From: Nesterenkonia sp. LB17
GTDB taxonomy: Bacteria > Actinomycetota > Actinomycetes > Actinomycetales > Micrococcaceae
NCBI RefSeq assembly: GCF_022565915.1
Contig: NZ_JAJOYX010000001.1
Coordinates: 744,001-808,000, forward strand
DNA length: 64,000 nucleotides
Direction of reading: 5' to 3'
Shown piece by piece: positions 1 through 64,000 of this stretch (the first letter of the stretch is position 1; every line of letters begins with the position of its first letter). The translations under genes and the position numbers were made by a program. The notes beneath the pieces are model-generated. The model had not been told where the DNA came from and did not search any database. It was given only the letters and a program-made list of their open reading frames with translations.

Positions 1-273
1 ACCGTTCACCCGCGCTCCTACAACGACGCGAAGGTCATCGGCGAGTCCTTCCGGGACAACATCCCGGTGATCATGAACGTCACCGACATGGGCGAGGCCG
101 AGGCCAAGCGACTGGTGGACTTCTCCGCCGGGCTGGTCTTCGGCATGGGCGGATCCATCGAGCGTGTCACCAACAAGGTGTTCCTGCTGACCCCGAAGAA
201 CATCGAGGTGCTGGCTGAAGAGCGCGCCGCCGCAGAGACCCCGTCCTCGGCCCAGTTCTTCAACCAGAGCTGA
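1..273 (+). CDS. sepF: Cell division protein SepF (C-terminal part)
   Basis: This is the last 90 codons of an open frame that enters from the left edge, so the start is missing. The protein reads PRSYNDAK, then [10 protein letters not shown], then a glycine-rich [13 protein letters not shown] stretch, and ends in a short polar tail. This is the conserved SepF core fold, with the central glycine used for dimerisation. SepF anchors FtsZ filaments to the membrane and is essential in actinobacteria that lack FtsA. The following yggT and divIVA genes are the usual downstream neighbours, which supports the call. What is known of the family is inferred for this copy; the N-terminal membrane-binding helix is outside the window. 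Confidence 0.93.
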
Positions 274-279
274 ACCAAG

Positions 280-285
280 TACGCT
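280..285 (+). promoter_or_regulatory. Candidate -10 element (TACGCT), near-leaderless yggT
   Basis: TACGCT matches TANNNT and lies 8 nt before the GTG of yggT. No Shine-Dalgarno sequence is visible in between. It is the weakest member of the leaderless set seen in this window. Confidence 0.3.
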
Positions 286-293
286 TCTGAGCT

Positions 294-581
294 GTGGATC
301 TCTTAACCGCGCCCCTGTACCTGCTGCTGACCATCTACCAGTTCGCTCTGGTGGTCCGCATCGTCTTCGACCTCACCCAGCAGTATGCCCGCAGCTGGCG
401 ACCCAAGGGCTTCGCGCTCATGATCGCCGTCGGGGTCTACACCATCACCGACCCGCCGATCCGCTGGATCCAGCGCAAGGTGCCGCCGCTGAACCTGGGC
501 GGAGTGTCCCTGGACATGGGATTCCTGCTGGTGTTCCTGGTCGTGGTGATCGCGAAGATGGTGCTGCGCGGATTCGCCTGA
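294..581 (+). CDS. YggT family membrane protein
   Basis: This is a 95-residue protein with two hydrophobic segments, roughly residues 3-25 and 70-92. A middle part contains ITDPPIRWIQRKVPP, the typical YggT pattern in which a D-P-hydrophobic motif precedes a basic turn. YggT proteins are small integral membrane proteins encoded next to sepF and divIVA in Gram-positive bacteria; their biochemical role is poorly defined. The start is GTG at 294, and no Shine-Dalgarno sequence is visible. The gene begins 20 bp after sepF and is followed by a 174-bp gap before divIVA. Family assignment is firm; function is unknown beyond its link with envelope and division genes. Confidence 0.9.
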   Translation: MDLLTAPLYLLLTIYQFALVVRIVFDLTQQYARSWRPKGFALMIAVGVYTITDPPIRWIQRKVPPLNLGGVSLDMGFLLVFLVVVIAKMVLRGFA

Positions 582-755
582 CCCGAAGGTACCTCGCGGG
601 TGAGCGTCCAGCACTGCGCCGTTGGACGGACCTCGACGCGTGAAAGCCGCACTTGAAGGTTGTAGTCGAAGGCAACGAATCGCAATGGGTATCCTGATGG
701 ATGACCCAAAGACCAGCTTCACAGCTTCCCCAGCCACTCGATGAGGTGACACCGC

Positions 756-1664
756 ATGGCCCTGACCCCCGATGACCTCCTGAACAAGGAATTCCCCGAG
801 ACCAAGTTCCGTCCCGGTTACGACAAGGACGAGGTCGATGACTTCCTTGACGAGGTGGTCGTCGAATGGCGGCGCCTGGCCCAGGAGAACGAGGAGCTCA
901 CCGCCAAGGTCGCGGCTCTTGAGGAACAGCTCGAGGAGAACCCGGCGAACCTGGAGCCCGATGAGCTCAAGGATGCGGGCCTCTCGGGCTACGCCGGCAC
1001 CACCTCGACGATGACCGGCTCCGCGGACCCCAGCACCGAAGAGCACGAGCTCAGCGCCGACTCGTCGGTCACCGCGCACCCCGAGTACGCGCTCGGAACC
1101 CGCCCCGCACAGGAGCGTCCCGTCGCCGCGGAGCCCGCTGCGAGCGACCAGGCCACCTCCGCCACCGGCGTGCTCGCCATGGCGCAGCAGCTGCATGACC
1201 AGTACGTCTCCGAGGGGGAGCAGACCCGCGCGGCCTACATCGCCGAGGGCGAGGCCAGGCGCACCGAATACATCACCGAAGGTGAGCAGACCCGCAGCGC
1301 CTACATCGCCGAGGGCGAAACCACCCGGGATGCCTACATCGCCGAGGGTGAGACCCGCCGCGACGAGCTGGTCAGCACCGCAGAGGCCACTCACGCCCAG
1401 CTGCTGGCCGAGGCCGAGCGCCGCCGCAACGAGATCGTCACCGAGGCCGAGACCCGCGCCGAGAACGTGATCGAAGAGGCGGAGCTGACCTCGACCCGCA
1501 CGCTGAACGCGCTGGAGCGCAAGAAGGCCGACCTGGAGTCCAAGGTCGGCGAGCTGACCAGCTTCGAGCGGGACTACCGGGCACGGCTCAGGGACTACAT
1601 CGAAGGTCAGCTGGCAGATCTGAACAGTCGCGGCTCCATCGAGAAGGAAGCCACCGTCAACTGA
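756..1664 (+). CDS. wag31: DivIVA/Wag31 polar growth scaffold
   Basis: This 302-residue cytoplasmic scaffold recruits the cell wall elongation machinery to curved membrane at poles and septa. Residues 1-60 are the classic DivIVA domain (MALTPDDLLNKEF, then FRPGYDKDEVDDFLDEV) with the first coiled coil. Residues 65-140 form an acidic, low-complexity linker. Residues 150-248 are an unusually regular coiled coil of nine consecutive 11-residue units; the first five begin Y-(I/V)-x-E-G-E. A final helix follows (FERDYRARLRDYIEGQL). Wag31 homologues in mycobacteria are phosphorylated; here the linker carries many Ser/Thr. The ATG lies behind GAGGTGACACC, an acceptable ribosome site. The repeat block differs from the usual less regular coil (see findings). 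Confidence 0.96.
   Translation: MALTPDDLLNKEFPETKFRPGYDKDEVDDFLDEVVVEWRRLAQENEELTAKVAALEEQLEENPANLEPDELKDAGLSGYAGTTSTMTGSADPSTEEHELSADSSVTAHPEYALGTRPAQERPVAAEPAASDQATSATGVLAMAQQLHDQYVSEGEQTRAAYIAEGEARRTEYITEGEQTRSAYIAEGETTRDAYIAEGETRRDELVSTAEATHAQLLAEAERRRNEIVTEAETRAENVIEEAELTSTRTLNALERKKADLESKVGELTSFERDYRARLRDYIEGQLADLNSRGSIEKEATVN
1203..1499 (+). repeat. Nine 11-residue coiled-coil repeats inside divIVA
   Basis: Residues 150-248 of DivIVA fall into nine 33-bp units, each starting with Y, L, I or V and carrying E-(G/A)-E at positions 4-6, for example YIAEGETTRDA. The first five units are close copies and the later four are diverged. An 11-residue period is the hendecad pattern of right-handed or near-straight coiled coils. 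Confidence 0.85.
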
Positions 1665-1707
1665 TCCAGCTCCTCGACGCCGAGCGCTCAGGGTGACACC
1701 TGACCTG

Positions 1708-1713
1708 TAGAAT
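1708..1713 (+). promoter_or_regulatory. -10 element TAGAAT for leaderless lspA
   Basis: TAGAAT ends exactly 6 nt before the GTG start at 1720, so transcription should begin at or next to the start codon. There is no Shine-Dalgarno sequence. The same 6-nt spacing recurs at nrdR, hisE, metG, leuB and the FAH gene. Confidence 0.6.
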
Positions 1714-1719
1714 TCAACG

Positions 1720-2406
1720 GTGTCGAAACAGCTCTCAGATGACCATCAGCGGTCCATGCGAACCCCGTCCCGCCGAACTGCGCTCATCGTGGCAGCGGCC
1801 CTGGCGGTGTTCGCCTGGGCCGCTGATCAGTTAACGAAGGTGTGGGTCGAAACCACGATGACCCTGGGGGAGCGGACCGAGGTGCTGCCCCCGGTGCTCT
1901 ACTGGCGCTACCACCTGAACCCGGGTGCCGCCTTCTCCATGGGCACCGACTACACCTGGGTCTTCACGCTGATCATGATCGCGGTGCTCGGCTATGTGGT
2001 CTTCAAAAGCCGCGACCTCGGCGGCTCCTGGCTCTGGACGCTGGGCCTGGGCGGGCTCGCCGGCGGAGTCGCCGGCAACCTCACCGACAGGATCTTCCGC
2101 GACCCCTCCCTGAACGGGGAAGGGATCAGCACCTTCGGTCAGGGCCACGTGGTGGACTTCATCGCCGTGCCGAACTTCGCGATCTTCAACATCGCCGACT
2201 CCTTCATCGTGTGCTCGATCATCGCGATCTGCACGATGATGGTCTTCGGGCTGAACCTCGACGGCACCCGGGAACAGAGCGGGAAGACGTCTGACACCGC
2301 GAACACCGACACGGGGAAATCTGACAACCGGAAGTCTGACACCCGGAAGTCTGACACCCGGAAGTCTGACACCGCGAACATCGACGCTGCGGAGACCGAC
2401 GCATGA
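1720..2406 (+). CDS. lspA: Prolipoprotein signal peptidase (signal peptidase II)
   Basis: LspA cleaves the signal peptide of lipid-modified prolipoproteins in the membrane, acting after Lgt, which is encoded at 31220. The 228-residue protein has four hydrophobic segments between residues 20 and 180. The family blocks are present: NPGAAFS, GNLTDR, GHVVDFI and FNIADS. The two catalytic aspartates are about D146 and D160. After residue 185 it carries an extra hydrophilic tail rich in KSD(T/N)R repeats, which the core enzyme does not need. The start is GTG 1720, preceded by a leaderless-type -10 element. The next gene begins inside the stop codon (ATGA), so the two are translationally coupled. 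Confidence 0.96.
   Translation: MSKQLSDDHQRSMRTPSRRTALIVAAALAVFAWAADQLTKVWVETTMTLGERTEVLPPVLYWRYHLNPGAAFSMGTDYTWVFTLIMIAVLGYVVFKSRDLGGSWLWTLGLGGLAGGVAGNLTDRIFRDPSLNGEGISTFGQGHVVDFIAVPNFAIFNIADSFIVCSIIAICTMMVFGLNLDGTREQSGKTSDTANTDTGKSDNRKSDTRKSDTRKSDTANIDAAETDA
2328..2372 (+). repeat. Three perfect 15-bp repeats in the lspA tail
   Basis: The unit CCGGAAGTCTGACAC occurs three times without a mismatch at 2328, 2343 and 2358, with a degenerate copy just upstream. Each unit encodes a five-residue RKSDT step in the C-terminal tail. Confidence 0.9.
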
Positions 2407-3353
2407 GCACCCAGGACATCGCAGTGCCCGCAGAGCTCGACGGCGGCCGCGCCGACGCCGTGCTGGCCACCCTCTTCGAGGTCTCCCGCACGGACACCAC
2501 CCAGTGGCTCAAGGACGGGCGGGTCACCTGGGCGCAGGACCGCACCCAGGGGCGCTCCGCCGGGCGGACGGTGAAGAAGTCTGACCGGCTTGCCGCCGGC
2601 ACCGAGCTCGCCGTCGTCGTGCCCGAGAAGCATGACCCCTTGGAGGTGAGGATCGAAATTGTGGAAGACATGACCCTGTTGCACCAGGACACCGAGATCG
2701 TGGTGGTGGACAAGCCCGTCGGCGTGGCCGCGCATCCCTCACCCGGCTGGACCGGGCCCACCGTGATCGGGGGCCTGCTCGCCGCCGGGGTGGAGATCTC
2801 CACCTCCGGGGCCCAGGAGCGCCGCGGGATCGTGCACCGCCTCGACGTGGGCACCTCCGGGGTGATGGTGGTGGCCAAGACCGAGCACGCCTACACCCTG
2901 CTCAAGGACGCCTTCCGCCAGCGCACCACCCATAAGAGCTACCACGCGCTGGTCCAGGGGCTGCCCGATCCGGTGGACGGGACCATCGACGCCCCCATCG
3001 GCAGGCACCCCGGACACGACTGGCGGTTCGCGGTGCTCGACGGCGGCCGTGAGTCCCGCACCCACTACCGGCTGCAGCAGGCCTATGGCCGGGCCAGCCT
3101 GATGGACGTCACGCTGGAGACCGGCCGGACCCACCAGATCCGGGTCCACTTCTCCGCGCTGGGCCACCCCTGCGCGGGAGACCTCACCTACGGCGCCGAC
3201 CCGCAGCTGGCCGCCGATCTCGGACTGACCCGGCAGTGGCTGCACGCGGTGGAGCTCGGGTTCCACCACCCCGGCAACGGCGACTGGGTGAGCTACCGCA
3301 CCGACTACCCCGCGGACCTGGCCCAGGCCCTCGAGATCCTGGAGAACGGCTGA
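2403..3353 (+). CDS. RluA-family RNA pseudouridine synthase
   Basis: The 316-residue enzyme isomerises specific uridines in ribosomal RNA. An S4-like RNA-binding region spans roughly residues 5-75 (AVLATLFEVSRTDTTQWLKDG). The catalytic domain follows, with the signature GIVHRLDVGTSG; D148 is the expected nucleophile. The later family block TGRTHQIRVH is also present. Orthologues next to lspA in actinobacteria are annotated RluD-like, modifying the helix 69 region of 23S rRNA, but the exact target cannot be read from sequence. The ATG overlaps the lspA stop by 4 bp, and dnaE follows after 2 bp, so the three genes look like one transcript. Confidence 0.93.
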   Translation: MSTQDIAVPAELDGGRADAVLATLFEVSRTDTTQWLKDGRVTWAQDRTQGRSAGRTVKKSDRLAAGTELAVVVPEKHDPLEVRIEIVEDMTLLHQDTEIVVVDKPVGVAAHPSPGWTGPTVIGGLLAAGVEISTSGAQERRGIVHRLDVGTSGVMVVAKTEHAYTLLKDAFRQRTTHKSYHALVQGLPDPVDGTIDAPIGRHPGHDWRFAVLDGGRESRTHYRLQQAYGRASLMDVTLETGRTHQIRVHFSALGHPCAGDLTYGADPQLAADLGLTRQWLHAVELGFHHPGNGDWVSYRTDYPADLAQALEILENG

Positions 3354-3355
3354 GC

Positions 3356-6300
3356 ATGGCAACCACCGGCGATTTCGTCCACCTGCACAACCATACCGAG
3401 TACTCGATGCTCGACGGCGCCGCGAAGATCGGGGAGCTCTTCGAACAGACCCAGAATCTCGGCATGCCCGCAGTGGCCACCACTGACCATGGGTTCCTCT
3501 TCGGCGCCTACGAGTTCTGGAAGACTGCCCAGAACTACGACGTGAAGCCGATCATCGGACTCGAGGCCTACCTGTCTCCGGGCACGCATCGCTCCGACCG
3601 CACCCGGGTGAAATGGGGCGACGGGGTCATCGGGGAGAAGGACGTCTCCGGCGGCGGCGCCTACACGCACATGACCATGTGGGCGGAGAACACCACCGGG
3701 ATGCACAACCTCTTCCGGATGGGCTCGCTGGCCTCCCTGGAGGGCTACTTCTACAAGCCGCGGATGGACCGGGAGCTGCTGGAGACCTACGGCAAGGGGA
3801 TCATCGCCACCACCGGCTGCCCCTCCGGAGAGATCCAGACCCGGCTGCACCTGGGCCAGTACGAGGAGGCGAAGAAGGCCGCCGGGGAGTACCAGGACCT
3901 CTTCGGGCGGGAGAACTTCTACTGCGAGCTGATGGACCACGGCCTGGACATCGAGCGCAAGGTCAAACAGGACCTGATCAAGCTCGCCCGCGAGCTGAAC
4001 ATGCCGATGGTCGCCACCAACGACCTGCACTACACCCACCAGCATGATCACAAGGCCCACGGGGCGCTGCTGTGCGTGCAGTCGAACTCCACCCTGGATG
4101 ACCCGAACCGGTTCAAGTTCGGCTCCGAGGAGTTCTACCTCAAGTCCGCCGCCGAGATGCGCGACCTCTTCCGCGACTTCCCCGACGCCTGCGACAACAC
4201 CCTGGCCATCGCCGAGCGCTGCCAGGTCGAGTTCAACGAGTCCGCCTCCTATATGCCCCGGTTCCCGGTGCCCGATGGAGAGTCCGAGGAGTCCTGGTTC
4301 ATCCAGGAGGTCGAGAAGGGTCTGCACTACCGGTTCCCGAACGGCATCCCGGACGAGGTGCGCAAGCAGGCCGAGTACGAGATCGGCGTCATCACCCAGA
4401 TGGGCTTCCCGGGCTACTTCCTGGTCGTGGCCGACTTCATCACCTGGGCCAAGGAGCAGGGCATCCGAGTGGGTCCGGGCCGCGGTTCCGGGCCCGGCTC
4501 GATGGTCGCCTTCGCGATGCGCATCACCGACCTCAACCCGCTGCAGCACGGGCTGATCTTCGAGCGCTTCCTCAACCCCGACCGCGTCTCCATGCCCGAC
4601 TTCGACGTCGACTTCGATGACCGTCGGCGTTCCGAGGTCATCCAGTACGTGGTCAACAAATACGGCGACGAGCGCGTGGCCATGATCGTCACCTACGGCA
4701 CGATCAAGTCCAAGCAGGCGCTGAAGGACTCCGCCCGGGTCATGGGGGAACCCTTCTCCACAGGCGACCAGCTGACCAAGAAGATGCCGCCCGACGCCAT
4801 GGGCAAGCCGATGCCGCTGGGCGACATCTACGAGTCCAAGTCGGCCCGGTACTCCGAGGCCGCCGAGATGCGGGAGTTCGTCGACTCGGACCCACGGATG
4901 AAGGAGATCTTCAACCTCGCCTCCGGGCTGGAGGGGCTGAAGCGCCAGTGGGGCGTGCACGCGGCAGGGGTGATCATGTCCAGCGACCCGCTGATCGACA
5001 TCATCCCGATCATGAAGCGCGAGCAGGATGGCGCGATCATCACGCAGTTCGACTATCCGATCTGCGAAAACCTGGGTCTGATCAAGATGGACTTCCTGGG
5101 TCTGCGCAACCTCACGATCATCTCCGACTGCCTGGAGAACATTCAGCTCAACAAGGGCATCGAGCTCGACCTGGAGAACCTCGAGCTCACCGACCGGGCC
5201 GCCTATGATCTGCTGGCCCGCGGAGACACCCTGGGAGTCTTCCAGCTCGACGGCGGCGGCATGCGCTCGCTGCTGCGACTGATGCGCCCGGACAACTTCG
5301 AAGACATCTCGGCCGCCCTGGCGCTCTACCGCCCGGGGCCGATGGGTGCGAACTCGCACACCAACTATGCGCTGCGCAAGAACGGGCATCAGGACGTCAG
5401 CCCGATCCACCCGGAGCTGGAGGAGCCGCTGCTCGAGATCCTGGGCACCACCCACGGGCTGATCGTCTACCAGGAGCAGGTCATGGCCATCGCGCAGAAG
5501 GTCGCCGGCTACTCGCTGGGCCAGGCCGACATCCTGCGCCGCGCCATGGGCAAGAAGAAGAAGTCCGAGCTGGACAAGCAGTACGTGAACTTCTCTTCCG
5601 GCATGGAGTCCCACGGCTACTCCGCCCCGGCGATCAAGGCGCTGTGGGACGTGCTGCTTCCGTTCTCCGACTACGCCTTCAACAAGGCCCACACCGCCGC
5701 CTACGGGCTGATCGCGTATTGGACCGCCTATCTCAAGGCCAACTACCGTGCCGAGTACCTGGCCGCCCTGCTCACCTCGGTGGGTGAGAACCGCGACAAG
5801 CTCGCGCTCTACCTCTCCGAGTGCCGCCGCATGGGTGTCACGGTGACCTCCCCGAGCATCAACGAGTCCGCGCTGACCTTCACCCCGGTCGGTGACGACA
5901 CCATCCGCTTCGGCATGGGCGCGGTGCGCAACGTCGGGTCCAACGTGGTCGCCGGGATGGTCTCCGCGCGGGAGGAGAAGGGCCGCTACGAGACCTTCGC
6001 CGACTTCCTCAAGAAGGTGCCGATGCAGGTGTGCAACAAGCGCACCGTCGAATCGCTGATCAAGGCCGGCGGATTCGACGAGCTCGGGCACACCCGGCGG
6101 GCGCTGGTGACCATCCACGAGCAGGCCATCGACCAGGCGATCTCGGAGAAGAAGGGCTCCCAGGCCTATGAGACCGACCTCTTCGGCAGCGCCGACATGG
6201 AGCTCGGAGACTCGCTCTCGGTCAGCGTCCCCGACCTGCCGGAGTGGGAGAAGATGGACAAGCTCTCCTTCGAGCGCGAGATGCTCGGCCTCTATGTCTC

Positions 6301-6892
6301 TGACCATCCGCTCCAGGGCCTGGAACGGGTCCTGGCCCACCATGCGGATCGCTCCATCTCCTCGGTGATGGGGGAGGACGGCCCGGCCGACGGCGCCGGG
6401 ATCACGATCGCCGGGATGATCACCTCGCTGCAGCGCCGGGTGGCGAAGTCCTCGGGAAACCCCTACGCACGCGCCGAGATCGAGGACATGGCCGGCACCA
6501 TCGAGGTGATGTTCTTCGGCAAGACCTATCAGGCGGTCTCGATGATCCTGGCCGAGGACCTGGTGGTCTCGGTGAAGGGTCAGATCGACCGGCGTGAGGA
6601 CGGCAGCGTCACGCTCAAGGCCATGGACGTGACCGTGCCGGAGATCAATGAGGACGGCAACGCCGGGCCCGTCGTCGTCTCCGTCTCGTCCCAGCGGGCC
6701 TCGGAACACCTGGTCATGGAGCTGGGACGGACCCTGCGCGCGCATCGCGGCAACAGCGACGTGCACGTGCGGCTGCTCTCCGGGGACAAGATCGAGCTCA
6801 TGCGGCTGGGCCACGAGTACCAGGTCAGTCCCTCGCCGGCGCTCTTCGGGGATCTCAAGGTGTTGCTCGGCCCAGGCTGCCTGGAGCTCTGA
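3356..6892 (+). CDS. dnaE: DNA polymerase III subunit alpha (replicative)
   Basis: This is the 1178-residue catalytic subunit of the replicative polymerase. An N-terminal PHP domain starts with VHLHNHTEYSMLDG (residues 8-21). The polymerase palm carries the acidic motif PDFDVDFDD at about residues 414-422, which holds the metal-binding aspartates. Further on are KKMPP, the fingers block YRPGPMG and the thumb region. The C-terminal part contains helix-hairpin-helix and OB-fold segments. Length and order match DnaE1 rather than the error-prone DnaE2/ImuC. ATG 3356 is chosen because the protein then begins at the PHP domain, although the frame stays open upstream inside the pseudouridine synthase gene. 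It lies 2 bp after that gene. Confidence 0.97.
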   Translation: MATTGDFVHLHNHTEYSMLDGAAKIGELFEQTQNLGMPAVATTDHGFLFGAYEFWKTAQNYDVKPIIGLEAYLSPGTHRSDRTRVKWGDGVIGEKDVSGGGAYTHMTMWAENTTGMHNLFRMGSLASLEGYFYKPRMDRELLETYGKGIIATTGCPSGEIQTRLHLGQYEEAKKAAGEYQDLFGRENFYCELMDHGLDIERKVKQDLIKLARELNMPMVATNDLHYTHQHDHKAHGALLCVQSNSTLDDPNRFKFGSEEFYLKSAAEMRDLFRDFPDACDNTLAIAERCQVEFNESASYMPRFPVPDGESEESWFIQEVEKGLHYRFPNGIPDEVRKQAEYEIGVITQMGFPGYFLVVADFITWAKEQGIRVGPGRGSGPGSMVAFAMRITDLNPLQHGLIFERFLNPDRVSMPDFDVDFDDRRRSEVIQYVVNKYGDERVAMIVTYGTIKSKQALKDSARVMGEPFSTGDQLTKKMPPDAMGKPMPLGDIYESKSARYSEAAEMREFVDSDPRMKEIFNLASGLEGLKRQWGVHAAGVIMSSDPLIDIIPIMKREQDGAIITQFDYPICENLGLIKMDFLGLRNLTIISDCLENIQLNKGIELDLENLELTDRAAYDLLARGDTLGVFQLDGGGMRSLLRLMRPDNFEDISAALALYRPGPMGANSHTNYALRKNGHQDVSPIHPELEEPLLEILGTTHGLIVYQEQVMAIAQKVAGYSLGQADILRRAMGKKKKSELDKQYVNFSSGMESHGYSAPAIKALWDVLLPFSDYAFNKAHTAAYGLIAYWTAYLKANYRAEYLAALLTSVGENRDKLALYLSECRRMGVTVTSPSINESALTFTPVGDDTIRFGMGAVRNVGSNVVAGMVSAREEKGRYETFADFLKKVPMQVCNKRTVESLIKAGGFDELGHTRRALVTIHEQAIDQAISEKKGSQAYETDLFGSADMELGDSLSVSVPDLPEWEKMDKLSFEREMLGLYVSDHPLQGLERVLAHHADRSISSVMGEDGPADGAGITIAGMITSLQRRVAKSSGNPYARAEIEDMAGTIEVMFFGKTYQAVSMILAEDLVVSVKGQIDRREDGSVTLKAMDVTVPEINEDGNAGPVVVSVSSQRASEHLVMELGRTLRAHRGNSDVHVRLLSGDKIELMRLGHEYQVSPSPALFGDLKVLLGPGCLEL

Positions 6893-6939
6893 GCGGACTG
6901 CGGCACCCGGTCGGCGCCAGCAGACGCAGGCCGACAGCG

Positions 6940-6955
6940 TCACAACATCTTGTGG
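6940..6955 (+). promoter_or_regulatory. NrdR box 1 (upstream of nrdR)
   Basis: TCACAACATCTTGTGG keeps the CAC-N8-GTG frame and the internal A..AT.T pattern of the NrdR box consensus. Its centre is 31 bp from box 2, three helical turns, the usual tandem spacing. Confidence 0.72.
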
Positions 6956-6963
6956 TCGAAGAT

Positions 6964-6993
6964 TTGAAGCACACTATATGTGGTGGGTAGACT
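6964..6993 (+). promoter_or_regulatory. nrdR promoter (TTGAAG - 18 bp - TAGACT), leaderless
   Basis: The -35 TTGAAG (6964-6969) and -10 TAGACT (6988-6993) are 18 bp apart, and the -10 ends 6 nt before the ATG at 7000. NrdR box 2 fills the spacer, so a bound repressor would block RNA polymerase. Confidence 0.65.
6971..6986 (+). promoter_or_regulatory. NrdR box 2 (inside the nrdR promoter)
   Basis: ACACTATATGTGGTGG matches the NrdR consensus at nearly all conserved positions and again has CAC-N8-GTG. It lies between the -35 and -10 elements. Confidence 0.75.
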
Positions 6994-6999
6994 CGGGGC

Positions 7000-7503
7000 A
7001 TGTACTGCCCCTATTGCCGCCATGACTCCTCCCGAGTCGTCGACTCCCGCATGCTCGATGATGGCTCCGGCATCCGGCGACGTCGGCAGTGCCCGCAGTG
7101 CTCCAAGCGGTTCACCACCATGGAGACCACCAGCCTGAACGTGATCAAGCGCTCCGGAGCGGCTGAGCCCTTCGATCGGTCCAAGGTGATCAACGGCGTC
7201 CGCAAGGCGTGCCAGGGCAGGCCGGTCTCCAACGATGACCTCGCCGTGCTGGCCCAGGAGGTGGAGGAGAACATCCGCGCCGCGGGCAACGCCGAGGTGG
7301 ATGCCAACGACGTCGGGCTCGCGATCCTCGGCCCGCTGCGCCGCCTGGACGTGGTCGCCTATATGCGTTTCGCCTCGGTGTACCGCGGGTTCGATTCGCT
7401 GCAGGACTTCGAGAACGCGATCGCGGAGCTGCGCCGCGAGGAGCTGCACGGACCTTCAACCTCAGGTGCAACCGTGGTGCAGCCCAGATTCGGATTCCGT
7501 TAG
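7000..7503 (+). CDS. nrdR: Transcriptional repressor NrdR
   Basis: NrdR is a 167-residue ATP/dATP-sensing repressor of ribonucleotide reductase genes. The N-terminal zinc ribbon has CPYC at residues 3-6 and CPQC at about 31-34. An ATP-cone domain follows ([16 protein letters not shown] onward, about residues 47-137). Length and layout are standard; the C-terminal 20 residues are variable. No nrd gene is in the window. Two NrdR boxes sit directly before the gene, which suggests negative autoregulation. The ATG at 7000 has no Shine-Dalgarno sequence, consistent with a leaderless mRNA. A strong hairpin terminator follows the stop codon. Confidence 0.96.
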
Positions 7504-7515
7504 ACTCAAGTCTGT

Positions 7516-7564
7516 ACCGGTGGCGGTCTCTTCTGGGGAAGGTTGAGAGCGCCACCGGTCTTTT
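7516..7564 (+). terminator. Rho-independent terminator after nrdR
   Basis: A perfect 10-bp stem, ACCGGTGGCG pairing with CGCCACCGGT (7516-7525 with 7550-7559), is followed by CTTTT. It ends the nrdR transcript. Confidence 0.85.
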
Positions 7565-7655
7565 CATCCCCGGTGATGGTCCCGACATGCCGTGCGGTGC
7601 AGGACTCACCGCAGGCCCGCGCAGAACCTCCTGCGGGAGACCCCGGACGCACGGA

Positions 7656-7694
7656 TGGTCCGGAGAGAACCCCCTGAACTTTCTCTCCGGACCA
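7656..7694 (+). repeat. Perfect 14-bp inverted repeat in the nrdR-luxR gap
   Basis: TGGTCCGGAGAGAA (7656-7669) is the exact reverse complement of 7681-7694, with an 11-nt loop. There is no T-run after it. The 285-bp gap (7565-7849) also has a smaller CCCGC/GCGGG hairpin near 7612-7636 and no convincing gene. The repeat could be an operator or an RNA hairpin. Confidence 0.7.
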
Positions 7695-7807
7695 CCTGCG
7701 CCTCCGAGGAGGCCCTTCCATTACACGCCGCGTGCGCAGGCGCCTCGCGCAGATGGAGCAAAACCACGTAGTTCGACCGGTGAAACCCAGTAGAAGATAC
7801 GGGCCGG

Positions 7808-7813
7808 TATAGT
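7808..7813 (+). promoter_or_regulatory. Candidate -10 (TATAGT) for the LuxR-type gene
   Basis: TATAGT lies 36 nt before the GTG at 7850, leaving room for a short leader and the AGAGGAG ribosome site. No good -35 is visible at the right distance. Confidence 0.35.
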
Positions 7814-7849
7814 TGACGGGCATCTGATCCATCAATAGAGGAGCCCACG

Positions 7850-10800
7850 GTGCACCGCAGTGACCCTTTTGTGGGCAGGCGCGAAGAGATCGAGCTGATC
7901 CGCAGGGCTGCTGAGCGCGCGCGGACGGGCACGGCACAGTTCGTGGTCATCGAGGGTTTCACCGGCTCAGGGAAGACCCGTCTGCTGCATCAGGCGATGG
8001 AGTCGTATCCGGAATGGGACGAACGCACGATCCTGCTCGACGAGTCCTTCAGCGCCCGCGCCGGATCCGCGATCCGACATCTTCTCGGCGCCGGCTCCAC
8101 CGGCCCCGACGAGCTGGAGGATCTCCTGGCCGCCAGCTTCGATGCCGGGCAGAACCTGCAGGTGCCCTACCTGGTGAGCGTCAAGAACCTGCACCTGATC
8201 GACGAGGTCTCCGCCGATGCGCTCTGGCGCGGGCTGAGTCTCTTCCAGAACGGCCCGGTGCTCGTGGTGCTGAGCACCCAGGGCTCAGTGCGGCCCGAGG
8301 TTCAGCGGCTCATCCGGCTCGCTCAGGCCAGCCCGCGCGGCACCTACATCGGCCTGCAGCCGCTGCCGCTGCGGGAGGTGGGTGAGCTGCTGGAGGCGCA
8401 CTCCGAGCTGCCGATCGCGACCTCGGTGGTGGCTCGAGTGCTGCGCGAGACCGATGGATACCCAGGCCTGGTGGAACAGGTGGGGCGCTGGCTGCGCCGG
8501 GTCCCCTCCGGGGCCCGCAGCATCGACCAGGCGTTGGCCGCCACCGTGCGTTCCGCGGACTACAGCGGAATGCACCGAGACGTGATGACCCAGATGACCG
8601 GTCTGGAAGAGCCCGACCGCCGCGCCGTTGCGCTGCTGGCCGCCGCTGACACCTCGCTGAGTCGCAGCCAGCTCGAAGCCGCGGTGGGAGCCGCCGTGGA
8701 CCCCGCCGCACTGCTGAGCACCGCGCTGCTGAGCTGGGAGGAGCTGACCGGCCGGTATGCGGTGCCGCGTCGCTCGCTGAGCCGCGCGGTGCTCAGCGGC
8801 ACCGCGGAGCTGGAGCAGGCCCAGCTGCTGCTGGCGCTTGCGGGCGTGCTGGAGGGGGAGGAATCGGTGCGCCACCTGGCCGAAGCTATCCGGCGGGACC
8901 CTTCCCTGGGTGAGCAGGAGGAGGTCGTCGCGGCGCTGCACGGCTACGCGCGGCAGGCCGCGAGGCGTCACGAGTTCTGCGAAGCCTTCGACCACGTCAT
9001 GCTCGCCGTCTCGATGGCCCTCGACGACGAGGAGTCGCTCCACCTGCTCGCCGGACTCGCCGTGCGGACCAATCGGATCTCCGCCCTGCTGGCCCTGGAG
9101 CCCGTCATGCGCGCGATGCCGGAGTCGACGTCTCGCTCCGGGATCCTGGCGCTGATCATGCTGGAGCAGTCGGACCTCGAGGGTGCGCTCCAGGAGCTGG
9201 AGTCCGTGACCCCGCAGCCCGACCGAGGGCTGCCCATCTATGCCGAGTCCGTCATCGAGGTCAGCGCCCGACTGTACGCCGCGGCGCGCCGCCGCCGCGG
9301 CGCCGCGCTGGCGAAACAGGTCTCCTCCGCGCTCGCCGAGGTGCTGGGCCGGGGGGACGGCCTCGACCTGCTCGGTGACATCTGGGATCTCGGCCAGCTG
9401 CAGGGCATGGCGTCGCTGAACAGCTTCTGGATCGAGTTCTCCGCGGAGGATCCCGGTGATGCCGCCGCAATGATCGACCACGTCTCGACCGCGCTGAGGA
9501 AGCTGCATGGCCGGGCCGGCGTCGAGCGGTTCGAAGGGGCGCTCTACGCGGTGCGCGGGGGACTGCACCGGCAGATCGGACACATGGGCTGCGCCTATCA
9601 GGATCTCAGCGTCGCCGCCGCCCAGGACGGCACCAGCAGCTACGTGATGTATGCCCGTTCCCAGCTGGCGCTGCTGCTGTTCAGCTCTGCCTACTGGGAC
9701 GAGGCCGAACAGATGGCCGATCGCGCCGCGGGAGAGGGTCTGGCACGCGGGGAGAATGCCGCCTCCCATGTCGCCTACGCCGTGTCGGCGGTGCTCCCCG
9801 CCGCCCGCGGGGAGATCGAGACGGTCCGCACCCGGCTGGAGGTGCTGCGCGAGAGCCAGTTCGCTTACCTTCCGCTGGCCACCGGGACCATCGACTGGGT
9901 GGAGGCCTCCCTGGCGGCCTCGCAGAACGATTTCCGCGGAGTGGCCCGGAACCTGCTGAGCATGCGCAACGACGGCACCGTGTGGTGGGCGATGGAGCCC
10001 CAGGCGATGAGCATGCTCGCCCGGGCGCTGCATGTCAGCGGCTGGGCGGCGATGCTGCCGGCCCTGCTGCGCAGCGCCGAGGGCGAGTCCGGCGTGGTGG
10101 ACTTCCAGCGCCACCTCACCACCCCCTACCTGCGCGGCTTCGAACGCTGGGGAGCGGGTGCTCCGCTTGAGTCGATGGAGAGCTTCCTCCAGGTGCTGCG
10201 CGGCTACGACGCGGCCGAATCGATCCGGCCCACCCAGCCGCCGGGGGAGGGCGGCGGGTTCAGGATCTTCCGAGCGATGCTCAGCATCGACATCGCCACC
10301 CTGGTCACGGCCTACCCGCAGGAGCTGTCCCGGCACAGGGCCACCGCGCTGGAGCTGGCCGTGTGGGCAGCCTCGGTGCTCCAGTCCTGCCGCGCCGAGG
10401 CGCAGCTGGACCGGGCCAATCAGCTGATGGAGGCGCTGCGCCCGCGGATCTTCGCCGGGGAAGCGGACGGCTTCGGGGTACCGGGACCGGGCGTTCGGGG
10501 ACACGACGTTTCAGGGCGCGAGGTTTCCGGATCAGGCGTCGCCGGGCCCGAGGCGTCACCGACCAGGACTCCGGCAACCAGGGCGCCGGCAACCAGGACG
10601 CCAGCGGTGAGGTCAGCCGCGGCAATGTCGAGCGCTGCCAGGACGACCACCATAGGGACCGCGGCGGCGGCCGGGGGAGCGGGCGGCCCGGCGTCCTCGG
10701 CGAACCCTCGACGCTCGGCGGGTCAGCTCACCAGCCGGGAACCTGGAGGCCCTCCGGGGAAGTCCGAGCCGGTGCTGAGCCTCCGCGCGGAAGAGGCGCT

Positions 10801-10981
10801 GCGTGGTCTCTCCCGACGCGAGCGGCAGGTCGCGATGCTGGTCTCGGAGGGACTGACGAACCGCGAGGTCGCCGAGCGGCTGGTGCTCTCGGTGCGCACG
10901 GTGGAGTATCACGTGGCCAACGCGATGGCGAAGCTGAAGATCCGTTCTCGCCGCGAGCTCCGCGGGCTTGTCGGCGGCTGA
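7850..10981 (+). CDS. Large ATP-binding LuxR-family regulator (LAL/MalT type)
   Basis: This 1043-residue protein has the LAL layout. An N-terminal P-loop ATPase carries GFTGSGKTR (Walker A lysine K42) and a Walker B-like stretch NLHLIDE near residue 110. A long alpha-helical, TPR-like middle region follows. At about residues 985-1040 is a C-terminal LuxR helix-turn-helix (LSRRERQVAMLVSEGLTNREVA, split here: LSRRERQVAML then EGLTNREVAERL, ending VRTVEYHVANAMAKL). Such proteins are cytoplasmic ATP-dependent activators switched by a small ligand, protein partner or polymer. A low-complexity linker rich in Ala, Thr, Pro and Gly spans about residues 880-950 and contains 15-bp repeats. The target is unknown; the gene is alone on its strand between nrdR and rpe. 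The start is GTG 7850 behind GAGGAG. Confidence 0.88.
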   Translation: MHRSDPFVGRREEIELIRRAAERARTGTAQFVVIEGFTGSGKTRLLHQAMESYPEWDERTILLDESFSARAGSAIRHLLGAGSTGPDELEDLLAASFDAGQNLQVPYLVSVKNLHLIDEVSADALWRGLSLFQNGPVLVVLSTQGSVRPEVQRLIRLAQASPRGTYIGLQPLPLREVGELLEAHSELPIATSVVARVLRETDGYPGLVEQVGRWLRRVPSGARSIDQALAATVRSADYSGMHRDVMTQMTGLEEPDRRAVALLAAADTSLSRSQLEAAVGAAVDPAALLSTALLSWEELTGRYAVPRRSLSRAVLSGTAELEQAQLLLALAGVLEGEESVRHLAEAIRRDPSLGEQEEVVAALHGYARQAARRHEFCEAFDHVMLAVSMALDDEESLHLLAGLAVRTNRISALLALEPVMRAMPESTSRSGILALIMLEQSDLEGALQELESVTPQPDRGLPIYAESVIEVSARLYAAARRRRGAALAKQVSSALAEVLGRGDGLDLLGDIWDLGQLQGMASLNSFWIEFSAEDPGDAAAMIDHVSTALRKLHGRAGVERFEGALYAVRGGLHRQIGHMGCAYQDLSVAAAQDGTSSYVMYARSQLALLLFSSAYWDEAEQMADRAAGEGLARGENAASHVAYAVSAVLPAARGEIETVRTRLEVLRESQFAYLPLATGTIDWVEASLAASQNDFRGVARNLLSMRNDGTVWWAMEPQAMSMLARALHVSGWAAMLPALLRSAEGESGVVDFQRHLTTPYLRGFERWGAGAPLESMESFLQVLRGYDAAESIRPTQPPGEGGGFRIFRAMLSIDIATLVTAYPQELSRHRATALELAVWAASVLQSCRAEAQLDRANQLMEALRPRIFAGEADGFGVPGPGVRGHDVSGREVSGSGVAGPEASPTRTPATRAPATRTPAVRSAAAMSSAARTTTIGTAAAAGGAGGPASSANPRRSAGQLTSREPGGPPGKSEPVLSLRAEEALRGLSRRERQVAMLVSEGLTNREVAERLVLSVRTVEYHVANAMAKLKIRSRRELRGLVGG
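10562..10606 (+). repeat. Three 15-bp repeats in the LuxR-type linker
   Basis: Units ACCAGGACTCCGGCA, ACCAGGGCGCCGGCA and ACCAGGACGCCAGCG follow one another and encode TRTPA-TRAPA-TRTPA in the flexible linker before the DNA-binding domain. Confidence 0.85.
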
Positions 10982-11005
10982 GTCCGGCGGCAGCCACCGC
11001 TGGCG

Positions 11006-11659
11006 TCAGCTGGCGAGTCTGCGCAGCTCGGCGATGGCGGAGGCGGCGTCCTCGGCGGAGTAGACCGCTGAACCGGCGACGAAGGTGTCTGCACCCGCCT
11101 CGGCGGCCCGCTGGATCGTCTCGGTGCTGATGCCGCCGTCGACCTGCAGCGCCACGTTCCCGCCCAGGTCATCCACGGCCTGCCGGGCGCGGCGGATCTT
11201 CGGCAGGATCAGGTCCAGGAAGCTCTGACCGCCGAAGCCTGGCTCCACGGTCATCAGCAGGAGCATGTCCAGCTCTCCGAGCATGTCCAGATACGGCTCG
11301 ATCCCGGTGGCCGGCTTCAGCGCCATCGCCGATCGAGCGCCCTGGGAGCGCAGCTCGCGGGCGAGCCGGATCGGTGCCTGCGCAGCCTCGGCGTGGAAGG
11401 TCACCGATTCGCAGCCGAGTTCGGCGTACTGCGGCGCCCAGGTGTCCGGATCCTCGATCATCAGGTGGATGTCCATGGGCAGCTCGGTGGCCGCGCGCAG
11501 GGACTTCACCACCGGCAGTCCGATGGTCAGGTTCGGCACGAAATGGTTGTCCATCACGTCGACGTGTACGGCGTCGGCGGAGCTGATCCGCCTCAGCTCG
11601 CTCGCGAGGTTGGCGAAGTCGGCGTTGAGGATGCTGGGGTGGATGCGGGGGCTGATCAC
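11006..11659 (-). CDS. rpe: Ribulose-phosphate 3-epimerase
   Basis: The 217-residue TIM-barrel enzyme interconverts ribulose 5-phosphate and xylulose 5-phosphate in the pentose phosphate pathway. Family blocks are visible: [13 protein letters not shown] at the N-terminus, [16 protein letters not shown] with the metal-binding Hx[10 protein letters not shown] with a further His, [10 protein letters not shown], and QVDGGIS near the phosphate site. The start is GTG at 11659. It overlaps the rsmB stop by 4 bp (GTGA), so rpe is translationally coupled as the last gene of a minus-strand operon. The gene ends 24 bp from the convergent LuxR-type gene, with no clear hairpin between them. Confidence 0.96.
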
Positions 11660-13344
11660 AAGGCGATCCTATCGGCCCGGTCATCCGCAGCAGCGTCCGC
11701 TTCGGCGGCAGGCGCCTCGTTCTTCGCGTCCACCGGGCGCTGAAGCAGGGCGAAGAACATGGCATCGGTCCCGTGCACATGCGGCCAGAGCTGGACACAG
11801 CGTGCGGCGGTCTCGGTGCTGGCGCTGCCCTGTTCATCGCGCAGCAGCGCCGCGCCGGCGTCTTCGGCCGCGGCACGCATCGGCTCGTGGGCGTCGCGCA
11901 GCACCAGCTCCGGGTGGCGACGCAGCAGGTCATCGACCTGGATCACGGTCTCGGCCATATGTGGGGAGCAGGTCACATAGGCGAGCAGCCCCCCGGGAGC
12001 GAGGACCCCGACGGCGGCGTCGAGGAGCTCCTGCTGGAGTGCGGTGAGCCCGGAGAGGTCCCCGGGGGTGCGCCGCCAGCGGGCCTCCGGGCGGCGTCGC
12101 AGAGCACCGAGGCCGGTGCACGGCGCGTCGACCAGGATGCGCTGGAAGCCGGAACCGACCGATGCCTCCGCGATGGTGCGGCCATCGCCGGTGCGCACCG
12201 TCCAGGCCTGCGGGTCCACCGCGGCCAGTGCCTTGGTCACGAGCTTCGCGCGGTGGGCGGCGGGCTCATTGGCGAGCACCGAGGCTCCGCGCTGGGCTGC
12301 CAGTGCCGCCAGCAGCGCGGCCTTTCCGCCAGGGCCTGCGCAGAGGTCGAGCCAGCGCTCGGCGGTGTCGGACTCCTGGGGAAGCTCCGCGTCAGCCAGG
12401 GCGCGGGTGACCCACTGGGAGCCGATGTCCTGGACGCGCAGCTGGCCCTCGCGGGTCCCGGGCAGTCGGGCGACGTCGCCGCCGCGGAAGATCGCGGCCC
12501 CGGTCAATGCGGTGGATGCCACGGCGCCGGCCTGCTGTGCACTGCGCAGCCGGTCACCCTCGGCCGGGCTGGTCCCCGGAAGCTCGACCAGATGGACCTC
12601 GGGGGCGGCATTGTCGGCGCGCAGCAGCGCCTCGAGCTCGGTGCCGCGGCCGTGCAGGCGCAGTGACTGGCGCAGCGCACGCACCACCCAGGCGGGGTGG
12701 GCGTGGGTCAGCGCGAGCGCGTCGTCGCCGCTGAGCTTGCGATCGGCGGAGAGCTTCTCGGTCCATTCGCTCAGGGTCTTGGCGCTGACCTTGCGCAGCA
12801 CGGCGTTGACCAGCCCGCTGGGGCCGGCGCCGATCTCGGCGCGCACCAGGGCCACGGTCTCATCCACCGCGGCGTGGGTCTCGACCCGCATGTTCAGCAG
12901 CTGATGCGCCCCGAGTCGCAGAGCGTCCAGGACTGGGGCGTCGAGCTCGCCCAGCGGGCGGTCCACGCAGGCGCTCAGGATCGCGTCGTAGGTGCCGGTG
13001 CCGCGCAGCGTGCCGTAGGTCAGTTCGGTGGCGAAGCCGGCATCACGCTTGTCCAGGCGCTTAGCCCTGATCTCGGCGGGAAGCGTCAGGTTGGCGTAGG
13101 CGTCGTCGCGGCTGACCGCGCGCAGCACGGTGAAGGCGGTGAGTCGCGCAGGATCAGCGCGACGCTTGCGCTGTGCGGGTGCTGCGGCGCTGAAGCCGCG
13201 TGCCGCCGCACCCTTGCCCTGATCCGCCTTGCCCTGACCCGCCTTGCCCTGACCGGCGGCGGCCTTTCCGCCGCGGTTGCGTTCGCGGCCCTTCTCGTTC
13301 CTGCGACTGGGCGGCTGTCCTGCGTCTCGGCCGCTGTGGCTCAT
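11656..13344 (-). CDS. rsmB: 16S rRNA (cytosine-5) methyltransferase RsmB
   Basis: The 562-residue SAM-dependent enzyme methylates C967 (E. coli numbering) of 16S rRNA. The first 65 residues are a basic, low-complexity tail with GQGKA repeats. An NusB-like RNA-binding domain follows (about 70-200). The C-terminal Rossmann methyltransferase has [14 protein letters not shown] for SAM, the motif [17 protein letters not shown] and the motif VI YVTCSPH; the two cysteines are the release and catalytic residues. Length is greater than the usual 430-470, explained by the tail. The stop overlaps rpe and the start overlaps the fmt end by 4 bp, so the genes are coupled. Confidence 0.95.
13212..13256 (-). 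repeat. Three 15-bp repeats in the rsmB N-terminal tail
   Basis: On the plus strand the unit CCTTGCCCTGAYCCG occurs at 13212, 13227 and 13242 with one or two changes. It encodes the [10 protein letters not shown] steps of the basic tail. Confidence 0.85.
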
Positions 13345-14543
13345 CGGGTGCGCTCTTCCGTGGGGGTCGTGGAGGTCGTCGGGGAGGTGGGTGTGGCGGG
13401 GGTGTTCGCGGCGTGGTCTGGGAGCACCTGGTCGGGTCGCTCCTGCTCCGGCCCACCCAGCAGCACCTGGCCGTGCAGGCCGCGGTACCAGTCGGCGGCG
13501 TTGAGCATCTGCTTGCCGGCGGGCTGGACGCTGGTGAGCACCACGTCGGCACCGTCGCCGGCGCGGAACCCGATCAGCGCTTGGGCGCCGGGCTGCTCGG
13601 GGTCGAGCTGGCGCACCTCGCCGATCGGGGGAGCGGCCTGGAGGGGGTTCGGCTCGGCCGGCTGTCCGGGCTGTCCGGACGCATGGGCGGCGTCGGCCTG
13701 CCCGGCGTCGGTGATGCCCGGCTCGGGGCGGTAGAGCCTCGCGACGCCGAGCTTGATGCGCTGATCAGCGCTCAGCGTCCAGGCGCCGGGCTCGGGAATG
13801 GTCGCATTGATCCGGTGCACCAGCTCCGCGGCCGGGCGGCGCGGGTCGATGAAGGCATCATCGGCAGTGAGCTTCGGCGCGTAGCTGGGCTCACCGATCT
13901 GCTCCTCAGGCGTGGAGCTGCCAGAAAGAAGGTCAGGCAGCAGCACCATCAGCAGCGAGGCGCCGAGGACCGTCAGCTCCTCCAGGACCGTGCCGGCGGA
14001 GGTGGCGTCATCGATCGAAAAGCTGCAGGTGCCGTGGATCGGTCCGGTGTCCATGCCGCGCTCGAGCTGGAACACCGTGGCGGCGGTCTCGGTCTGGCCG
14101 GCGAGCATCGTGTGCGGCACCGGCGCTGCGCCGCGGTGCAGCGGCAGTCGGGAATAGTGCAGGTTCACCCAGCCGCGGGCGGGGGCCTGAAGCGCGGCAG
14201 TCGGCAGCAGGGCGCCATAGGCGACGACGACGCCGAGCGTGGCCTGAACCGCAGTGAGCTCGGCGGTGACCTCGGCGTCGACGGTGTCGGCCTTGATCAC
14301 CAGGATGCCGGCCTCTTCGGCCACCTGCGCCACCGGGGAGGGGGTCAGCTTCCGGCGTCGTCCCACCGGGGCGTCAGGTCGGGTGAGCACTGCCGCGACC
14401 TCGGCGCCCGAGCGCAGCAGCGTCCGCAGCGCCGTGGCGGCGATCTCCGGGGTGCCGGCGAAGATGATCCGGCCGGGTCCGGGGATGGTGCCGCGCGTCT
14501 TGGCGCGGGCCGCGGCCAGGGTTTCTTCGGTGAACTGCTGCAT
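13341..14543 (-). CDS. fmt: Methionyl-tRNA formyltransferase
   Basis: Fmt formylates initiator Met-tRNA using 10-formyl-THF. The formyltransferase fold starts at RIIFAGTPE, preceded by an extra 24 residues with no alternative start after ATG 14543. Catalytic and substrate blocks are HYSRLPLHRGAAP and ERGMDTGPIH. A C-terminal OB-like domain follows, here interrupted by a Gly/Gln/Pro-rich stretch near residues 285-305 and ending in a Pro/Thr tail. This makes it 400 residues rather than about 310-330. It lies between def and rsmB in the minus-strand operon, the usual def-fmt-rsmB order. The 24-residue N-terminal extension is unusual and may mean an unrecognised non-AUG start. Confidence 0.94.
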   Translation of the reverse strand: MQQFTEETLAAARAKTRGTIPGPGRIIFAGTPEIAATALRTLLRSGAEVAAVLTRPDAPVGRRRKLTPSPVAQVAEEAGILVIKADTVDAEVTAELTAVQATLGVVVAYGALLPTAALQAPARGWVNLHYSRLPLHRGAAPVPHTMLAGQTETAATVFQLERGMDTGPIHGTCSFSIDDATSAGTVLEELTVLGASLLMVLLPDLLSGSSTPEEQIGEPSYAPKLTADDAFIDPRRPAAELVHRINATIPEPGAWTLSADQRIKLGVARLYRPEPGITDAGQADAAHASGQPGQPAEPNPLQAAPPIGEVRQLDPEQPGAQALIGFRAGDGADVVLTSVQPAGKQMLNAADWYRGLHGQVLLGGPEQERPDQVLPDHAANTPATPTSPTTSTTPTEERTR

Positions 14544-14559
14544 GGTCTGTATCGGCCTT

Positions 14560-15162
14560 TCAGGAGGCGAAGAAGCTGCTGTGGCTGGACTTGCGGGAGC
14601 CGAGAGTCTGATCGATGGCCTGGCCGTACTCCCGTGAGCGCAGCGCCCGGACTGCGGCGACCTTGTCTGCGCCGGTGAGTCGATCCACGAAGAGTCGGCC
14701 GTCGAGATGATCCACCTCGTGCTGGAAGCACGCGGCCAGCAGTCCGGTGGCTTCGAGTCGGACCGCGGAGCCGTCGGCGTCTGTGCCGGTGAGCAGCACC
14801 TCCTGGGCGCGCGTCACCGGGGCGTAGATGTCGGCCACCGAGAGGCATCCCTCGCGGAGCAGGTTCTCGCCCTCGGCAGCGCCGTGCTCAGGATCCCGCG
14901 CGGTGAAGCTTCGCTCCCCGAGCAGCGTCAGCTCGGGGTTGATCACAACTCCACGCTCTCCGACCACGTCGAAGGTGAAGATCCTGCGGCTCACCCCGAC
15001 CTGCGGAGCCGCCAGACCGATGCCGGCGACGGCGTCCATGGTCTCGAACATGTCAGCGATGAGCTCCGCCGTGCTGTTGTCCACAGTCTTCACGGGGGCC
15101 GCGGGGGTGCGCAGCACCGGATCGCCGATCATGCGGATGCTCAGGACAGTCATGGGGGACAT
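14560..15162 (-). CDS. def: Peptide deformylase
   Basis: Def removes the N-formyl group from nascent proteins and undoes the Fmt modification encoded next door. All three metal-site motifs are intact in the 200-residue protein: GIGLAAPQ (47-54), EGCLS (104-108) and QHEVDHLDG (147-155). The metal ligands are Cys106, His148 and His152, with Glu149 catalytic. Another ATG three codons in (15153) is preceded by CAGAAT at a leaderless distance and could be the true start. It begins 4 bp after the PD-(D/E)XK gene and precedes fmt by 16 bp, in one operon. Confidence 0.96.
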   Translation of the reverse strand: MSPMTVLSIRMIGDPVLRTPAAPVKTVDNSTAELIADMFETMDAVAGIGLAAPQVGVSRRIFTFDVVGERGVVINPELTLLGERSFTARDPEHGAAEGENLLREGCLSVADIYAPVTRAQEVLLTGTDADGSAVRLEATGLLAACFQHEVDHLDGRLFVDRLTGADKVAAVRALRSREYGQAIDQTLGSRKSSHSSFFAS

Positions 15163-15166
15163 TCTG

Positions 15167-16039
15167 TCATTGTTCAGCGCCGGAGCCGGCTGGGGCGGGC
15201 AGCGGCGGCGGCGCGATCGGACGCAGCGCGGTGCCCGCCGACTCGGCGGATCTGCTGTGCTCCCAGACCTGGCGCAGCGCCCAGAACTTGTGCCAGTGCG
15301 ATTTCAGCACCGCCGGATTGGCCTGGTTCGGCACCACTTCCGCCTCGGAGACCGCGACCGCCAGCAGGATCGGGTCCTCGCCGTAGGGCCAGGGCTTCCA
15401 TTCGCCGGCCCTGGCGTCGACCAGCATCTCCTCGGCCTGCATGCCAGCGACCAGCTGCATCACCACGGAGTCGCTCAGCGGCTTGGCGCGACCAGCACGG
15501 GTCAGTCCCTTGGTCTTGAAGTCGATGATGCAGGTGCGCCCGCCGATGTCGGCGACCAGATCCAATGTGCCGGCATAGCCCAGGGCGTGGTTCCAGACGG
15601 TCACCTCGGCGGCCAGCGGGGTCACGTCGTAGAGCTGCCACCATTCGTCGAAGCGGTCGGCGAAGCTGGTCTCGCGGTGCTCGGCGAGCGCCTCGCGGGC
15701 CTCATCGGCGCCGTGAGTCAGCCCCAGGGAGTCGAGCGCCACCTGTTCGGCGTAGTGGTGGACTCGATCCCCGCGGGCGGCGGCGGCGTCACGGAAGCGC
15801 TCGGCGGCCGAGGAGGCCTGCCGCGCGAGTCGCTTGAGCTCGGCGGGGGAGCCGACGGCGCTGGCCAGCCGCTCGTCTCCGGCGAGCTCTGCGCTGGCCA
15901 TGTGCCCTGCCCAGCCGGTCAGGTCCTTGTGCTCCTGTGAGATCACCGTGGTGATCGAGGGCACCTCAGGGGTGCCGCTGAGAGAGCGTGAATACATGCG
16001 GCCGTGATCTGTGGCGTGCGCGAGGCTTGGCTGTGTCAT
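15167..16039 (-). CDS. Stand-alone PD-(D/E)XK nuclease-like protein
   Basis: The 290-residue protein shows a RecB/Cas4-like nuclease core near its middle. A helix with Glu (AAEVTVWNHALG) comes first, then GTLDLVAD with the metal-binding Asp, then CIIDFKTKG, which is the (D/E)-x-K motif, and then a downstream QL..GMQAEEM helix with the conserved Gln. No helicase domain, cysteine cluster or CRISPR context is present. It is the first gene of the operon with def, fmt, rsmB and rpe, with only 4 bp to def. ATG 16039 is preferred because GGAGG lies just upstream; a GTG at 16069 would add 10 residues. Function is unknown; homologues are usually listed as hypothetical or PD-(D/E)XK family. Confidence 0.8.
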   Translation of the reverse strand: MTQPSLAHATDHGRMYSRSLSGTPEVPSITTVISQEHKDLTGWAGHMASAELAGDERLASAVGSPAELKRLARQASSAAERFRDAAAARGDRVHHYAEQVALDSLGLTHGADEAREALAEHRETSFADRFDEWWQLYDVTPLAAEVTVWNHALGYAGTLDLVADIGGRTCIIDFKTKGLTRAGRAKPLSDSVVMQLVAGMQAEEMLVDARAGEWKPWPYGEDPILLAVAVSEAEVVPNQANPAVLKSHWHKFWALRQVWEHSRSAESAGTALRPIAPPPLPAPAGSGAEQ

Positions 16040-16162
16040 TGCCTCCAGTCTGCCACCTGGGTCGGACACGGCCCGGAGTGAGTCGGACCGGGGCGCTGCG
16101 GGGCTCAGTCGGAGGCCAGGCCGGTGTCCTGCCGGGGCGCGGAGGCCGGTGCCGCGTCCCGA

Positions 16163-16210
16163 TTGGACGTGCGGGCGAGACCTGCGCTATCGTTTCAAGT
16201 CGTTGAAACG
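16163..16210 (+). promoter_or_regulatory. Candidate tRNA operon promoter with palindrome
   Basis: TTGGAC (16163-16168) and TATCGT (16188-16193) could be -35 and -10, although the 19-bp spacer is long. A perfect 8-bp inverted repeat, CGTTTCAA with TTGAAACG (16191-16210), overlaps the -10 and likely start region. Confidence 0.4.
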
Positions 16211-16239
16211 CCGCGAAAAACTGCGGTCGGGACAGCACT

Positions 16240-16313
16240 GCGGATGTAGCTCAGCTGGCTAGAGCATCACCTTGCCATGGTGAGGGTCGCGAGTTCGAAT
16301 CTCGTCATCCGCT
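16240..16313 (+). tRNA. tRNA-Gly (anticodon GCC)
   Basis: A cloverleaf folds with acceptor GCGGATG/CATCCGC, D-arm AGCTCAGCTGGCTAGAGC, anticodon stem TCACC/GGTGA around the loop TTGCCAT, and T-arm CGAGTTCGAATCTCG. The discriminator base is T, and no CCA is encoded. A nearly identical second copy lies at 16744. Confidence 0.97.
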
Positions 16314-16435
16314 CGTAAGATCAAGCACGTGAGGTATGAGAGGATTCATTATGAGTTCCTCTCAAGGTGTGAGGGCCTGATCAGGCCTTACCACTGAATG
16401 TCAGCTCAAGACTCGTCAAGTCGGCGGTTGACTGC

Positions 16436-16506
16436 GGTGGGGTGGCCGAGTGGCGAGGCAGCGGCCTGCAAAGCCGTTAACGCGGGTTCGATTCCCGTCC
16501 CCACCT
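16436..16506 (+). tRNA. tRNA-Cys (anticodon GCA)
   Basis: Acceptor GGTGGGG pairs with CCCCACC. The anticodon loop is CTGCAAA between GCGGC and GCCGT, giving GCA. The T-arm is GCGGGTTCGATTCCCGT. No CCA is encoded. Confidence 0.96.
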
Positions 16507-16617
16507 CGCAGGTGCATCCGGTTGGCCGGACGCGGCGGCGACGAGATGCAGTGACACAGCAGAATGATGGATGCAGCACAGAACGACACGCCACGGTGGT
16601 GGAGACACCACGCATAG

Positions 16618-16689
16618 GCGCGATTAGCGCAGCGGTAGCGCGCTTCCCTGACACGGAAGAGGTCACTGGTTCGATCCCAGTATCGCGCA
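16618..16689 (+). tRNA. tRNA-Val (anticodon GAC)
   Basis: Acceptor GCGCGAT pairs with ATCGCGC, with discriminator A. The anticodon loop CTGACAC lies between CTTCC and GGAAG, giving GAC. The T-arm is ACTGGTTCGATCCCAGT. No CCA is encoded. Confidence 0.96.
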
Positions 16690-16743
16690 CTGAGTGCAGG
16701 AAATGCGGCCGTCCTCCGGGACGGCAGGGCATCCTGAACTCAT

Positions 16744-16817
16744 GCGGATGTAGCTCAGCTGGCTAGAGCACCACCTTGCCATGGTGGGGGTCGCGAGTTC
16801 GAATCTCGTCATCCGCT
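16744..16817 (+). tRNA. tRNA-Gly (anticodon GCC), second copy
   Basis: It differs from the 16240 copy only in the anticodon stem (CCACC/GGTGG instead of TCACC/GGTGA), a compensatory pair of changes. It is the last tRNA of the cluster, followed by a strong terminator. Confidence 0.97.
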
Positions 16818-16846
16818 CAGATGGGCCGCCCGGCAGGCGGCAGATG

Positions 16847-16882
16847 AAGAGGGCCCGAGACCACCAGGTCTCGGGCCCTCTT
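16847..16882 (+). terminator. Terminator of the tRNA cluster
   Basis: A perfect 16-bp stem with a 4-nt loop (ACCA) runs from 16847-16862 to 16867-16882. It ends in CTCTTCTCG, so the T-tract is weak but the hairpin is very strong. The following stretch to 17040 shows no gene. Confidence 0.85.
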
Positions 16883-17040
16883 CTCGTCTCGTCCGCGCCG
16901 CCGTGATCTTCCACCCGCGTCATGCTCCAGCCGCGGCGACACCTCAACGGCCGCGACGGCTCAGCCGAACCGATATTTCACCCTCAGCGGCATCGATCCC
17001 GTGCGAGACGCGCATGTGGCACACTTGGTGCTACACATTT

Positions 17041-17177
17041 CGTGCTCCGGGATCGGTGAAAGTCCGAACCGGCGGTCATAGTCCGCGACCCGAATCATGC
17101 GCAGTCCGCTGCGCATGGCTTGGTTGAACCGGTGGAATTCCGGTACCGACAGTCACAGTCTGGATGGGAGAAGCACG
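17041..17177 (+). promoter_or_regulatory. FMN riboswitch (RFN element)
   Basis: The conserved RFN blocks appear in order: GATCGGTGAAAGTCCG, ACCGGCGGTCATAGTCCGCG, TTGAACCGGTGGAATTCCGG, TACCGACAGT and GTCTGGATGGGAGAAG. The closing P1 stem CGTGCT/AGCACG fits at 17041-17046 and 17172-17177. It binds flavin mononucleotide and shuts down the rib genes. The 113 nt between it and ribD hold an 8-bp hairpin (17230-17250) and the ribosome site GGAAGGA, and no T-rich terminator, so control of translation is more likely than attenuation. Confidence 0.95.
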
Positions 17178-17290
17178 AGAGTCCGTGTGGCTGCCTCCGC
17201 GACCCCGCGAGCCCGCCATTCGTTCTCGACCGACGCCACCGCGGCGTCGGCCTCCCCGGAGTGCGTCGACACGCCGGGAAGGACGATGCG

Positions 17291-18367
17291 GTGCCAGACG
17301 AAGCTGTGATGCACCAGGCCCTCGAGGCGGCCCTCCTCGGCGTTCGCGGAGCCAACCCGCTGGTGGGTGCGATCCTGGTCTCCGCCGAGTCTGAGGTCCT
17401 GAGCATCGGTCACCACCGCGGGGCCGGCACCTTCCACGCCGAGCGTGACGCACTGGTGTCCTTCTCCCGTGAGCACCCCGGCGGGGCGGACCTCAGCTCC
17501 GCCACCCTGTACTCCACGCTCGAGCCCTGCCGACATCAGGGCCGCCAGCCCGCCTGCACCCAGCTGATCATCGACGCCGGCGTGGGACGTGTGGTCCACG
17601 GCGCGGCGGACCCCTCGAGCAACGGCGGGGGAGCCGGTGTGCTGCGGCGCGCCGGCATCGACGTCGTCTCCGGGGTGCTGGCGCAGCAGTGCGAGGCGTT
17701 GAACCACCGCTGGGTCGCAGCCGCCCGGCAGGCCCGTCCCTTTGTCACCGCCCATCTGGCGCAGACCCTCGACGGGCGCATCGCCGCCGCAGACGGGACC
17801 AGCCAGTGGATCACCTCCAAAGCGGCACGAGACCACACCCACATGGTGCGCAGCCGGACCGACGCGATCCTGGTCGGGACCAACACCGTCGCGGTGGATG
17901 ACCCCCGGCTCACCGCGCGGACCCCCTCCGGGGAGCTCGCCCTGCGTCAGCCGCTGCGGGTGGTGATGGGGATCACTCCGGTGCGTCCGGGGATGAAGCT
18001 GACCCAGGGTCTTCCCGAGGGCGACGGCTGGCTGCAGCTGCGCACCCGAGACCCGCTGGCGGCCCTGCAGGAGCTCGCGCAGACCACTCACGGCGGCTAT
18101 CCGATCAAGCATGTCCTGGTCGAAGGCGGTCAGAGCGTGCTCTCGGCCTTCTTCGCCGCCGATCTCGTCGATGAGGTATTCGCCTACCATGCGCCGCTGC
18201 TGCTCGGAACAGGCCGTGACAGCATCGGTGACATCGGTGTGAGAACGCTGAGCGAGGCGCCCCGCTTCGCTCTTGACCCCGCGGAGAGCGGGCCGGTGCA
18301 GATCATGGACTCCGATGTCTGTGTGCACCTGCAGCCGAAAGGAGATACATGTTCACCGGAATCGTGA
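17291..18367 (+). CDS. ribD: Bifunctional riboflavin deaminase/reductase RibD
   Basis: RibD deaminates and then reduces the pyrimidine product of GTP cyclohydrolase II. Residues 1-145 form the cytidine-deaminase-like domain with zinc ligands H49 (HAE), C80 and C89 (PCRHQGRQPAC). Residues 150-358 form the DHFR-like reductase domain, with RPFVTAHLAQTLDGRIA, DAILVGTNTV, DDPRLTAR and VLVEGG. GTG 17291 is chosen because GGAAGGA lies 7 nt upstream and the protein then has the standard length. The reading frame runs 19 bp past the start of the ribE fusion, so the two are translationally coupled. An FMN riboswitch lies upstream. Confidence 0.95.
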   Translation: MPDEAVMHQALEAALLGVRGANPLVGAILVSAESEVLSIGHHRGAGTFHAERDALVSFSREHPGGADLSSATLYSTLEPCRHQGRQPACTQLIIDAGVGRVVHGAADPSSNGGGAGVLRRAGIDVVSGVLAQQCEALNHRWVAAARQARPFVTAHLAQTLDGRIAAADGTSQWITSKAARDHTHMVRSRTDAILVGTNTVAVDDPRLTARTPSGELALRQPLRVVMGITPVRPGMKLTQGLPEGDGWLQLRTRDPLAALQELAQTTHGGYPIKHVLVEGGQSVLSAFFAADLVDEVFAYHAPLLLGTGRDSIGDIGVRTLSEAPRFALDPAESGPVQIMDSDVCVHLQPKGDTCSPES

Positions 18368-20409
18368 CTGGTCTGGGAGAGGTCCTTACACGTCGGTTCG
18401 ATCCGGCCAAGGGCGTGGAGCGGCTGAGCTTTGCGGCCCCGGGACACACCGAGGGGCTCGGGCTCGGCGGCTCGATCGCCGTCAACGGCGTCTGTGTCTC
18501 TGCGGTCGCCATCGAGGCCGAGCAGGTCAGCGTGGAGCTGATCCGCGAGACCCTCTCGCGCACCACGCTGGGACAGCTGAAGGTGGGGGACCCGCTGAAC
18601 CTTGAACGCTGCCTGCCGTCCGGCGCCCGGCTGGACGGGCACGTGGTGCAGGGACACGTCGACGGACTCGCGCAGCTCATCGAGGCAGATCCCCGGGACG
18701 GCCGGCACCGCTTCCTGATCAGCCCCGAGCTGGCGCCGTACATCGCGGAGAAGGGCTCGATCGCGATCAACGGGGTCTCGCTGACCGTCACCGCGGTCTC
18801 CGCCCCGGGGGCGACCGACCCCTGGTTCGAGGTCGGCCTGATCCCCACCACGCTGGCCGAGACCACCCTGGGCAGCACCGGGATCGGTGAACAGGTCAAC
18901 ATCGAGGTCGACGTGCTGGCGAAGTACGCCCGCCGGATGCTCCAGTTCGACCAGCACCTCGCCGCTGACCGGACGGCCGCCGTCGCCCCTGCCGCCGCGC
19001 CGGACGTCGAATCCGCCGATGCCGCCGCCGAGCCGCGTGCGGCCGATGAGCCGCCCACGACCGACCAGAAGCCGGGGTCGGTGCCCGCAATTCCTCAGCC
19101 GGAGACCCCTGCTCCGGTGCTGGACCGGATCGACGTCGCGCTCAACGAGCTCGCCGCGGGGCGCCCGGTGATCGTCGTCGACGACGCCGATCGGGAGAAC
19201 GAGGGCGACATCATCTTCCCGGCCGCGATGGCCACGAGCGAGCTGATGGCGCTGACCATCCGCTACACCTCCGGCGTGATCTGCACCCCGATGACCGCTG
19301 AACGCGCCGAGCACCTGGGACTGCCCCCGATGGTGGTGGACAACGAGGACCCCAAGGGCACCGCGTACACGATCAGCGCCGACGCGACCACCGGGGTCAG
19401 CACCGGGATCAGCGCGGCCGACCGGGCGCTCACCGTGAAGGTGCTGGCAGACTCGGCGAGCACCGCGGCGGACCTCAGCCGCCCGGGGCACATCTTCCCG
19501 CTGATCGCCGATCCGCAGGGAGTCCTCGGGCGCGACGGCCACACCGAGGCCGCAGTCGACCTCTGCCGGCTCGCCGGGCTCCCCGAGGTCGGCGTCATCG
19601 CCGAGCTGACCCACGACGACGGCCGGATGATGCGCCTGCCCGCGCTGCGCAAGTTCGCCGATGAGCACGAGTATGCGCTGATCTCGATCGCCGATCTGAT
19701 CGTCTACCGCGGCGGCACCCCCAAGCCGGGCACCGCGATGGACTCGGTCGCCGCCAGCTGGGAGGCGCCCGGCGACGAGCTGTCCAAGCTGGTGACCCCC
19801 GGACCGGTGGTCACCCTGCCCACCGATCACGGAGTCTTCGCCGCCCAGGTCTGGACCGAGCACGCCACCGGACACGAGCACATGCTCATCTCCGCCCGCT
19901 CCGAGGCTCCCGGTGAGGGCAATGAGGCCACCACGCGGCCGCTGATCCGGATGCACTCGGAGTGCGTCACCGGAGACGTGCTGGGCTCCCGACGCTGCGA
20001 CTGCGGCACTCAGCTGGCCTCCGCGCTGGAGTCCATCCAGCACGACGGCGGGCACCTGCTGTATCTGCGCGGCCACGAGGGCCGCGGGATCGGTCTGGCC
20101 AACAAGATGCGCGCCTATAAGCTCCAGGAGCAGGGCGCGGACACCGTGGAGGCCAACGAGATGCTGGGGCTGGCCGCGGAGCTGCGCGACTTCTCCGGCG
20201 CCGCTGCGATCCTCTACGCCGCCGGCATCCGCCGGCTGCGGCTGATGACGAACAACCCGCTCAAGGTGCAGACCCTGCGCAGCGCCGGGCTCGACGTCGA
20301 GCTGGCGCCCTCCACCGGAGTGGTGCACGCGACCAACCGCCGGTACCTGGAGACCAAGCGGGACCGGATGAACCACACGCTGGACCACCTCCAGCTGCAC
20401 GAGCAGTGA
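18349..20409 (+). CDS. ribE-ribBA: RibE-RibB-RibA three-enzyme fusion
   Basis: One uninterrupted 686-residue frame carries three riboflavin enzymes. Residues 1-200 are riboflavin synthase alpha: two lumazine-binding repeats, MFTGIVTGLGEV with GSIAVNGVCVSAV, then LDGHVVQGHVDG with GSIAINGVSLTVT. Residues 200-256 are an Ala/Pro-rich linker. Residues 257-480 are DHBP synthase (VVDDADRENEGDII, YTSGVICTPM, GHIFPL, THDDGRMMR). Residues 487-686 are GTP cyclohydrolase II with zinc ligands C539, C550 and C552, then LRGHEGRGIGL and TNNPLKV. RibBA fusions are common, but ribE is normally a separate gene before ribBA, so this is a fusion at that boundary. The start ATG lies behind AAAGGAG. Confidence 0.93.
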   Translation: MFTGIVTGLGEVLTRRFDPAKGVERLSFAAPGHTEGLGLGGSIAVNGVCVSAVAIEAEQVSVELIRETLSRTTLGQLKVGDPLNLERCLPSGARLDGHVVQGHVDGLAQLIEADPRDGRHRFLISPELAPYIAEKGSIAINGVSLTVTAVSAPGATDPWFEVGLIPTTLAETTLGSTGIGEQVNIEVDVLAKYARRMLQFDQHLAADRTAAVAPAAAPDVESADAAAEPRAADEPPTTDQKPGSVPAIPQPETPAPVLDRIDVALNELAAGRPVIVVDDADRENEGDIIFPAAMATSELMALTIRYTSGVICTPMTAERAEHLGLPPMVVDNEDPKGTAYTISADATTGVSTGISAADRALTVKVLADSASTAADLSRPGHIFPLIADPQGVLGRDGHTEAAVDLCRLAGLPEVGVIAELTHDDGRMMRLPALRKFADEHEYALISIADLIVYRGGTPKPGTAMDSVAASWEAPGDELSKLVTPGPVVTLPTDHGVFAAQVWTEHATGHEHMLISARSEAPGEGNEATTRPLIRMHSECVTGDVLGSRRCDCGTQLASALESIQHDGGHLLYLRGHEGRGIGLANKMRAYKLQEQGADTVEANEMLGLAAELRDFSGAAAILYAAGIRRLRLMTNNPLKVQTLRSAGLDVELAPSTGVVHATNRRYLETKRDRMNHTLDHLQLHEQ

Positions 20410-20474
20410 GACGTCACGAACCCTGAGACGTCACGAACAGTGAGATGTCACGAACAGCGAGATGTCACGAACAG
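20407..20474 (+). repeat. Four 17-bp tandem repeats between ribA and ribH
   Basis: Units of the form (T/C)GAGAYGTCACGAAC(A/C)(G/C) follow head to tail at 20407, 20424, 20441 and 20458, with only a few changes. The first unit contains the stop codon of the fusion gene. A fifth partial copy (TGACAC) follows. Confidence 0.9.
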
Positions 20475-20531
20475 TGACACCTGACCGGCAGTGATCCCCA
20501 TGACACCGACCACCACAGCAGAGGAGCCCGC

Positions 20532-21032
20532 ATGAGCGGCACCGGAACACCCCAGATCGAGACCTCCGAGCTGGCGGCGCTGCGCACCGCTGCCGCCGAG
20601 CAGGACCTGCGCGTCGCCGTCGTCGCCTCGCGCTGGCATGAGGTGGTCATGGACGGGCTGATCGCCGGCTCGCGCCGCTTCTGCGCGGAGATCGGTCTTG
20701 AGCACGTCACCGTGATCCGGGCTCCCGGCTCCTTCGAGCTGCCGGTGATCGCCTCCCATGCCGCGAGGAGCTTCGACGTCGTCGTCGCCTTGGGCGTGGT
20801 GATCCGCGGCGGGACCCCGCATTTCGACTATGTCTGCACCGCCGCCACCGACGGTCTGAGCCAGGTCGCGCTGAGCACCGGCACCCCGGTCGGCTTCGGA
20901 CTGCTCACCTGCGACGACGAGGCGCAGGCGCTGGACCGCGCCGGTCTGGAGGGCTCCAAGGAGGACAAGGGCTTCGAGGCGGCCCACGCCGCCGTCGCCG
21001 CAGCCGTGGAGATCGCCGCGCTGAACCGGTGA
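20532..21032 (+). CDS. ribH: 6,7-dimethyl-8-ribityllumazine synthase
   Basis: RibH condenses the RibD-pathway pyrimidine with the DHBP product of RibB; riboflavin synthase then uses the lumazine. The 166-residue protein has the family blocks [31 protein letters not shown] and [17 protein letters not shown] (with the catalytic His), then [14 protein letters not shown] and a C-terminal helix. The family normally forms 60-mer or pentamer shells. ATG 20532 has GAGGAG upstream. The gene lies 122 bp after the RibE-RibB-RibA gene, a gap filled by the 17-bp repeats. It closes the riboflavin cluster. Confidence 0.96.
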
Positions 21033-21034
21033 GA

Positions 21035-21040
21035 TACCCT
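21035..21040 (+). promoter_or_regulatory. -10 element TACCCT for leaderless hisE
   Basis: TACCCT starts 2 nt after the ribH stop and ends 6 nt before the GTG at 21047. It fits the leaderless pattern and decides the hisE start over the GTG at 21029. Confidence 0.5.
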
Positions 21041-21046
21041 GGAGCG

Positions 21047-21310
21047 GTGAAAACCTTCGATCAGCTCTACGCCGAACTTGCCCAGAAGGCCGAGACCCGT
21101 CCGGAGGGTTCAGGCACCGTCGCAGCCCTCGATGCAGGCGTCCATCAGATCGGCAAGAAGGTCGTCGAAGAGGCCGCCGAGGTCTGGATGGCGGCCGAGT
21201 ATCAGAGTGATGCGGAGACCGCCGAGGAGATCTCCCAGCTGCTCTACCATCTGCAGGTCATGATGATCGCCAAGGGCATCGCTCCCGAGGACGTCTACAA
21301 GTACCTCTGA
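21047..21310 (+). CDS. hisE: Phosphoribosyl-ATP pyrophosphatase
   Basis: HisE hydrolyses phosphoribosyl-ATP, the second step of histidine synthesis. The 87-residue all-helical protein has the MazG-like pattern [34 protein letters not shown] with the metal-binding E-x-x-E, and [14 protein letters not shown]. The frame opens at GTG 21029, but 21047 is preferred. It gives the usual N-terminus (MKTFDQL) and follows a leaderless-type -10 box at the right distance. hisG follows after 59 bp, the standard hisE-hisG actinobacterial pair, and this promoter may serve the long his-trp run downstream. Confidence 0.94.
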
Positions 21311-21369
21311 ACCTCCCGGGCGAGTTCGCCGACACCGCCGTCACCTGCACACGAAAAGACGAGATCCCT

Positions 21370-22221
21370 ATGCTGCGCATTGCTGTTCCGAACAAGGGCG
21401 CCCTCTCCGAGGCCGCCATGGAGATGCTCTCCGAGGCTGGCTACGTCCAGCGCCGCGACCGGCGCGAACTGGTCATGCTCGATGAGGAGAACGGGGTGGA
21501 GTTCTTCTACCTGCGGCCCCGCGACATCGCCGTCTACGTCGGCGCCGGCACCCTCGACGTCGGCCTGACCGGCCGAGACCTCTTCCAGGACGCCCGGGTG
21601 GACCACGGCGCCGAAGAGGTCCTCGGGCTGGGCTTCGGCAAGTCCACCTTCCGCCTGGCCGGACCCGCCGGACGATTCACCAGCGCCGCAGACCTCGCCG
21701 GCACCCGGGTGGCCACCAGCTACGACGGCCTGCTGGCCCAGTGGTTCCAGGACCAGGGCGTGCCCGACGTCGAGGTCGTCCACCTCGACGGCGCGGTCGA
21801 GACCTCCGTGCGGCTCGGCGTGGCCGACGCCATCGCCGACGTGGTCGAGACCGGCAACACGCTCAAGGCCGCCGGGATGGAGACCTTCGGCGAGCCGATC
21901 ATGCGCTCCGAGGCGATCCTGATCTCCGGCCGCGACCAGCACCCCGAGGGCCTGGACCGGCTCATCCGCCGTCTGCAGGGCGTGATGGTCGCCGCCCAGT
22001 ACGTGATGATGGACTACGACGTGCACCGGGACCTGCTGCCGGCGGCCGCCGCGATCACGCCGGGCCTGGAATCGCCGACCATCTCTCCGCTGGCGGACGA
22101 GAACTGGGTGGCCGTGCGCTCGATGGTCCCCGCCAAGAAGACCAACCAGCTGATGGACGAGCTCTACGAGCTCGGCGCCCGCGCGATCCTGGTCTCCTCC
22201 ATCCACGCCTGCCGCATCTGA
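21370..22221 (+). CDS. hisG: ATP phosphoribosyltransferase (long form)
   Basis: HisG catalyses the first committed step of histidine synthesis, joining ATP and PRPP. At 283 residues it is the long form with a C-terminal ACT-like regulatory domain (about 210-283), so it should be feedback-inhibited by histidine and need no HisZ. The N-terminal catalytic part shows [29 protein letters not shown] and the PRPP loop region [18 protein letters not shown] 21370 is preceded by AGATCCCT, a weak ribosome site. hisF follows after 14 bp. Confidence 0.96.
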
Positions 22222-22235
22222 TCGCGGGACAGCAG

Positions 22236-23000
22236 ATGACACTTTCAATCCGAGTCATCCCCTGTCTCGACGTCGACGCCGGTCGCGTGGTCAAGGGGGT
22301 CAACTTCGAGAACCTCCGTGACGCCGGTGACCCGGTGGAGCTGGCCCACCGCTACAACCGGGCCGGCGCCGACGAGCTGACCTTCCTCGACGTCACCGCC
22401 TCCTCGGCCGACCGGGAGACCACCTACGACGTGGTCACCCGCACCGCCGAAGAGGTCTTCATCCCGCTCACCGTCGGCGGAGGCATCCGCTCGCCCCAAG
22501 ATGTGGACCGGCTGCTGCGCACCGGGGCCGACAAGGTCTCGATCAACACCGCCGCGGTGTCCCGCCCCGAGGTGATCAACGAGATCGTCGGCCGCTTCGG
22601 CAACCAGGTCCTGGTGCTCTCCCTCGACGCCCGGCGCAGCGACGCCACCGAATCCGGCTTCGAGGTCACCACCCACGGCGGCCGCACCGGCACCGGGATC
22701 GACGCGCTCGCGTGGTGCCGCGACGCGGCCGAGCGCGGGGTGGGGGAGATCCTGCTGAACTCCATCGACGCCGACGGCACCCGCGACGGCTTCGACACCG
22801 AGATGATCTCCGCGGTGCGCGCGGTGACCCGGGTCCCGCTGATCGCCTCCGGCGGCGCCGGAGTCCCGGCCCACTTCCCGCCCGCCATCGCGGCCGGCGC
22901 CGACGCGGTGCTGGCCGCCTCGATGTTCCACTTCGGGCCCGATGACATGATCGCCCAGGTCAAAGACGCCATTCGATCCGCCGGATACCCGGTGAGATGA
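22236..23000 (+). CDS. hisF: Imidazole glycerol phosphate synthase cyclase subunit
   Basis: HisF pairs with the glutaminase HisH (not in this window) to form imidazole glycerol phosphate and AICAR. The 254-residue (beta/alpha)8 barrel has the catalytic Asp in [16 protein letters not shown] (about D12), the phosphate site PLTVGGGIR and a second ASGGAG site near the C-terminus. A DARRSD stretch replaces the more common DAKR. ATG 22236 is chosen as it gives the standard N-terminus; the frame stays open upstream inside hisG. It sits 14 bp after hisG and 7 bp before hisI. Confidence 0.95.
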
Positions 23001-23007
23001 GGTCCGC

Positions 23008-23376
23008 ATGAGCAGCAGCGAAGAAGCCGAGATGCCACTCCTCCCACGGGCGGTGCGCGAGGCCGTGCGCTTCAACGCCGACGGACTCGTGCCGGTGATC
23101 ACCCAGGACGCCGAGACCTCCGAGGTGCTGATGCTGGCCTGGATGAACGAGGAGGCGCTGGGGATCACCCTGGCCACCCGACAGGGCGTCTACTTCTCCC
23201 GGTCCCGCCAGGAGCTCTGGCGCAAGGGTGCGACCTCCGGCAACGTGCAGCAGGTGCTCTCGCTCGCGCTGGACTGCGACGGTGACACCGTGCTGATGCG
23301 GGTCCAGCAGTCCGGACCGGCCTGCCACACCGGCACCACCGCCTGCTTCACCGGACGGGAGATCACCGATGCATGA
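23008..23376 (+). CDS. hisI: Phosphoribosyl-AMP cyclohydrolase
   Basis: HisI opens the purine ring of phosphoribosyl-AMP, the step after HisE. The 122-residue protein carries [24 protein letters not shown], split by family into the AWMN block and the FSRSR block, then [20 protein letters not shown] with the metal-binding Asp residues, and GPACHTG with the zinc Cys and His. HisE is encoded separately here rather than fused. Its last 8 bp overlap the trpE start, so the histidine and tryptophan genes are joined by translational coupling. Confidence 0.96.
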
Positions 23377-25042
23377 CCTCGGCACCGTGGTCCCCGGAGC
23401 GAAGGAGTTCCTCGAGCTGGCCCACGATCACCGGGTGATCCCGGTGTCCATGACGCTGCTCGCCGACTCCCACACCCCGCTGAGCATCTACCGGGCGCTG
23501 GCCACCGACGACGCCGGAGCCGCCCGCCCGGGCACCTTCCTGATGGAGTCCGCCGCCCCCGGCGCCGCCTGGTCCCGGCACTCTTTCATCGGCGTGAGCT
23601 CCTCCGCCACGCTCAGCGAGAAGGACGGCGCCGCACACTGGATCGGGGAGCCCCCGGTCGGGACTCCGCGTGAGGGCACCACCGCCGCGGTGCTGCGCGA
23701 CACCCTGGACTTCCTCTCCGGCACCGCCACGCACGGCCCGGACGCCGCCACGCACAGCCCGGACGCCGCCACGCACAGCCCGGACGGCACCGCCGCTGGA
23801 GCCGCCGAGGCCGCCGCACGCGCGACCCCGGGTCGGCCCTTCATCGAGGAGCTGCCGCACCTGACTTCGGGCCTGGTGGGCTACGCCGGCTGGGACGTCA
23901 TCCGACACTGGGAGAAGCTGCCCCACCCGCCCACCGACGACCTCCACGTCCCGGAGATGGCGATGAACCTGGTCTCGGACCTCGCGGTGCATGACAACCG
24001 CGACGGCACCGTCACCCTGGTGGCCAACGCGATCAACTTCGACGGCCAGGACACCGGCGCCGAGGGAGCCTACGCCGACGCCGTCGCCCGGCTGCACCGG
24101 ATGAGCGCGACGCTCGCCGAACCGGTCGCACCGGTGATCTCCACCGCCCAGCCGCACTGGGGTGCGGCCGTGAAGCAGGACCTCACCGACCGGGTCGTCC
24201 ACGCCTGGGACCAGAACGAATACCTGGCCACCCTGGGCAAGGCCAAGCAGGCCATCATCGACGGCGAGATCTTCCAGATCGTGGTCTCCCGACGTTTCGA
24301 GGTCGAGACCGACGTCGACGCCCTCGCCGTCTATCGGATGCTGCGGCTGCTGAACCCCAGCCCGTACATGTACCTGATGCACTTCGAGACCCCCGACGGC
24401 GAGCCCTACCAGCTCGTCGGGGCCTCCCCGGAGGCGCTGGTCACCGTGGAGGACACCACCGTGATCACCCACCCGATCGCCGGCACCCGCCCCCGCGGGG
24501 AGACCCCGAGGCAGGATGCTGAGCTCGCCGAGGACCTGCTGGCGGACCAGAAGGAGCGCGCCGAGCACATCATGCTGGTGGACCTTGCGCGCAACGACCT
24601 GGCCAAGGTCTGCGTCCCCGGCTCGGTCCAGGTCACCCGGTTCATGGCGGTGGAGCGCTTCAGCCACGTGATGCACCTGACCAGCCACGTGCAGGGCGAA
24701 CTCGCACCCGAGCACAGCGCCTATGACGTGCTCTCCGCGACCTTCCCCGCCGGCACGCTCTCCGGGGCGCCGAAGCCGCGCGCGCTGCAGCTGCTCGACG
24801 CCTGGGAGCCCACCCGGCGCGGGATCTACGGGGGAGTGGTCGGCTACTTCGACCTGTCCGGACGGATGGACGCCGCCATCGCGATCCGCTCCGCGCTGCT
24901 GAAGGGCGGTCGGGCCTACGTGCAGGCCGGCGGAGGCATCGTGGCCGATTCCGACGACGACGCCGAACGTGAGGAAACCGTGAACAAGGCCGCCGCACCG
25001 CTGCGCGCGGTGCTGGCCGCCGATCGTCTGGAGCACACATGA
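23369..25042 (+). CDS. trpE: Anthranilate synthase component I
   Basis: TrpE converts chorismate to anthranilate, using ammonia from TrpG (not in the window). The 557-residue protein has the N-terminal Trp-binding domain and the chorismate-binding domain with [40 protein letters not shown] and [15 protein letters not shown]. Residues about 120-140 hold three THSPDAA-type repeats within a longer low-complexity insertion absent from typical TrpE. The feedback element near the N-terminus ([13 protein letters not shown]) is close to the usual LLE-x-D-x-x-T-P pattern. The start overlaps hisI by 8 bp. The stop overlaps the next gene by 4 bp. Confidence 0.95.
23726..23788 (+). repeat. Three 21-bp repeats inside trpE
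   Basis: The unit GCCACGCACRGCCCGGACGCC begins at 23726, 23747 and 23768, with one change in the first copy and one at the end of the last. It encodes [21 protein letters not shown], about residues 120-140. Confidence 0.85.
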
Positions 25043-25794
25043 GCAAGACCACCCCGTCCCCGGAGAACCCCGGCCCCGAAGGCCGCGGCTCCTCGATCGC
25101 CTCGCGACTCCGCAGGATCATGACACGTCGCGGCGTGGTGCTGATGTCCCTGCTCGGCGGCGCGCTGCTGCTGATCTCATCCACCATGACCTGGGTGCAC
25201 GCCTACGGCCTGGGCTCCACCTCCACGGTCCAGGAAGTGGCCATCACCGGCGCCGAGCTGGTCGAGACCGTCACCGCCATGGGCCTGGTCGGGCTCGCCG
25301 CAGGCGTCGCGGTCACGATCGCGAAGCGGCTGGGCCGCGTCGTCATCGGCTCGGTGCTCTTCGGCGCCGCCGTCATCGCGCTGCTGGCCATCCGCTCGGT
25401 GCTCGCGGACCCGGCCAATGCGGCGTCCGCGGCGCTGGGCGACATCACCGGCACCACCGCCGACGCCGCGCGCTACGAGCTGAGCATGGCCGTCTGGTTG
25501 GGCTTCATCGGCGCGCTGCTGCTGCTCATCGCCTCGCTCGCGCTGCTGGTCGTCTCCCATCGCTGGCCGGACCGCAAGTCCCGCAGATACCAGGTCAGCA
25601 CCGCCGAGGACGGCGCTCAGGGCCAGCTCGACGGTGATGCCCCCGACGGCGGGGCGGTCGAGGCCGGCCGGGAGGGCACCTCACAGACTCCGGCCGCGAA
25701 GCGCGGTGACGGCGGTCCCGAGTCCGGACCCGACGAGTTCGACCTCTGGGACGGGCTCTCCGACGGCCAGGACCCCACAGACCCCCGCCGCTGA
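25039..25794 (+). CDS. Trp biosynthesis-associated membrane protein
   Basis: This 251-residue membrane protein is of the Trp_oprn_chp family, found in actinobacterial trp operons between trpE and trpC. Four hydrophobic segments lie near residues 36-54, 75-95, 105-125 and 150-172. The first is followed by STMTWVHAYGLG, the family hallmark. The C-terminal 80 residues are acidic and disordered. Function is unknown; transport or membrane tethering in the Trp pathway has been guessed from context only. The ATG overlaps the trpE stop (ATGA). A 127-bp gap follows before the next gene, with no strong hairpin. Confidence 0.85.
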   Translation: MSKTTPSPENPGPEGRGSSIASRLRRIMTRRGVVLMSLLGGALLLISSTMTWVHAYGLGSTSTVQEVAITGAELVETVTAMGLVGLAAGVAVTIAKRLGRVVIGSVLFGAAVIALLAIRSVLADPANAASAALGDITGTTADAARYELSMAVWLGFIGALLLLIASLALLVVSHRWPDRKSRRYQVSTAEDGAQGQLDGDAPDGGAVEAGREGTSQTPAAKRGDGGPESGPDEFDLWDGLSDGQDPTDPRR

Positions 25795-25921
25795 AACCCC
25801 GGCGGCCCTGGTCGCTGAAGGTTTCGCGTCGCGACGTCACCGACGACGAGGCGCATCCATACGTGGCAGAATGGGTTGCAGAATTGAATGAGCACTGCCG
25901 CACGTTCTAGAGAGGACCAGA

Positions 25922-26302
25922 ATGGCCAACACCAATGCTCTGCGCGACACCGAGCCAGCTCCCGGCGAGAAGATCGATGATGAGTTCATCCATCACGATC
26001 ACATCGGCCACGGCTCCACCCCTGCAGCCTGGGCGCTGAGCCTCACCCTCATCGTCGGTTCGATCATCGCTGGGCTCGGCATGGTGCTCGAGGTCTGGGT
26101 GTTGGTCTGGATCTCGATCCTCTTCCTCCCGCTGGCGATCATCCTGGGCCTCGTGCTCAAGGCCAAGGGCTACGGCGTGGAGATGGATTCGACAGCGGTG
26201 CTCAAGAACGGCGAGAGCGCCCGTGCCCACCAGGGTCCGGCCAGCCCGGACAACACCCGCGGCGGCAAGGACAAGCGGCGGCCAGAAACCGCCGCACGCT
26301 GA
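25922..26302 (+). CDS. HGxxPAAW family small membrane protein
   Basis: The 126-residue protein carries the defining motif HGSTPAAW at about residues 36-43, preceded by a His-rich HHDHIGHG. Two transmembrane segments follow (about 43-65 and 70-87) and then a charged tail. Such proteins lie just before trpC across Micrococcales, and their role is not known. The stop codon is directly followed by the trpC ATG (TGAATG), so translation is probably coupled. The ATG 25922 has GAGAGGACCAGA as a good ribosome site. Confidence 0.85.
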   Translation: MANTNALRDTEPAPGEKIDDEFIHHDHIGHGSTPAAWALSLTLIVGSIIAGLGMVLEVWVLVWISILFLPLAIILGLVLKAKGYGVEMDSTAVLKNGESARAHQGPASPDNTRGGKDKRRPETAAR

Positions 26303-27106
26303 ATGGTGAGCGTCCTCGACTCGATCATTGCAGGGGTCCGCGAAGACCTCCAGGCGCGCCGCGCCTCGGTTCCGCATGAGCAGATCGTCGCAGCGGCGGC
26401 CACTGCGCCTCCCGCGCTCGACGCCCATGCCGCGCTCCTGGCGGGACGCGAGGACCCGCACGGCGTGCGGATCATCGCCGAGGTGAAGCGCTCCTCACCC
26501 TCGAAGGGTGCGCTGGCCGAGATCCCCGATCCGGCCAAGCTCGCCCGGTCCTATCAGGACGGCGGGGCCGCAGTGATCAGCGTGCTCACCGAAGGACGGC
26601 GCTTCAACGGCAGCCTGGCCGACCTCGACGCGGTGCGCGCCGCCGTGGAGATCCCGGTGCTGCGCAAAGACTTCATGGTCGAGGAATACCAGTTCTACGA
26701 GGCCCGCGCCCACGGCGCGGACCTGGTGCTGCTCATCGTCGCGGCACTCGACGACGACACGCTGCGTGACTTCCTCGCCCTGACCCACGACCTGGGCATG
26801 GAAGCCCTGGTCGAGGCGCACACCGAGGAAGAGATCGCGCGCGCCGTCGCGCTGGGCGCCAAGATCGTCGGAGTCAACGTGCGCAACCTCAAGACCCTGG
26901 AGGTCGACGTCGCGCACTACGCCACGATGGCCCAGCACCTGCCCGAGGATGTGGTGCGGATCGCCGAATCCGGCGTGACCTCCGCGCAGGTGGTCGCCGA
27001 CTACTCCGCCCAGGGCGCCGACGCCGTCCTGGTCGGAGAGGCCCTGGTCAAGGACGGCGAGCCGGAGACGGCGCTGCGCAGCTTCCGCACCGCAAGCCTC
27101 GTCTGA
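26303..27106 (+). CDS. trpC: Indole-3-glycerol phosphate synthase
   Basis: TrpC closes the indole ring from CdRP. The 267-residue barrel contains [13 protein letters not shown] (catalytic Lys), [33 protein letters not shown] in two blocks (LRKDF and QFYEARA), [14 protein letters not shown] and [10 protein letters not shown] 26303 abuts the upstream stop; a GTG at 26306 is an alternative that gives the more usual MSVLDSI start. trpF is absent, as in other actinobacteria where PriA does both steps. The gene precedes trpB by 115 bp, a gap with a short CGCCC/GGGCG hairpin. Confidence 0.96.
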
Positions 27107-27221
27107 GCTTCGTCCACGCAGAGCTTCAGCAGGTCTGAGCATCCGCCCTTCTCGGGCGACGCAGAATTCCACCGGCGCCGTGCTGGATGACCAGAGCGGC
27201 GGAGAACATCGAGGAGAGACC

Positions 27222-28538
27222 ATGAGCGCTCCCGCTGAGGAGACACAGAAGTACCGCGACCACGAAGGGCCCTATTTCGGGAACTTCGGCGGACGCTGGA
27301 TGCCGGAATCGCTCGTCGCCGCCCTTGATGAGGTGGAACAGACCTTCCGTGAGGCGAAGCAGGATCCGGAGTTCCTCGCCGAGGTCCACCGCCTCGGCCG
27401 GGACTACACCGGGCGCCCCTCGCTGCTGACCGAGGTCTCACGCTTCGCCGCCGAGGCCGGCCCCGCCCGGATCTTCCTCAAGCGCGAGGACCTCAACCAC
27501 ACCGGCTCGCACAAGATCAACAACGTGCTGGGTCAGGCGCTGCTCGCCAAGCGCATGGGCAAGACCCGGCTGATCGCCGAGACCGGCGCAGGCCAGCACG
27601 GCGTCGCCACCGCCACCGCCGCCGCGCTGATGGGCATGGACTGTGTGGTCTACATGGGCTCCGAGGACACCCGCCGGCAGGCGCTGAACGTGGCCCGGAT
27701 GCGGCTGCTCGGCGCCGAGGTGATCCCGGTGGACCACGGCGCGAAGACGTTGAAGGACGCGATCAACGAGGCGCTGCGCGACTGGGTGGCCTCGGTGGAG
27801 CACACCCACTACCTGCTGGGCACCGTGGCCGGCCCGCACCCGTTCCCCGAGATGGTCCGCTGGTTCCACCAGGTGATCGGCGACGAGGCCCGTGAACAGA
27901 TCCTCGCCATGGAAGGACGCCTGCCCGACGCCGTGGCGGCCTGCGTGGGCGGCGGCTCGAATGCGATGGGCCTCTTCCACGGGTTCCTCGACGACCCCGA
28001 GGTGGCGCTCTACGGCTTCGAGGCCGGCGGCGACGGGATCGAGACCGGCCGGCACGCCTCGGCCATCACGCTGGGACGCTCCGGCGTGCTGCACGGTGCG
28101 CGTTCCTTCCTGATGCAGGACGAGGACGGCCAGACCGTGGACTCACATTCGATCTCCGCCGGCCTGGACTACCCCTCGGTCGGTCCTGAGCACGCGTACC
28201 TCGCCGAGACCGGACGCGCCATCTACGAGCCGGTGACCGACGCCGAGTGCATGGCCTCCTTCGAGCTGCTCTGCCGCACCGAAGGCATCATCCCTGCCAT
28301 CGAATCGGCGCACGCGCTGGCCGGTGCGGCCCGGCTCTCCCGCAAATGGGGCGCGGACGGCGAAGGCAAGATCATCATCATCAACCTCTCCGGGCGCGGC
28401 GACAAGGACGTGGAGACCGCCGCCGAATGGTTCCGGCTGCTCCCGGGCCAGGCCAACGACCCGATCGCCGAAGCCGAGGCGCAGCAGCGCACCGGCGACA
28501 GCGCCTCCGAAGCACCCCAGACGGGAGTACAGTCATGA
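27222..28538 (+). CDS. trpB: Tryptophan synthase beta chain
   Basis: TrpB condenses indole with serine using PLP. The 438-residue protein starts with the usual [13 protein letters not shown]. It has [14 protein letters not shown] with the PLP lysine K98, [12 protein letters not shown], the phosphate-binding GGGSNAMG, and [12 protein letters not shown]. The frame is open back to 27180, but ATG 27222 with GAGGAGAG upstream is the better start. About 30 extra hydrophilic residues follow the normal end. The stop overlaps trpA (ATGA), coupling the two subunits of the complex. Confidence 0.97.
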
Positions 28539-29401
28539 GCACCGAAGCCACCCCCGCCCAGTCGAGCGCACCGGTGTCCCAGGCCACCTCCCCGACCGCC
28601 CCCTCCGCCACCGCCTCCTCCAAGACCGCGGACGCGATCGAGGCCGCCCGCGCGCAGGGCCGGGCCGCCTTCATCGGCTACCTGCCGGCCGGCTACCCGG
28701 ACAAGGAGACCTCCATCGCGGCCGCCATCGAGCTGGCTCGCAACGGCGCCGACGTGATCGAGATCGGGGTTCCCTACTCCGATCCGGTCATGGACGGCCC
28801 GGTCATCCAGCAGGCCACCACCGAGGTGCTGGCCCGTGGATTCCGGCTGCCCGAGGTCTTCGAGATCGTGGCGGCCGTGGTCGAGGCCACCGACGCCGCG
28901 GTGCTGGTGATGACGTACTACAACCTGATCGACCGGATGGGCGCCGACGAGTTCGCCCGGCGTCTGGCCGAGGCCGGCGGCGCCGGCGCGATCACCCCGG
29001 ACCTGATCCCCGATGAGGGCGGCGACTGGATCGCCGCCACCGAGAAGCATGGACTGGACCGGGTGTTCCTCACCGCTCCGACCTCCTCGGCGGAACGGGT
29101 GGCGCAGATCGTCTCGGCCTCCCGCGGCTTCGTCTACGGCGTCTCCGTGATGGGCGTGACCGGAGCCCGCGACCAGGTCTCCGACGCCGCGGAACGCGTG
29201 GTCAGCGCGGCCCGCGAGGCGGGCGCCGAGCGGGTCTGCGTCGGACTCGGGGTCTCCACCCGGGCCCATGTCGAGGAGATCGGCCGCTACGCCGACGGCG
29301 TCATCGTGGGCACCGCACTGGTCGCCGCGCTGCGCGACGGCGGCCCCGCCGCCGTGGCCGCCCTGACCGCCGAGCTCACCGGGGCCGAGACGCCTCGATG
29401 A
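28535..29401 (+). CDS. trpA: Tryptophan synthase alpha chain
   Basis: TrpA splits indole-3-glycerol phosphate and channels indole to TrpB. After a 35-residue Ser/Ala/Thr-rich leader the barrel begins at [15 protein letters not shown]. Catalytic residues lie in [16 protein letters not shown] (Glu and Asp); [10 protein letters not shown] and GLGVST form the phosphate site. The length of 288 exceeds the usual 265-270 because of the leader. The ATG overlaps the trpB stop, and its own stop overlaps the start of the transporter gene (ATGA), an unusually tight link between synthesis and transport genes. Confidence 0.96.
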
Positions 29402-30984
29402 CCCCACGGACGCCGGCACGGACTCGGATCCGGGAGAGCTTCAACTCCCGGACCGTCTTCATCCTGGCGGCCGTGGGCTCCGCCGTGGGTCTGGGGAACA
29501 TCTGGCGCTTCCCCTACGTCACCTACGAGAACGGCGGCGGGGCGTTCCTGATCCCCTACCTGATCGCGCTGCTCACCGCCGGGCTGCCGATCCTGCTCTT
29601 CGACTACGCCCTGGGCCACCGGTTCCGCGGATCCCCGCCGCTGGCCTTCAAGCGGCTGCACCGGCACGCCGAGCCGATCGGCTGGATCCAGGTCGGGATC
29701 TGCTTCCTGATCTCCATCTACTACGCGGCCATCATCGCCTGGGCGGCCATGTACACCTGGTACTCCTTCACCCAGGCCTGGGGCGATGATGCCGAGAGCT
29801 TCTTCTTCACCGAATACCTCCAGTACGACGGGGCGGGCACCGAGGGCTCCGGGCTCTCACTGGACTTCGTGGCGCAGGTGGGATGGCCGCTGATCGCCGT
29901 CTGGATGGTGCTGCTCGTCGCGCTTGGGCTCGGCGTGCGGCGCGGCATCGCCCGGGTCTCCATGTATGGGATACCGGTGCTGTTCGTGATGTTCCTGATC
30001 CTGGTCGGCTACTCGCTCACCCTCGACGGAGCGCTCACCGGGCTCAACGCCCTGTTCACCCCCGACTGGTCCGCGCTGACCAGCGGCACCGTCTGGATCC
30101 AGGCCTACGGACAGATCTTCTTCAGCCTCTCGGTGGGCTTCGGCATCATGATCACCTACGCCTCCTATCTGCGGCGCAGGTCCAACGCCACCGGCTCGGG
30201 ACTGGTCGTCGGGTTCGCGAACTCCTCCTTCGAGCTGCTCGCCGCCATCGGGGTCTTCTCCGCACTGGGCTTCATCGCCGTCGCCGCGAACACCGCCGTG
30301 GACGAGGTCGCCTCCTCCGGGCTCGGGCTGGCCTTCGTCGCCTTCCCGACCATCATCACCGAGGCCCCGGCCTCCGCCCTGCTCGGCGTGCTCTTCTTCG
30401 GCTCGCTGACCCTGGCCGGCATCACCTCGCAGATCTCGGTGCTGGAGGTGGCGATCTCCTCGGTCAAGGACAAGACGGGTTGGTCCCGACCGGTGACGGT
30501 CGGCCTCGTCGGAGGATCCAGCGCGCTGATCTCCGTGGTGCTGCTCGGCGGGGTCTCCGGGCTCACGGTGCTCGACGTGATCGACGCGTTCTCCAACAAC
30601 GTGGGCATCGTCGCCGCAGCCTTCATCGCGGTCGTCGCCGTCACCTGGGGCTTCCGACGCCTCGATGTGCTGGCCGCCGGGATGAACGCCTACGGCTCGA
30701 TCCGGCTGGGACTGATCTGGAAGTCGCTGATCGGCGTGGTCATCCCGGTGGTCCTGGGCGTGCTCCTGGTGATGGACATCCGCTCCAAGGTCACCGAGGG
30801 CTACGGCGGATTCGACACCTGGGTCGTGATGACCTTCGGCTGGGGAGCCCTGGCCTTCGTGGCGGTGGCCGCCGTCGTGATGACCGCTCTGCCCTGGCGA
30901 GAAGGCTCCGCGCTGCACGCCGAGGCGCTCGAGGAAGAGCCTGAGACCGAGAACCTCGTCGACCGAGAGGGAGGCATGAGCTGA
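29398..30984 (+). CDS. NSS-family Na+-dependent amino acid symporter (MetP-like)
   Basis: The 528-residue membrane protein has the NSS (SLC6/LeuT) signature FNSRTVFILAAVGSAVGLGN, then NIWRFPYVTYENGGGAFLIPY, and about 12 hydrophobic segments. TM1 keeps the GSAVGLGNIWRFP sodium and substrate site. It is followed, overlapping by 1 nt, by a 34-residue MetS-like gene, the pairing known for the methionine/alanine importer MetPS of Corynebacterium. That favours methionine, alanine or a related substrate. Its start, however, overlaps the trpA stop, which raises the chance of tryptophan or indole transport. Substrate is open; family is firm. Confidence 0.9.
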   Translation: MTPRTPARTRIRESFNSRTVFILAAVGSAVGLGNIWRFPYVTYENGGGAFLIPYLIALLTAGLPILLFDYALGHRFRGSPPLAFKRLHRHAEPIGWIQVGICFLISIYYAAIIAWAAMYTWYSFTQAWGDDAESFFFTEYLQYDGAGTEGSGLSLDFVAQVGWPLIAVWMVLLVALGLGVRRGIARVSMYGIPVLFVMFLILVGYSLTLDGALTGLNALFTPDWSALTSGTVWIQAYGQIFFSLSVGFGIMITYASYLRRRSNATGSGLVVGFANSSFELLAAIGVFSALGFIAVAANTAVDEVASSGLGLAFVAFPTIITEAPASALLGVLFFGSLTLAGITSQISVLEVAISSVKDKTGWSRPVTVGLVGGSSALISVVLLGGVSGLTVLDVIDAFSNNVGIVAAAFIAVVAVTWGFRRLDVLAAGMNAYGSIRLGLIWKSLIGVVIPVVLGVLLVMDIRSKVTEGYGGFDTWVVMTFGWGALAFVAVAAVVMTALPWREGSALHAEALEEEPETENLVDREGGMS

Positions 30985-31088
30985 TGGAGACCGACGCACT
31001 GATCATGATGATCGTGGCCCTGGCCACGGTCTGGGGCGGCCTCGCAGCCGCCATCGCCCACCTCAGGCGGTACCCGGACCGCTCCTAG
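30984..31088 (+). CDS. MetS-like small subunit of the NSS transporter
   Basis: A 34-residue protein begins at ATG 30984 inside the last base of the symporter gene (TGATG) and ends at TAG 31086-31088. It has one hydrophobic helix with the pattern IMMIVALATVWGGLAAAIAH, followed by LRRYPD. This is the MetS family layout: a single helix with a W-G-G-L core and a basic H-L-R-R-x-P-D tail. MetS is needed for activity of MetP in Corynebacterium. It is short and easy to miss, but the overlap and motif make it convincing. Confidence 0.85.
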   Translation: METDALIMMIVALATVWGGLAAAIAHLRRYPDRS

Positions 31089-31141
31089 GGCCGTTCCTGG
31101 GTGCGGCCCGCCCGCTGGTCGCACTGAGCAGGCTCAGGCCA

Positions 31142-31147
31142 TAGACT
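31142..31147 (+). promoter_or_regulatory. Candidate -10 (TAGACT) before lgt
   Basis: TAGACT in the 131-bp gap between the MetS-like gene and lgt could start a separate lgt transcript with a 65-nt leader. No clear -35 is seen. Confidence 0.3.
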
Positions 31148-31219
31148 GCACCGGATCACGAATTCAGCTCGTCCCCAGCTCAGCCGGGGGAGGGTGACCC
31201 ACCACCGCGAAAGGACACC

Positions 31220-32470
31220 GTGTCTCTCACTTCAAGTCCGGTCAGCGCCCTGCAGACCGCCGCTGAGGCCACCGCCTCGGCGACGGCGCAGATCAGCGCA
31301 GCCTTCCCCTCCCCGCCCACAGACGGGATCGACATCGTCGGCCCGCTGCGGATCGGGTTCTACGGTCTGGCGATCGGTCTGGGCATCCTGGTGGCGTACT
31401 TCGTCTCCAGCCGGCTCTGGAAGTCACGCGGCGGCAGTCCCGAGAACGTCTTCGACGCGCTCATCTGGGCCGTGCTGCTGGGCATCGTGGGCGGTCGGCT
31501 CTATCACGTGATCACCTCCCCAGACGCGTACTTCGGGGAGAACGGCGACCTCTCGCTGATCCCGCAGGTCTGGCTGGGCGGTCTGGGCATCGTCGGCGCC
31601 GTCGCGCTGGGCGCCGTCGGGGTCTGGTTCGCCTGCCGTCGCTACGGGATGAAGTTCGGCGCGTTCGCCGATGTGATCGTGCCCGGCGTGATCCTGGCAC
31701 AGGCCATCGGACGCTGGGGCAACTACTTCAACCAGGAGCTCTACGGCGCTCCCACCAACCTTCCCTGGGGTCTGGCGATCGACACCACCCAGCGCCACCA
31801 GGCGCCGCCGCTGGGCGCGAGCGAGTCCACCCTGTATCACCCCACCTTCCTCTACGAGAGCATCTGGAACCTGATCGGGTTCTTCCTGCTGATCGCGCTC
31901 TACCGCCGCTTCGCCGTGAAGCAGGGCCTGCTCACCTGGACCTACGTGGCCTACTACTCGCTGGGTCGCTTCTGGATCGAGTCGCTGCGCGTGGATGAGA
32001 TGAACAAGTCCACCCAGTGGATCAACATCTTCGGCATCGAATGGCGCTTGAACATGTGGATGTCGGTGTTCCTGTTCCTGCTGGCGCTGAGCATGCTGAT
32101 CTGGCTCTGGAGCCGACGCCCGCGCACCGAGGCGGCGCTGGCCGAGGAGATGGAGATCTACCGTCCCGGGCAGGGTCCGCGCGGATCCGAGGACCACGCC
32201 GCGCTGGCGGCTGACTCCAGGACCGGAGAGGCAGCCGGCGAGGCCCCGCTGGAGACCGCTGACGTCTCCGCGCAGCCCGGCGATGCCGCCGCACAGCCCG
32301 GTGCTGGCACCGCCGCGACCGGCGTGACCACCGGTGTGACCACCGCTGACACGCCCGGTGTGACCACCACCGACACGCCCGCTGACAGCACCGCTCCCGG
32401 CGCGGTCGACAGCGGCGAACCGGGTGCTGATCCTGCCGGTTCGACTGAGACGGACAGTCCCAGATCCTGA
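31220..32470 (+). CDS. lgt: Prolipoprotein diacylglyceryl transferase
   Basis: Lgt attaches diacylglycerol to the lipobox cysteine of prolipoproteins, the step before LspA (1720). The 416-residue membrane protein has seven hydrophobic segments. The family signature GRWGNYFNQELYGAPT, split as GRWGNYFNQE and LYGAPT, comes near residue 165-180; GGRLYHV and HPTFLYES follow the usual order. After residue 310 comes a 100-residue hydrophilic Thr/Ala/Asp-rich tail with 12-bp repeats. GTG 31220 has GAAAGGA upstream. lgt after the trp genes is the standard order in Micrococcales. Confidence 0.96.
   Translation: MSLTSSPVSALQTAAEATASATAQISAAFPSPPTDGIDIVGPLRIGFYGLAIGLGILVAYFVSSRLWKSRGGSPENVFDALIWAVLLGIVGGRLYHVITSPDAYFGENGDLSLIPQVWLGGLGIVGAVALGAVGVWFACRRYGMKFGAFADVIVPGVILAQAIGRWGNYFNQELYGAPTNLPWGLAIDTTQRHQAPPLGASESTLYHPTFLYESIWNLIGFFLLIALYRRFAVKQGLLTWTYVAYYSLGRFWIESLRVDEMNKSTQWINIFGIEWRLNMWMSVFLFLLALSMLIWLWSRRPRTEAALAEEMEIYRPGQGPRGSEDHAALAADSRTGEAAGEAPLETADVSAQPGDAAAQPGAGTAATGVTTGVTTADTPGVTTTDTPADSTAPGAVDSGEPGADPAGSTETDSPRS
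32321..32392 (+). repeat. Six 12-bp repeats in the lgt tail
   Basis: Two related 12-bp units, GGYGTGACCACC and RCYGACACGCCC, alternate six times, encoding GVTT-GVTT-ADTP-GVTT-TDTP-ADST in the C-terminal tail. Confidence 0.75.
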
Positions 32471-32808
32471 GATCGGACTTGCCACCGGCAGGTCAGGGTT
32501 GGAAGATTGGTCTCATCCCCTGGCGTCAGCGCCAGGGCCACGACGGCGGCGCGCCGACCAATCCGCGCCGTTGCCGTCAAGCGCCGGGACACACCCCCGT
32601 ATAGCGCGAACGTCACAGTGTGGCTGGGTCACAGGGTGACTGCGTCATGCAGGACCGAAGACCGACGGAGCCTGAGGAGTTCTTCGCAGACCGGGACGCC
32701 ACAGTCCCGAAGAACTGGGAGAATGAGCTCAGACACCGTGCACCATAGAAGGGGCCGACGATGTCCCCTCCCCATGAAACGTCCGCATGCGGAGGAAGGA
32801 AGACCTTC
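32471..32808 (+). other. 338-bp gap between lgt and gltB with two hairpins
   Basis: No gene is seen here. A perfect 8-bp hairpin CCCTGGCG-TCAG-CGCCAGGG (32518-32537) may end the lgt transcript, although no T-run follows. A second nested inverted repeat (GTTCTTCG 32679-32686 with CGAAGAAC 32708-32715, and GGGAC/GTCCC inside) could fold in the gltB leader or bind a regulator. The ribosome site GGAGGAAGGA lies at 32791-32800. Confidence 0.55.
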
Positions 32809-35800
32809 ATGTCTACTCTCGGATCACCGGGAACAGGCGCGGCTGCCACGGCAGACCCGCTCCAGATCATGAGTCCCTATCAGCGCTTTGCCGCTTTCCC
32901 TGAGAAGTCTGGGCTCTACGACCCCGCCAACGAGCACGAGAACTGCGGCATGGCCGCCGTGGCCACGCTGCGCGGCGAGCCGGGCCACGACATCGTGGAC
33001 CACGCCCTCGTGGCGCTGCGCAACCTCGAACACCGCGGCGCCGTGGGCGGCGACGTGGGCACCGGCGACGGTGCCGGGCTGCTCACCCAGATCCCGGACG
33101 AGTTCTTCCGCGCGGTCACCGAGTTCGAGCTCCCGCCGATGGGGGAGTACCTCGCCGGCACCGCGTTCCTGCCGCAGTCACCCGCCGAGCGCGAGGCGAT
33201 GTGCGTCAGCTTCGGCGACCTCGCCGAGGAACAGGGCCTGATCGTGCTGGGCTGGCGAGATGTCCCGGTGGACGCCTCGATGATCGGCACCCTGGCCAAG
33301 GAGTCGATGCCGTACTTCCGGCAGGTCTTCCTCGGCTTCGCCGCCGAGGACTCCATCGCCTACCAGGAGTCCGGCTCGGGCACGCTGGACCAGCGTGGAT
33401 GGCGGCTGCGCAAGCGCGGACAGAACCGGCTCGGGGTCTACTTCCCCTCGCTGTCCTCGAAGACCATCACCTATAAGGGGATGCTCACCACCGCGCAGCT
33501 GGAGCCCTTCTTCCCTGACCTCTCGGACGAGCGGTACAAGACCACCCTGGGCATCGTCCACTCCCGCTTCTCCACCAACACCTTCCCCTCCTGGCCGCTG
33601 GCCCAGCCGCTGCGCAACATCGCGCACAACGGCGAGATCAACACCGTCAAGGGCAACCGCAACTGGATGCGCGCCCGGCAGTCCATGATGGCCTCGGAGC
33701 TGCTCGGCGAGGACCCCGAGTCGCTGTTCCCGATCTGCACCCCCGGCGCCTCGGACTCCACCAGCTTCGACGAGGCCGCCGAGCTGCTGATGCTCTCCGG
33801 CCGGCCGCTGGCCCAGGCGATGCGGATGATGATCCCCGAGGCCTGGGAGAACCACGAGACCATGGACCCCGATCTGCGGGCGTTCTACCAGTACCACGCA
33901 CAGCTCATGGAGGCCTGGGACGGCCCCGCCGCGATCGCCTTCACCGACGGTCAGCAGGTCGGCGCGATGCTCGACCGCAACGGACTGCGCCCGGCCCGCT
34001 ACTGGGTCACCGACGACGGCCTGGTCGTGATGTCCTCCGAGGTCGGTGTCCTGGACCTGGAGCCCTCTTCCATCGTGCGCAAGGGCCGTGTCGCCCCGGG
34101 CATGATGCTGCTGCTCGACACCGTTGAGGGCCGGATCATCGAAGATGCGGAGATCAAGGCCGATCTCGCCTCCTCGGCACCCTGGGCCGACTGGGTCCAG
34201 GAGAACCTGGTCAAGCTCGCCGACCTCCCGGAGCGGCTGCACGTCCGCCACCCCTCCGAGTCGGTCCGGCTGCGCCAGCAGACCTTCGGCTACACCCACG
34301 AAGAGCTCCGCGTGCTGATCGGGCCGATGGCCACCGCCGGCGCGGAGCCGCTGGGCGCCATGGGCACCGACACCCCCATCGCGGTGCTCGCCGACCGGCC
34401 CCGGCTGCTCTTCGACTACTTCATGCAGACCTTCGCCCAGGTGACCAACCCGCCGCTGGACGCCATCCGGGAGGAGCTGGTCACCTCCCTGGCGCTGCAC
34501 ATCGGTCCCAACGGCAACCTGCTCTCCAACGAGCAGGTCCGCTCCCGGCAGGTCGCCCTGGACTTCCCGGTGATCAACAACGACGAGCTCGCCAAGATCG
34601 CTAACATCCGCAACGAGGACGGTGCGAAGATCGCCCTGAAGGTCCGCGCGCTCTACCGCGCCGGGTCCAGGGAGGAAGAGCTGCGCCAGCGGATCCGCGA
34701 GATCTGCGAGAAGGTCTCCGCCGCGGTCAACCGCGGGGTCAGCTACATCGTGATCTCCGACCGCGACTCCAACGCCCAGTGGGCGCCGATCCCGTCGCTG
34801 CTGGTGCTCTCCGCGATCCACCACCACCTGCTGAAGTCCGCCAACCGCACCAAGGTCTCGCTGATCGTGGAGGCCGGAGACGTGCGTGAGGTCCACCACG
34901 TGGCCTGCCTGATCGGCTATGGCGCCGCAGCGGTGAACCCCTACCTGGCCATGGAGACCGCCGAGGACATGGTCCGCCGCGGCGACCTGACCGCGGTCGA
35001 CGAGGAGCAGGCGGTGCACAACCTGCTCACCGCGCTGGGCAAGGGCGTGCTGAAGATCATGTCCAAGATGGGCATCTCCACCGTCGCCTCCTACTGCGGC
35101 GCGCAGACCTTCGAAGCCGTGGGCCTGGCCCAGAACGTGGTGGACCAGTACTTCTCCGGCACCCACTCGCCCATGGGCGGGGTGGGGCTCGACGTGCTCT
35201 CCACCGAGACCCTCGAGCGGCACGCGCGCGCCTACCCGGCCGACGGCAACGACCTCGGCCGGGGCAACGAGCTCGAGATCGGCGGCGAGTACCAGTGGCG
35301 CCGCGAAGGCCCGCCGCACCTGTTCAACCCGCAGACCGTCTTCAAGCTGCAGCACTCCACAAAGACCCGCCGCTACGACATCTTCAAGCAGTACTCCAAG
35401 GCCATCGATGACCAGTCCGAGGCGCTGCTGACCCTGCGCGGACTCTTCAAGCTCAGCTCCGAGCGCCCGCCGGTGCCCATCGAAGAGGTCGAATCGGTCG
35501 CCGAGATCGTCAAACGGTTCAACACCGGGGCGATGAGCTACGGCTCCATCTCCCAGGAGGCCCACGAGACGCTCGCGATCGCGATGAACCGGCTCGGCGC
35601 ACGCTCGAACACCGGTGAGGGAGGCGAGCACCCGGCCCGGCTGGAGGACCCCGAGCGGCGCTCGGCGGTCAAGCAGATCGCCTCCGGACGCTTCGGCGTC
35701 ACCAGCCAGTACCTCACCCACGCCGATGACCTGCAGATCAAGATGGCCCAAGGTGCCAAGCCCGGCGAGGGCGGCCAGCTCATGGGCAAGAAGGTCTACC

Positions 35801-37452
35801 CCTGGGTGGCCGAGACCCGGCACTCCACCCCCGGCGTCGCGCTGGTCTCCCCACCGCCGCACCACGACATCTACTCCATCGAGGACCTGGCCCAGCTGAT
35901 CTTCGACCTCAAGCGCGCCAACACCGGCGCCCGGGTCCACGTGAAGCTGGTCTCCCTGCACGGAGTGGGCACCGTGGCGGCCGGCGTGACCAAGGCCAAG
36001 GCCGACGTCGTGCTGATCTCCGGGCACGACGGCGGCACCGGCGCCTCGCCGCTGAACTCGCTCAAGCACGCGGGCACCCCCTGGGAGCTCGGGCTGGCCG
36101 AGGCGCAGCAGACGCTGATGCTCAACGGGCTGCGCGAACGCGTCACCGTGCAGGTGGACGGTCAGCTCAAGACCGGGCGTGACGTGGTCATCGCGGCGCT
36201 GCTCGGTGCCGAGGAGTACGGCTTCGCCACCGCCCCGCTGGTGGTCTCGGGCTGCATCATGATGCGGGTCTGCCACCTGGACACCTGCCCGGTGGGCGTG
36301 GCCACGCAGAACCCGGTGCTGCGCGACCGCTACACCGGTCAGGCCGACCACGTGGTGAACTTCTTCGAGTTCGTCGCCCAGGAGGTGCGCGAATACCTGG
36401 CCGAACTGGGCTTCCGCACCCTGGACGAGGCGATCGGCCACGTCGACGCCATCGACATGGACGACGCCAAGCGGCACTGGAAGACCACCGGGCTCGACCT
36501 CGGCGCCGTGCTGGACAGCTACGACCCCAACGACCCGGTGACCGCCTCGATGCTGCGCCGCACCCGCGGGCAGGACCACGAGCTGGAGAAGCACTTCGAC
36601 ATGGGTCTCATCGAACTCGCCGGTTCGGCCATCTCCCACGGCGAGAAGGTCCACATCGAGAAGAAGGTCATCAACACCGACCGCTCGGTGGGCACCATGC
36701 TCGGCCACGAGGTGACCAAGGCGCAGGGGCTGAAGATGCTGGAGAACAACACCATCGTCGTGGAGCTCACCGGTGAGGCGGGCCAGTCCCTCGGGGCCTT
36801 CCTTCCCCACGGGATCACCCTGCACCTGTCCGGGGACGCCAACGACTACGTGGGCAAGGGACTCTCCGGCGGGCGGATCATCGCCCACCCGGACCCCTCG
36901 GCCCCGCTGGTGGCCGAGAAGAACGTCATCGCCGGCAACGTGATCGGCTACGGCGCCACCGCCGGCGAGATGTTCCTGCGCGGCCAGGTCGGCGAACGCT
37001 TCCTGGTGCGCAACTCCGGCGCCACCGCCGTGGTCGAAGGAATCGGCGACCACGGCTGTGAGTACATGACCGGCGGTCAGGCGCTCATCCTGGGACCCAC
37101 CGGACGCAACTTCGGGGCAGGCATGTCCGGAGGCACCGCGTTCCTGGTGGACTTCGACGAGGAGAAGATCAACTCGCAGGCCCGCATCAACGGGGACCTG
37201 CTGCTGCTCGAGCCCGATGAGGAGGATCGCGCCATCATCGGCGACCTGCTGCGCCGCCATCACGAGGAGACCGGCAGCACCGTGGCCGAAGCCCTCCTCG
37301 ACGACCTTGAGACCACCTATTCGCGCATCACCAAGGTGCTCCCGCGCAACTACGACGCCGTGCTCCGCGCCCGCTCCAGCGCCCTCGACGAGGGCCTGGA
37401 TCCCGATGGCGACGCAGCATGGCAGAAGATTCTGGAGGCGACCCGTGGCTGA
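32809..37452 (+). CDS. gltB: Glutamate synthase large subunit
   Basis: GltB makes glutamate from glutamine and 2-oxoglutarate. The 1547-residue protein starts with a short propeptide; the catalytic glutamine-amidotransferase Cys is about C46 in [11 protein letters not shown] long class II amidotransferase domain is followed by the central domain, the FMN-binding synthase domain ([20 protein letters not shown]) with the 3Fe-4S cysteines in [15 protein letters not shown], and the C-terminal GXGXG domain. ATG 32809 is chosen over 32761 because GGAGGAAGGA lies 8 nt upstream. Its end overlaps gltD by 8 bp. Confidence 0.97.
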
Positions 37453-38911
37453 TCCGCGTGGATTCCTGAAGCACCGAGAGCGCCAGGACCGGCCCTCTCG
37501 CCCCATCCCGGTCCGAATCATGGACTTCAACGAGGTCTATGACCGCAACGAGCGCGGCATCGTGGCGACCCAGGCCAGCCGCTGCATGGACTGCGGCATC
37601 GCCTTCTGCCACACCGGCTGCCCGCTCGGGAACCTGATCCCGGAGTGGAACGACCTGATCTGGCGCGACCAGTGGGAGGAGGCCTCCTCCCGGCTGCACA
37701 TGACCAACAACTTCCCGGAGTTCACCGGGCGGATCTGCCCGGCACCCTGTGAGACCTCCTGCGTGCTGGGGATCAACCAGCCCGCAGTGACGATCAAGCA
37801 GTCCGAGGTCTCCATCGCCGATGAGGCGATCGCTCGCGGCTACGTCGAACCGGTGCTGCCCCAGCGGCTCACCGGCAAGACCGTCGCCGTGGTGGGCTCC
37901 GGCCCGGCAGGCCTCGCCGCCGCCCAGCAGCTCACCCGCGCCGGGCACACCGTGGCCGTCTACGAGCGCGACGACCGGCTCGGCGGGCTGCTGCGCTATG
38001 GCATCCCGGACTTCAAGATGGAGAAGCACCACGTGGAGTTCCGCATCGACCAGATGCGCGCCGAGGGCACCCGCTTCTACACCTCCACCGAGATCGGCGC
38101 CGACATCACCTGGGACGCCCTCGAGGCCAGCTACGACGCCGTGATCCTGGCCACCGGCGCCATGGTCCCGCGCGACCTGGGCATCACCGGGCGCGAGCTC
38201 GACGGGGTCCACTTCGCCATGGAGTACCTGGTCCAGTCCAACAAGGCCACCTCCGGAGACGAGGTCGCCGACCAGATCCGCGCCGACGGCAAGCACGTCG
38301 TGGTCCTCGGCGGCGGTGACACCGGCGCCGACTGCATCGGCACCGCCCACCGCCACGGAGCGGCCTCGGTGACCACCCTGGCCATCGGCAAGGAGCTCCC
38401 CTCGGAGCGACCCGAGAATGAGCCCTGGCCGATGGACCCGCGGGTCTTCGAACTCACCAGCGCCGACGAGGAGGGCGGGGAGCGCAGCTACCTGGCCTCG
38501 ACCGTGGAGTTCGTCGCCGATGAGCTCGGCCACGTGCGCGCCCTGAAGGTCGCCGAGACCCAGTACAACCCCGACGGCTCCCGCTCGCCCAAGCCCGACA
38601 GCGAGCACGAGATCCCCGCTGACCTGGTGCTGCTGGCCCTGGGATTCACCGGGGCGGAATCTGACACGCTCACCGAGCAGCTCTCCCTCGACTTCGACCG
38701 CCGCGGGAACATCACCCGGGCGGAGGACTACCAGACCTCCGTGGAGGGCGTCTTCGCCGTCGGCGACGCCGGACGTGGAGCCTCCCTGGTGGTCTGGGCC
38801 ATCGCCGAGGGCCGCGCAGCAGCCGCGAAGGTGGATGAATATCTCGAAGGCGCGACCAGGCTTCCGGCCCCGGTCAAGCCCTCGGATCGTGCCATTTCAC
38901 TCACAGGCTGA
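37445..38911 (+). CDS. gltD: Glutamate synthase small subunit
   Basis: GltD passes electrons from NADPH through FAD and iron-sulfur clusters to GltB. The 488-residue protein has an N-terminal cysteine-rich region ([17 protein letters not shown] and [12 protein letters not shown]) for 4Fe-4S clusters. The FAD site [15 protein letters not shown] and the NADPH site [12 protein letters not shown] follow, and [11 protein letters not shown] lies near the end. GTG 37445 starts 8 bp before the gltB stop and gives the standard MADPRGF N-terminus; the frame is open upstream only by chance. The two subunits are translationally coupled. Confidence 0.97.
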
Positions 38912-39003
38912 CTGTTATAGGCTCGAGCACGAACCATCCTGGTCCAGTGTCGTGCCAGTCCATCAACTCGCTTATCAGCACAATAGATAGGACAAGGTGA
39001 GAC

Positions 39004-40518
39004 ATGAGACACGCCAAGATCGTCGCCACATTCGGCCCCGCCACCGCAGGCTATGAGATGACCCGCAAGCTCGTGGAGGCCGGTGTCGACGTCGCCCGGG
39101 TGAACATGAGCCACGGCGACTACAGCGTCCACGAGGACACCTACAACACCGTCCGCGAGGTCTCCAAGGACCTGCGCCAGGCCGTCGGGATCTTCGCCGA
39201 CCTGCAGGGGCCGAAGATCCGGCTGGGTCGCTTCGCCGAGGGTGAGCACTCCCTCGCCGTCGGCGACCGCTTCACCATCACCATCGATGACATCCAGGGC
39301 ACCAAGGAGCGCTGCTCCACCACGTTCAAGGGCCTGCCCGGCGACGTCAACGTCGGTGACACGCTGCTCATCGACGACGGCAAGGTCTCGCTGCGCGCGC
39401 TGGAGGTCACCGACACCGACGTCGTCACCGAGGTCACCGTGCCCGGCAAGGTCTCCAACAACAAGGGCATCAACCTGCCCGGCGTCGCGGTCTCCGTGCC
39501 GGCGATGTCGGAGAAGGACGAGGAGGATCTGCGCTGGGCGCTGCGCACCGGCTTCGACATGGTCGCGCTCTCCTTCGTCCGTGACGCCGCAGACATCGAA
39601 GCCGTGCACCGGATCATGGATGAAGAGGGACGCCGCGTCCCGGTCATCGCCAAGGTCGAGAAGCCCCAGGCGGTGGAGGCGCTGCAGGACATCGTCGACG
39701 CCTTCGACGCCGTCATGGTCGCCCGCGGCGATCTCGGCGTGGAGCTGCCGCTGGAGGAGGTTCCGCTGGTGCAGAAGCGCGCCGTGGAGCTCGCCCGACG
39801 CTGGGCCAAGCCGGTCATCGTCGCCACCCAGGTGCTGGAATCCATGATCGACAGCCCCCGGCCCACCCGCGCCGAGGCCTCCGACTGCGCCAACGCGGTG
39901 CTCGACGGCGCGGACGCGGTCATGCTCTCCGGAGAGACCTCCGTGGGTCAGTTCCCGGTGGAGACCGTGGAGACCATGTCCAGGATCATCGAGACCACCG
40001 AGACCAAGGGTCTGAGCCGGATCCCCGAGCTGGGCACCAGGCCGAAGACCCGTGGTGGTGCGATCACCCGCGCCGCCAAGGAGATCGCGGACCAGCTCGA
40101 CATCGAGCACCTGACCACCTTCACCCGCTCCGGAGACTCCGCCCGTCGGCTCTCCCGGCTGCGGCCGAAGCAGAACATCTTCGCCTTCACCCACGTGGAG
40201 CACACGCACAACATCCTGACCCTCTCCTGGGGCGTGCAGCCGCGCTGGGTGGAGTTCGCCACCCACACCGACACCATGACCGCCCAGGTGGACAAGCTGC
40301 TGCTGGAAGAAGATGCCGCCGAGCTCGGCCAGCTCGTCGTGATCGCCGCCGGGTCCCCTCCAGGACAGGCCGGGACCACCAACATGGTCAAGGTCCACCG
40401 GATCGGTGACCTGCACGACGCCAGCGACATCGAGACCCTGCGCCGCGGCGACACCGCCCCGGCGAACAAGGAACCGGTCGGACCCTGGCCCGCGGCCAGC
40501 GCCTCAAGCCCGGTCTAG
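39004..40518 (+). CDS. pyk: Pyruvate kinase
   Basis: Pyruvate kinase makes ATP and pyruvate from phosphoenolpyruvate. The 504-residue protein has the start RHAKIVATFGPAT, VNMSHGD, FADLQGPKIRLGRF, and the catalytic MVARGDLGVELP. Lys in IAKVEKPQA and the block ATQVLESMI follow, and TRAEASDCANAVLDGADAVMLS is split here as TRAEASD and DGADAVMLSGE. A C-terminal allosteric domain completes it. ATG 39004 follows AAGGTGAG. The 92-bp gap before it has a TTATAGGCT stretch that could hold a -10. The gene is followed by a small GC-rich hairpin. Confidence 0.97.
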   Translation: MRHAKIVATFGPATAGYEMTRKLVEAGVDVARVNMSHGDYSVHEDTYNTVREVSKDLRQAVGIFADLQGPKIRLGRFAEGEHSLAVGDRFTITIDDIQGTKERCSTTFKGLPGDVNVGDTLLIDDGKVSLRALEVTDTDVVTEVTVPGKVSNNKGINLPGVAVSVPAMSEKDEEDLRWALRTGFDMVALSFVRDAADIEAVHRIMDEEGRRVPVIAKVEKPQAVEALQDIVDAFDAVMVARGDLGVELPLEEVPLVQKRAVELARRWAKPVIVATQVLESMIDSPRPTRAEASDCANAVLDGADAVMLSGETSVGQFPVETVETMSRIIETTETKGLSRIPELGTRPKTRGGAITRAAKEIADQLDIEHLTTFTRSGDSARRLSRLRPKQNIFAFTHVEHTHNILTLSWGVQPRWVEFATHTDTMTAQVDKLLLEEDAAELGQLVVIAAGSPPGQAGTTNMVKVHRIGDLHDASDIETLRRGDTAPANKEPVGPWPAASASSPV

Positions 40519-40545
40519 TCGGGCCGGCACGGCCGAGATTCAACG

Positions 40546-40563
40546 CCCGGGCGCAGGCCCGGG
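40546..40563 (+). terminator. Candidate terminator after pyk
   Basis: CCCGGGC-GCAG-GCCCGGG forms a perfect 7-bp stem with a tetraloop 28 bp after the pyk stop. There is no T-run, so it may act only weakly. Confidence 0.5.
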
Positions 40564-40652
40564 TAAGCTGGTGCCGTCCTCGCCGGGAAGTCTGAGAAGA
40601 CTGCCCGCGGGGACTGCATGAGCGCCGGGGAGGCCCTGACCTCCTTGGTCCA

Positions 40653-40736
40653 GCCCGAATGGCGGAATAGGTAGACGCGCCGCACTCAAAATGCGGTACC
40701 ACTGGTGTGTGGGTTCGAGTCCCACTTCGGGCACCA
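40653..40736 (+). tRNA. tRNA-Leu (anticodon CAA)
   Basis: Acceptor GCCCGAA pairs with TTCGGGC, discriminator A, and CCA is encoded at 40734-40736. The anticodon loop CTCAAAA lies between CCGCA and TGCGG, giving CAA. A long variable arm (about GTACCACTGGTGTGT) marks it as a class II tRNA, as expected for leucine. The T-arm is GTGGGTTCGAGTCCCAC. Unlike the Gly, Cys and Val genes in this window, it carries its own CCA end. Confidence 0.95.
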
Positions 40737-40820
40737 AGACGACGACGACCAGCCCAGCACGGGGATCATCCCCTCCGGGGGATGCTCCCGGCACGGTGGT
40801 CAGGGACCAGAAGGAGAACG

Positions 40821-41507
40821 GTGAGCGAACAGACTCCGGGCACCGGTGCCCATGAGAGCGGATCCGCAGCGGGCGGCGACGCCGCCACCTCCGACGAGGC
40901 GGCCCAGCACGGCAGCGCGGTGCGCCGCGTGCTGGTCGCCGAGGATGAGACGCTCATCCGGCTCGACATCGTCGAGATCCTCACCGGCGCCGGCTACGAC
41001 GTGGTCGGTGAGGCCGACAACGGTGAACGCGCCGTGGAGCTGGCCCGCGAGACCGAGCCGGACCTGGTCGTGATGGACGTGAAGATGCCCATCATGGACG
41101 GCATCACCGCGGCGCAGCTCATCGCGGAGGAGCGGATCGCCCCGGTGGTCATGCTGACCGCGTTCTCCCAGCGTGACCTGGTCGAATCGGCCCGTGAGGC
41201 CGGCGCCATGGCGTACGTGGTCAAGCCGTTCACCGAGAACGATCTGATCCCGGCCATCGAGGTCGCCATGGCGCGCTTCGACGAGATCCGCGCCCTGGAG
41301 GACGAGGTCACGTCGCTGGCCGACAAGTTCGAGACCCGCAAGCTCGTGGAGCGGGCCAAGTCCCTGCTCACCACCAAGATGGGCCTCACGGAGCCGGAGG
41401 CCTTCCGCTGGATCCAGAAGACCTCGATGGACCGCCGGCTGTCGATGCGCGAAGTCGCCGAGACCGTCGTCGACCAGATGACGGATTCTCCGCCGTACCT
41501 CAAGTGA
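40821..41507 (+). CDS. pdtaR: ANTAR response regulator (PdtaR-like)
   Basis: The 228-residue protein has a disordered N-terminal 34 residues, then a receiver domain (VLVAEDETLIRLDI, VVMDVKMPIMDG with phospho-acceptor about D86, MLTAFSQ, YVVKPF). An ANTAR RNA-binding domain follows (about 165-225), with LVERAKSLLTTKMGLTEPEAFRWIQ split as LVERAKSLL and EPEAFRWIQ. ANTAR proteins bind two-hairpin RNA targets and act as antiterminators. Orthologues next to pyk in actinobacteria are called PdtaR and pair with the kinase PdtaS, which is not here. GTG 40821 has AAGGAG upstream. A tRNA-Leu precedes it. Confidence 0.93.
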   Translation: MSEQTPGTGAHESGSAAGGDAATSDEAAQHGSAVRRVLVAEDETLIRLDIVEILTGAGYDVVGEADNGERAVELARETEPDLVVMDVKMPIMDGITAAQLIAEERIAPVVMLTAFSQRDLVESAREAGAMAYVVKPFTENDLIPAIEVAMARFDEIRALEDEVTSLADKFETRKLVERAKSLLTTKMGLTEPEAFRWIQKTSMDRRLSMREVAETVVDQMTDSPPYLK

Positions 41508-41513
41508 ATCTCC

Positions 41514-41587
41514 CGTTGAGGGGCGGATTCTCCGAGCATCTGTGGCTGTTTTCGGCCCCAACTGGTCGGAGAATCCGCCCCTCAACG
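41514..41587. repeat. 22-bp perfect inverted repeat between convergent genes
   Basis: The arms 41514-41535 and 41566-41587 are perfect reverse complements over 22 bp, around a 30-nt centre. Position between pdtaR and the convergent thiolase suits a two-way terminator, but no T-run is present on either side. The right arm shares ATCCGCCCCTCAACG with 50091-50105. Confidence 0.9.
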
Positions 41588-41614
41588 CGCGGGGGAGGGG
41601 TCTGAACGGGCAGT

Positions 41615-42805
41615 TCAGCCGCGGACGGTGAGGATCAGGGCGTCACCCTGGCCTCCGCCGCCGCACAGGCCCGCGGCTCCGGTGCCGCCGCCACGGCGGG
41701 ACAGCTCCAAGGCAAGGTGCAGCACCAGGCGCGCCCCGGACATGCCCACCGGGTGGCCCAGCGCGATGGCGCCGCCGTTGACGTTGAGCTTCTCCTCCGA
41801 GAGGCCCAGCTTCCGAGCCGACGCCACCCCCACGGCGGCGAACGCCTCATTGATCTCCACCAGGTCCAGTGACTCTGGGTCGATGCCCTGCTTGCGGCAC
41901 GCCTCAGCGATCGCATGCGCGGGCTGCAGCTGCAGGGAGGAATCCGGTCCGGCCACCATGCCATAGGCGCCGATCTCCGCCAGGGGAGTGAGACCGAGCT
42001 CCTGCGCCTTCTCCGGGGTGGTCACGATGACGGCGCACGCACCGTCAGAGATCTGCGAGGCAGAGGCAGCCGTGATCGTGCCCTCCTTGTCGAAGGCAGG
42101 GCGCAGCTTGCCCAGCGATTCCGCCGTCGTGCCCGCTCGGATGCCCTCGTCGCGGCTGACCAGAACCGGGTCACCCTTGCGCTGGGGCACCTCGACGGGC
42201 GTGACCTCGTCGTCGAAGACGCCGTTGTCCCACGCCTGCGCGGCGCGTTCATGGGAGAGCGCAGCAAGCTGATCCTGCTCCTGCCGGGAGACCTCCGTCT
42301 CAGCCGTGTTGCAGGACTCTGTCAGGGCGCCCATGGTCTGTTGCGTGGCCTGATCGAACAGCGCGTCATAGGCCATCGAGTCCACCAGGGTCGTGTCTCC
42401 ATAGGTGAAGCCCTTGCGCGAGCCCGGCAGCAGGTGCGGGGCGTTGGACATCGACTCCATGCCGCCGGCGACCACCAGCTCACACTCACCGGCGCGGATC
42501 AGCTGATCCGCGTAGGCGATGGCGCTGAGCCCCGACAGGCATACCTTGTTCACCGTCATCGCGGGCACGCGGGCAGGTATGCCTGCTCCCAGGGCGGCGG
42601 TGCGGGCCGGGTTCTGTCCCGCTCCGGCCTGGATCACCTGCCCCATGATCACGTAGTCGACCTGGTCGGTGCGGACCCCGGTCTTCTCCAGGGCGCTGCT
42701 GATGGCAGCGGACCCCAACTGGGCGGCGGTGAGCGAGGAGAGCCCGCCCATCAGCTTGCCGATCGGGGTGCGGCTTCCTCCGAGGATCACGGAACCGGGT
42801 GTCAT
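41615..42805 (-). CDS. atoB: Acetyl-CoA acetyltransferase (thiolase)
   Basis: The 396-residue biosynthetic/degradative thiolase cleaves acetoacetyl-CoA to two acetyl-CoA, or runs in reverse. The catalytic triad is intact: C89 (NKVCLSG), H351 ([11 protein letters not shown]) and C381 (GLCGGGGQG). The gene is the first of the ketone-body set read on this strand downstream of scoA and scoB, and it finishes the route from acetoacetate. The start ATG follows AAGGAGCAG. The neighbouring CoA-transferase makes the function in acetoacetate use likely; other thiolase substrates cannot be excluded. Confidence 0.93.
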
Positions 42806-42870
42806 AGCTGCTCCTTCATGTTGCGGACGACTCGTGGGTGTTCAGGACCATGCCTAGCATGTGCGGCGGC

Positions 42871-43527
42871 TCAGTGCAGCTCGACGCCGGTGGCTTCGCG
42901 CACCTGCTCCTCACTCACCCCCGGTGCGGTCTCCACCAGCTCCAGGCGCGGGGCGGTCTCGGTGCCCACCACGTCGATGACAGCCAGGTCGGTGATGATC
43001 CGGTTCACCACGGACTTGCCGGTCAGCGGCAGGGTGCAGGCAGGCAGGATCTTCGGGGCCCCGTCCTTCGCCACATGGTCCATCAGGCAGATGACCCGCT
43101 CCGCGCCATGGACCAGGTCCATGGCGCCGCCCATGCCCTTGACCATCTTGCCGGGCACCATCCAGTTGGCGAGGTCGCCGTTCTCGGCCACCTGCATGCC
43201 GCCGAGCACGGCGACGTCGATCTTGCCGCCGCGGATCATGCCGAAGCTGGTGGAGGAGTCGAAGAACGCCGCCCCGGGAAGCACGGTGACCGTCTCCTTG
43301 CCGGCGTTGATCAGGTCCGGGTCCACCGCGTCCTCGGTGGGGTAGGGGCCCACGCCGAGGATGCCGTTCTCGGACTGGAGCACTACGGTGCGCTCGGCCG
43401 GGATGTGGTTCGGGATCAGGGTCGGCATCCCGATGCCTAAGTTCACGTAGGCGCCGTCGGGGAGCTCCTCGGCGGCGCGGGCGGCCATCTGGTCGCGGGT
43501 CCAGCCTGCGTTGATCTCGGTGCTCAT
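42871..43527 (-). CDS. scoB: 3-oxoacid CoA-transferase subunit B
   Basis: ScoB and ScoA move CoA from succinyl-CoA to acetoacetate. The 218-residue subunit has the catalytic glutamate at about E53 in [10 protein letters not shown], preceded by [14 protein letters not shown] 43527 is chosen because GGAGTG lies upstream and the protein has the normal length. A longer open frame to 43779 is a chance extension inside scoA in another frame. The gene lies 7 bp after scoA and 65 bp before the thiolase, as in scoAB operons. Confidence 0.95.
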
Positions 43528-43534
43528 GACGTGG

Positions 43535-44317
43535 TCACTCCTTCTCGTCGCTGCGGACGGTGCGCTTCTCGATGGGCTTGTCGATCTCGGCGCCGACCTC
43601 CACGATCCGGTGCACGAAGACCCCGGGCAGGTGGACGGCGTCGGGGTCGATCTCCCCGGGCTCCACGAGCTCCTCCACCTGGGCGATGCAGACCCGGCCC
43701 GCCATCGCGGCGTCGGGGCTGAACTGCCGAGCGGCCTTGTTGAACACCAGGTTGCCGTGTCGGTCGCCGCGCTGGGCATGGACCAGGGAGAAGTCGGCGA
43801 CGATCGACTCCTCCAGGACGAAGTCGAGCGCCCGGCCGTCGTGGACGGTGAAGGGCCTGACCTCCTTGGGCGCAGACTCCTTCGCCACGCCGCCGGAGCC
43901 GTCGTAGGTCATCGGGATGCCGCCCTCGGCGACCTGCGTGCCCACTCCGGAGCGGGTGTAGAACGCCGGGATGCCCGCGCCGCCGGCGCGCATCTTCTCC
44001 GCGAGAGTGCCCTGCGGGACCAGCTCCAGCTCGAGCTCGCCCTCCAGGTATTGGCGAGCGAACTCCTTGTTCTCGCCCACATAGGACGAGGTCATCTTCA
44101 CGATCCGGCGGGCCGCCAACAGGATGCCCAGGCCCCAGCCGTCCACGCCGCAGTTGTTGGACGCGACGGAGAGCCCGGAGGCGCCCTGCTCCAGCAGCGC
44201 CTCGATGAGCTGGATCGGATTGCCGGAGAGGCCGAAGCCTCCCACGGCGAGCGAGGCTCCGTCAGGGATGTCGGCGACGGCCTCGGCGGCGGTCGCTACG
44301 GTCTTGTCGATGGTCAT
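43535..44317 (-). CDS. scoA: 3-oxoacid CoA-transferase subunit A
   Basis: This is the 260-residue partner of ScoB. It contains the N-terminal CoA-binding glycine motif [29 protein letters not shown], and the [16 protein letters not shown] stretch seen in the family. A C-terminal extension follows. ATG 44317 lies behind TGAGGAGGG. A second, truncated copy of the same N-terminal region is found at 48236 on the other strand. The gene is 82 bp from the dehydrogenase, with no strong signal in the gap. Confidence 0.95.
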
Positions 44318-44399
44318 GGGCCCTCCTCAGGGACTTGGGGCGGTTGGGCTTGGGACTGTGAGAGTGCAGGTCTGCTGGATGCTCCGCGTGATGGTCTGC

Positions 44400-45197
44400 T
44401 CAGCTCGCGGTCCATCCTCCGTCGATGGCGTAGGACGTGCCGGTCACCATGCCGGCGGCGTCGGAGACCAGCCACGTGGCCAGGGAGGCCACCTCCTCGG
44501 GCTCCACCAGCCGCTTCACGGCAGACTCGGTGAGCATGATCTGCTCGACCACCTGGTCCTCACCGATGCCGTGGATGCGGGCCTGGTCTGCGATCTGCTT
44601 CTCCACCAGCGGGGTGCGCACATAGGCGGGGTTGAGGCAGTTGGAGGTCACCCCGTGCTCGGCGCCCTCCAGGGCGGTGACCTTGGAGAGCCCCTCCAGC
44701 GCATGCTTGGCAGTCACGTAGGCGGACTTATAAGGGCTGGCCCGCAGGCCATGGACCGATGAGATGTTGAGGATCCGGCCGAAGCCGCGCTCGTACATGC
44801 CTGGGAGGGCGGCGCGGATCAGCAGGAACGGAGACTCCACCATCAGCCGGTGCATGAATCGCCAGGCCTCGGGGTCGAACTCGTGCAGGGGCGCGACCCG
44901 CTGGATGCCGGCGTTGTTGACCAGGATGTCAGCGTCGTGGAGTCCCGTCTCGGCCGTGACCTCCTCCAGGGCCGCGGTCTCGGCGAGGTCCACCGTCCAT
45001 GAGGTGCCGCCGATCTCTGCTGCCAGGGCCTCGGCGGCTTCGCCGTCGCGGTCGCAGACCGTCACCTGGGCCCCGGCGGCGGCGAAGGCCCGCACACAGG
45101 CCGCACCGATGCCGGAGGCCCCGCCGGTGACGACGGCGCGCCGACCGCTCAGCGCATCGGCCGGGATCGGTGAGCTGCGAGTCGGGTGGGGGTTCAT
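44400..45197 (-). CDS. 3-hydroxybutyrate dehydrogenase (SDR family)
   Basis: The 265-residue short-chain dehydrogenase oxidises 3-hydroxybutyrate to acetoacetate with NAD+. The nucleotide motif TGGASGIG (24-31), NNAG (94-97) and the catalytic set S147, Y160, K164 (YVTAK) are all present. The C-terminal half has LNPAYVRTPLVEKQI, characteristic of 3-hydroxybutyrate dehydrogenases rather than general SDRs. Position between the GntP permease and scoAB matches yxjF in the Bacillus subtilis yxjC-scoA-scoB-yxjF set. The ATG has GAAGGAGCC upstream. Confidence 0.88.
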   Translation of the reverse strand: MNPHPTRSSPIPADALSGRRAVVTGGASGIGAACVRAFAAAGAQVTVCDRDGEAAEALAAEIGGTSWTVDLAETAALEEVTAETGLHDADILVNNAGIQRVAPLHEFDPEAWRFMHRLMVESPFLLIRAALPGMYERGFGRILNISSVHGLRASPYKSAYVTAKHALEGLSKVTALEGAEHGVTSNCLNPAYVRTPLVEKQIADQARIHGIGEDQVVEQIMLTESAVKRLVEPEEVASLATWLVSDAAGMVTGTSYAIDGGWTAS

Positions 45198-45230
45198 GAG
45201 GCTCCTTCAGAAGGGTCGGTATGGAACGGG

Positions 45231-45297
45231 ACGGACGGGATGGCGGGGGACGGGATGGCGGGGGACGGGATGGCGTGGGACGGGATGGCGTGGGACG
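45231..45297. repeat. 15-bp minisatellite between permease and dehydrogenase
   Basis: About four and a half copies of (G/T)GGGACGGGATGGCG run head to tail at 45231, 45246, 45261, 45276 and a partial copy at 45291. They lie in the gap between the permease stop and the dehydrogenase start, upstream of its ribosome site. Confidence 0.9.
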
Positions 45298-45327
45298 CGG
45301 CGGACGCGGCACGCCCGTTCCCGTGGA

Positions 45328-46740
45328 TCAGAACCCGCCGACGGCCGAGACCAGCGCGATCAGCGCGGCGACGACCAGCACCGGGATGACAAGCGTCACC
45401 ATACCGATGTCCTTATAGGACTGACGATGGGTGAGGCCACAGACGATCAGCAGCGTGACGACGGCACCCGAGTGGGGCAGCGTGTCCAGGCCGCCTGCGG
45501 CCATGGCGGTCAACCGGTGCATCATCTCCAGGCTCATGCCTTCGGCCTCGGCCATTCCGCGCAGGTCATCGCCCAGGGCGTTCAGGGCGATGGTCATGCC
45601 GCCGGAGGAGGAGCCGGTCAGCCCGGCGGTGATCGAGGTCGTGACCACGGATGTCACCAGCGCGTTGGCGCCCATGCCGAAGACCGAATCACGGATCACG
45701 ATGAAGGCGGCCACCGAGGCGACGACGGCGCCGTAGCCGACCTCGGAGGCGGTGGAGAAGATCGGCAGCATGGAGCGCTTGACGCCGTCGTTGAATCCGA
45801 TCTTCAGGATGCTCCACTGTCCGAAGTTCATCGCGACGATCAGTCCGATGGCGACCACGATGCCCACCACCACGGCCCACAGGCCCGCGCGGGAGTCGTA
45901 GGTGATGGCCCCGAAGGTGTCCTCCTGCAGATAGGACCAGTCCATGGCCGGGAAGATCAGCAGGGTGCAGGCGAAGTTCACCGCGAAGACGGTCAGCAGC
46001 GGCAGGAACGGAACCAGGCGGTTGGGTGGGGCGATCGTGGTGGTGACCGAGGAGCCGTCGTCGGCCGACCCTCCGATGACCTTCTTGGACTCCAGGGACT
46101 CGAAGTGCTCGCCCTTGGCGATCAGGCTGCGACGGCGGTGCTCCAGCCACACCATGCCCAGGCCGAAGATCAGGATCCCGCCGAGGACGCCCACCCCCGG
46201 GCCGGCGTAGGCATCGGTGCCGAAGAACTGCCCGGGGATGATGTTCTGCACCTGCGGGGAACCGGGCAGGGCGGTCATGGTGAAGGTGAAGATGCCCAGC
46301 GCGATGGTGCCGGGGATCAGCCGGCGCGGGATGTCGGCCACTCGGAACAGCTCGCGAGCCAGCGGATACATCACGAACGCGACCACGAAGAGGCTGATCC
46401 CGCCGTAGGTCATCAGTGCCGAGGTGATCACCGTGGCGGCGATCGCTCGGCGGCTTCCGATCCAGCCGGTCACGGTGCGCGCGATCGACTCTGCGTATCC
46501 GGTCACGGTCATCAGGATCCCGAAGATGGCCCCGACCAGGAAGACCGGGAACCAGCTGCCCACGAAGCCGGCCATCGCCGGCATGAACACCTCGGTGTAG
46601 GAGGCCAGGATGGGGGCCCCGGAGAACAGCACGCAGACGACTGCGGAGAGCGGAGCGGCCAGGATCACCGGCACGCCGCGATAGGCGAGGGTGATGAGCA
46701 GCAGCAGGGACACGATGATGCCGACGATGCCCAGAATCAT
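45328..46740 (-). CDS. GntP-family permease, probable 3-hydroxybutyrate uptake
   Basis: The 470-residue protein has about 12-14 hydrophobic segments from the first residues (MILGIVGIIVSLLLLI). GntP-family blocks are visible, such as TMTALPGSPQVQNIIPGQFFGT near residue 150-170 (two blocks) and GLTGSSSGGM near 380. GntP transporters take up gluconate or small carboxylates by proton symport. Next to 3-hydroxybutyrate dehydrogenase and scoAB, 3-hydroxybutyrate is the most likely substrate, as with YxjC. ATG 46740 is chosen because AAGGAGA lies upstream; a longer open frame to 46806 has no such site. Confidence 0.85.
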   Translation of the reverse strand: MILGIVGIIVSLLLLITLAYRGVPVILAAPLSAVVCVLFSGAPILASYTEVFMPAMAGFVGSWFPVFLVGAIFGILMTVTGYAESIARTVTGWIGSRRAIAATVITSALMTYGGISLFVVAFVMYPLARELFRVADIPRRLIPGTIALGIFTFTMTALPGSPQVQNIIPGQFFGTDAYAGPGVGVLGGILIFGLGMVWLEHRRRSLIAKGEHFESLESKKVIGGSADDGSSVTTTIAPPNRLVPFLPLLTVFAVNFACTLLIFPAMDWSYLQEDTFGAITYDSRAGLWAVVVGIVVAIGLIVAMNFGQWSILKIGFNDGVKRSMLPIFSTASEVGYGAVVASVAAFIVIRDSVFGMGANALVTSVVTTSITAGLTGSSSGGMTIALNALGDDLRGMAEAEGMSLEMMHRLTAMAAGGLDTLPHSGAVVTLLIVCGLTHRQSYKDIGMVTLVIPVLVVAALIALVSAVGGF

Positions 46741-46857
46741 GGGGGTCTCCTTGTGGAGGGTGGTGAGCGAGTGACGACCGTCACGGCGTCGTAGATCAGC
46801 ATGCACGCCGGAATGTGACGTGGGCTACATCCATCCGTTCAACAGTGGAGCGCCCGT

Positions 46858-46875
46858 TTCGTAGCTGGCTACGAA
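46858..46875. promoter_or_regulatory. Palindrome TTCGTAGC-TG-GCTACGAA, possible operator
   Basis: The arms are perfect over 8 bp. The site overlaps the stop of the PucR-type gene and lies about 118 bp upstream of the permease start. It could be a regulator-binding site for the permease operon or a small terminator hairpin. Confidence 0.5.
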
Positions 46876-48056
46876 TGCGTCCCGTGGGGGAGTGTGCCCC
46901 GATGTGCTGCGAGCACCCAGGAGAGCTCGACGAGCGTGTCGAGGTCTCCCAGATCAGCCCCGACCATCTCCTGGAACCTCTGCAGCCGGTAGCGCAGCGT
47001 GTTGGCGTGCACCGGGATGCTGCGGGCGGCCAGTGGAATGCTCAGCCGGTTGCGCAGGTAGGCGTCCACGGCCTCGAGCACATGCTCGCCGAATGCGCCG
47101 GCCTCGGCCAGGGGCTGCAGGTGGCGCTCCTGCAGCAGTGCGGTGACCTCCGGGCTGGCGTGGACCCCGGCTCGCCAGGAGAGGCGTTCCAGGTCCACCA
47201 CCCCGGTCTGCCCCACGGCCGCGGCTGCGCGCAGCGCCGTGGAGGCGGACTCGAAGGATCGAGGCAGCCCCTCCAGGGTCACCGCCGCGCCGAGCCCGAG
47301 GGTCAGCCGGTCCGGCTCCGCGCTCAGCGGCGGCTCGCCGATGAGGATGCCCACCAGCGTGCTGGCGCGCACGGCCGTGAGCACGCGGATTCCCGCCCGG
47401 TCGGCCCAGTCCTGGAGCCGCCGCTGGTGTTCGAGGTCCTCTTCCGGCTGTGAGTGCGCGGCCAGCGCGCGCAGCGGTGCGGCGGTGGGGATGTCGTAGA
47501 GGGCGGCGCCGCGGGCCAGCTCGGTCGGCTCCATCCAGGTGGCGACGGCGTCACCGATCCAGGCCGCGCGCCGGGTGGAGTCAGCCAGAGCTCGCGAGAC
47601 GTCCTTGTCCCGGTAGACGAGCACCGCGCGGGTGGAGAACGCGTCTCCCAGCTCCCACAGCAGGGTGGAGGAGGCCAGGACCTGATCTGCGGGGATGCCG
47701 TGGTCCGGGGCGTGGTCCAGCAGCCGGTGCAGGATCACCGACATGCAGGTCCGGAAGCCGGCGAGCACGCTCTCCACGGGCACTCCCTGGGCGTGTCGTT
47801 CCGAGGCCAGGGCGTCAGCTTCGGCGACGTCGTCGGAGGAGGGTTCGAAGCCGGCGCGGACCGTGCGGATGCTCAGCGCGATGTTGCGCCGCACCGATGC
47901 CTGCAGGGCGGAGGTGGGGACGTCGTGGTAGCCGGGCACCGTGGCGCGAATGTTGCCGATGGTCTCCTCGAGGATGCTGCCGTCCGCCTCGAGAGCGGCC
48001 AGCAGCTGGTCCCAGGCGGCCTCGGCGCGACCCTCATCCGCTGTCATGGGGCTCAC
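46869..48056 (-). CDS. PucR/CdaR-type transcriptional regulator
   Basis: The 395-residue protein has an N-terminal helical region (RsbRD-like, about 15-160), a central GGDEF-like/CdaR region, and a C-terminal PucR helix-turn-helix. The last reads VDAYLRNRLSIPLAARSIPVHANTLRYRLQ, with key blocks LAARSI and HANTLRYRL, at about residues 330-375. Proteins of this type are activators responding to a metabolite. Its place between a permease operon (same strand) and an AtoE transporter (opposite strand) makes both sets likely targets. ATG 48047 is an alternative start with a leaderless-type TATCGT 7 nt upstream. Confidence 0.85.
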   Translation of the reverse strand: MSPMTADEGRAEAAWDQLLAALEADGSILEETIGNIRATVPGYHDVPTSALQASVRRNIALSIRTVRAGFEPSSDDVAEADALASERHAQGVPVESVLAGFRTCMSVILHRLLDHAPDHGIPADQVLASSTLLWELGDAFSTRAVLVYRDKDVSRALADSTRRAAWIGDAVATWMEPTELARGAALYDIPTAAPLRALAAHSQPEEDLEHQRRLQDWADRAGIRVLTAVRASTLVGILIGEPPLSAEPDRLTLGLGAAVTLEGLPRSFESASTALRAAAAVGQTGVVDLERLSWRAGVHASPEVTALLQERHLQPLAEAGAFGEHVLEAVDAYLRNRLSIPLAARSIPVHANTLRYRLQRFQEMVGADLGDLDTLVELSWVLAAHRGTLPHGTHS

Positions 48057-48235
48057 GATACCGCCGCCCTGCGCCGAGCAGGAGCATGGCGCGGTTCCCG
48101 CGCTGGAGCCTCCCGGCGTTCCGGAGCAGGTCTTCTGCAGACGATTTGCTTAGCGTCGTGATCTGAGTCACATTGGGGGTGACGGGGCCGGATCGCCCCA
48201 CCTTCTGCGCATCTGAACTCAAGGAGCTCACCCTG

Positions 48236-48352
48236 ATGGTTGCCCGATATCCCTCTGCCCCTGAGGCGCTGGATCGTCTGTCCTTCGACGGCATGACCCT
48301 CCTCGTCGGAGGGTTCGGTCTCAGCGGCATCCCCGCTGAGCGTGCCGTATGA
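48236..48352 (+). pseudogene. Truncated scoA N-terminus (38 codons)
   Basis: ATG 48236, behind AAGGAG, opens a 38-residue frame that ends at TGA 48350-48352. It reads YPSAPEALDRLSFDGMTLLV and continues GGFGLSGIPAERAV. This is the start of a 3-oxoacid CoA-transferase A subunit, with the same [11 protein letters not shown] motif as scoA at 43535. The remainder of a 240-residue domain is missing, and the reading frame runs directly into the AtoE start (ATGA). It is either a gene remnant left after a deletion or a short leader now used to couple translation. Confidence 0.78.
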
Positions 48353-49722
48353 CCACTTCGCGGCAGTCTGCCGCAGGCAACAGCGCCGTACTCGGCAGGG
48401 TGATGCGGCCGCTGAACTCCCTGGTGGAGAAGCTGATCCCCTCGGCCCTGGTCTTTGCCATCGTCCTGACCTTCATCGTGGGCATCCTGGCGCTGGTCTT
48501 CACCGACGCCGGCCCTGTGCAGGTCGTCGAAGAATGGGGCATCGGCCTGGCTGGGCTGCTGGAGTTCATCACCCAGATGGCCCTCATCCTGTTCCTCGGC
48601 TATATCCTGGCCAACACGCGACCCGCCCGAAAGCTGCTCCGCCGCCTGGCCACAGTCCCCAGAACAGCAATCCAGGCCTACCTGTTCGTGTTCTTCATCG
48701 CCGCCCTGGCAAGCCTCATCACCTGGGGACTGGGACTGGTGGTCGGCGGTCTGCTGGCACGCGAAGTTGCCCACGTCTTCCGGGAACGCCAGATTCCCGT
48801 GCACTTTCCCATGCTGGTGGCCTCGGGGTTCTCCGGATTCGTGGTCTGGCATATGGGCTACTCCGCCTCCGGGCCGCTGACCGCAGCCACCCCAGATTCC
48901 TTCGTGGCAGACCAGCTGGGCGCTCCGCTGCCCGTGGGGGAGACGATCTTCTCCACCTGGAACATCATCGCCTGCATCGTCACCATCGCAGTGGTCGCCC
49001 TGGCCCTGTATCTGGTGGCGCCCCGGGACAGCAAGTCGGTGGTCCCGCTGGCGGTGGACGCACGCGAGGCCGATGTCGAGATCGACGACGCCGTCGAAAC
49101 CCCCGCTGACCGCGTGGACGCCTCTCGCATTCCCACGCTGCTGATCGGCCTGATGCTGGTGGCCTATCTGATCATCCACTTCAGCGGCGGCGGCACCCTG
49201 ACGCTGGATGTAGTCAACTGGAGCTTCCTGGGGCTGATCATGCTGCTGGTCCGCAATCCCTTCGAACTGATCGCCCTGACCAAGCAGGCCGCCTCGAATG
49301 TGGGCGAGATCCTGCTGCAGTTCCCGCTGTACGCGGGCATCCTGGGCATCATGGCCGGCACCGGGCTGATGACCGTCATCTCAGAGGCCTTCGTGGCGAT
49401 CTCCACTGCGCAGACTTTCGCGCTCTTCGCGTTCCTCTCCGCCGGTCTGGTGAACTTCTTCGTGCCCTCCGGGGGCGGACAGATCGCCGTGCAGGCCCCG
49501 ATCCTGCTCGAGGCCGCAGAGGCGCTCAGCGTGGATCCCGCTATCGCCATCATGGCTGTGGCCTATGGAGACCAGTGGACGAACATGATTCAGCCGTTCT
49601 GGGCGCTGCCGCTGCTGGCGATCGCGGGGCTGAAGATGCGCGACATCCTCAGCTACACCACGATCGTGCTCATCGCCTCCGGCATCGTCTTCGGCGCAAC
49701 CCTGCTCATCGTCTCGATGTGA
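48349..49722 (+). CDS. atoE: Short-chain fatty acid transporter, AtoE family
   Basis: The 457-residue protein has about 10-12 hydrophobic segments and follows the AtoE pattern. This includes VEKLIPSALVFAIVLTFIVG at the N-terminus (two blocks), WGLGLVVGGLLAREVA, FPMLVASGFSGFVVWHMGYS and NFFVPSGGGQIAVQAP near residue 365-380. AtoE members bring in acetoacetate or short-chain fatty acids. The ATG lies in the stop codon of the scoA remnant, whose ribosome site may drive translation. It is divergent from the PucR-type regulator and is the second transporter of the cluster. Confidence 0.9.
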   Translation: MTTSRQSAAGNSAVLGRVMRPLNSLVEKLIPSALVFAIVLTFIVGILALVFTDAGPVQVVEEWGIGLAGLLEFITQMALILFLGYILANTRPARKLLRRLATVPRTAIQAYLFVFFIAALASLITWGLGLVVGGLLAREVAHVFRERQIPVHFPMLVASGFSGFVVWHMGYSASGPLTAATPDSFVADQLGAPLPVGETIFSTWNIIACIVTIAVVALALYLVAPRDSKSVVPLAVDAREADVEIDDAVETPADRVDASRIPTLLIGLMLVAYLIIHFSGGGTLTLDVVNWSFLGLIMLLVRNPFELIALTKQAASNVGEILLQFPLYAGILGIMAGTGLMTVISEAFVAISTAQTFALFAFLSAGLVNFFVPSGGGQIAVQAPILLEAAEALSVDPAIAIMAVAYGDQWTNMIQPFWALPLLAIAGLKMRDILSYTTIVLIASGIVFGATLLIVSM

Positions 49723-49742
49723 CGGCCCCGCGCTAGACGGGG

Positions 49743-50063
49743 TCAGAGCTCGAAGTAGAACTCGTGATGCGTCGCGCACCCAGGGTTGAACCCTGCTCCG
49801 CAGTCCGCGCAGGCCTCCGCGACCAGGTACTCGGCGATGCTGAATCGGTGGCGGCAGACCCCGCAGAGCAGGGCGCGCTCGGCCCGGCGCCCCAGCGGCC
49901 AGCGGCTGATCGGGTGCGCCTCGGCCTCCTGGTGACACTTCAGACAGGGATACCAGCGGTCGCAGCAGAAGAACCGGATCGCGACGACGTCCAGCGGCCC
50001 CGCGTAGTGCCGGCAGCGGGTCTGCTCATCGACCGCGGCGCCGCGGATCACAGGCTCATCCAT
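49743..50063 (-). CDS. CHY zinc finger protein
   Basis: The 106-residue protein has the CHY domain (PF05495 type), with [40 protein letters not shown] and [12 protein letters not shown]. These cysteines and histidines would bind three zinc ions. Bacterial CHY proteins are small and mostly uncharacterised. It is convergent with atoE, 20 bp away, and divergent from ilvD with a 168-bp gap, which holds the two REP-like 15-mers. No operon partner is seen. Confidence 0.85.
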
Positions 50064-50090
50064 GCGCCCGAGGCTATCGGAATCTGCGCC

Positions 50091-50130
50091 ATCCGCCCCT
50101 CAACGAACAGGTGGTGCGCCCCTCAATGCG
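50091..50130. repeat. Two copies of a dispersed CGCCCCTCAA element
   Basis: ATCCGCCCCTCAACG (50091-50105) is identical to part of the 22-bp palindrome at 41573-41587. A second related copy, GCGCCCCTCAATGCG, follows at 50116-50130. Confidence 0.7.
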
Positions 50131-50218
50131 CAGGCAGCGCAGCATCCCTCCACCCCAGCGGAATTCTGCATCGTGAGACGGGCGGCGGTGCGAGTGTGCC
50201 GGGACACGTTCGCAGGCA

Positions 50219-50224
50219 TAGAAT
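50219..50224 (+). promoter_or_regulatory. -10 element TAGAAT for leaderless ilvD
   Basis: TAGAAT ends 7 nt before the ATG at 50232, with no Shine-Dalgarno sequence between. It supports ATG 50232 as the start over earlier codons in the open frame. Confidence 0.55.
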
Positions 50225-50231
50225 CCAGAGC

Positions 50232-52013
50232 ATGGCTGAGCGCACCGCAGAGACCCCAGAGAACACCCCTGACATCGTCGCGGGCAAGGCACCCTTCACC
50301 CCGCCCACCGCGGTCACCGGACCATCGAGTCCGGAGAAGCCGCGCAGCTGGGAGGTCACCGACGGCTACACCCGCGCCCCGGCGCGCGGGATGCTGCGTG
50401 CGGTAGGCATGGGCGACGACGACTTCTCCAAGGCGCAGATCGGCATCGCCAGCTCTTGGAACGAGATCACCCCCTGCAACCTGTCCCTGGACCGCCTGGC
50501 CAAGGCCTCCAAGGAAGGTGTGCACGCCGGCGGCGGCTACCCGATGGAATTCGGCACCATCTCGGTCTCCGACGGCATCTCCATGGGCCACGAGGGCATG
50601 CACTACTCGCTGGTCTCCCGCGAGGTCATCGCCGACTCCGTGGAGACCGTCATCCAGGCCGAGCGGCTCGACGGCTCGGTGCTGCTCGCCGGCTGCGACA
50701 AGTCCCTGCCCGGCATGCTCATGGCCGCGGCTCGGCTCAACCTCTCCAGCGTGTTCCTCTACGCCGGCTCGATCATGCCCGGCGTGGCCCGCTTCGCCGA
50801 CGGCACCGAGAAGCAGGTCACCCTCATCGACGCCTTCGAAGGTGTGGGCGCCTGCGCCCGCGGCACCATCAGCGAGGCCGACCTCGACGTCATCGAACGC
50901 GCCATCTGCCCCGGCGAAGGCGCCTGCGGAGGCATGTACACCGCCAACACCATGGCCTGCATCGGCGAGGCCCTGGGCATGTCGCTTCCCGGCTCCGCCG
51001 CCCCGCCCTCGGCCGACCGCCGCCGCGACCACTACGCGCACAAGTCCGGCGAGGCCGTGGTGGAGCTGCTCCGCCAGGGCATCACCACTTCAGACATCCT
51101 CACCAAGAAGGCCTTCGAGAACGCCATCGCGGTGACCATGGCCTTCGGCGGCTCCACCAACGCGGTGCTGCACCTGCTGGCCATCGCCCGCGAGGCCGGG
51201 GTGGAGCTCGAGCTCGAAGACTTCAACCGCATCGGCGACAAGGTCCCTCACCTCGGTGACCTCAAGCCCTTCGGTCAGTACGTGATGGCCGACGTCGACC
51301 GGGTCGGGGGAGTGCCCGTGGTCATGCGCGCACTGCTCGACGCCGGCCTGATCCACGGCGACGCGCTCACCGTGACCGGCAAGACCGTGGCAGAGAACCT
51401 CGAATCGATCAACCCGCCGGACATCGACGGCAAGATCATCCGCGCGCTGAACAACCCGATGCACCCCAACGGGGGCATCGCCGTGCTGCACGGGTCACTG
51501 GCACCCGAGGGCGCGGTGGTGAAGTCCGCCGGCTTCGACGCCGAGGTCTTCGAAGGCACCGCCCGAGTCTTCGAACGCGAGCAGCAGGCGCTCAAGGCGC
51601 TCGAGGAGGGCCGGATCCAGGCGGGCGACGTCGTCGTCATCCGCTATGAGGGCCCCAAGGGCGGTCCGGGCATGCGCGAGATGCTGGCCATCACCGGAGC
51701 CATCAAGGGCGCCGGGCTGGGCAAGGACGTTCTGCTGATCACCGACGGGCGCTTCTCCGGGGGCACCACCGGTCTGTGCATCGGGCACATCGCTCCCGAA
51801 GCGGTCGACGGCGGCCCCATCGCCTTCGTCGCCGACGGTGACCTCATCCGGATCGACATCGCTGGGCGCAGCATCGAGCTCGTCGTGGACGCGGCCGAGC
51901 TCGCCACCCGGCAGCAGGACTGGACCCCGCTGCCGCCGTTCATCACCACCGGTGTGCTCGGCAAATACGCCAAGCTGGTCCGCTCCGCCGCAGAGGGCGC
52001 CTACTGCGGCTGA
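50232..52013 (+). CDS. ilvD: Dihydroxy-acid dehydratase
   Basis: IlvD dehydrates dihydroxy acids to the 2-keto acids of valine and isoleucine. The 593-residue protein has iron-sulfur cysteines in [11 protein letters not shown] and in [17 protein letters not shown], and RGMLRAVGM near the N-terminus. [17 protein letters not shown] is close to the C-terminus (blocks TDGRFSG and TGLCIGH). A 35-residue disordered N-terminal stretch precedes the enzyme core. The frame is open upstream, but ATG 50232 is preceded by a leaderless -10 box. A large imperfect inverted repeat follows the stop codon. Confidence 0.96.
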
Positions 52014-52024
52014 GGCCGCGCGCG

Positions 52025-52082
52025 CAGTGTCAGCAACCCGGATTCCCACGATGTGAGACGGGCATCCGGGATGTTGACACTG
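52025..52082 (+). repeat. Imperfect 19-bp inverted repeat after ilvD
   Basis: CAGTGTCAGCAACCCGGAT (52025-52043) pairs with 52064-52082 at 17 of 19 positions. It could end the ilvD transcript without a T-run. Its right arm holds TTGACA, the likely -35 of the ilvB leader. Confidence 0.75.
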
Positions 52083-52102
52083 ATCACGGGCCAGGGAAGC
52101 AT
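52074..52102 (+). promoter_or_regulatory. ilvB leader promoter (TTGACA - 17 bp - AAGCAT)
   Basis: A perfect -35 TTGACA (52074-52079) is 17 bp from AAGCAT, a weak -10 match. Initiation would fall next to ATG 52110, giving a leaderless leader peptide. Confidence 0.45.
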
Positions 52103-52109
52103 GGACGCC

Positions 52110-52166
52110 ATGCGTCAACTACTAGCGGTAGTACCCGTACCCGCCGCCGGGGGACATGTGAAGTGA
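52110..52166 (+). CDS. ilvB leader peptide (attenuation)
   Basis: A short frame encodes MRQLLAVVPVPAAGGHVK, with consecutive Leu-Leu and Val-Val codons followed by Val. The codons are CTA CTA, GTA GTA and GTA, which are rare in this GC-rich DNA, so ribosomes should stall strongly when charged Leu or Val tRNA is scarce. It ends at TGA 52164-52166. An in-frame ATG at 52101 would add three residues. A stem-loop series and a terminator follow before ilvB. This matches the known actinobacterial ilvB leader-peptide attenuators. Confidence 0.78.
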   Translation: MRQLLAVVPVPAAGGHVK

Positions 52167-52290
52167 TTCACACGCCTCAGGTCGGCCGCTCGTCTGCCTC
52201 ACCGAGGCAGCCGAACGGTTGAACTGGAGCTGACGCATCCGCTCACCCCGGCAGAAGGCCCCATAGGCTTCTCAGCCGGGGTTTTCTCTT
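52167..52290 (+). promoter_or_regulatory. ilvB attenuator: alternative hairpins and terminator
   Basis: CTGCCTC-ACC-GAGGCAG forms one hairpin (52194-52210). The segment TGACGCAT (52231-52238) can pair with the leader peptide start ATGCGTCA (52110-52117). The terminator is CCCCGGC/GCCGGGG (52246-52252 with 52275-52281) with an inner AGAAGGC/GGCTTCT stem, then TTTTCTCTT. Ribosome stalling on the leader would decide which forms. Confidence 0.72.
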
Positions 52291-52362
52291 GACCGGAGCG
52301 GATCCGCCACGGATCAGAGATTTCTTGGATCAGCAATTCGGGAACCAGAGACTGAGGAAAAG

Positions 52363-54240
52363 ATGAGCAATCTGACAGCCACGAGCCCAGCCATGCTGGC
52401 CTCCAAAGCATCCAGCAGCGCCGCTGGGACTTCCCCGGACCCGCGCATCTACGGTCCCGGCCGCACGGTGGAGCCGGTAGCGGCCACCGGCGCCGAATCG
52501 ATCATTCGCAGCCTCGAGTCACTCGGCGTGACAGACGTCTTCGGCATCCCCGGCGGCACCATCCTGCCCACCTATGACCCGCTGATGGACTCCGAGCAGA
52601 TCAACCACATCCTGGTGCGCCACGAGCAGGGCGGCGGCCACGCCGCCCAGGGCTACGCGATGGTCACCGGTCAGGTGGGCGTCTGCTTCGCCACCTCCGG
52701 CCCCGGCGCGACGAACCTGGTCACCCCGATGGCCGACGCCCACATGGACTCCGTGCCGATGGTCGCGATCACCGGCCAGGTCAACGCCGCGGTCATCGGC
52801 ACCGATGCGTTCCAGGAGGCCGACATCGTCGGCATCGCCACCCCGATCACCAAGCACTCCTTCCTGGTCACCGACGCCGACCAGATCCCGAAGGTCATGG
52901 CAGAGGCCTTCCACCTGGCCTCCACCGGTCGGCCCGGCCCGGTGCTGGTGGACATCACCAAGTCCGCCCAGGTCGCCCAGACCACCTTCGCCTGGCCGCC
53001 GAAGATCGAGCTCAACGGCTACCGTCCGGTCACCCGCGGGCATTCCAAGCAGATCCGCGAGGCCGCGAAGCTGATCCAGGCCGCCTCCCGCCCGGTGTTC
53101 TACATCGGCGGCGGCATGATCAAGGCTGAGGCCTCCGAGGAGTTCTACGCGCTGGCCGAGACCGTCGGCGCACCGGTGGTCAACACGCTCATGGCCCGCG
53201 GCGCCTTCCCGGATTCGCACCAGCAGAACCTGGGAATGCCCGGGATGCACGGCACGGTCTCCGCCGTCGCCGCGCTGCAGCGCTCGGACCTGCTGATCAC
53301 CCTCGGCGCGCGCTTCGATGACCGGGTCACCGGGCAGCTGGAGAGCTTCGCCCCGGACGCGAAGGTCATCCACGCCGACATCGACCCCGCCGAGATCTCG
53401 AAGAACCGCGCGGCCGACGTGCCGATCGTCGGCTCGCTCAAGGAGATCGTGCCCGAGCTGACCTTCGCCTTCGACGCGCTGGTGACCAAGCACGGACGCA
53501 CCGACATCAGCGGCTGGTGGAAGCAGCTCAACCGCTTCCGCGAGACCTACCCGCTGGGCTACACCACCCCGGAGGACGGGAAGATCGCCCCGCAGCAGGT
53601 CATCGAGAAGATCAACCAGGCCGCCGGTCCCGAGGCCGTCTACGTGGCCGGCGTCGGGCAGCACCAGATGTGGTCCTCGCAGTTCGTCAAGTACGAGCGG
53701 CCGCGGCAGTGGCTGAACTCCGGCGGGCTCGGCACCATGGGCTACGCGGTGCCTGCCGCCATGGGCGCCCAGGTGGGCAACCCGGACCGGGTGGTCTGGG
53801 CCATCGACGGCGACGGCTGCTTCCAGATGACCAACCAGGAGCTCGCCACCTGCGCGATCAACAAGATCCCGATCAAGGTCGCGGTGATCAACAACTCCTC
53901 GCTGGGCATGGTGCGGCAGTGGCAGACCCTCTTCTACGAGTCCCGCTACTCCAACACCCACCTCAACACCTCGGTGTCCGACTCCGGCGGGGAGATCGTT
54001 CGGATCCCCGACTTCCTCAAGCTCGCCGAGGCCTACGGCTGCGTGGGGCTGCGCTGTGAGCGTCCCGAGGACATCGACGCCGTGATCGCCGAGGCCATGG
54101 CGATCAACGACCGCCCGGTGGTCGTGGACTTCGTGGTCTCGCGGGACTCGATGGTCTGGCCGATGGTCCCTGCAGGGGTCTCCAACAGCGACATCCAGTT
54201 CGCGCACAACCTGACCCCGCAGTGGGACGAGGAGGACTAA
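52363..54240 (+). CDS. ilvB: Acetolactate synthase large subunit
   Basis: IlvB makes acetolactate or acetohydroxybutyrate, the first shared step of Val/Leu/Ile synthesis. The 625-residue protein has a 45-residue disordered start, then the TPP-activating Glu at about E88 ([14 protein letters not shown]). The FAD-binding region follows, and the TPP motif [15 protein letters not shown] is near residue 480. The ATG 52363 lies behind GAGGAAAAG. Expression is predicted to be controlled by the leader just upstream. ilvN follows after 3 bp, giving the usual subunit pair. Confidence 0.97.
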
Positions 54241-54243
54241 AGC

Positions 54244-54777
54244 ATGGGCACACATGACATCGTCTCGCCGGAGCAGCGACGCACCCTCTCGGTCCTGGTC
54301 GAGGACGTCCCCGGCGTGCTGACCAAGGTCTCCGGACTCTTCGCCCGCCGCGCGTTCAACATCCACTCGCTGGCGGTGGGTCCCTCCGAGCTGCCGGGGC
54401 TGAGCCGGATCACAGTGGTGGTCGACGCCGACTCCAAGCTGCTCGAGCAGATCACCAAACAGCTGAACAAGCTGATCAACGTCATCAAGATCATCGAGCT
54501 GGCACCGGAGAACTCGGTCCAGCGCGAACACCTGCTGATCAAGGTGAAGGCCGACTCGCCCACCCGTCTGCAGGTCACCCAGGCCGTCGAGCTCTTCCGC
54601 GCCAAGATCGTGGACGTCTCCGTGGACTCACTGACCGTCGAGGCCACCGGCGCGCCTGACAAGCTCAATGCTCTGCTGGAGGTCCTGGAACCCTTCGGAG
54701 TCCGCGAGATCGTGCGGTCCGGCGGGCTCGCGATCTCCCGCGGCGCGAAGTCCATGACCGACAGAGCGCTGCGCTGA
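54244..54777 (+). CDS. ilvN: Acetolactate synthase small (regulatory) subunit
   Basis: The 177-residue regulatory subunit has an N-terminal ACT domain (LSVLVEDVPGVLTKVSGLFARR, blocks VEDVPGVL and ARRAFNIHSLAVG) that binds valine, and a C-terminal domain with KVKADSPTRL and FGVREIVRSG. Valine binding gives feedback inhibition of IlvB. It is 3 bp after ilvB and 57 bp before ilvC, in the standard ilvBNC order. Confidence 0.96.
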   Translation: MGTHDIVSPEQRRTLSVLVEDVPGVLTKVSGLFARRAFNIHSLAVGPSELPGLSRITVVVDADSKLLEQITKQLNKLINVIKIIELAPENSVQREHLLIKVKADSPTRLQVTQAVELFRAKIVDVSVDSLTVEATGAPDKLNALLEVLEPFGVREIVRSGGLAISRGAKSMTDRALR

Positions 54778-54834
54778 ACACCACCTCGGAACCACTGACC
54801 TGTAACCCCACCCCCACCATGAGGAGCCCTCACT

Positions 54835-55860
<1,026 letters not shown>

Positions 55861-55866
55861 GCTGAC

Positions 55867-55909
55867 ACGGTGAGCGGGGCGGGTCATGGCGGCCCGCCCC
55901 GCTCACCGT
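55867..55909 (+). terminator. Terminator of the ilvBNC operon
   Basis: A perfect 17-bp stem (55867-55883 with 55893-55909) with a 9-nt loop is followed by CTTCG. The hairpin is strong although the T-run is poor. Confidence 0.8.
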
Positions 55910-55972
55910 CTTCGCGTGCACCACCCATCACGAAGCCATCCCTAGAAGCGCCCCGAGCAGAAGAAGGACATT

Positions 55973-57568
55973 GTGAGCACTCACCGCCCCGTCGTCGTAC
56001 TTGCCGAAGAACTCTCACCCGCCACCGTCGATGCGCTGGGACCGGACTTTGAGATCCGCCAGTCTGACGGCACCGACCGGGAGCGGCTCTTCGCCGATCT
56101 CGCCGACGCCGACGCCATCATGGTGCGCTCTGCCACCCAGGTCGACGCCGAGGTGCTCTCCCACGCCAAGCAGCTGAAGGTCGTCGCCCGGGCAGGCGTG
56201 GGTCTGGACAATGTCGACATCAAGGCCGCCACCGCGGCCGGTGTGATGGTCGTGAACGCCCCGACCTCGAACATCACCTCCGCCGCGGAGCTCACCTGCG
56301 CCCACATCCTGGGCCTGGCCCGACACATCTCCCCGGCGCACCAGTCGCTGCGCGACGGCGGGTGGAAGCGCTCGAAGTACTCCGGCATGGAGCTCGCGGA
56401 GAAGACCCTCGGCGTGATCGGCCTGGGCCGCATCGGCGGACTCGTGGCCGAGCGGATGAAGGCCTTCGACATGGAGGTCATCGCCTACGACCCCTACGTG
56501 ACCTCCGCCCGGGCCCACCAGCTCGGCGCCCAGCTGGTCACCCTGGATGAGCTCTACGCGAAGTCCGACGTGATCACCATCCACATGCCGAAGACCCCCG
56601 AGACCCTGAACATGCTCAACACCGAGGCCTTCGCGAAGATGAAGGACACCGCGTTCGTGGTCAACGTCGCCCGCGGCGGTCTGATCGACGAGGCCGACCT
56701 GGAGCAGGCCCTGGCCGAGGGCGCCATCGGCGGCGCAGCCGTCGACGTGTTCGCCACCGAGCCCTCCACCGATCTGCCCTTCTTCACCCGCGACAACGTG
56801 GTGGTCACCCCACACCTGGGCGCCTCCACCGCCGAGGCCCAGGAGAAGGCCGGCGTCTCCGTGGCGAAGTCCGTGCGCCTGGCCCTGGCCGGCGAGCTGG
56901 TCCCCGACGCGGTCAACGTCGCCGGCGGCGCCATCGACGAGCTGGTCCGTCCCGGGATCCCGCTGATCGAGAAGCTCGGCCGGATCCTCAACGCCCTGGC
57001 CACCGAGGCGTTCACCGATATCGAGACCGAGGCCGCCGGCGAGATCGCCGAGCTCAACGTCTCGGCGCTGCAGCTCGCCGCCCTGAAGGGCCTGTTCACC
57101 GACGTCGTCTCGGAGCAGGTCTCCTACGTCAACGCCCCGGTGCTCGCCGAGCAGCGCGGGATCTCCACCCGGCTGACCACCACCACCGAGGTCGAGGACT
57201 ACCGCAACGCGCTCACCGTGCGCGGCGCCACCAGCTCCGGGACCAACCTGGAGGTCCGCGGCACCCTCACCGGACCCAAGCAGATCCAGAAGATCGTCGG
57301 GATCAACGGCTACGACCTGGAGATCGCGCTCACCGAGCACCTGGTGGTGCTCGAATACGCCGACCGCCCCGGCGTCGTCGGCGCCCTGGGCCGGATCCTG
57401 GGGGAGCACCAGGTCAACATCGCCGGGATGCAGGTCTCGCAGAACACCAAGGAGGGCCGCGCGCTGGCAGTGCTGGCCATCGACGCCGCGCTGCCCGCCG
57501 GGGTGCTGGACTCGATCAACGCCGAGGTCCAGGCCAATCTGGCCGCCGAGGTCGACCTCGAGGACTGA
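55973..57568 (+). CDS. serA: D-3-phosphoglycerate dehydrogenase
   Basis: SerA catalyses the first step of serine synthesis; serine feeds TrpB among others. The 531-residue long form has the NAD-binding GLGRIGGLVAERM, substrate and catalytic blocks NVARGGLIDEADL and VVTPHLGAST, then the intervening ASB domain and a C-terminal ACT domain (VVLEYADRPGVVGALGRIL, blocks EYADRPGVVG and VNIAGMQVSQ). The long form is serine-sensitive in actinobacteria. GTG 55973 is behind AAGAAGGACA. It has its own terminator and sits alone between ilvC and metG. Confidence 0.96.
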   Translation: MSTHRPVVVLAEELSPATVDALGPDFEIRQSDGTDRERLFADLADADAIMVRSATQVDAEVLSHAKQLKVVARAGVGLDNVDIKAATAAGVMVVNAPTSNITSAAELTCAHILGLARHISPAHQSLRDGGWKRSKYSGMELAEKTLGVIGLGRIGGLVAERMKAFDMEVIAYDPYVTSARAHQLGAQLVTLDELYAKSDVITIHMPKTPETLNMLNTEAFAKMKDTAFVVNVARGGLIDEADLEQALAEGAIGGAAVDVFATEPSTDLPFFTRDNVVVTPHLGASTAEAQEKAGVSVAKSVRLALAGELVPDAVNVAGGAIDELVRPGIPLIEKLGRILNALATEAFTDIETEAAGEIAELNVSALQLAALKGLFTDVVSEQVSYVNAPVLAEQRGISTRLTTTTEVEDYRNALTVRGATSSGTNLEVRGTLTGPKQIQKIVGINGYDLEIALTEHLVVLEYADRPGVVGALGRILGEHQVNIAGMQVSQNTKEGRALAVLAIDAALPAGVLDSINAEVQANLAAEVDLED

Positions 57569-57592
57569 GCTCAGCGCTGATCCGGTGCAGGT

Positions 57593-57629
57593 CCCGGTGC
57601 AGGTCTCGAGGACCGAGTCCTGCACCGGG
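57593..57629 (+). terminator. Terminator after serA
   Basis: CCCGGTGCAGG (57593-57603) pairs with CCTGCACCGGG (57619-57629), giving an 11-bp perfect stem followed by ATCTTC. A direct copy of CCGGTGCAGGT just upstream may add an alternative stem. Confidence 0.7.
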
Positions 57630-57654
57630 ATCTTCACCGGGCAACCGCGTGGGG

Positions 57655-57660
57655 TAAATT
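57655..57660 (+). promoter_or_regulatory. -10 element TAAATT for leaderless metG
   Basis: TAAATT ends 6 nt before the GTG start at 57667, with no Shine-Dalgarno sequence in between. Confidence 0.6.
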
Positions 57661-57666
57661 CCTAGG

Positions 57667-59277
57667 GTGACTTCTTCCAAGCCCCCGTTCTACATCACCA
57701 CTGCGATCTCCTATCCCAATGGGACGCCGCATATCGGCCACGCCTATGAGTACATCGCCTCCGACGCGATGGCGCGCTTCAAGCGCCTCGACGGACACGA
57801 GACCTACTTCCTCACCGGCACCGATGAGCACGGGCAGAAGATGCAGCAGTCCGCGGAGAAGGAGGGCATCTCTCCGCGCGAGCTGGCCACCAGGAACTCG
57901 GCGGAGTTCAAGCGGGTCGACGACGACGTCCTGGGCGTCTCCTACGACCGCTTCATCCGCACCACTGACGAGGATCACTACGCCGCGTCGACCGCCATCT
58001 GGCGACGCATGGTCGAGGCCGGGGACATCTACCTGGACAAGTACGCCGGCTGGTACTCGGTGCGCGACGAGCGGTTCTTCACCGCCGACGAGACCGAGCT
58101 CCGCGCCGACGGCGAGCGCTACGCCACCGAGACCGGCACCCCGGTGACCTGGACCGAGGAGGAGTCGTACTTCTTCAGGCTCTCGAAGTACCAGCAGCCG
58201 CTGCTCGACTTCTACCGGGACAACCCCGACTTCGGCGGACCGCGCACCCGCTTCAACGAGGTCATCCGGTTCGTGGAGTCGGGTCTGGACGACCTCTCGA
58301 TCTCCCGGACCACCTTCGACTGGGGCGTCCCGGTGCCGAAGGACCTCACCGCGCCCGAGACCGGCCTGGACCACGTGATGTATGTCTGGGTGGACGCGCT
58401 GACCAACTACCTCACCGGCGTCGGCTTCCCAGACACCGAGTCCGAGAGCTTCGCCAAGTTCTGGCCCGCCGACGTCCACGTCATCGGCAAGGACATCTCC
58501 CGCTTCCACTGCATCTTCTGGCCGGCGTTCCTGATGAGCGCGCAGCTCGAGCTGCCGAAGCGGGTGATGATCCACGGCTTCCTGCACAACGCCGGGGAGA
58601 AGATGTCCAAGTCCGTGGGCAATGTGGTGGCCCCCGCCGACTGGGTCGCCGAATACGGGCTCGACGCCGTGCGGTTCTTCCTGCTGCGCGAGTTCCCCTT
58701 CGGCCAGGACGGCTCGTACACCCATGAGGCCGTGCTGGGCCGGAAGAACTCCGATCTGGCGAACAATCTGGGCAACCTCGCCCAGCGCTCGCTGTCGATG
58801 ATCGCCAAGAACTGTGACGAGATGATCCCTCAGCCGGGTGAGCGCACCGCCGCTGACCGCCGGATCCTGGCCCAGGCCGATGAGCTGCTGGAGATCAGCC
58901 GCGAGGCCTATGACATGCAGGACTTCCACCGCGCCCTGGAGCGGACCTGGTTCGTCCTCGGGGAGGCCAACGCCTACTTCGCCGAGCAGGAGCCCTGGAA
59001 GCTCAAGAAGACCGACCTCTCCCGGATGAACACGGTGCTCTTCGTGACCGCCGAGGTGGTGCGCAAGGTCGCGCTGCTCGCGCAGCCGGTCATGCCGGAG
59101 TCCGCCAGCAGGCTCCTGGACGCGCTGAACGTCGAGGCCGCCGGCGACGCCGGACGGACCAACGCCTCCGGTGCGGGCCCGCGCAGCTTCGAAGCCTTCC
59201 ACACCGAGCTTCTCCCCGGCACCGTGCTGGCCAAGCCCACGCCGATCTTCCCTCGCCACGAGGAGAAGACCGACTGA
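57667..59277 (+). CDS. metG: Methionyl-tRNA synthetase
   Basis: MetG charges tRNA-Met. The 536-residue class I enzyme has the HIGH-type motif [11 protein letters not shown] near residue 20-28 and the KMSKS loop at about 312-316. The knuckle region RDERFFT and an anticodon-binding helical domain follow. There is no C-terminal EMAP/Trbp111-like tRNA-binding domain, as is usual for the actinobacterial type. GTG 57667 follows a leaderless -10 element. An AGATCA/TGATCT hairpin (59285-59330) after the stop is a weak terminator candidate. Confidence 0.96.
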
Positions 59278-59381
59278 GCAGGGGAGATCACCGCCCTGCG
59301 GGCAGCAGCTCCACGGTGCGGGCCTGATCTCAGATGCTGAGAGGCTGCGCCGACCCTGTCGTCCTGCCGGGACCCAGCACA

Positions 59382-59387
59382 TAGAGT
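59382..59387 (+). promoter_or_regulatory. -10 element TAGAGT for leaderless leuB
   Basis: TAGAGT ends 6 nt before ATG 59394. The same hexamer at the same distance precedes the FAH gene at 61750. Confidence 0.6.
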
Positions 59388-59393
59388 GACGCT

Positions 59394-60485
59394 ATGGCTC
59401 AGAACACATTTGACATCGCAGTAATCGGCGGCGACGGCATCGGACCCGAGGTGGTCGCGGAGGCCCGGAAGGTGCTCGACGCCGCGCTGGCCCCGGAGGG
59501 CGCCGAGTTCACCTACACCGAGTACTCCCTGGGCGCCGAGCACTGGCTCACCACCGGAGAGACCCTCACCCAAGAGACGCTGCAGGCCCTGCGCGGGCAC
59601 GACGCGATCCTCTTCGGTGCGGTGGGCGCCGACCCGCTGGACACCCGGGTGCCCTCCGGGATCATCGAGCGTGAGCTGCTGCTGGGACTGCGCTTCAACC
59701 TCGACCACTGCGTGAACCTGCGCCCCACCCGCTCCTACCCCGGGGTCGTGTCCCCGCTGCGCGGCGTGGACGAGGAGAACCCGATCGACTTCGTCGTCGT
59801 CCGCGAGGGCACCGAGGGTCCCTACGCCGGCAACGGCGGGCTGCTGCGCCGCGGCACCGACGCGGAGATCGCCACCGAGGTCTCGGTCAACACCGCCTAC
59901 GGCGTGCGCCGCGTGGTCCAGGACGCCTTCGTCCGCGCCCAGGCCCGGGACAAGCACCTGACCCTGGTGCACAAGAACAACGTGCTGACCTACTCCGGCG
60001 ACCTCTGGACCCGGACGACGGCGGCCGTCGCCGAGTCCTTCCCGGACGTGCGCTGGGACTACATGCACGTCGACGCGGCCACCATCCACATGGTCAACAA
60101 CCCGCAGCGCTTTGACGTGATCGTCACCGACAACCTCTTCGGCGACATCCTCACCGACCTGGCCCCGGCCGTCACCGGCGGCATCGGCCTGGCCGCCTCG
60201 GCCTCGATCAACACCGCCGGCACCGCGCCGTCGATGTTCGAACCGGTGCACGGCTCCGCCCCGGACATCGCCGGCAAGGCGATCGCCGACCCCACCGCGG
60301 CGGTGCTCTCCGCTGCGCTGATGCTCGATCACCTGGGTCTGAGCGAGGCCGCGGCCCGGGTGGAGGCCGCGGTCCACGCGCAGCTGAGCCAGTGGGCGCA
60401 GGACGGGATCTCCGGGCTGAACACCAGCCAGCGCGGCGACGCCTTCGTGGCGCGCCTGTCCGGCCGCACCGCGCCCGTCAGCTGA
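59394..60485 (+). CDS. leuB: 3-isopropylmalate dehydrogenase
   Basis: LeuB oxidises and decarboxylates 3-isopropylmalate in leucine synthesis. The 363-residue enzyme has [13 protein letters not shown] at the start, [17 protein letters not shown] with the substrate-binding Arg, [14 protein letters not shown], and the metal-binding [14 protein letters not shown] followed by [12 protein letters not shown]. The length is typical. The start is leaderless-like at ATG 59394. leuA, leuC and leuD are not in the window. ilvE follows 131 bp downstream with its own promoter region. Confidence 0.96.
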
Positions 60486-60546
60486 ACCGGGCCCGACCCG
60501 CTGAGCCCGGCTGTCCAGTCGAACCGTGCTGGGCGGCCGGGGGAGC

Positions 60547-60574
60547 GAGTCTCGTAGAGTAGGGCACGAGACTC
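60547..60574 (+). promoter_or_regulatory. ilvE promoter region: TAGAGT inside an inverted repeat
   Basis: GAGTCTCGT (60547-60555) and ACGAGACTC (60566-60574) form a perfect 9-bp inverted repeat with a 10-nt centre. TAGAGT (60555-60560), a good -10, starts on its last arm base. A regulator or RNA hairpin at this site could control ilvE. Confidence 0.5.
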
Positions 60575-60616
60575 ACTCGCAGCGCGCACCCGCTCATGCA
60601 CATCTGAAAGGTCACC

Positions 60617-61690
60617 ATGACGTTCCATCACACCCCCCACCCGACGCCCACCTCGCCCGAGCGGCTGCAGCAGATCCTGGCGAACCCGGGCTTCGGGACG
60701 AACTTCACCGACCACACCTCGGTGATCGACTGGACGTCGGAGGGTGGCTGGGGCAACGCCCGGGTGGAGCCCTATGGCCCCATCTCGCTGGACCCGGCGG
60801 CGGCGGTGCTGCACTACGCCCAGGAGGTCTTCGAAGGCATGAAGGCCTACCGGCACGCCGACGGGGGGATCTACACCTTCCGCCCGTGGGAGAACGCCCG
60901 ACGGCTCAACCGCTCGGCCGTGCGGATGGCGCTGCCCGAGCTCCCCGAGGAGCTCTTCATCGAATCTCTGGAGGAGCTGGTCCAGACCGACAAGGACTGG
61001 GTCCCCGACGGCGACGGCGAGGCGCTCTACCTGCGGCCCTTCATGTTCGCCTCCGAGGCGTTCCTCGGCGTCCGGCCTGCCAACGCGGTCTCCTACCGGG
61101 TCATCGCGTCTCCGGCCGGAAACTACTTCGGCGGCGAGCTCAAGCCGGTGCGCATCTGGGTCTCCCGCGACTACATCCGCGCCGCCCCCGGCGGAACCGG
61201 CGCGGCCAAGACCGGCGGCAACTACGCCGGCTCTCTGGCCGCCCAGCAGCAGGCCACCGCCAAGGGCTGCGATCAGGTGCTCTTCCTGGACCCGCTGCGC
61301 GAGAACGCCATCGAGGAGCTCGGCGGCATGAACGTCTTCCTGGTGACCGCCGACAACAAGCTCATCACCCCCGCGCTGACCGGCACGATCCTGGAGGGCA
61401 TCACCCGCGCCTCGGTGATCCAGCTGGCCAAGGACCGCGGCATGGAGGTCCAGGAGCGGCAGGTCACCCTGGAGGAGTGGGACGCCGGCATCACCGACGG
61501 CAGCATCACCGAAGCCTTCGCCTGCGGCACCGCCGCGGTCATCACCCCCATCGGGGAGCTGCTGGACGGGGAGCGCAGCATCGCCTCCGCCGGCACCGGA
61601 GCGGTCACCCTCTCGATCCGCGAGGAGCTGCTGGGCATCCAGACCGGCACGGTCCAGGATCGCCACGACTGGATGCACCGCCTCGCCTGA
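60617..61690 (+). CDS. ilvE: Branched-chain amino acid aminotransferase
   Basis: IlvE transfers the amino group from glutamate to the keto acids of Val, Ile and Leu. The 357-residue class IV PLP enzyme has YAQEVFEGMKAYRH, RLNRSAVRMALPELP, the PLP lysine at about K198 in AAKTGGNYAGSL, EELGGMNVF and EAFACGTAAVITPI. ATG 60617 lies behind AAAGGTC. Glutamate from gltBD and keto acids from ilvD are its substrates. Confidence 0.96.
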   Translation: MTFHHTPHPTPTSPERLQQILANPGFGTNFTDHTSVIDWTSEGGWGNARVEPYGPISLDPAAAVLHYAQEVFEGMKAYRHADGGIYTFRPWENARRLNRSAVRMALPELPEELFIESLEELVQTDKDWVPDGDGEALYLRPFMFASEAFLGVRPANAVSYRVIASPAGNYFGGELKPVRIWVSRDYIRAAPGGTGAAKTGGNYAGSLAAQQQATAKGCDQVLFLDPLRENAIEELGGMNVFLVTADNKLITPALTGTILEGITRASVIQLAKDRGMEVQERQVTLEEWDAGITDGSITEAFACGTAAVITPIGELLDGERSIASAGTGAVTLSIREELLGIQTGTVQDRHDWMHRLA

Positions 61691-61737
61691 GCCGCTGGAG
61701 AACGGACCACTGCGGAACGTGCAATGCGCGTGGGCGA

Positions 61738-61743
61738 TAGAGT
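61738..61743 (+). promoter_or_regulatory. -10 element TAGAGT for the leaderless FAH gene
   Basis: TAGAGT ends 6 nt before ATG 61750; there is no Shine-Dalgarno sequence. Confidence 0.55.
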
Positions 61744-61749
61744 TGGCCC

Positions 61750-62523
61750 ATGCGCATTGCTCGTTTTGTCACGGACGCCGAACCCTCCTACGGTCTTGTC
61801 ACCGGGGAAGAGGGCGAAGAAACCATCATCGGGCTCAACGGAGACCCGTTCTATCAAGGGATCCAGCAGACCGAGACCACCCACCGCCTCGAAGACGTGC
61901 GGCTGGTCGCCCCGATCATCCCGCGCTCGAAGGTGATCGGAGTGGGTCGCAACTACGCCGACCACGTCAAGGAGATGGGCGGAGAGATCCCGGTCTCGCC
62001 GCTGCTGTTCCTGATCCCCAACACCGCCGTGGTGGGCCCCAACGAGCCGGTCACGCTGCCCTCCTTCTCTGAGGAGATCAGCTACGAGACCGAGCTCGCC
62101 GTCGTCATCGGGCGCATCTGCAAGGACGTGCCGGTGGATCGGGTCCAGGAAGTCATCTTCGGCTACACGGTCGCCAACGATCTCACCGCCCGCGATGCAC
62201 AGCGCACCGACGGCCAGTGGGCCCGCGCCAAGGGCTTCGACGGCTCCACCCCGCTGGGCCCCTGGATCGAGACCGACCTCGAGCCCGAGGGCCTGCGGAT
62301 CTCCGGACGGCTCAACGGCGAGACCGTCCAGGACGGCTCCACCTCCGAGATGATCTTCGGCGTGGCCGAGCTCATCGCCTACATCTCCCAGGCCTTCACC
62401 CTGCTCCCCGGCGACGTCATCCTCACCGGCACCCCGGCCGGCGTCGGGCTGCTCGGCGCCGGAGACCGCTTCGAGGCGGACATCGAAGGCATCGGCACCC
62501 TCGTCAACCACTTCAGGAACTGA
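61750..62523 (+). CDS. Fumarylacetoacetate hydrolase family protein
   Basis: The 257-residue protein has the FAH fold. [16 protein letters not shown] comes near residue 60-73, followed by ELAVVIG and [14 protein letters not shown]. Metal-binding acidic residues lie in SYETELAVV, and [12 protein letters not shown] is near the C-terminus. Members act on acylpyruvates or oxaloacetate-type substrates; which one applies here cannot be told. The conserved neighbour gltX, only 8 bp downstream, is typical of actinobacteria, and the two probably share one transcript. Confidence 0.92.
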
Positions 62524-62531
62524 TTCCACAC

Positions 62532-64000
62532 ATGACTGTCACTTCTGCTGCACCGTCCACCGAGATCCCCGCCGTCGACCCGAGCACGCAGGTCCGGGTC
62601 CGCTTCTGCCCCTCGCCCACCGGCACCCCGCACGTCGGGCTGATCCGCACCGCCCTGTTCAACTGGGCCTACGCCCGCCACACCGGCGGCAAGATGATCT
62701 TCCGGATCGAGGACACCGATACCGCCCGGGACTCCGAGGAGTCCTACCAGCAGCTGCTCGAGGCGCTGCGCTGGCTCGGCATCGACTGGGACGAGGGCGC
62801 CGAGACCGGCGGCCCGCACGCCCCCTACCGGCAGTCCCAGCGCGGTGACTTCTACGCCGAGGTGCTCAGCCAGCTGCTGCAGGCGGGATTCATCTACGAG
62901 GCCTTCTCCACCCCGGAGGAGGTCGAGGCACGCCACCAGGCCGCCGGACGGGACCCGAAGCTGGGCTACGACGGCTTCGACCGGACGCTGAGCCAGGAGC
63001 AGATCGACGCCTTCCGTGCCGAGGGCCGCGAACCGGTGCTGCGCTTCCGGATGCCCGAGGAGGACATCACCTTCACCGACGTCGTGCGCGGCGAGATCAC
63101 CTTCGGCGCCGGGTCCACGCCTGACTTCGTGGTGGCCCGCGCCAACGGCCAGCCGCTCTACACCCTGGTCAACCCGGTGGACGACGCCGCCATGGAGATC
63201 ACCCACGTGCTGCGCGGCGAAGACCTGCTCTCCTCCACCCCGCGCCAGGTGGCGCTCTACCGGGCGCTGCACGCGATCGGCGTGGCCAAGCACATGCCGG
63301 TCTTCGGTCACCTGCCCTACGTGATGGGGGAGGGCAGCAAGAAGCTCTCCAAGCGGGACCCGGAGTCGAACCTCTTCCACCACCGCGACCGCGGCTTCAT
63401 CCCTGAGGGTCTGCTGAACTACCTGGCGCTGCTGGGCTGGTCGCTCTCGGCCGATGAGGACATCTTCACCGTGGAGCAGCTCATCGAGCACTTCGACATC
63501 GCCGACGTCCTGGCCAACCCCGCACGCTTCGACGTGAAGAAGGCCGAGGCCATCAACGGCACCCACATCCGTCGCCTCCAGGCCGCAGACTTCCGCGACC
63601 GCCTGGTGCCCTACCTGCAGGCCAGGGGCCTGCTGGGGGAGCAGCTGGCGCCGGGACAGGCCGCCCTGCTCGACGGCGCGGCGCCCCTGGTGCAGGAGCG
63701 CATCGCGCTGCTGGACGAGGGTGCGGACATGATGGCGTTCCTCTTCACCGACGACGCCGACCTCGCCATCGAGGACAAGGCCTTCAGCGGGCTCGGAGAT
63801 CAGGTCTTCGAGACCCTGGACGCCTCCATCGCGGCGCTCAGCGACATCGAGGACGCCCGGTGGAGCACCGAGGTGATCGAGGCTGCGCTGCGCGAGGCGC
63901 TGCTGGAGGGGCTCGAGCTCAAACCGCGCAAGGCCTTCGGCTCGGTGCGCTCGGCGATCTCCGGACGTCGGGTCTCCCCGCCATTGTTCGAATCCATGGA
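62532..64000 (+). CDS. gltX: Glutamyl-tRNA synthetase (cut by the window end)
   Basis: ATG 62532 opens a frame that is still open at 64000, so the last residues are missing (about 489 present). The class Ic motifs are intact: [13 protein letters not shown] near residue 25-36, a [11 protein letters not shown] block, [16 protein letters not shown] with the KMSKS-type loop KLSKR (271-275), and the anticodon-binding domain with [11 protein letters not shown]. No clear ribosome site is seen, so it may be translated by coupling to the FAH gene. Confidence 0.96.

Follow-up and report, generated by a model that had tools for sequence, protein, structure and literature searches.

We suggest that a 38-codon open reading frame directly upstream of atoE in Nesterenkonia sp. 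LB17 (genome size 2.8 Mb) is probably the surviving 5' end of an otherwise lost second CoA-transferase A gene (scoA), exapted as a fore-cistron of atoE. This frame, hereafter the stub, lies in the 64,000-nucleotide stretch of DNA that was analyzed (the window; Table 1). In the proposed mechanism, ribosomes would load at an AAGGAG site before the stub, translate it into a peptide of no importance, terminate at the stub TGA within an ATGA tetranucleotide and reinitiate at the atoE ATG that overlaps it; atoE itself would lack a usable ribosome site. Selection would then maintain the start, the ribosome site, the frame, the length and the overlap, and would not maintain the peptide. We infer that such reinitiation occurs and that AtoE is made mainly in this way.

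Table 1. Positions of the stub, atoE and accompanying features in the window
Feature	Position	Strand	Remarks
scoB, complete, of the genome itself	42871..43527	-	Pfam search
scoA, complete, of the genome itself	43535..44317	-	Type differs from stub; Pfam CoA_trans, E = 7e-67
Divergent PucR/CdaR-type regulator gene (pucR)	46869..48056	-	Pfam HTH_30, E = 1.8e-15
GTGATCTGAGTCAC, CRP/GlxR-like palindrome	48158..48171	+	65 bp 5' of stub
AAGGAG ribosome site of stub	48221..48226	+	9 nt 5' of stub ATG; 8 nt in three sister species
Stub ORF, 38 codons	48236..48352	+	scoA N-terminus, putative coupling leader
Stub start codon, ATG	48236..48238	+	
Predicted branched RNA fold	48289..48347	+	Two stems (7 and 8 pairs) and an outer helix; window genome only
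ATGA, atoE start sharing bases with stub stop	48349..48352	+	Identical in three sister species
atoE, encoding a 457-aa short-chain fatty acid transporter	48349..49722	+	Pfam SCFA_trans, E = 1.5e-118
Stub stop codon, TGA	48350..48352	+	

The stub stops within the start codon of atoE, as the initial annotation had described, and a stop/start overlap of the kind that marks termination-reinitiation pairs (ATGA or TGATG) is thus present here and in three sister species. The AAGGAG site of the stub has a match length reached by 2% of random 16-mers, whereas the longest properly spaced match before atoE in the window is a GAG of 3 nt, as found in about 80% of random 16-mers. The earlier claim that the stub has a good ribosome site and atoE has none is borne out by this comparison. 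In the four genomes that carry a stub, the matches before atoE are 3–4 nt long. The predicted duplex energy before atoE is -5.5 in the window and -8.5 to -10.4 in the three sisters, where atoE is preceded by a G-rich, GGGGCGTG-like stretch. As the duplex energy of this stretch is no worse than that of the stub's own site, atoE of the sisters might start unaided, which counts against the leader reading. We consider the predicted lack of an own ribosome site firm for atoE of the window and weaker for atoE of the sisters. Among atoE loci without a stub, a ribosome site of at least 5 nt precedes the best start in 61 of 76 cases, including all 12 of the nearest relatives (L004–L015), in a comparison that is biased toward finding a site by the choice of the best start at each locus.

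AtoE matches PF02667 over its full length (397 bits versus a cut-off of 27, residues 15–454). Invariant columns make up 50% of the stub and 80% of atoE codons 1–18; this step in conservation falls exactly at 48349 and supports an atoE start there. A start at Met19 (48403) was considered and rejected, because it lacks a properly spaced ribosome site and because codons 1–18 are conserved as coding sequence.

Codons 1–35 of the stub align with complete scoA genes and the last three codons do not; the likeness stops past GIP(AE), three codons 5' of the atoE start. The frame therefore represents the start of an scoA gene without its body, as had been claimed from the window sequence. The closest match is a complete gene of a congener (G013; 66% over codons 1–35, E = 9e-10), in which the A and B subunits share one 485-aa frame; most of the family's remaining scoA genes match at 58–75%. 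Across the family, the stub finds matches at E <= 0.001 in 98 of 245 genomes, mostly inside open frames of scoA length. CoA-transferase A profiles match 24–30 of its residues, out of a whole domain of about 220. The scores stay below the curated cut-offs, both for Pfam CoA_trans (PF01144; E = 6e-4, 19.7 bits versus 23) and for TIGR02429 (pcaI_scoA; E = 0.006, 16.1 bits versus 128.5), as a query of 38 aa is too short to reach them. Judged by these scores and alignments, the resemblance to CoA-transferase A exceeds chance, and the stub is a descendant of the 3-oxoacid CoA-transferase subunit A family rather than a member of it. We rejected an origin of the stub from the complete scoA of the same genome: at E <= 0.001 the stub matches nothing but itself there, and that scoA is of another type. 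In the congener with the closest match, a further scoA-scoB pair, whose genes are separate, lies after the fused ScoA-ScoB frame (L161, 5313–6767; 485 aa).

Three sister species, namely N. aurantiaca (L002), Nesterenkonia sp. E16_10 (L003) and G019, have the same arrangement of a divergent PucR-type regulator gene, an AAGGAG site, a frame of exactly 38 codons, the ATGA and atoE (L002 and L003 are equated with genomes G004 and G023 on the basis of identical locus sequence). The encoded peptides, MAVRYSSATEAMHERLFEGITLVLGASGRTRIPAGRDA in N. aurantiaca, MAVRYSATTETLHEELFEGGALVLAAFGRRDIPAGCAA in E16_10 and MSVRSSAAAETLHHELSEGVARVLGTSARRRIPTGRAA in G019, are not recognized as CoA-transferase in Pfam and NCBIfam searches, and the window copy is therefore the least changed. 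For all six pairs of the four species, dN/dS of the stub is 0.94–1.71, compared to 0.07–0.12 for atoE. In addition, stub dN to the window copy (0.35–0.54) equals or exceeds the dS of atoE (0.26–0.29), and the peptide therefore drifts at about the neutral rate.

The length of the stub behaves differently from its peptide. Its alignment has no gaps in 114 columns, while the spacer toward the regulator gene (199, 221, 294 and 329 bp in the four genomes) is interrupted by 8 gap blocks across 198 columns without gaps (Fisher P = 0.028; Poisson P = 0.01 with all eight events and 0.06 with five counted as independent). It counts against the leader reading that the spacer from which this indel rate was taken may grow through repeats, and that stub carriers number four genomes only. 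The stub ATG is kept in all four species (P = 0.11 if neutral), as is the AAGGAG site at 8–9 nt. Openness of the frame was dropped as evidence, since neutral simulation leaves all four tips free of stops with P = 0.45–0.48; other reading frames of the stub are often open as well. The P values were not multiplied, because all of them rest on one small tree. As far as the sequences tell, the start signals, frame, length and overlap of the stub are kept and its peptide is free to change. As start signals and frame are kept and the peptide is not, this pattern fits a leader that delivers ribosomes to atoE by termination and reinitiation. The initial suggestion that the leader was kept for coupling thereby gains comparative backing from four species that keep start, site, length and overlap around a neutral peptide. 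We also lean, by a small measure, toward the view that the remnant has turned into a "frame-only" gene, in which ribosome site, length, frame and stop would be kept for the sake of atoE, the protein would be neutral and the translation-start region of a pseudogene would be functional.

The same data bear on the rival view that the stub is a dead remnant decaying in the 5' untranslated region, with atoE starting alone or helped by an unstructured region. An unconstrained peptide with dN/dS of about 1, a frame whose openness in four species is not unlikely by chance and the G-rich stretch before atoE in the sisters are all compatible with decay. A decaying remnant does not readily explain why the stub is without indels next to a spacer that varies freely in length, why the ATG, the AAGGAG at 8–9 nt and the overlap are kept in four of four species, or why an AGGAG-type site before atoE is absent from these four and present in relatives without a stub. 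We therefore regard simple decay as improbable.

The stub might, alternatively, be a regulatory leader of the attenuator type, in which its translation would serve as a sensing step that sets atoE expression, for example via an RNA fold. A strong branched fold is indeed predicted in the window, closing 1 nt 5' of the atoE ATG (-35.1 kcal/mol, z = -2.97). Nothing unusual is predicted over the atoE start of the three sisters (z = -0.17, 0.49 and -0.08), and a conserved RNA switch was rejected on the grounds that the fold occurs in the window alone; the lack of a conserved fold also counts against the leader reading. No Rfam family was matched, the stub has no codon bias and drifts neutrally, and it shows neither the conserved peptide nor the conserved alternative RNA folds of a peptide-sensing attenuator, which makes attenuation very unlikely. 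Ribosomes moving through the stub would unfold this structure in the window, a step that does not belong to the conserved elements of the mechanism. Even less credible is a functional small protein, for which an open frame and a good ribosome site could be cited, given dN/dS values of 0.94–1.7 and the retention of almost none of the peptide in the sisters.

Upstream of the stub, the GTGATCTGAGTCAC palindrome is kept in N. aurantiaca, one half of it has drifted in the two other sisters, and matches with one mismatch are about as frequent as predicted by chance. Similar GTGA-N6-TCAC motifs precede atoE in many other relatives. A search for a sigma-70 promoter pattern found none. Further downstream, a perfect TGTGAAGTGATTCACA palindrome (52157–52172) lies between ilvD and an acetolactate synthase gene that starts at 52363.

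As to how the locus arose, the initial annotation had proposed that a second scoA lost its body by deletion. A complete scoA-scoB-atoE locus was found at the stub site in none of 30 Nesterenkonia genomes, and a relative with no CoA-transferase there is what the initial annotation had named as a refutation of its view. We still infer a deletion to be likely; one that ran from about codon 35 of scoA to the atoE start would be the simplest origin. Alternatively, atoE may have been captured by a relocated scoA start. Same-strand scoA-scoB genes 5' of atoE occur in Kocuria only, 2.7–4.5 kb away and with a thiolase gene in between. The ato operon of Escherichia coli is atoDAEB. In atoDAEB and in the Kocuria cluster (scoA-scoB-thiolase ... 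atoE), as at the stub locus, the start of a CoA-transferase A gene heads the cluster and atoE follows downstream; unlike in these clusters, everything from scoA codon 35 to atoE is missing at the stub locus.

In trees of pucR, the window genome, N. aurantiaca (G004), E16_10 (G023), G019 and G020 form a group separate from the remaining Nesterenkonia. G020 is placed with little resolution (as sister of the window genome in the gntP tree, support 0.92; support 0.05 in the pucR protein tree). G020 (L083/L165) shows an unchanged order of regulator gene, zinc-ribbon-like gene and ilvD and has neither stub nor atoE, which, in a member of the same clade, counts against the leader reading. Because the order from regulator to ilvD is retained without them, G020 may have lost both stub and atoE, and probably did so. 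In several other Nesterenkonia (L005, L007, L009 and L013), atoE and pucR share a strand, with atoE first and no stub. Several loci had peculiarities of their own. A contig labeled Vibrio cholerae 35D (L056) carries an atoE that is 69% identical, perhaps through contamination or a mislabeled assembly; atoE of L095 (G018) is in two overlapping pieces in different frames, indicating a frameshift or a sequence error; and pucR of L096/L111 (G001) is broken mid-gene into two frames.

ATGA pairs are translationally coupled in Haloferax volcanii, and so were all but one of the pairs tested in E. coli; the ribosome site of the second gene in coupled pairs ranges from helpful to essential and is not always needed (Huber et al., 2019, PMC6728339). 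The stub-atoE pair, for which coupling is predicted, resembles these pairs in its ATGA, its weak or absent second ribosome site and an upstream frame that would be translated first. It differs from them in that both genes of those pairs work, whereas here a stub of 38 codons, with a product that is not conserved, takes the place of the first. Synthetic bicistronic cassettes of Corynebacterium glutamicum employ the first ~60 nt of host genes as leaders, which serve to load ribosomes and to open structure (PMC10367133). Like these designs, the stub would be a short leader made of the first codons of a gene, and it ends in the start of its target. The engineered leaders end with a second ribosome site, which is strong, and a TAATG junction (PMC10367133), whereas the stub occurs naturally, overlaps its target through ATGA and, in the window, lacks a clear second site. 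A search of 5.39 million open papers turned up coupling and bicistronic designs, but no description of a coupling leader retained from the remnant of a gene.

Coupled overlapping genes and synthetic leader cistrons are well known, and the mechanism suggested here is of a known kind; its origin is unusual and the pattern of selection is informative. The sister species separate the ribosome site, the frame, the length and the overlap, all of which are maintained, from the peptide, which is not. This pattern suggests a search signature, namely short frames that end in the start codon of the next gene, have dN/dS of about 1 and are free of indels. Genome annotation would miss such a stub or label it a pseudogene. 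If our reading is true, the beginning of a dead gene has here become a natural leader, which would reveal one route by which such leaders originate.

Follow-up and report, generated by a model that had tools for sequence, protein, structure and literature searches.

A predicted ribosome-mediated attenuator with a putatively leaderless leader peptide and rare control codons upstream of ilvBNC in Nesterenkonia sp. LB17

In Nesterenkonia sp. LB17 (genome 2.82 Mb), an 18-codon open reading frame (MRQLLAVVPVPAAGGHVK) sits between the end of ilvD (52013) and the start of ilvB (52363). Does this short frame control the genes that follow it, which serve leucine, valine, and isoleucine synthesis, and if so, how would its translation be sensed? 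Positions are those of the window, by which we mean the whole stretch of 64,000 nucleotides that was analyzed. An earlier note on this DNA had described a leader ORF, rare codons, a terminator, and a long-range helix before ilvB, all of which we confirmed, and had read them together as an ilvB attenuator. We find that reading right in kind, with its wiring corrected as described below. The coding features are as follows:

52110 to 52166, plus strand: leader ORF MRQLLAVVPVPAAGGHVK, putatively leaderless; related leaders in 30 of 30 genus genomes
52363 to 54240, plus strand: ilvB, the operon's first gene, from its translation and close relatives
54244 to 55860, plus strand: ilvN (54244 to 54777) and ilvC (54835 to 55860), from their translations

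We take the name ilvB from pathway knowledge and context, and the names ilvN and ilvC are presumptive family assignments. The codons of the leader (52110 to 52166) are ATG CGT CAA CTA CTA GCG GTA GTA CCC GTA CCC GCC GCC GGG GGA CAT GTG AAG TGA, placing a short ORF with Leu and Val codons 5′ of ilvBNC. By IlvB the nearest named relatives are Nesterenkonia (L002 to L004, 82 to 83% identity), and the leader was found in all 30 genomes of the genus that we examined, in two of them (L130 and L131) by way of fragmentary ilvB matches. These genus leaders (L102 to L131) fall into a long type with a large spacer hairpin, in which the T-tract is reached after about 180 nt, and a short type without that hairpin, in which it is reached after about 125 to 147 nt. 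Rfam gave zero matches within 52000 to 52400 up to E = 5, and thus placed the region in no T-box or riboswitch family. We consider it quite probable that ilvBNC is controlled here by ribosome-mediated transcription attenuation, with a leader peptide translated from a leaderless mRNA.

Upstream of the leader the elements are ordered TTGACA-17-AAGCAT-7-ATG and are preceded by an operator-like box:

52044 to 52059, plus strand: IclR-type operator-like box TCCCACGATGTGAGAC; the genus pattern is commonly GTCCA-N5-TGAGAC
52074 to 52079, plus strand: predicted −35 hexamer TTGACA; TTGAC lies 35 to 37 nt before the ATG in 30 of 30 genus leaders
52097 to 52102, plus strand: candidate −10 hexamer AAGCAT after a 17-nt spacer, assigned by eye from the genus promoters, which mostly have NANNAT there

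AAGCAT fits three of the six −10 consensus bases, and a simple consensus scan of 51900 to 52400 returned 0 promoter-like and 0 terminator-like sites. Because the consensus match is weak and the terminator stem is interrupted, the case for both promoter and terminator is built on conservation across species. Among 77 loci outside the genus, 49 combine a BCAA-rich short ORF with the same TTGAC-to-start offset of 35 to 37 nt, compared with a mean of 0.17 loci for each background offset (15 to 33 and 41 to 79) in the same set; the other 28 showed no such leader under these offset and ORF criteria. The earlier note had remarked that the promoter spacing would allow a leaderless leader, and the constancy of that spacing in all 30 genus leaders agrees. 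Since the promoter-to-ATG distance is fixed, the leader mRNA is probably leaderless, and from the sequence we infer a transcription start at 52109 to 52110. Transcription from the ATG itself has been reported for Streptomyces lividans ilvL (excerpts of PMC8079986), and transcription of the Corynebacterium glutamicum leader starts one nucleotide from its ATG (excerpts of PMC11857589).

In all 30 genus leaders GAGAC is found 53 to 56 nt upstream of the ATG, and the LB17 box ends 14 nt upstream of the −35 hexamer. We take the box to resemble also the C. glutamicum LtbR site. It resembles the motif of NdgR in Streptomyces coelicolor, where ilvB is an NdgR target (PMC4340878). The TGAGAC box suggests predicted repressor control on top of attenuation. 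A separate observation concerns the DNA around it: after ilvD there is a 23-nt inverted repeat (87%; 52025 to 52047 with 52060 to 52082) that encloses the TGAGAC box and whose right arm holds the −35 hexamer. By eye this repeat is not kept in L106 or L109, and thus it may be a local ilvD terminator.

Downstream, the leader region folds more stably than 200 dinucleotide shuffles of it (z = −4.5), and the following elements were recognized between the leader's last codons and ilvB:

52146 to 52152, plus strand: predicted antiterminator 5′ strand GCCGGGG, within the leader ORF; GCCGGG in 30 of 30 genus leaders
52157 to 52172, plus strand: hairpin TGTGAA-GTGA-TTCACA spanning the stop codon; in 14 sequences 93.8% of cells are paired and two pairs have both-side changes
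52174 to 52228, plus strand: large spacer hairpin from leader to terminator; 85.9% of cells paired, with both-side changes at 8 of 22 pairs
52246 to 52252, plus strand: predicted antiterminator 3′ strand CCCCGGC, common to the terminator 5′ arm, from pairing and conservation
52245 to 52289, plus strand: predicted intrinsic terminator, stem 52245 to 52282 plus T-rich tract TTTTCTCT; outer stem 99.1% of cells paired

The terminator stem (52245 to 52255 with 52272 to 52282, interrupted) runs into TTTTCTCT, so that a U-tract terminator stands before the first gene, although the pattern scan had no match; the strong terminator ending in a T-run that had been noted earlier is therefore there. The segment 52246 to 52252 can pair either with 52146 to 52152 or with the terminator 3′ arm, and the two folds are mutually exclusive. 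The antiterminator 5′ strand lies in the leader's last codons (Ala-Gly), and in L121 and L122 GCCGGG is read in another frame (CCG CCG GGG versus GCC GCC GGG GGA). Its retention across different reading frames indicates that the nucleotides, and not the peptide, are conserved. In the alignment of 14 long-type sequences every antiterminator cell is paired (100%), and no pair has changed on both sides, because the helix hardly varies. The nested structure (start-codon helix P1, stop-codon hairpin, spacer hairpin, and terminator) has 88.6% of cells paired in the same sequences and changes on both sides at 11 of 51 pairs, with pairing at no more than 41.8% when the structure is slid. In the short-type set, RNAalifold found little structure.

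The start-codon helix P1 had been proposed by the earlier note, and its strands are as follows:

52110 to 52117, plus strand: P1 5′ strand ATGCGTCA, including the start codon, from the minimum-energy fold and the genus predictions
52231 to 52238, plus strand: P1 3′ strand TGACGCAT, the exact reverse complement of 52110 to 52117

An inverted-repeat search returned the P1 arms as 11 nt at 91%, and P1 is present in the minimum-energy fold of the query locus. Without a ribosome, the P1 probability exceeded 0.5 in 29 of 29 distinct genus sequences, compared with 0.40 of shuffled controls, a figure that is high because P1 was defined loosely, as any pair between nt 2 to 8 and the 30 nt before the terminator, which were the nucleotides shuffled. 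The covariation is weak: in the 14 long-type sequences 89.3% of cells are paired and no pair shows changes on both sides, with P1 pairing there understated because L112, which is misaligned at these columns, was left in. Where the second codon is CGC, the opposite strand has mostly stayed CTGACGC, and 14 of the 16 such leaders have the resulting C x A mismatch or weak P1 pairing; L113 and L128 also pair poorly. In L126 and L127 both strands have changed together, and these have the strongest own pairings of all (−13.9 and −14.2 kcal/mol). Over 26 distinct pairs, own pairings were only slightly stronger than swapped ones, at −10.15 versus −9.57 kcal/mol (permutation p 0.013). We conclude that P1 is likely real; in the folding models it shields the start codon and favors the terminator, acting with it as an antiantiterminator. 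The long-range helix of the earlier note was thus sound, while its proposal that this helix replaces the usual local 2:3 antiterminator was not, having overlooked the GCCGGGG-CCCCGGC helix, which by its sequence is a conventional, though long-range, antiterminator.

We modeled the position of the ribosome by masking 26 or 30 nt around a codon and folding the remainder. These folds are at equilibrium and without pseudoknots, whereas the real decision falls during transcription. With a 26-nt footprint at the query locus, a ribosome at codon 4, 5, 7, or 8 gave the antiterminator (0.97 to 1.00), while no ribosome, or one at codon 10, codon 17, or the stop, gave the terminator (0.97 to 1.00). Codon 8 became ambiguous with the 30-nt footprint (antiterminator 0.44). 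All 29 genus sequences formed the terminator both with no ribosome and with a ribosome at the stop, and 16 of 29 formed the antiterminator with a ribosome at codon 5 (query locus 0.99). The 13 that did not were 12 short-type sequences and one of the long type (L108), and the switch in these must be kinetic or differ. Ribosome position thus decides the fold in silico at the query locus, with these 13 of 29 lacking the codon-5 switch. When P1 was removed and a ribosome placed at the stop, the antiterminator formed in 8 of 29 sequences with the 26-nt footprint and in 0 of 29 with the 30-nt footprint. These outcomes suggest that, in the long type, the off state is maintained by P1 and completed by masking of the leader end. 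A partial transcript with a ribosome at the stop (26-nt footprint) still folded into the antiterminator.

The earlier note had further claimed that the leader uses codons that are rare in this DNA, and a count of codon usage bears this out. In 213 ORFs sampled from 20 stretches of contig 1 (91671 codons), CTA made up 47 of 9256 Leu codons (0.5%) and GTA 124 of 7498 Val codons (1.7%). Nine-codon windows held two CTA or GTA codons in 27 of 90200 cases and at least three in 0 of 90200; leader codons 4 to 12 hold five:

52119 to 52133, plus strand: predicted control codons CTA CTA (52119 to 52124) and GTA GTA (52128 to 52133), from rarity and predicted folds
52137 to 52139, plus strand: further GTA, codon 10; in the models a ribosome there masks the antiterminator strand (terminator 1.00)

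The preference is shared by the genus. Comparing 29 genus leader sequences with 30 ilvB sequences, we found CTA as 41 of 52 versus 4 of 1122 Leu codons, GTA as 73 of 114 versus 26 of 1657 Val codons, and ATT as 12 of 14 versus 42 of 1073 Ile codons. The remaining leader codons are less skewed, with CAA and CGT, both part of the start-codon helix, and GGG and GGA, located around the antiterminator strand, as the main exceptions. Outside the genus, 49 leaders have GTA as 38 of 140 Val codons (69 of 2805 in ilvB), CTT as 40 of 89 Leu codons (61 of 1930), and ATT as 24 of 48 Ile codons (136 of 1777). In these comparisons the preference for rare control codons extends beyond Nesterenkonia, and CTA is the form that Nesterenkonia uses.

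The placement of the rare codons is as telling as their number. For 26 distinct leaders, we assigned each Leu or Val codon to a free zone, where a ribosome positioned on it would leave GCCGGG uncovered, or to a masked zone, where it would not. Rare CTA or GTA filled 91 of 107 positions in the former versus 12 of 43 in the latter (Fisher p 3e-11, which overstates the case because the leaders are related and the sequences not independent). This placement is as expected of control codons, not of general codon drift. It also agrees with the common GTG found at the final Val of the query leader, although the GTA at codon 10 is among the 12 exceptions. Because a ribosome at codon 10 would mask the antiterminator, this GTA is probably not a control codon. 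Of the leader GTAs that the earlier note invoked, the GTA GTA pair is kept in that role and the third is set aside. That rare codons sharpen stalling is an analogy with CUA in the Salmonella leu leader, for which it has been shown (excerpts of PMC1183508). Among the 6 tRNA genes in the window and the 19 further stretches scanned, none encodes a tRNA reading CTA or GTA.

How these parts would yield stalling, switching, and a response to amino acids can be set out as follows. Transcription would begin at or within one base of the leader ATG, so that a ribosome would load at the 5′ end. When both Leu and Val are in good supply, it would clear the rare codons, reach the stop, and cover or edge GCCGGGG; the freed 5′ end would pair with the 3′ strand of P1 just before the terminator, the antiterminator would not be held, and the terminator would form and stop transcription. 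With Leu or Val scarce, the ribosome would stall on CTA CTA or GTA GTA and cover the 5′ end, so that P1 could not form, and the stall would leave GCCGGGG free to pair with the terminator 5′ arm, allowing RNA polymerase to read into ilvBNC. CTA and GTA probably make the stall sensitive, since their tRNAs are probably minor or lose charge early. In its fullest form, the proposal is that the leaderless start codon doubles as a sensing strand, that two crossing long-range helices report a ribosome on the first codons, and that this belongs to a wider actinobacterial a-b-a′-b′ design, one helix joining the 5′ end to a segment before the terminator and the other joining the end of the leader to the terminator or to what lies next to it, with rare codons restricted to positions at which a stall would release the antiterminator. 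This full form we advance only tentatively.

A simpler two-state attenuator would consist of antiterminator and terminator only, with P1 incidental or serving just to block loading of a second ribosome on the leaderless start codon, and we regard it as a real possibility, if short of probable. With the 30-nt footprint a ribosome at the stop alone gives the terminator in 29 of 29 sequences without P1, as the two-state scheme would have it, and the lack of both-side changes in the long-type P1 and the weakness of P1 in the short type point the same way. However, with no ribosome, removal of P1 flips the outcome to the antiterminator in 10 of 29 sequences, the query locus included, and both the prediction of P1 in every genus sequence against the shuffled controls and the paired changes in L126 and L127 argue for a helix with a role. 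It is highly improbable that the mRNA is not leaderless at all, with the transcript starting upstream and the leader translated from an in-frame ATG at 52101, or from 52110 with an SD-like AGGGAAG. LB17 does have this ATG together with AGGGAAG at 52093 to 52099, and L114 and L115 also carry an in-frame upstream ATG, but four leaders (L111, L116, L117, L121) lack the upstream ATG, and two (L107, L112) have it out of frame. The TTGAC-to-ATG distance is moreover held as for a promoter that starts at the ATG, and the reported leaderless state of S. lividans ilvL counts on the same side.

The rare codons could instead set basal ribosome speed and RNA polymerase coupling, leaving an IclR-type repressor, bound at the upstream box, as the main agent of amino-acid control. 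We think this unlikely, although it draws on the TGAGAC box upstream in genus loci, on the binding of NdgR to ilvB in S. coelicolor (PMC4340878), and on a report that changing candidate control codons of S. coelicolor ilvB had no effect (excerpts of PMC1262725), which also tells against an attenuator. In C. glutamicum, by contrast, replacing three leader Val residues abolishes valine-dependent expression (excerpts of PMC11857589), and in Mycobacterium tuberculosis changing LVVI to AAAA abolishes induction (excerpts of PMC13236596). More doubtful still is the idea that CTA and GTA were chosen for RNA pairing and not for their tRNAs, CTACTA and GTAGTA forming a small hairpin. The minimum-energy fold of the query locus does pair the CTA and GTA codons, but GTC at codon 7 in L103 and L104 weakens the hairpin, members with CTA-CGA-GTA, CTA-GTA-GTA, or CTA-GAA-CTA retain CTA and GTA, and the 49 leaders of other genera are enriched in rare codons (CTT, GTA, ATT) in other contexts. 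We rejected the hairpin as the reason for the codon choice because it is not kept in relatives.

The preferred reading, a ribosome-mediated attenuator, makes LB17 a known kind of switch with variant wiring: other bacteria already provide examples of leaderless ilv leader peptides, of an antiantiterminator, and of rare control codons, each taken singly. The Salmonella leu leader presumably has its own untranslated region, unlike the probably leaderless leader of LB17. It shares rare CUA control codons with LB17 but differs in operon and phylum (excerpts of PMC1183508). There, a change of CUA to CUG made the response to Leu limitation less sensitive (Carter et al. 1986, cited in PMC1183508), and the same excerpts warn that rarity is too simple a measure, as selective charging of tRNA isoacceptors counts. 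Leader peptides and terminators of ilvB were predicted in 2005 in Corynebacterium, Mycobacterium, and Streptomyces (excerpts of PMC1262725). The closest parallel in detail is C. glutamicum, which likewise has a Val/Leu-rich leader before ilvBNC with transcription starting near the ATG, and a three-hairpin model with an antiantiterminator shielding the start region, an antiterminator, and a terminator (excerpts of PMC11857589). Its control codons are CUU and GUA (same excerpts), whereas those of LB17 are mainly CTA and GTA. Its antiantiterminator H1 is a local hairpin with its apex at positions 30 to 52 (same excerpts). P1, by contrast, connects the 5′ end with a segment some 115 nt downstream that directly precedes the terminator, and it crosses the antiterminator.

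S. lividans ilvL has a leaderless peptide MRTRILVLGKRVG before ilvBHC, with a terminator (excerpts of PMC8079986). M. tuberculosis ilvB1NC, like LB17, has a short BCAA-rich ORF, an antiterminator, and a terminator; its control codons were tested by reporter in 2026, with the ribosome taken to mask about 26 nt (excerpts of PMC13236596). We set it beside LB17 by description, and in those excerpts we met no rare-codon analysis or 5′-end helix. The ilvB-II motif, described from one genus, Corynebacterium, has a conserved BCAA-rich uORF before ilvB with an antiterminator and a terminator (excerpts of PMC10272879), and is likened to LB17 by description only. In the one open-access library searched, for Nesterenkonia attenuators and for ilvB, Arthrobacter, and rare codons, we found no paper on the LB17 locus. 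In the literature compared we did not meet Nesterenkonia, a 5′-end helix crossing the antiterminator, an ORF-internal antiterminator strand shared with a terminator arm, or a restriction of rare codons to certain positions. In 30 genomes of this single genus, rare codons occupy the positions at which a stall could have an effect, and the codons elsewhere are mostly ordinary ones; the rare-codon idea from Salmonella leu becomes testable in a GC-rich actinobacterium in which CTA is 0.5% of Leu codons. The locus also offers an example of an attenuator on a putatively leaderless mRNA, in which nothing keeps the 5′ end from taking part in the switch.

Comparable helices were seen in other actinobacteria. 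In Arthrobacter and relatives (L008 to L011, L013, L018, L022), leader codons TTC GTT ACC, with small changes, can pair with GGTAACGAA. The two Arthrobacter helices would cross in the same order as in Nesterenkonia: one pairs TTCGTTACC with GGTAACGAA, and the other pairs GCGCGTG at the leader end with CACGCGC immediately upstream of the terminator. In Streptomyces, Nocardioides, Jiangella, and Janibacter (L059, L068, L072, L066, L060, L046) the leader end pairs directly beside the terminator, and in the two Streptomyces loci that we folded it pairs next to, not inside, the terminator stem, unlike in LB17. This beside-terminator pairing may bear on the negative S. coelicolor codon result. Two minor observations arose alongside. 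Assemblies labelled Sporosarcina (L026), Proteobacteria bacterium (L031), and Bifidobacterium breve (L049) carry Micrococcales-like ilvB genes 68 to 72% identical to the query and are probably mislabelled or contaminated. Elsewhere in the window, an inverted repeat between serA and the next gene (57577 to 57645), with weak miRNA-model matches on both strands, is probably a terminator.
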